Source: an uncultured delta proteobacterium (GTDB lineage Bacteria; RBG-13-61-14; DRUE01). From it: a stretch of DNA of 11,100 nt. Made by a program: the position numbers and the translations under genes. Under the pieces are notes generated by a model. That model had not been told where the DNA came from. It saw nothing but the letters and a program-made list of their open reading frames with translations, and made no database searches. Where the stretch lies: NCBI GenBank assembly GCA_903930515.1, contig CAIYYW010000039.1:1-11100 (forward strand), written 5' to 3'. This document shows positions 1 through 11,100 of the stretch, in pieces. How positions within the stretch are numbered: the first letter of the stretch is position 1; every line of letters begins with the position of its first letter.

Positions 1-5
1 CTGCA

Positions 6-42
6 CCCCCTACAAGAGTGTCCCGCCCCCTACAAGAGTGTC
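6..42. repeat. Two tandem copies of a 17-bp direct repeat
   Basis: CCCCCTACAAGAGTGTC occurs at 6-22 and again, perfectly, at 26-42, giving a 20-bp period with a 3-bp spacer (CCG). The array touches the left edge of the window, so more copies may lie outside. No coding frame explains it. It sits next to two hairpins (60-73 and 96-125) and is probably part of one compound intergenic repeat. It is not a CRISPR array, because the spacer is far too short. Confidence 0.85.
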
Positions 43-59
43 TGCGCCACGAATCTATC

Positions 60-73
60 GCGACTAAAGTCGC
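60..73. repeat. Perfect inverted repeat / small hairpin
   Basis: GCGACT (60-65) and AGTCGC (68-73) are exact reverse complements around AA, so the DNA or RNA can form a 5-6 bp hairpin. There is no T-run after it, so it is not an intrinsic terminator. Its place between the direct repeats and the larger palindrome at 96-125 suggests a REP-like or mobile intergenic element. Confidence 0.6.
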
Positions 74-95
74 CCGCACTGAAAGGTATTGCGGA

Positions 96-125
96 CCCTG
101 CTTCGCTTTGACAAGCTACGCAGGG
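96..125. repeat. Imperfect 30-bp palindrome (two-part hairpin)
   Basis: CCCTGC (96-101) pairs with GCAGGG (120-125). Inside it, GCTT (105-108) pairs with AAGC (113-116) around a TGAC loop, leaving a symmetric 3x3 internal loop. The two-part stem is more than chance pairing would normally give in 30 bases. It is not followed by a T-run. It may be a structural unit of the same intergenic repeat as the elements at 6-42 and 60-73. Confidence 0.55.
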
Positions 126-196
126 CAGGCAGGGGTATCCGGCGCATGGATTTTTCCTCCCTGGATATTTTAGCCTGAACCTCCTGGGCGGCAAAA

Positions 197-223
197 CCGG
201 GCCGGCTCCCGGCGATTTCTTTT
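197..223. terminator. Weak GC-rich hairpin, possible terminator
   Basis: CCGGG (197-201) pairs with CCCGG (208-212) around a 6-base loop. On the plus strand an interrupted T-rich run (ATTTCTTTT) follows; on the minus strand TTTT follows directly. It could stop transcription coming from left of the window before the uracil-DNA glycosylase gene, but the stem is short and the T-run is broken. Confidence 0.25.
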
Positions 224-230
224 CCAATCA

Positions 231-239
231 TATTATGAT
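231..239 (+). promoter_or_regulatory. Possible -10 box before the glycosylase gene
   Basis: TATTATGAT contains two overlapping -10-like hexamers (TATTAT 231-236, TATGAT 234-239). No good TTGACA-like -35 is visible at the right spacing. The start codon at 251 has no recognisable Shine-Dalgarno sequence and lies only 11 bases after the hexamer. Transcription from here would give a leaderless or nearly leaderless mRNA. This is a weak inference. Confidence 0.25.
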
Positions 240-250
240 ACCTTCAAGCT

Positions 251-922
251 ATGCCTCAGAAGCGACTTACGAGAATCATAGACCAGGTCCAGACCCGGCT
301 CGCATTGCTCAAGGAGATGGGCATCGCCGAGCTTCCGGCCGAGAAGGTTGATCCGGTCTATTCGGCGCTCCGGAAGCTGCGGGAGGAGATGGGGGATTGC
401 CGGAGATGCGAACTGGGAAAAACCCGGACTTGCATCGTGTTCGGAGAGGGAGACCCCAAGTCGGAGTTGATGTTTGTGGGAGAGGCTCCGGGCGAGGACG
501 AGGACTTGAGCGGGAAACCCTTTGTGGGAGCCGCGGGAAGGCTGCTCACGGATATTATAGAACTGGGGATGAAGATCCCGAGGCGGAAGGTTTTTATCGG
601 CAATGTCCTGAAATGCCGGCCGCCTGAAAACCGGGACCCGCTTCCGGAGGAAGTGAAGGAATGCCGGGTTTTTCTGGAAAGGCAGATCGGGATCATCCGA
701 CCCCGGGTGATTGTGGCTCTGGGCAAGCACGCGGCGCATTTATTGATGGGCGGGAACGACCCGATCAGCCGGCTCCGGGGCAACTGGGGGGAATTTCAAG
801 GCATCCCGGTGATGCCCACTTATCATCCGGCGTATTTACTGTATAATAGCTCGGGCAAGCGCGAGGTCTGGAACGACATCAAACAGGTGCTTCAATTTCT
901 GGAAAAGGAGAATTCTAGATGA
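251..922 (+). CDS. Family 4 uracil-DNA glycosylase (iron-sulfur type)
   Basis: The 223-residue protein removes uracil (from cytosine deamination or misincorporation) from DNA to start base excision repair in the cytoplasm. Visible family 4 marks are the GEAPG active-site motif at 77-81, FVGAAGRLL at 91-99, the NVLKCRPP segment at 118-125, and a second active-site block around TYHPAYLL at 190-197 with His192. Four cysteines, Cys50, Cys53, Cys122 and Cys138, are at the positions expected to bind the 4Fe-4S cluster. Length and the N-terminal extension before the CxxC are normal for the bacterial branch, which includes proteins once labelled phage SPO1 DNA polymerase-related. The ATG at 251 lacks a clear Shine-Dalgarno; a later Met (codon 23) would still leave the domain intact. 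Its stop overlaps the NfeD start (ATGA), so the two are translationally coupled, although no functional link is known. Confidence 0.93.
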   Translation: MPQKRLTRIIDQVQTRLALLKEMGIAELPAEKVDPVYSALRKLREEMGDCRRCELGKTRTCIVFGEGDPKSELMFVGEAPGEDEDLSGKPFVGAAGRLLTDIIELGMKIPRRKVFIGNVLKCRPPENRDPLPEEVKECRVFLERQIGIIRPRVIVALGKHAAHLLMGGNDPISRLRGNWGEFQGIPVMPTYHPAYLLYNSSGKREVWNDIKQVLQFLEKENSR

Positions 923-2223
923 AAAGGCGGGTCTTGGTGGCGGCCGTTTCCCTGGCAATGATTTTTTTCTGCAGGCCCGGCCGGGCGGAGCGGATTTTCA
1001 AGATCAAGATTGACGGGATCATTGACAATTCGGTGGCCAACTATGTGATCAAGGGGATTGAGCAGGCCGAGACCCGGGGAGGCCAGGCCGTGATCATCAC
1101 CGTGGACACCCCGGGCGGGATGCTGGACGCCACCAAGGACATTGTCAAGAAATTTTTCGACTCCAAGATTCCGATCGTGGTTTTTGTCTCCCCCAAGGGG
1201 GCGAGCGCGACCAGCGCGGGGATGATGATCACGATCGGGGCGCACCTGGCGGTGATGGCTCCGGGGACCAATATCGGGGCTGCTCATCCGGTGATGATGC
1301 CGTTTATGGTCCAGTACCAGCCGGTCCCGGAGAACGATATAATGATGAAAAAAGCCACCCAGGACACGGTTGGCTGGGTCAGGTCGGTCTGCCAGGAGCG
1401 GGGACGGAACGCGGACTGGGCCGAGAAGGCGGTTAAGGACAGCGAATCCATCACCGCCCAGGAGGCGCTCAAGCTCAAGGTGATTGACGGGATCTCGGAG
1501 GATCCGGAGCAACTGCTCAAGTGGCTGGACGGAAAAAGCGTCAGGCTGTCCCAGGAAAAAACGGTCATTATCCAAACCAACGGCGCGGAAGTGGAAGCGG
1601 TGGAGATGAATTTGGGACAGGTCCTCCAGCATATCATCAACAATCCCAATGTGATCCTGGTGCTGTTGCTGCTGGGGGCTTTGGGGATCGCGCTGGAATT
1701 CAAGGCGCCCGGAATGATCTTCCCGGGGGTGATCGGGGCGGCGCTGGTGCTGATCGCGTTGGCGGCGCCCACCCTTCAGGTCAACTATATCGGGCTGGTC
1801 CTGATCATTTTGGGCATCGCCTGCCTGATTGCGGAGATTTTTATCACCAGTTATGGTATGCTGACCGTTGCGGGTCTGGCGTTTTTAACCTATGGCTCGT
1901 TGATGCTATTTGAGACGGAAAGGAGTTGGAATGTGAGGGTAAGCTGGGCAATATTGATTCCGATCATAGTTTTTGTCGCGGTGGTGCTGCTGGTGGTGGG
2001 GGAGCGGATTTTAAGGGCGCACCGATCCCAGGTGGAAACCGGGAACGAGGAACTGATCGGGATGGAAGGCGAGGTTTCCACTGATCTCAATCCCAACGGC
2101 AAGGTCTTTGTCCACGGCGAATACTGGAACGCGATCAGCGTGAGCGGAGAACTGAAGCAAGGCGAGGCCGTGACGGTGACGGGCGTGGATAAATTCACCC
2201 TTCGGGTAAAGAAGAAATCTTAA
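919..2223 (+). CDS. NfeD family membrane-bound serine protease (ClpP class)
   Basis: This is a long-form NfeD protein of 434 residues. A signal peptide (about 1-23) precedes a periplasmic ClpP/crotonase-fold protease domain (about 26-205). Its likely catalytic serine is Ser99 in the SATSAGMMI context, and the conserved AHPV and RGRNADWAEKAV segments follow. The lysine of the Ser-Lys dyad is probably Lys144 or Lys145. About five transmembrane helices span 244-361, and a C-terminal NfeD OB-fold (about 375-434, with GMEGEV and HGEYWNA) lies in the cytoplasm. In the archaeal homologue PH1510, the protease cuts the hydrophobic C-terminus of its stomatin partner. The slipin gene follows after 18 bases, so the same partnership is inferred here. 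The start is supported by AAGGAG at 905-910 and the signal peptide. It overlaps the glycosylase stop by 4 bases. Confidence 0.93.
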   Translation: MKRRVLVAAVSLAMIFFCRPGRAERIFKIKIDGIIDNSVANYVIKGIEQAETRGGQAVIITVDTPGGMLDATKDIVKKFFDSKIPIVVFVSPKGASATSAGMMITIGAHLAVMAPGTNIGAAHPVMMPFMVQYQPVPENDIMMKKATQDTVGWVRSVCQERGRNADWAEKAVKDSESITAQEALKLKVIDGISEDPEQLLKWLDGKSVRLSQEKTVIIQTNGAEVEAVEMNLGQVLQHIINNPNVILVLLLLGALGIALEFKAPGMIFPGVIGAALVLIALAAPTLQVNYIGLVLIILGIACLIAEIFITSYGMLTVAGLAFLTYGSLMLFETERSWNVRVSWAILIPIIVFVAVVLLVVGERILRAHRSQVETGNEELIGMEGEVSTDLNPNGKVFVHGEYWNAISVSGELKQGEAVTVTGVDKFTLRVKKKS

Positions 2224-2241
2224 AAAAGAGGAGGACACAAA

Positions 2242-3015
2242 ATGGCAGGCGGATTTGTCGGACTGATTCTACTGATTGTCTTCGGGCTGATCCTGCTCGG
2301 GATGATGGTGAAGATTCTAAACGAGTACGAGCGGGCGGTGGTGTTCCGGCTGGGAAGGGTGCTGGAGCGGCCCAAGGGGCCGGGGCTGATCCTGCTGATC
2401 CCGGTGGTTGACCGGGCGGTCCGGGTGAGCCTGAGGACCGTGGTCTTGGACATTCCGCCCCAGGATGTGATCACCCTGGACAATGTGACCTTGAAGGTCA
2501 ACGCCGTGGTCTATTTCCGGGTGATGGACCCCTTGAAGGCGATCATCCAGGTAGAGAACTATCTTTATGCCACCAGCCAGTTCTCCCAGACCACGCTCCG
2601 CAGCGTTCTGGGACAGGCGCATTTGGACGAGATTCTTGCCAACCGCGAGAAGCTGAACCTGGAACTGCAGACCATCCTGGACAAACATACCGATCCCTGG
2701 GGGATCAAGGTCAGCTCGGTGGAAATCAAGCAGGTGGACCTGCCCCAGGAAATGCAGCGGGTAATCGGACGCCAGGCCGAGGCCGAGCGGGAAAAGCGGG
2801 CCAAGATCATTCACGCGGAAGGAGAGTTCCAGGCCGCGAAACAACTCAGCGCGGCCGCCAATGTCATCGCCCAAAGCCCGTTGGCGCTTCAACTTCGCTA
2901 CCTGCAGACCCTGACCGAGATCGCCGCGGAGAACAATTCCACCATTGTCTTCCCGGTGCCGATTGATCTGATCACGGCCTTTATGGATTTGGCGAAGAAA
3001 CCTCAATCGCAATAA
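2242..3015 (+). CDS. Slipin (stomatin-like SPFH/band-7 protein)
   Basis: This 257-residue protein is of the usual slipin size. A single N-terminal membrane segment (4-24) is followed by an SPFH/band-7 domain (about 26-175), recognisable from [24 protein letters not shown] and the [16 protein letters not shown] block. A helical, charged region (175-205, rich in Ala/Glu) then mediates oligomerisation. The C-terminus carries [13 protein letters not shown] (232-244), the hydrophobic stretch that NfeD proteases cleave in the archaeal PH1510/PH1511 pair. Slipins form membrane-associated rings or scaffolds. A strong GAGGAGG site at 2228-2234 sets the start. The gene sits between its NfeD partner and two more SPFH genes, which points to a multi-component membrane microdomain complex. 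Confidence 0.94.
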
Positions 3016-3031
3016 TAAAGGAGGACTGGGA

Positions 3032-4114
3032 ATGGCTGTCTTCGGCGGGAAAAAACAGGAAGGCGCGGGAGAGACAAAACCGACCCGTGGCTCCACCGGC
3101 CGGGGTTTCCTATACCTGGCCGGAATCCTGATCCTGGCCGCGGCCGTCTCAGTCCTTTTGATCCTCAGCCTGAGAAAAGTGAGCGCCGACCAAGTCGGGC
3201 TGAGGGTGGTCAAATTCGGGTTCGGGTTCTGGAAGACCGGTTCCGAATGGGGCAAGCCGCTCCCGCCCGGGTATCACCCGATCCTTCCGGGTTTCCACGA
3301 GTTCTCGGTCTATCAGAAGAACCTGCAATTTTTTGAGATGACCTCCAAGTCGGGCGGAATCCGGTCGCCCGACTATTCGTCGCTGGAGATCCGGACTTCC
3401 GACGGATATAAGGTCAATGTTGACCTCACCATCCTTTACCGGGTGATGGACGGCCGGGCCAATGTGGTCCGGGTTTTTTATCGGAACGACCGGGAGCTCA
3501 AGGAAAAAGGGCTCCAGGCGGTTGCGCCCGGGATTCTCCAGAATAAGTTGAGCGAACTCGCGTACGCGCAGGAATTTTACAATTCCACGCTCCGGGCGGA
3601 AAAAATTAAATTGGCCCTCAAAATGCTCAATCAACATTTCGCCCCGCAGGGGATTGAAATTACGGACATCGTGATCCGCGACTACGAGTTCCCGCAGGAA
3701 TACGAAGCCGCGATCCTGCGCAAGGTTCTGGCCGAACAGCTCAAGCGGGTCCAGGAATCCCTGGCCAAAGCCGCGGAGGCCGAGGCGGGCTGGAAGAAGA
3801 TCATCGCCTTTGGAAACCGCGACGCGGAAGTGGAGCGCGCCATCGGCCGGGCCGACTCCCAAAAGCTGGAGGCGGAGGGAGATCGGATCAAGACCGAGCT
3901 GTCCGCTCAGGGAGACAAATCCAAACTGCTCTCCCAGGCCAAGGGCAAACGCCAGATCGTCAATGCCCTGTCCTCCCCGGGCGGCAAGGTCTATGTCGGC
4001 CTGGAATACGCCAAGGTCTTTGAAGGGCTGGATTTAATTATCCTCCCCTCGGGCAAGGGCGGGATCAATCCCTTTGAGGTCAAGGAACAAGTCCGGAAGA
4101 TGGAGAACAAGTAG
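3032..4114 (+). CDS. Membrane-anchored SPFH/band-7 protein, paralogue 1
   Basis: This 360-residue protein has a short basic cytoplasmic tail, one transmembrane helix (about 25-47), an SPFH domain (about 51-225) and a charged coiled-coil-like region (about 228-305). It ends in a conserved-looking segment (316-347, including YVGLEYAKVFEGLDLIILPS). The SPFH marks are DQVGLRVV, the PPGYHPILPG turn, SDGYKVNVDLTILYRV and GIEITDIVIRDYEFPQEY. It resembles prohibitin/HflK-like SPFH proteins more than slipin, but I cannot assign a named subfamily. A strong AAAGGAGG site at 3017-3024 supports the ATG. It follows slipin by 16 bases and precedes a second, related SPFH gene by 6 bases, so the three are surely one transcript. 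Its C-terminal segment aligns by eye with that of the next protein, suggesting a duplication. Confidence 0.88.
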   Translation: MAVFGGKKQEGAGETKPTRGSTGRGFLYLAGILILAAAVSVLLILSLRKVSADQVGLRVVKFGFGFWKTGSEWGKPLPPGYHPILPGFHEFSVYQKNLQFFEMTSKSGGIRSPDYSSLEIRTSDGYKVNVDLTILYRVMDGRANVVRVFYRNDRELKEKGLQAVAPGILQNKLSELAYAQEFYNSTLRAEKIKLALKMLNQHFAPQGIEITDIVIRDYEFPQEYEAAILRKVLAEQLKRVQESLAKAAEAEAGWKKIIAFGNRDAEVERAIGRADSQKLEAEGDRIKTELSAQGDKSKLLSQAKGKRQIVNALSSPGGKVYVGLEYAKVFEGLDLIILPSGKGGINPFEVKEQVRKMENK

Positions 4115-4120
4115 GAGCCG

Positions 4121-5275
4121 ATGATGAGCAGGATTAAATTGATCGGGTTGATCGTGGCTATGTTCGGATTTTCTCTCGCGTCCTGCATCCAGGTCCAGGG
4201 AGATGAAATCGGCGTAAGGGTGTTTAACTTGTATCAAGGAGTGGAGAAAAAGGCCAAAAGGACCGGAACTTATTTCTATCTGCCCGGGGTGTTTGATTTT
4301 TATCTCTTCCCCAAAACCCAGCAGAAGCTGGAGATGGTGGAGTCGTCGGAAATCCCGTCGGCTCCCGCGGAGCAGAAGATGAACCTGCCCCAGGCCCCGC
4401 CTAATCAGAACCTGGAATTGGAGATGACCAAGGTTGAAGAGCAGATGCAGAAGATCCAGGCGGTGCAGGTGATCCCGCATAAGCGGGCCGAGGGCCGGAA
4501 CAATATCCGGCTCAAGACCGCGGACGGGAATGACATCTGGGTGGATGTCACGGTCACCTACCAGGTGAAGGAAGAGTTGGCCCCGGTCCTGCTCCAGAAG
4601 GTTGGCCCGAAACTTCCCGACCTGGAACGGCTGGTCGGGGTGGAAACCCGGGGAGTGATCAGAGAGGTGCTGGGCTCGCTGGAGACCAGGGATTTTTATC
4701 AATCGCTGGCCCGCGAGCGGAGATTGGAAGAGGCCTTTCAATTGCTCAACCAGAAGCTGAATCCGCTGGGAATAAAAATCAACAGCCTCAACATCAATCA
4801 ATTCCGGTTCCTGCCCGAATACGAAGACCTGCTCCGGGAACGAGCCTTGGCCGACCAGAAACAGCAGGAATACCAGGAACTCACCCTGGCCGGAGAACAG
4901 GAACGCCAGGCCAAAATCAACAAGGCCAAAGGAGACGCCCAGGCGATGGTCGCGCTCTCGGAAGGGATCAAACGGCAACGACAACTGGAGGGGGAGGCCG
5001 AGCTGTATTCCAAAAAGCAGGAAGCCCTGGCTACCGAGGCGACCTTGCTCAATCAGGCCGAGGGGCTGAGGCAACTGACCAGCAGCCTTTCCGGACCCGG
5101 CGGGGACAACCTGGTCGCAACCGAGCTGGCCCGATCGCTCCAGGGCAAGCGGATGATTCTGATACCCGGCGAGGGGAATTCGGTCAACCTCCTCAATCTG
5201 AATGAACTGATTGAGAAATACGGCAGCTTGAAATATCTGGAAGAAAAATCTGAAACCAACCGCGAAAAGAAATAA
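4121..5275 (+). CDS. SPFH/band-7 protein, paralogue 2, putative lipoprotein
   Basis: The 384-residue protein starts with a signal sequence ending in LASC (19-22), a good lipobox with Cys22 as the predicted lipidated residue and Ile at +2. An SPFH domain follows, with DEIGVRVF and TGTYFYLPG near residues 28-55, TADGNDIWVDVTVTYQV at 133-149, and NPLGIKINSLNINQFRFLPEYE at 214-235. Between the first and second parts lies an insertion (about 70-125) rich in Pro, Gln and Glu that the upstream paralogue lacks. Residues 235-320 are a long charged coiled coil rich in Gln and Glu. The tail (GPGGDN, ILIPGEGN) matches the upstream paralogue's end. A GGAG lies just before the start; Met2 is an equally possible start. 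If truly lipidated it would be an unusual SPFH protein; otherwise the hydrophobic segment is an ordinary anchor. Confidence 0.85.
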   Translation: MMSRIKLIGLIVAMFGFSLASCIQVQGDEIGVRVFNLYQGVEKKAKRTGTYFYLPGVFDFYLFPKTQQKLEMVESSEIPSAPAEQKMNLPQAPPNQNLELEMTKVEEQMQKIQAVQVIPHKRAEGRNNIRLKTADGNDIWVDVTVTYQVKEELAPVLLQKVGPKLPDLERLVGVETRGVIREVLGSLETRDFYQSLARERRLEEAFQLLNQKLNPLGIKINSLNINQFRFLPEYEDLLRERALADQKQQEYQELTLAGEQERQAKINKAKGDAQAMVALSEGIKRQRQLEGEAELYSKKQEALATEATLLNQAEGLRQLTSSLSGPGGDNLVATELARSLQGKRMILIPGEGNSVNLLNLNELIEKYGSLKYLEEKSETNREKK

Positions 5276-6705
5276 TGAAGTCCTCTTTCTTCGGTTCCAA
5301 TCTGCGAAGGCAGGAAATCATCCTCTACCTGGTGCTCCTTTCAGCCGCGATCTCTGTCTCCGTGCTCTTCGCCCAGGAAAAATTACTCTCTTTCCTGATC
5401 GGGATCATCATCCTCGCCGTGGTCGCCTGGTGCCGGCTTAATATCAAACGCTGGGTCTATCTGGTTTTTGTTTTTATGCCCATCTCCCCGGTAGTCAATG
5501 TGGTTCAACTCCGGATGCCGGTCTCCTCTGAATTGGACGATTTCGTGGTCTTAATCGCCATTCTGGTTTTCCTGCTCAATTTCATCGTCCAGCCCAAAAT
5601 CCTGAAAAGGAAAACCGATTCATATCTGTTTCTTCCCCTATCTTTATATGTCATGGCCTGCGCCTTAAGCTCGGTGCTGGGATTCTATTTCCATCGTGAT
5701 CCGATGCTGGTCGCGAATGCCCTGGGCCATTTATTCAAGTGGTCAAGTTATGTCTTCATCTATTTTATTGTCTTCCAGGTTTTTGACCAAGAAAAGGATA
5801 TGAAAAAATTATTGAAAGTGATCCTGGTTTCTTTCAGCATCGGCGCGGTGATCACCGTTTATAATTACCTGAAGTTCTCGGGCCAGACGAGCGGACTTTA
5901 TCGGGCTGCGGGTTTGACGGAAGGACTAAATGTATACGCGGTGGTTCTGGCGGTCATCCTGACCTTTTTTTACAGTTTAATCCTGTCGGGTAAGTCCAAG
6001 GAGTTGTTCCCGCGATGGATGATGTTGGCTTTCTGGTCAATTATACTTATTGCCCTGATCACCACTTTTTCCCGAACCAGTTGGCTGGCGCTTTGGGCCT
6101 GCCTGATCGCGATCTCCATCTTCCGGAAAAGAAGATATGTCGCAGTGGCTTTAATCACGGTGGCCGCGCTTAATTTTCTGATCCTGCGCGGCCCGGTGGA
6201 AGAAAGGATCAAGGGGACTTTTGAACAACAATCATGGTCCTCCCTGCCCGTGGATTTGGGCGGAAGGGAATTGATCTGGCAGAAGGCGATAATAAGGATT
6301 GGGCACAACTATTTTATCGGAGTAGGCTATTCCAACTTCGGCCAGGTCTTGATGGGAACCACTGCTCACAATCAGTACTTGGGGATTTTGGGTGAAAGCG
6401 GCTTGCTGGGGTTGGCGGCTTTTATTTTATTCGCATACCGATTGGTTAAAGCCCAGATTTACCTGGCACGGAATCATCCCTTGCCCTTTTACCGGGAATG
6501 CGCCCGGGGAATTTTGCCCGGCCTGATCGCGATGTTGGTCGTCTCGGTTGCGGGAGAGTATTTTTATTCCTCCACGGGGATACTCGTTTTACTGTCGCTT
6601 TATTCGGCTTCGCGGGTCACTTTCCCGAAGGAAAATCCTAAGCTTTTGCCGGAACCATACCCCTTGGGGGCAAAACCGGTCATTTATGGATATGGCCAGC
6701 ATTAA
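5275..6705 (+). CDS. O-antigen ligase/polymerase-like membrane protein (Wzy_C type)
   Basis: This 476-residue protein has about ten to twelve transmembrane helices and the Wzy_C (O-antigen ligase/polymerase) signature. That signature comprises TFSRTSWLALW (264-274), a periplasmic loop with Arg331 (GGRELIWQKA), the GHNYFIGVGYSNF block (343-355) and AHNQYLGILGESGLLGL (364-380). Such enzymes either join undecaprenyl-linked glycan repeat units into a polymer (Wzy) or transfer a finished glycan to an acceptor (WaaL-like or protein O-oligosaccharyltransferase). Sequence alone does not separate these roles. Its ATG overlaps the TAA of the preceding SPFH gene by one base (TAATG), giving translational coupling. 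It begins the polysaccharide block, and a second, divergent family member follows at once, overlapping its 3' end by 20 bases. Confidence 0.87.
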   Translation: MKSSFFGSNLRRQEIILYLVLLSAAISVSVLFAQEKLLSFLIGIIILAVVAWCRLNIKRWVYLVFVFMPISPVVNVVQLRMPVSSELDDFVVLIAILVFLLNFIVQPKILKRKTDSYLFLPLSLYVMACALSSVLGFYFHRDPMLVANALGHLFKWSSYVFIYFIVFQVFDQEKDMKKLLKVILVSFSIGAVITVYNYLKFSGQTSGLYRAAGLTEGLNVYAVVLAVILTFFYSLILSGKSKELFPRWMMLAFWSIILIALITTFSRTSWLALWACLIAISIFRKRRYVAVALITVAALNFLILRGPVEERIKGTFEQQSWSSLPVDLGGRELIWQKAIIRIGHNYFIGVGYSNFGQVLMGTTAHNQYLGILGESGLLGLAAFILFAYRLVKAQIYLARNHPLPFYRECARGILPGLIAMLVVSVAGEYFYSSTGILVLLSLYSASRVTFPKENPKLLPEPYPLGAKPVIYGYGQH

Positions 6706-8209
6706 TAATTCAATGAAAACCGCCTCCGCTGATAGAATATTTGCGACCGGAGTCGGCTTATATCTGGTTTATGTATTTTCTCTTCCCTTTATGGTGTTCC
6801 CGGCCCTAAACTTTCTGGGGCATCAAATTCAAATAAGCGATTTTATTTTTATTCCCTTGGCCTTGTTCTCGGCCTGTCTCTGGCTTAAAAACAGGGTTAA
6901 ACTGGATCAGGGGTATATCCTGTCCGGGGCTCTGATCATTCTGACCATGGGGCTGGAACTTTCAATCGCGGACAATTTAATTAAAGCAGGGCTGAGGATT
7001 ATCATTCAAGTTTATCTACTCTTTATTTTCTGTATATCTTTCTTGATGGCGAGGATGATGAAAGAGCTCAAACCTATATTCCTGAGCTGGGCCGCGAGCG
7101 CGGCGGCGATCATTTTTGCGGGGATGATCGGCATCGTCTTGTATTATTTCGGTTTTGATTTCAGAATAAATTTACTTCTCGCCAGCTATGGAATGGCGCT
7201 CCCTTCCCTTCCGCTCCCGCGGGTTAAAAGCTTCCTGGTGGGCGCCGAATATTTAGCGAATTATTTAATCCCTTCTTTCTTCTTCCTTTATTACGGGCGC
7301 CGGTCCGGGAATCGTTATCTGAGGAGCTGTTTTATCTATTTCCCGATCTTGGCCGGACTGGTGGTGGTTGACCTGCTCACTTTTTCCCAGGCGTTTTTTC
7401 TTTGGGCGGTTCCATTGCTTGCCTGGAAAAGCATTTTCCCCGGCAAGAGAATTGCCCGCTGGAAAACCCTGGCCGGGACTTTTCTGATCTCCTTGATTTT
7501 GATGGAAGTTGTTATGGGCAGTTTCTTCAGCATCGCCCTCTCCAAGCCGGAAACCAGGTCCCCGCTTCCGGGCAGGCTTTCAAGAATTCTGATTAAACCC
7601 GGCATCAGGCAGGAGTTCTGGGGGGGAGCCATCGCACAAATCAAGGAACATCCGTTCCTGGGCCTGGGACTGGACCGGCCGGGCACCGGCCCCTTGAAAT
7701 TCGGCAACTGCAAGGGCTGCGATTTACCCGAAGGGGCAGACGCCCATAACCTCGTCCTTAATCTCTGGTCAACCCGCGGTTTCTTGGGTATGATCAGTTA
7801 TCTGATTTTCCTCCTGGTGATCCTCTCCAAATCAACCAGGGCGGTTTTCCGCGGACCGGCTTCTCTGGAGATTCAGGTTCTGTTCTGGGCGGTGATCGGA
7901 ATGGTCTTGACTTCCTTTTTCGTGGACATTGAAGACTTCCGGCACCTGTATCTCTGCCTGGGATTGCTTGCCGGTTTATCCAGCCGGCCGGCAGTTGACG
8001 CTCCGGTTCGGCTTTGCCGTCTGTCCGATCCCCAGGCCCATTCCCCCTTGAAAGCGCCTGAAAACGGAATTCCAGGAGCGGTTGACTCCGCTTCTTCCAT
8101 TTTGCAGATTGCTTTTAATCGGATTGCGCGTATATTTTTGGAAATTTGGCCGGCAATCCGCGGATTTCCAGGTTCCCAGGGTTTGAAAATGTTCAGGCGG
8201 TTGAGTTAA
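6686..8209 (+). CDS. Second, divergent O-antigen ligase/polymerase-like protein
   Basis: The reading frame stays open from 6548, but I place the start at ATG 6686 (507 residues). Upstream codons overlap the previous gene deeply and give a basic non-membrane sequence. ATG 6692 or 6713 are alternatives, as no strong ribosome site is visible. About ten transmembrane helices fill 18-432. The Wzy_C-like loop shows RQEFWGGAIAQIKEHPFLGLGLD (split at Arg308, His322, Gly326) and AHNLVLNLWSTRGFLGM (353-369). Where the neighbour has FSRTSW, this one has FSQAFF (233-238), so the usual arginine is missing. The loop holds a CxxC (Cys342, Cys345). After the last helix comes a tail of about 75 residues without an obvious domain, which is unusual. 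The role is probably glycan polymerisation or ligation; division of labour with the preceding gene is inferred. Confidence 0.78.
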   Translation: MDMASINNSMKTASADRIFATGVGLYLVYVFSLPFMVFPALNFLGHQIQISDFIFIPLALFSACLWLKNRVKLDQGYILSGALIILTMGLELSIADNLIKAGLRIIIQVYLLFIFCISFLMARMMKELKPIFLSWAASAAAIIFAGMIGIVLYYFGFDFRINLLLASYGMALPSLPLPRVKSFLVGAEYLANYLIPSFFFLYYGRRSGNRYLRSCFIYFPILAGLVVVDLLTFSQAFFLWAVPLLAWKSIFPGKRIARWKTLAGTFLISLILMEVVMGSFFSIALSKPETRSPLPGRLSRILIKPGIRQEFWGGAIAQIKEHPFLGLGLDRPGTGPLKFGNCKGCDLPEGADAHNLVLNLWSTRGFLGMISYLIFLLVILSKSTRAVFRGPASLEIQVLFWAVIGMVLTSFFVDIEDFRHLYLCLGLLAGLSSRPAVDAPVRLCRLSDPQAHSPLKAPENGIPGAVDSASSILQIAFNRIARIFLEIWPAIRGFPGSQGLKMFRRLS

Positions 8210-8222
8210 AAGGAGAGTTTGG

Positions 8223-9608
8223 GTGTTATTCAACTCCAATTTGTATCTGATCTTTGTGATGGCCGTGACCGGACTGTATTTCATTTTGCCCTTCAAATGG
8301 CGGCGCTGGCTGCTTTTAGCCGCCAGTTTTATTTTTTATATGAAATGGTCGGTTTCGTTGGTTGTGCTGATCCTTTATGTGGTTGCATTAAACTATGGGG
8401 CGGCGCTCGGGATGGCCCGGGCGGAGAGGAAATCAATTAAGAAGGTCATCTTGTGGATTTCGGTGGTCGGCAGTCTCGCTCTGCTTTTTACTTTCAAGTA
8501 TCTGGATTTTTTTATCAGAAGCGCGTCCTGGGTTCTGAGCCTGGAAGGCAGCGCCCAGTATAATCTGATCCTGCCCATCGGGATATCCTTTTACACCTTC
8601 CAGGCGATGAGTTATACGATTGATGTTTACCGGGGCACGATCCGGGCCGAGCATTCTCTTTTGGATTTCACCTTGTATATAATGTTCTTTCCTAAACTGC
8701 CGGCGGGTCCGATTATGCGAGCTTCCGCGCTCCTGCCGGAATTGCGCAAGGAGACCAAACCGGACCTGGAAAGGTTCATTACCGGAGCCATGATCATAGC
8801 CGGCGGCTTAATAAAAAAAGTGGTCATTGCGGACACCGTTGCCCGGTATGTGGACCAGGTTTTTACTTCACCCGGCAATTTCAGCGGCGCCACGCTGTTG
8901 GTCGCCAGCTACGGTTTTGCCTTGCAGATTTATTGCGATTTTTCCGGATATACCGACATCGCAATCGGAACCGGCAAATTATTGGGCATTGAGCTAATGG
9001 AAAATTTCCGCGCCCCATATCTTTCCCAGAGCTTCCGGGAGTTCTGGCGGAGATGGCATATATCTCTTTCCACCTGGCTCAGGGATTATCTGTATATCTC
9101 CCTGGGCGGCAACCGCCAGGGCCGCTTTCGGACTTATCTCAATATTTTCGTCACTATGCTCCTGGGCGGGCTCTGGCACGGAGCCAATTACACCTTTTTA
9201 GTCTGGGGAGGGCTCCATGGCTTATTCCTGGCAGGAGAACGATGGCTGGCAGATCGCCGGGGAGCGCCCAAGTCAAACACTATTTTCGGAATCTGGATGA
9301 GAAGGCTGATTATCTTCCATCTGGTGTGCCTGCTCTGGATCTTTTTCCGGGCACATAATCTTACCGACGCTTTTACAGTCATTGCCGGGATTTTTTCCTG
9401 GACCCCGGGCAGGTCTCTGGGCTTTTATCCCATATATTTGCTTTTCGCCCTGATCTCTTTTGAGGTTTTCAATCAAAGGCGGAATGTGGTCAGTCTGGTT
9501 TTGCGCCATCCCCTGCTCGCAAGATGGCTTCTTTATGCTATCTTCATAATCATGCTCGTGATTTTTTCCGGGGCGAGAAGTCAGGAATTTATCTATTTTC
9601 AGTTCTAG
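8223..9608 (+). CDS. MBOAT family O-acyltransferase, AlgI-like
   Basis: This 461-residue multi-pass membrane protein transfers acyl (typically acetyl) groups across the inner membrane toward secreted polysaccharide. Marks of the AlgI/DltB-type MBOAT family are the MLFNS start, LILPIGISFYTFQAMSY (115-131), QIYCDFSGYTDIAIG (235-249) and FREFWRRWHISLSTWLRDYLY (271-291, His279). Also present are GGLWHGANYTFLVWGGLHG (315-333) with the catalytic His319, and the typical C-terminal FIYFQF. Length is normal for the family. The start is GTG, fixed by AAGGAG at 8211-8215 and by the family's conserved MLFNS N-terminus. It follows the second ligase/polymerase by 13 bases. The next gene encodes an SGNH-type protein, the usual partner that receives or transfers the acyl group on the periplasmic side (as AlgJ/AlgX do for alginate). 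The acyl substrate and glycan are unknown. Confidence 0.92.
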   Translation: MLFNSNLYLIFVMAVTGLYFILPFKWRRWLLLAASFIFYMKWSVSLVVLILYVVALNYGAALGMARAERKSIKKVILWISVVGSLALLFTFKYLDFFIRSASWVLSLEGSAQYNLILPIGISFYTFQAMSYTIDVYRGTIRAEHSLLDFTLYIMFFPKLPAGPIMRASALLPELRKETKPDLERFITGAMIIAGGLIKKVVIADTVARYVDQVFTSPGNFSGATLLVASYGFALQIYCDFSGYTDIAIGTGKLLGIELMENFRAPYLSQSFREFWRRWHISLSTWLRDYLYISLGGNRQGRFRTYLNIFVTMLLGGLWHGANYTFLVWGGLHGLFLAGERWLADRRGAPKSNTIFGIWMRRLIIFHLVCLLWIFFRAHNLTDAFTVIAGIFSWTPGRSLGFYPIYLLFALISFEVFNQRRNVVSLVLRHPLLARWLLYAIFIIMLVIFSGARSQEFIYFQF

Positions 9609-9656
9609 CCTTTTCCTGGAGGATGAGTTAGGAAAAATGATTCGGAGCCGGAGCTG

Positions 9657-10772
9657 ATGACGGACCTTGGGCCATCCGGGCGGCCTTTCTGGAAACAGGC
9701 GATGAGCGCCCTGATCACGGACCTCTTGATCTTTCTGCTTCTGGTCGGGGGAGGGGAATTATTTCTGCGCTTCTTTGTTCCCTCGGCCCGGAAATTCATT
9801 TACACCAAAGATCTGACCGGAGGACATCCCCTGGTCTTAAACAGCGCGGGACTGAGAGACGATGAGATTGATCAAAATTTTCCGGAAAATGGCATTCGGA
9901 TCATCATCCTGGGCAATTCCGTCACTTTTGGAACCGGCATCGCCGTTGAGGATACCTTTGCCAGTCAACTGGAATCGTGGCTCAAGCATCGGGGGGATGG
10001 CATTAAATATGATGTAATTAATGCCGGCGGTCAGGGCAACAGTATGGAGATGTCTTTGAAATTCCTGGATCAGCATGAATTGGAATACCATCCGGACGCC
10101 GTGGTGGTGGCGCTAACCTCCGGCTATGTGGCTTTGCAGAAAATGCAGACTCAAGTCCCTCAACTTCAGGGTTCAAAAAAATTGATTTACACTTTAACTC
10201 ACATCCCCTTTCAACTACATTTGGCCCTTTATGCCCATACCTATACTTATATTGCTTTTGACACTTTAGTCCGGCAATTATTGTTTACCATCGGACTCTC
10301 CAGGGAGAACCTGAATAAAACCGAAGATTACCTGTTCGGATACGCGATGGATGTTCCCTCCATCCGGCTTTCGGAGGTGGAAGCATCCTACGGGGAGATC
10401 TCAAGAGAATTCGGATTATTGAAACAACGGCTGGACAGCCAGGGCATCCCTCTTTTGATCGTGGCAATTCCTACCCAGTTTGAGTTGAGCGACCTTCGCC
10501 AGGATAATCATAGGAATGTGCCCAAAGATAAAATCCGGATCATACCCGGCAAGCGCTTCCAAGAGATCGCGGAAGAGCAGGGAATCACTTTTATCAACTT
10601 GCTGCCGGACTTAAGGGAAAAACGACAGGGGATGATCGCAGGTAAAATTGCTTATGACCCCCTTTACATCTCTTTTGACACCATTCATCTGAATCCGACC
10701 GGGCATCGCCTGGTAGCGGAAAAGCTTGAGCAAATGCTTGGCGCCAATGGGATTATTCCGCCTCTGAAATGA
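9657..10772 (+). CDS. Membrane-anchored SGNH/GDSL-like protein, MBOAT partner
   Basis: This 371-residue protein has one N-terminal membrane helix (about 18-40) and an extracytoplasmic SGNH-fold domain (about 80-360). Block I is ILGNSVTFGTG (84-94) with Ser88; the usual GDS is GNS here. Block II is likely Gly124 in INAGGQGNS. Block V is FDTIHLNPTGH (340-350), giving Asp341 and His344, which with Ser88 complete the triad. Block III, normally GxND, reads LTSGY (153-157), so the Asn that helps the oxyanion hole is missing. Such proteins next to MBOATs act as O-acetyltransferases or esterases on surface glycans. Here transfer or removal of acyl groups after the upstream MBOAT is inferred. The start at 9657 has GGAG motifs at 9644-9647 and 9650-9653. 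The distance to the MBOAT gene is 48 bases. Confidence 0.84.
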   Translation: MTDLGPSGRPFWKQAMSALITDLLIFLLLVGGGELFLRFFVPSARKFIYTKDLTGGHPLVLNSAGLRDDEIDQNFPENGIRIIILGNSVTFGTGIAVEDTFASQLESWLKHRGDGIKYDVINAGGQGNSMEMSLKFLDQHELEYHPDAVVVALTSGYVALQKMQTQVPQLQGSKKLIYTLTHIPFQLHLALYAHTYTYIAFDTLVRQLLFTIGLSRENLNKTEDYLFGYAMDVPSIRLSEVEASYGEISREFGLLKQRLDSQGIPLLIVAIPTQFELSDLRQDNHRNVPKDKIRIIPGKRFQEIAEEQGITFINLLPDLREKRQGMIAGKIAYDPLYISFDTIHLNPTGHRLVAEKLEQMLGANGIIPPLK

Positions 10773-10818
10773 GTCCCGATTAAAAGTTGCGCCGAGGTTG
10801 AGGTTAAACCATAAGAAT

Positions 10819-10846
10819 TTGACAAGAGAGAATTTTTTAGTATTAT
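10819..10846 (+). promoter_or_regulatory. Sigma70-type promoter for the leader and last gene
   Basis: A perfect TTGACA (-35, 10819-10824) is followed after 16 bases by TATTAT (-10, 10841-10846). The surrounding DNA is AT-rich, unlike the coding parts. Transcription would start near 10853, about 200 bases before the ATG at 11052, giving a long structured leader. It starts a new transcription unit after the polysaccharide genes. Confidence 0.72.
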
Positions 10847-10900
10847 TTTGATTGGAAGTTGTTTTTAGCTTTTATAGGGAAATGCAAATAGCTCAGAGCG

Positions 10901-10925
10901 CTTGGATCCAGAAACCTGGACCGAG
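10901..10925 (+). other. Leader hairpin with one bulged A
   Basis: CTTGG (10901-10905) pairs with CCGAG (10921-10925), including one G-U pair, and TCCAG (10907-10911) pairs with CTGGA (10916-10920). Only A10906 is left unpaired, and the loop is AAAC. Ten pairs with a single bulge in 25 bases is a strong stem. Confidence 0.7.
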
Positions 10926-10953
10926 ACCGAGGAGAGTAGGGAAAGACAGCATC

Positions 10954-10984
10954 GGCGGCTGACCCCGGAACAGGGCGGCTGACC
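10954..10984 (+). repeat. Duplicated 11-bp leader element GGCGGCTGACC
   Basis: Exact copies lie at 10954-10964 and 10974-10984, 20 bases apart. The second copy can fold alone as GCGG-CTGA-CCGC (10975-10986). Alternatively, either copy can pair through GG-CGGCT with the AGCC-CC part of the terminator's left arm. This suggests a repeated ligand-binding or antiterminator element. Confidence 0.7.
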
Positions 10985-10998
10985 GCGAGCAGAGAATC

Positions 10999-11030
10999 AA
11001 GCCTCCCGGTTGGGCGCGGGAGGCTTTTTT
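10999..11030 (+). terminator. Intrinsic terminator / attenuator before the last gene
   Basis: GCCTCCCG (11001-11008) pairs perfectly with CGGGAGGC (11017-11024) around an 8-base loop; AA/TT adds two outer pairs. TTTTTT follows at 11025-11030. It sits only about 20 bases before the ATG and upstream of the gene's own ribosome site. It would therefore stop transcripts before the gene unless it is prevented from folding, and it is best read as an attenuator. It may also end read-through from the polysaccharide genes. Confidence 0.85.
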
Positions 11031-11051
11031 ATTTGGGAAAGGAGAACTGGG

Positions 11052-11100
11052 ATGGAGAAGAAGAAAAAGGTCACGATCCTGGAAATTGCCGCGCTGAAGC
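11052..11100 (+). CDS. Start of a gene, possibly panB (runs off the window)
   Basis: Only 16 codons are visible: MEKKKKVTILEIAALK. AAAGGAG at 11038-11044, 7 bases before the ATG, gives a good ribosome site. The VTI-x-E-I-x-x-L-K spacing resembles the N-terminus of PanB (3-methyl-2-oxobutanoate hydroxymethyltransferase, first step of pantothenate synthesis), where VT...L...MK precedes the conserved GEKI and TAYDY region. The main alternative is a LacI-type regulator, whose N-terminus is similar (VTIKDIA-x-L), but there Ala or Ser rather than Lys usually follows the Leu. The attenuator-type leader favours a biosynthetic enzyme. The next 20 residues outside the window would decide. Confidence 0.4.
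   Translation, partial: MEKKKKVTILEIAALK

Follow-up and report, generated by a model that had tools for sequence, protein, structure and literature searches.

The window, the whole 11,100-nt stretch of DNA that was analysed, comes from an uncultured delta proteobacterium. Positions 919-5275 encode an NfeD protein and then three consecutive SPFH/Band 7 proteins. Positions 5275-10772 hold two adjoining O-antigen-ligase-type (Wzy_C) genes, then an MBOAT gene and a GDSL/AlgX-like gene, and look like a surface polysaccharide acylation cluster. Beyond them lie a leader and the beginning of one more gene:

10819-10846, plus strand: sigma-70-type promoter, TTGACA-16-TATTAT, with 11 of 12 consensus matches by scan.
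10899-10932, plus strand: pan hairpin, CGCUUGG-A-UCC, loop, GGACCGAG-A-C, then the tail CGAGG; sub-threshold match to RF01749 and match to our model R1.
10915-10936, plus strand: putative 5' strand of the antiterminator, made of the pan hairpin's 3' half and tail, complementary to about 11003-11020; duplex -23.6 kcal/mol.
10953-10985, plus strand: middle hairpin formed by two GGCGGCTGACC copies, with bulged A10982, in folds of the window and of a same-genus leader.
10999-11033, plus strand: intrinsic terminator (attenuator) found by scan, with stem 10999-11008/11017-11026 and then a T run.
11052-11100, plus strand: predicted panB start (MEKKKKVTILEIAALK), truncated where the contig ends; it shares 11 of 16 residues with the PanB start of the same-genus genome.

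The leader precedes what we infer to be a full panB gene. The contig stops at base 11100, so that 16 codons of this gene are present, and their translation matches MEPKKKVTILDLAAMKQAGKK, the PanB N-terminus of a same-genus genome (G001). The identification as panB considered in the preliminary description therefore stands as far as 16 codons allow. PF02548 (panB) has no match anywhere in the window's own assembly, which is expected if panB was lost in the gap after the contig. The neighbourhood in G001 agrees: its upstream MBOAT gene is 40% identical over 384 residues, the gene end directly before the leader resembles an SGNH hydrolase by eye, and panB is preceded by the same promoter-hairpin-terminator leader. 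The second relative, the same-order genome G002, is that of Deltaproteobacteria bacterium RBG_13_61_14, and its leader sequence is identical to that of locus L158 in the survey described below.

The stretch before this gene is a genuine leader RNA of a pantothenate (vitamin B5) gene. Its promoter and strong terminator are each the sole one that the scan found in their own 500-base region, bearing out the promoter and the terminator right before the ribosome site that had been noticed at first reading; the promoter is near consensus. The G001 leader has a TTGACA-17-TATCCT promoter at the equivalent place and the same order of elements (promoter, pan hairpin, middle hairpin, terminator, panB), and the terminator position is equivalent in both G001 and G002. 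Retention of the hairpin, terminator and promoter layout in G001 goes beyond chance; the preliminary description had named a lack of structural conservation in relatives as counting against it.

The sensor candidate is a bulged-A hairpin of the pan type. Its paired strands, 10901-10911/10916-10925, leave A10906 and A10926 unpaired, confirming the bulged-A hairpin seen by inspection, and both bulged A's are matched in alignments to RF01749 and to R1. The outer stem pairs are partly lost in the window, where C10899 faces C10928; window and G002 alike have ACCG where ACGG is expected.

Rfam recognizes this element below its threshold. At gathering cut-offs no family matched the window. With cut-offs removed, RF01749 (pan) was the top family by bits, at 23.1 bits against a cut-off of 36.2. 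The suggested scan with pan, T-box and other models thus gave nothing above cut-off but did bring up pan as a sub-threshold candidate. Other weak matches (AaHKsRNA41, M23, isrJ and the like) lay far below their own cut-offs and were set aside. The RF01749 model spans two hairpins, and agreement in the window is confined to the 3' hairpin; the 5' half of the alignment lands on the promoter -10 region, and we rejected it as a first pan hairpin. RF01749 reaches its own cut-off in two of the 60 genomes of our relatives set. Of 18 other hairpin leaders tested, 3 pass it, so this cut-off, a curation threshold rather than a biological feature, excludes most single-hairpin members. A G001 match to Rfam at C486 (L012, 23.5 bits) falls within an open reading frame and was discarded as chance; RF01749 missed the genuine pan element of G001, at C5:10402.

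A one-hairpin model identified the element specifically. This model, R1, was made with nine panB leaders, none of them from this order, and scored 31.6 bits at 10892-10933 (E 1.2e-6 in the window). Searched against the whole genome, it ranked the window hairpin best (E 3.9e-4), with the next match at E 0.95. The model also finds the panB leaders of G001 and G002. Across the 60 genomes, the window's own among them, matches at E 0.1 or better occur in 16, and nine of these positive leaders were R1's own input; strong matches stand directly before panB, or before panC in one genome (G037). Covariation inside the hairpin amounts to two pairs with double changes, counted in the nine leaders, as loci selected by exact letters cannot reveal covariation within it. 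R1 matched the leader only once, and the tandem arrangement is absent. Of the two proposals first made for this leader, the divergent pan motif before panB is supported by the sub-threshold RF01749 match, the genome-wide rank under R1 and the panB-like codons. The other, a new class with tandem sensing units, falls away: there is one pan hairpin, and the repeats are not sensing units. From sequence and structure, we consider it likely that the leader belongs to the pan RNA family RF01749 as a diverged form with one hairpin, and that it attenuates panB transcription.

Hairpins of this kind occur before pantothenate genes in many lineages. An exact pattern of conserved letters, scanned over GTDB species genomes, gave at least 118 loci. 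By tblastn, the first gene among the loci listed was panB in 76, a Rossmann reductase-like gene in 18, panC in 9, an ECF ATPase gene in 5, panD in 2 and BioY in 1; the Rossmann reductase-like genes adjoin panB or panC. Where at least 500 bases lay downstream, 107 of 111 listed loci precede pantothenate genes or ECF transporters. Record titles of the loci listed name Acidobacteriota, Chloroflexota, Bacillota, several deltaproteobacterial groups, Myxococcales, Binatia, Nitrospinota, Nitrospirota, Dadabacteria, Methylomirabilota, Coatesbacteria, Spirochaetes and Dormibacterota. A relaxed pattern, which diverged partners may escape, placed a second pan-like match nearby in at most a handful of those listed. 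The terminator scan was positive in 73 of the 118 loci listed; in a set of 130 leaders, 82 hairpins are followed by a terminator.

Several loci carry the hairpin in other gene contexts. In four Spirochaetes loci (L113, L128, L153, L170) operons for ECF-type transporter ATPases begin with a pan hairpin, and in L170 an ECF substrate-specific component (PF12822) follows the ATPase; these systems are candidate transporters of pantothenate or a precursor. In Clostridiaceae bacterium BRH_c20a (L183) the hairpin is followed by a BioY-family gene and then a type III pantothenate kinase gene; pantothenate or a precursor, and not biotin, may be the substrate of this BioY. On an Anaerolineales contig (L110) a perfect pan hairpin precedes a phosphonate-binding-type ABC substrate protein (PF12974).

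The hairpin can also overlie the end of the gene before it. In L076, L094, L102, L120, L158, L189 and about 22 further loci it covers the upstream gene's last codons, which encode a C-terminal PLGS; where checked, that gene encodes a deoxynucleoside kinase (PF01712). Deoxynucleoside kinases without a pan-like element behind them lack the PLGS ending, and one in G033 ends in PLGSR beside an apparent degraded pan element. It seems that the RNA determines how the protein ends. In G002 the kinase gene immediately precedes the pan hairpin and panB; the window's genome and G001 have MBOAT and SGNH genes there instead, plus a separate promoter. PF01712 has no match in the whole genomes of these two.

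The 3' strand of the pan hairpin is complementary to the terminator that follows it. Terminators often show CCUUCCGGA-(C)UCGGUCC across left arm and loop, which is complementary to the hairpin 3' strand and tail, GGACCGAGACGGAAGG. We compared duplex energies in 81 leaders whose terminators had been chosen without regard to the hairpin. Hairpins paired with their own terminators averaged -21.2 kcal/mol against -18.9 with swapped ones, and none of 5000 permutations did as well. Reverse-complementing the own terminators, a control for lineage and stem composition, brought the average to -15.7 kcal/mol (p 4e-12). Other terminators on the same contig stretch averaged -12.2 kcal/mol, the own one being best in 22 of 24 loci. 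The result held with dissimilar representatives only, with 0/5000 permutations for sets of 54 and 26 and 1/5000 for 13. The hairpin's last 13 bases alone also beat swapped terminators. Its 5' strand was not convincingly better than with swapped terminators across all leaders, and gave no effect among dissimilar representatives. Three leaders (L131, L161 and L166) have a shifted register and retain the pairing. Because complementarity exceeds both the swapped and the reversed controls, the 3' strand of the pan hairpin is the most likely antiterminator. The attenuation before panB that had been suggested at the outset gains support from the conservation of this complementarity in the 81 leaders.

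Individual leaders vary in how clearly they point to this strand. Its duplex with the terminator is predicted at -23.6 kcal/mol in the window, -30.5 in G001 and -19.1 in G002, where a middle segment reaches -20.3 and is on a par with it; single leaders therefore do not decide, and the comparison across leaders does. When the RNA is folded without the terminator's right arm, the upper pan hairpin frequently persists and antitermination falls to the tail alone, so the two states do not fully exclude each other.

We propose that the pan hairpin acts as the sensor of a panB transcription attenuator. An effector, either a metabolite of pantothenate/CoA synthesis or a protein, would hold the hairpin with its two bulged A's closed. 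With the effector bound, the 3' strand would be occupied, the terminator would form and panB would be off. Without it, the 3' strand and tail (GGACCGAGAC-CGAGG) would pair with the terminator's left arm and loop, prevent termination and let panB be read. That effector binding means OFF is deduced from the anatomy of the leader, and the effector is likewise presumed. The presence of such hairpins ahead of ECF transporter and pantothenate kinase genes restricts the probable signal to pantothenate or CoA status. Our literature search found no paper on the pan effector, nor on its mechanism beyond the 2010 description (PMC2864571); the later papers found just list pan before panB.

Within this attenuator model, the pan hairpin could be a protein site rather than a metabolite aptamer, a sub-case to which we give somewhat less than an even chance and which does not exclude the general scheme. 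The family's authors suggested protein binding for tandem pan RNAs (PMC2864571). A 34-nt hairpin is, in our judgement, small for an aptamer. Their dimer argument does not transfer to the single hairpin found here and in most of the at least 118 loci listed, however, and none of the present results points to a particular protein.

Of the two repeat pairs in this leader, one mostly builds a second structure. Both pairs lie as first described: TAGGGAAA at 10875 and 10937, 62 apart, and GGCGGCTGACC at 10954 and 10974, 20 apart. About 0.3 exact 8-mer pairs are expected by chance in some 200 nt, by our estimate. The TAGGGAAA repeat, roughly at chance level and absent from the two relatives, was rejected as a signal. 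The GGCGGCTGACC repeat is really 14 nt at 93%, and a repeat of 11-14 nt exceeds chance. For the most part the two copies form opposite arms of a single hairpin, CGGCUG being quasi-palindromic and self-pairing when G-U is allowed. Folds of the window and G001 leaders share this middle-hairpin architecture with different bases. We regard the middle hairpin as most probably a spacer within the loop of the antiterminator, as the folding models suggest.

An improbable rival has the second GGCGGCTGACC capture the left arm of the terminator while the pan hairpin plays an indirect part. The 7 of 8 pairs between GGGCGGCU and AGCCUCCC reported for this copy and the left arm are there by inspection, and the middle element's duplex in the window, -23.0 kcal/mol, comes near that of the pan strand. 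In G001, however, it falls well short of the pan strand (-18.8 versus -30.5 kcal/mol), leaders with hairpin-terminator spacers of 10-25 nt have no room for it, and full-length folds lock the second GGCGGCTGACC inside the middle hairpin. The antiterminator role first assigned to this copy is therefore possible in the window but weak in G001 and absent from short-spacer leaders. It is equally doubtful that the terminator is constitutive, ending the upstream operon or setting basal panB expression while the pan hairpin acts through mRNA stability or a protein bound to nascent RNA: the terminator is predicted to form in the window's full-length fold, and 45 of the at least 118 loci listed (about 38%) have none by scan, but the promoter sits between upstream gene and terminator, and across phyla the terminator sequence changes together with the 3' strand of the pan hairpin.

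With the pan 3' strand as the preferred antiterminator, single-hairpin pan RNAs are likely to be widespread attenuators of pantothenate synthesis, and probably of uptake, in ten or more phyla, the sensor's 3' strand serving as antiterminator and a ligand or protein as effector. The conserved-complementarity model points to the strands to mutate and predicts that effector binding turns panB off. Ligand or protein screens could also use the single-hairpin forms, which are much smaller RNAs.

Two known riboswitch-type leaders were considered and rejected. The GGAGAGTAG segment at 10931-10939 recalls the T-box and the THF riboswitch, and PanB uses a folate cofactor. Neither the T-box nor the THF Rfam model matched up to E 10.

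Transcription-attenuating riboswitches and protein-controlled attenuators have a sensor hairpin, an antiterminator and a terminator that compete for shared strands. The window's leader resembles them in this competition; unlike them, it would sense through one small hairpin that supplies the antiterminator from its own 3' strand. The closest known system is the pan RNA motif (RF01749), with which the leader shares the two conserved bulged A's of the stem, almost the same conserved letters and a place upstream of panB, other pan members standing before panC and panD. It differs in having one hairpin rather than the usual tandem, in its weakened outer pairs and in its score below the Rfam cut-off. 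The original description (Weinberg et al. 2010, PMC2864571) has most members, not all, in tandem and gives three phyla for pan RNAs. The complementarity of the terminator to the hairpin's 3' strand goes unmentioned in the main-text pan passage of that paper, and the evidence for attenuation is a useful addition to this known orphan family.
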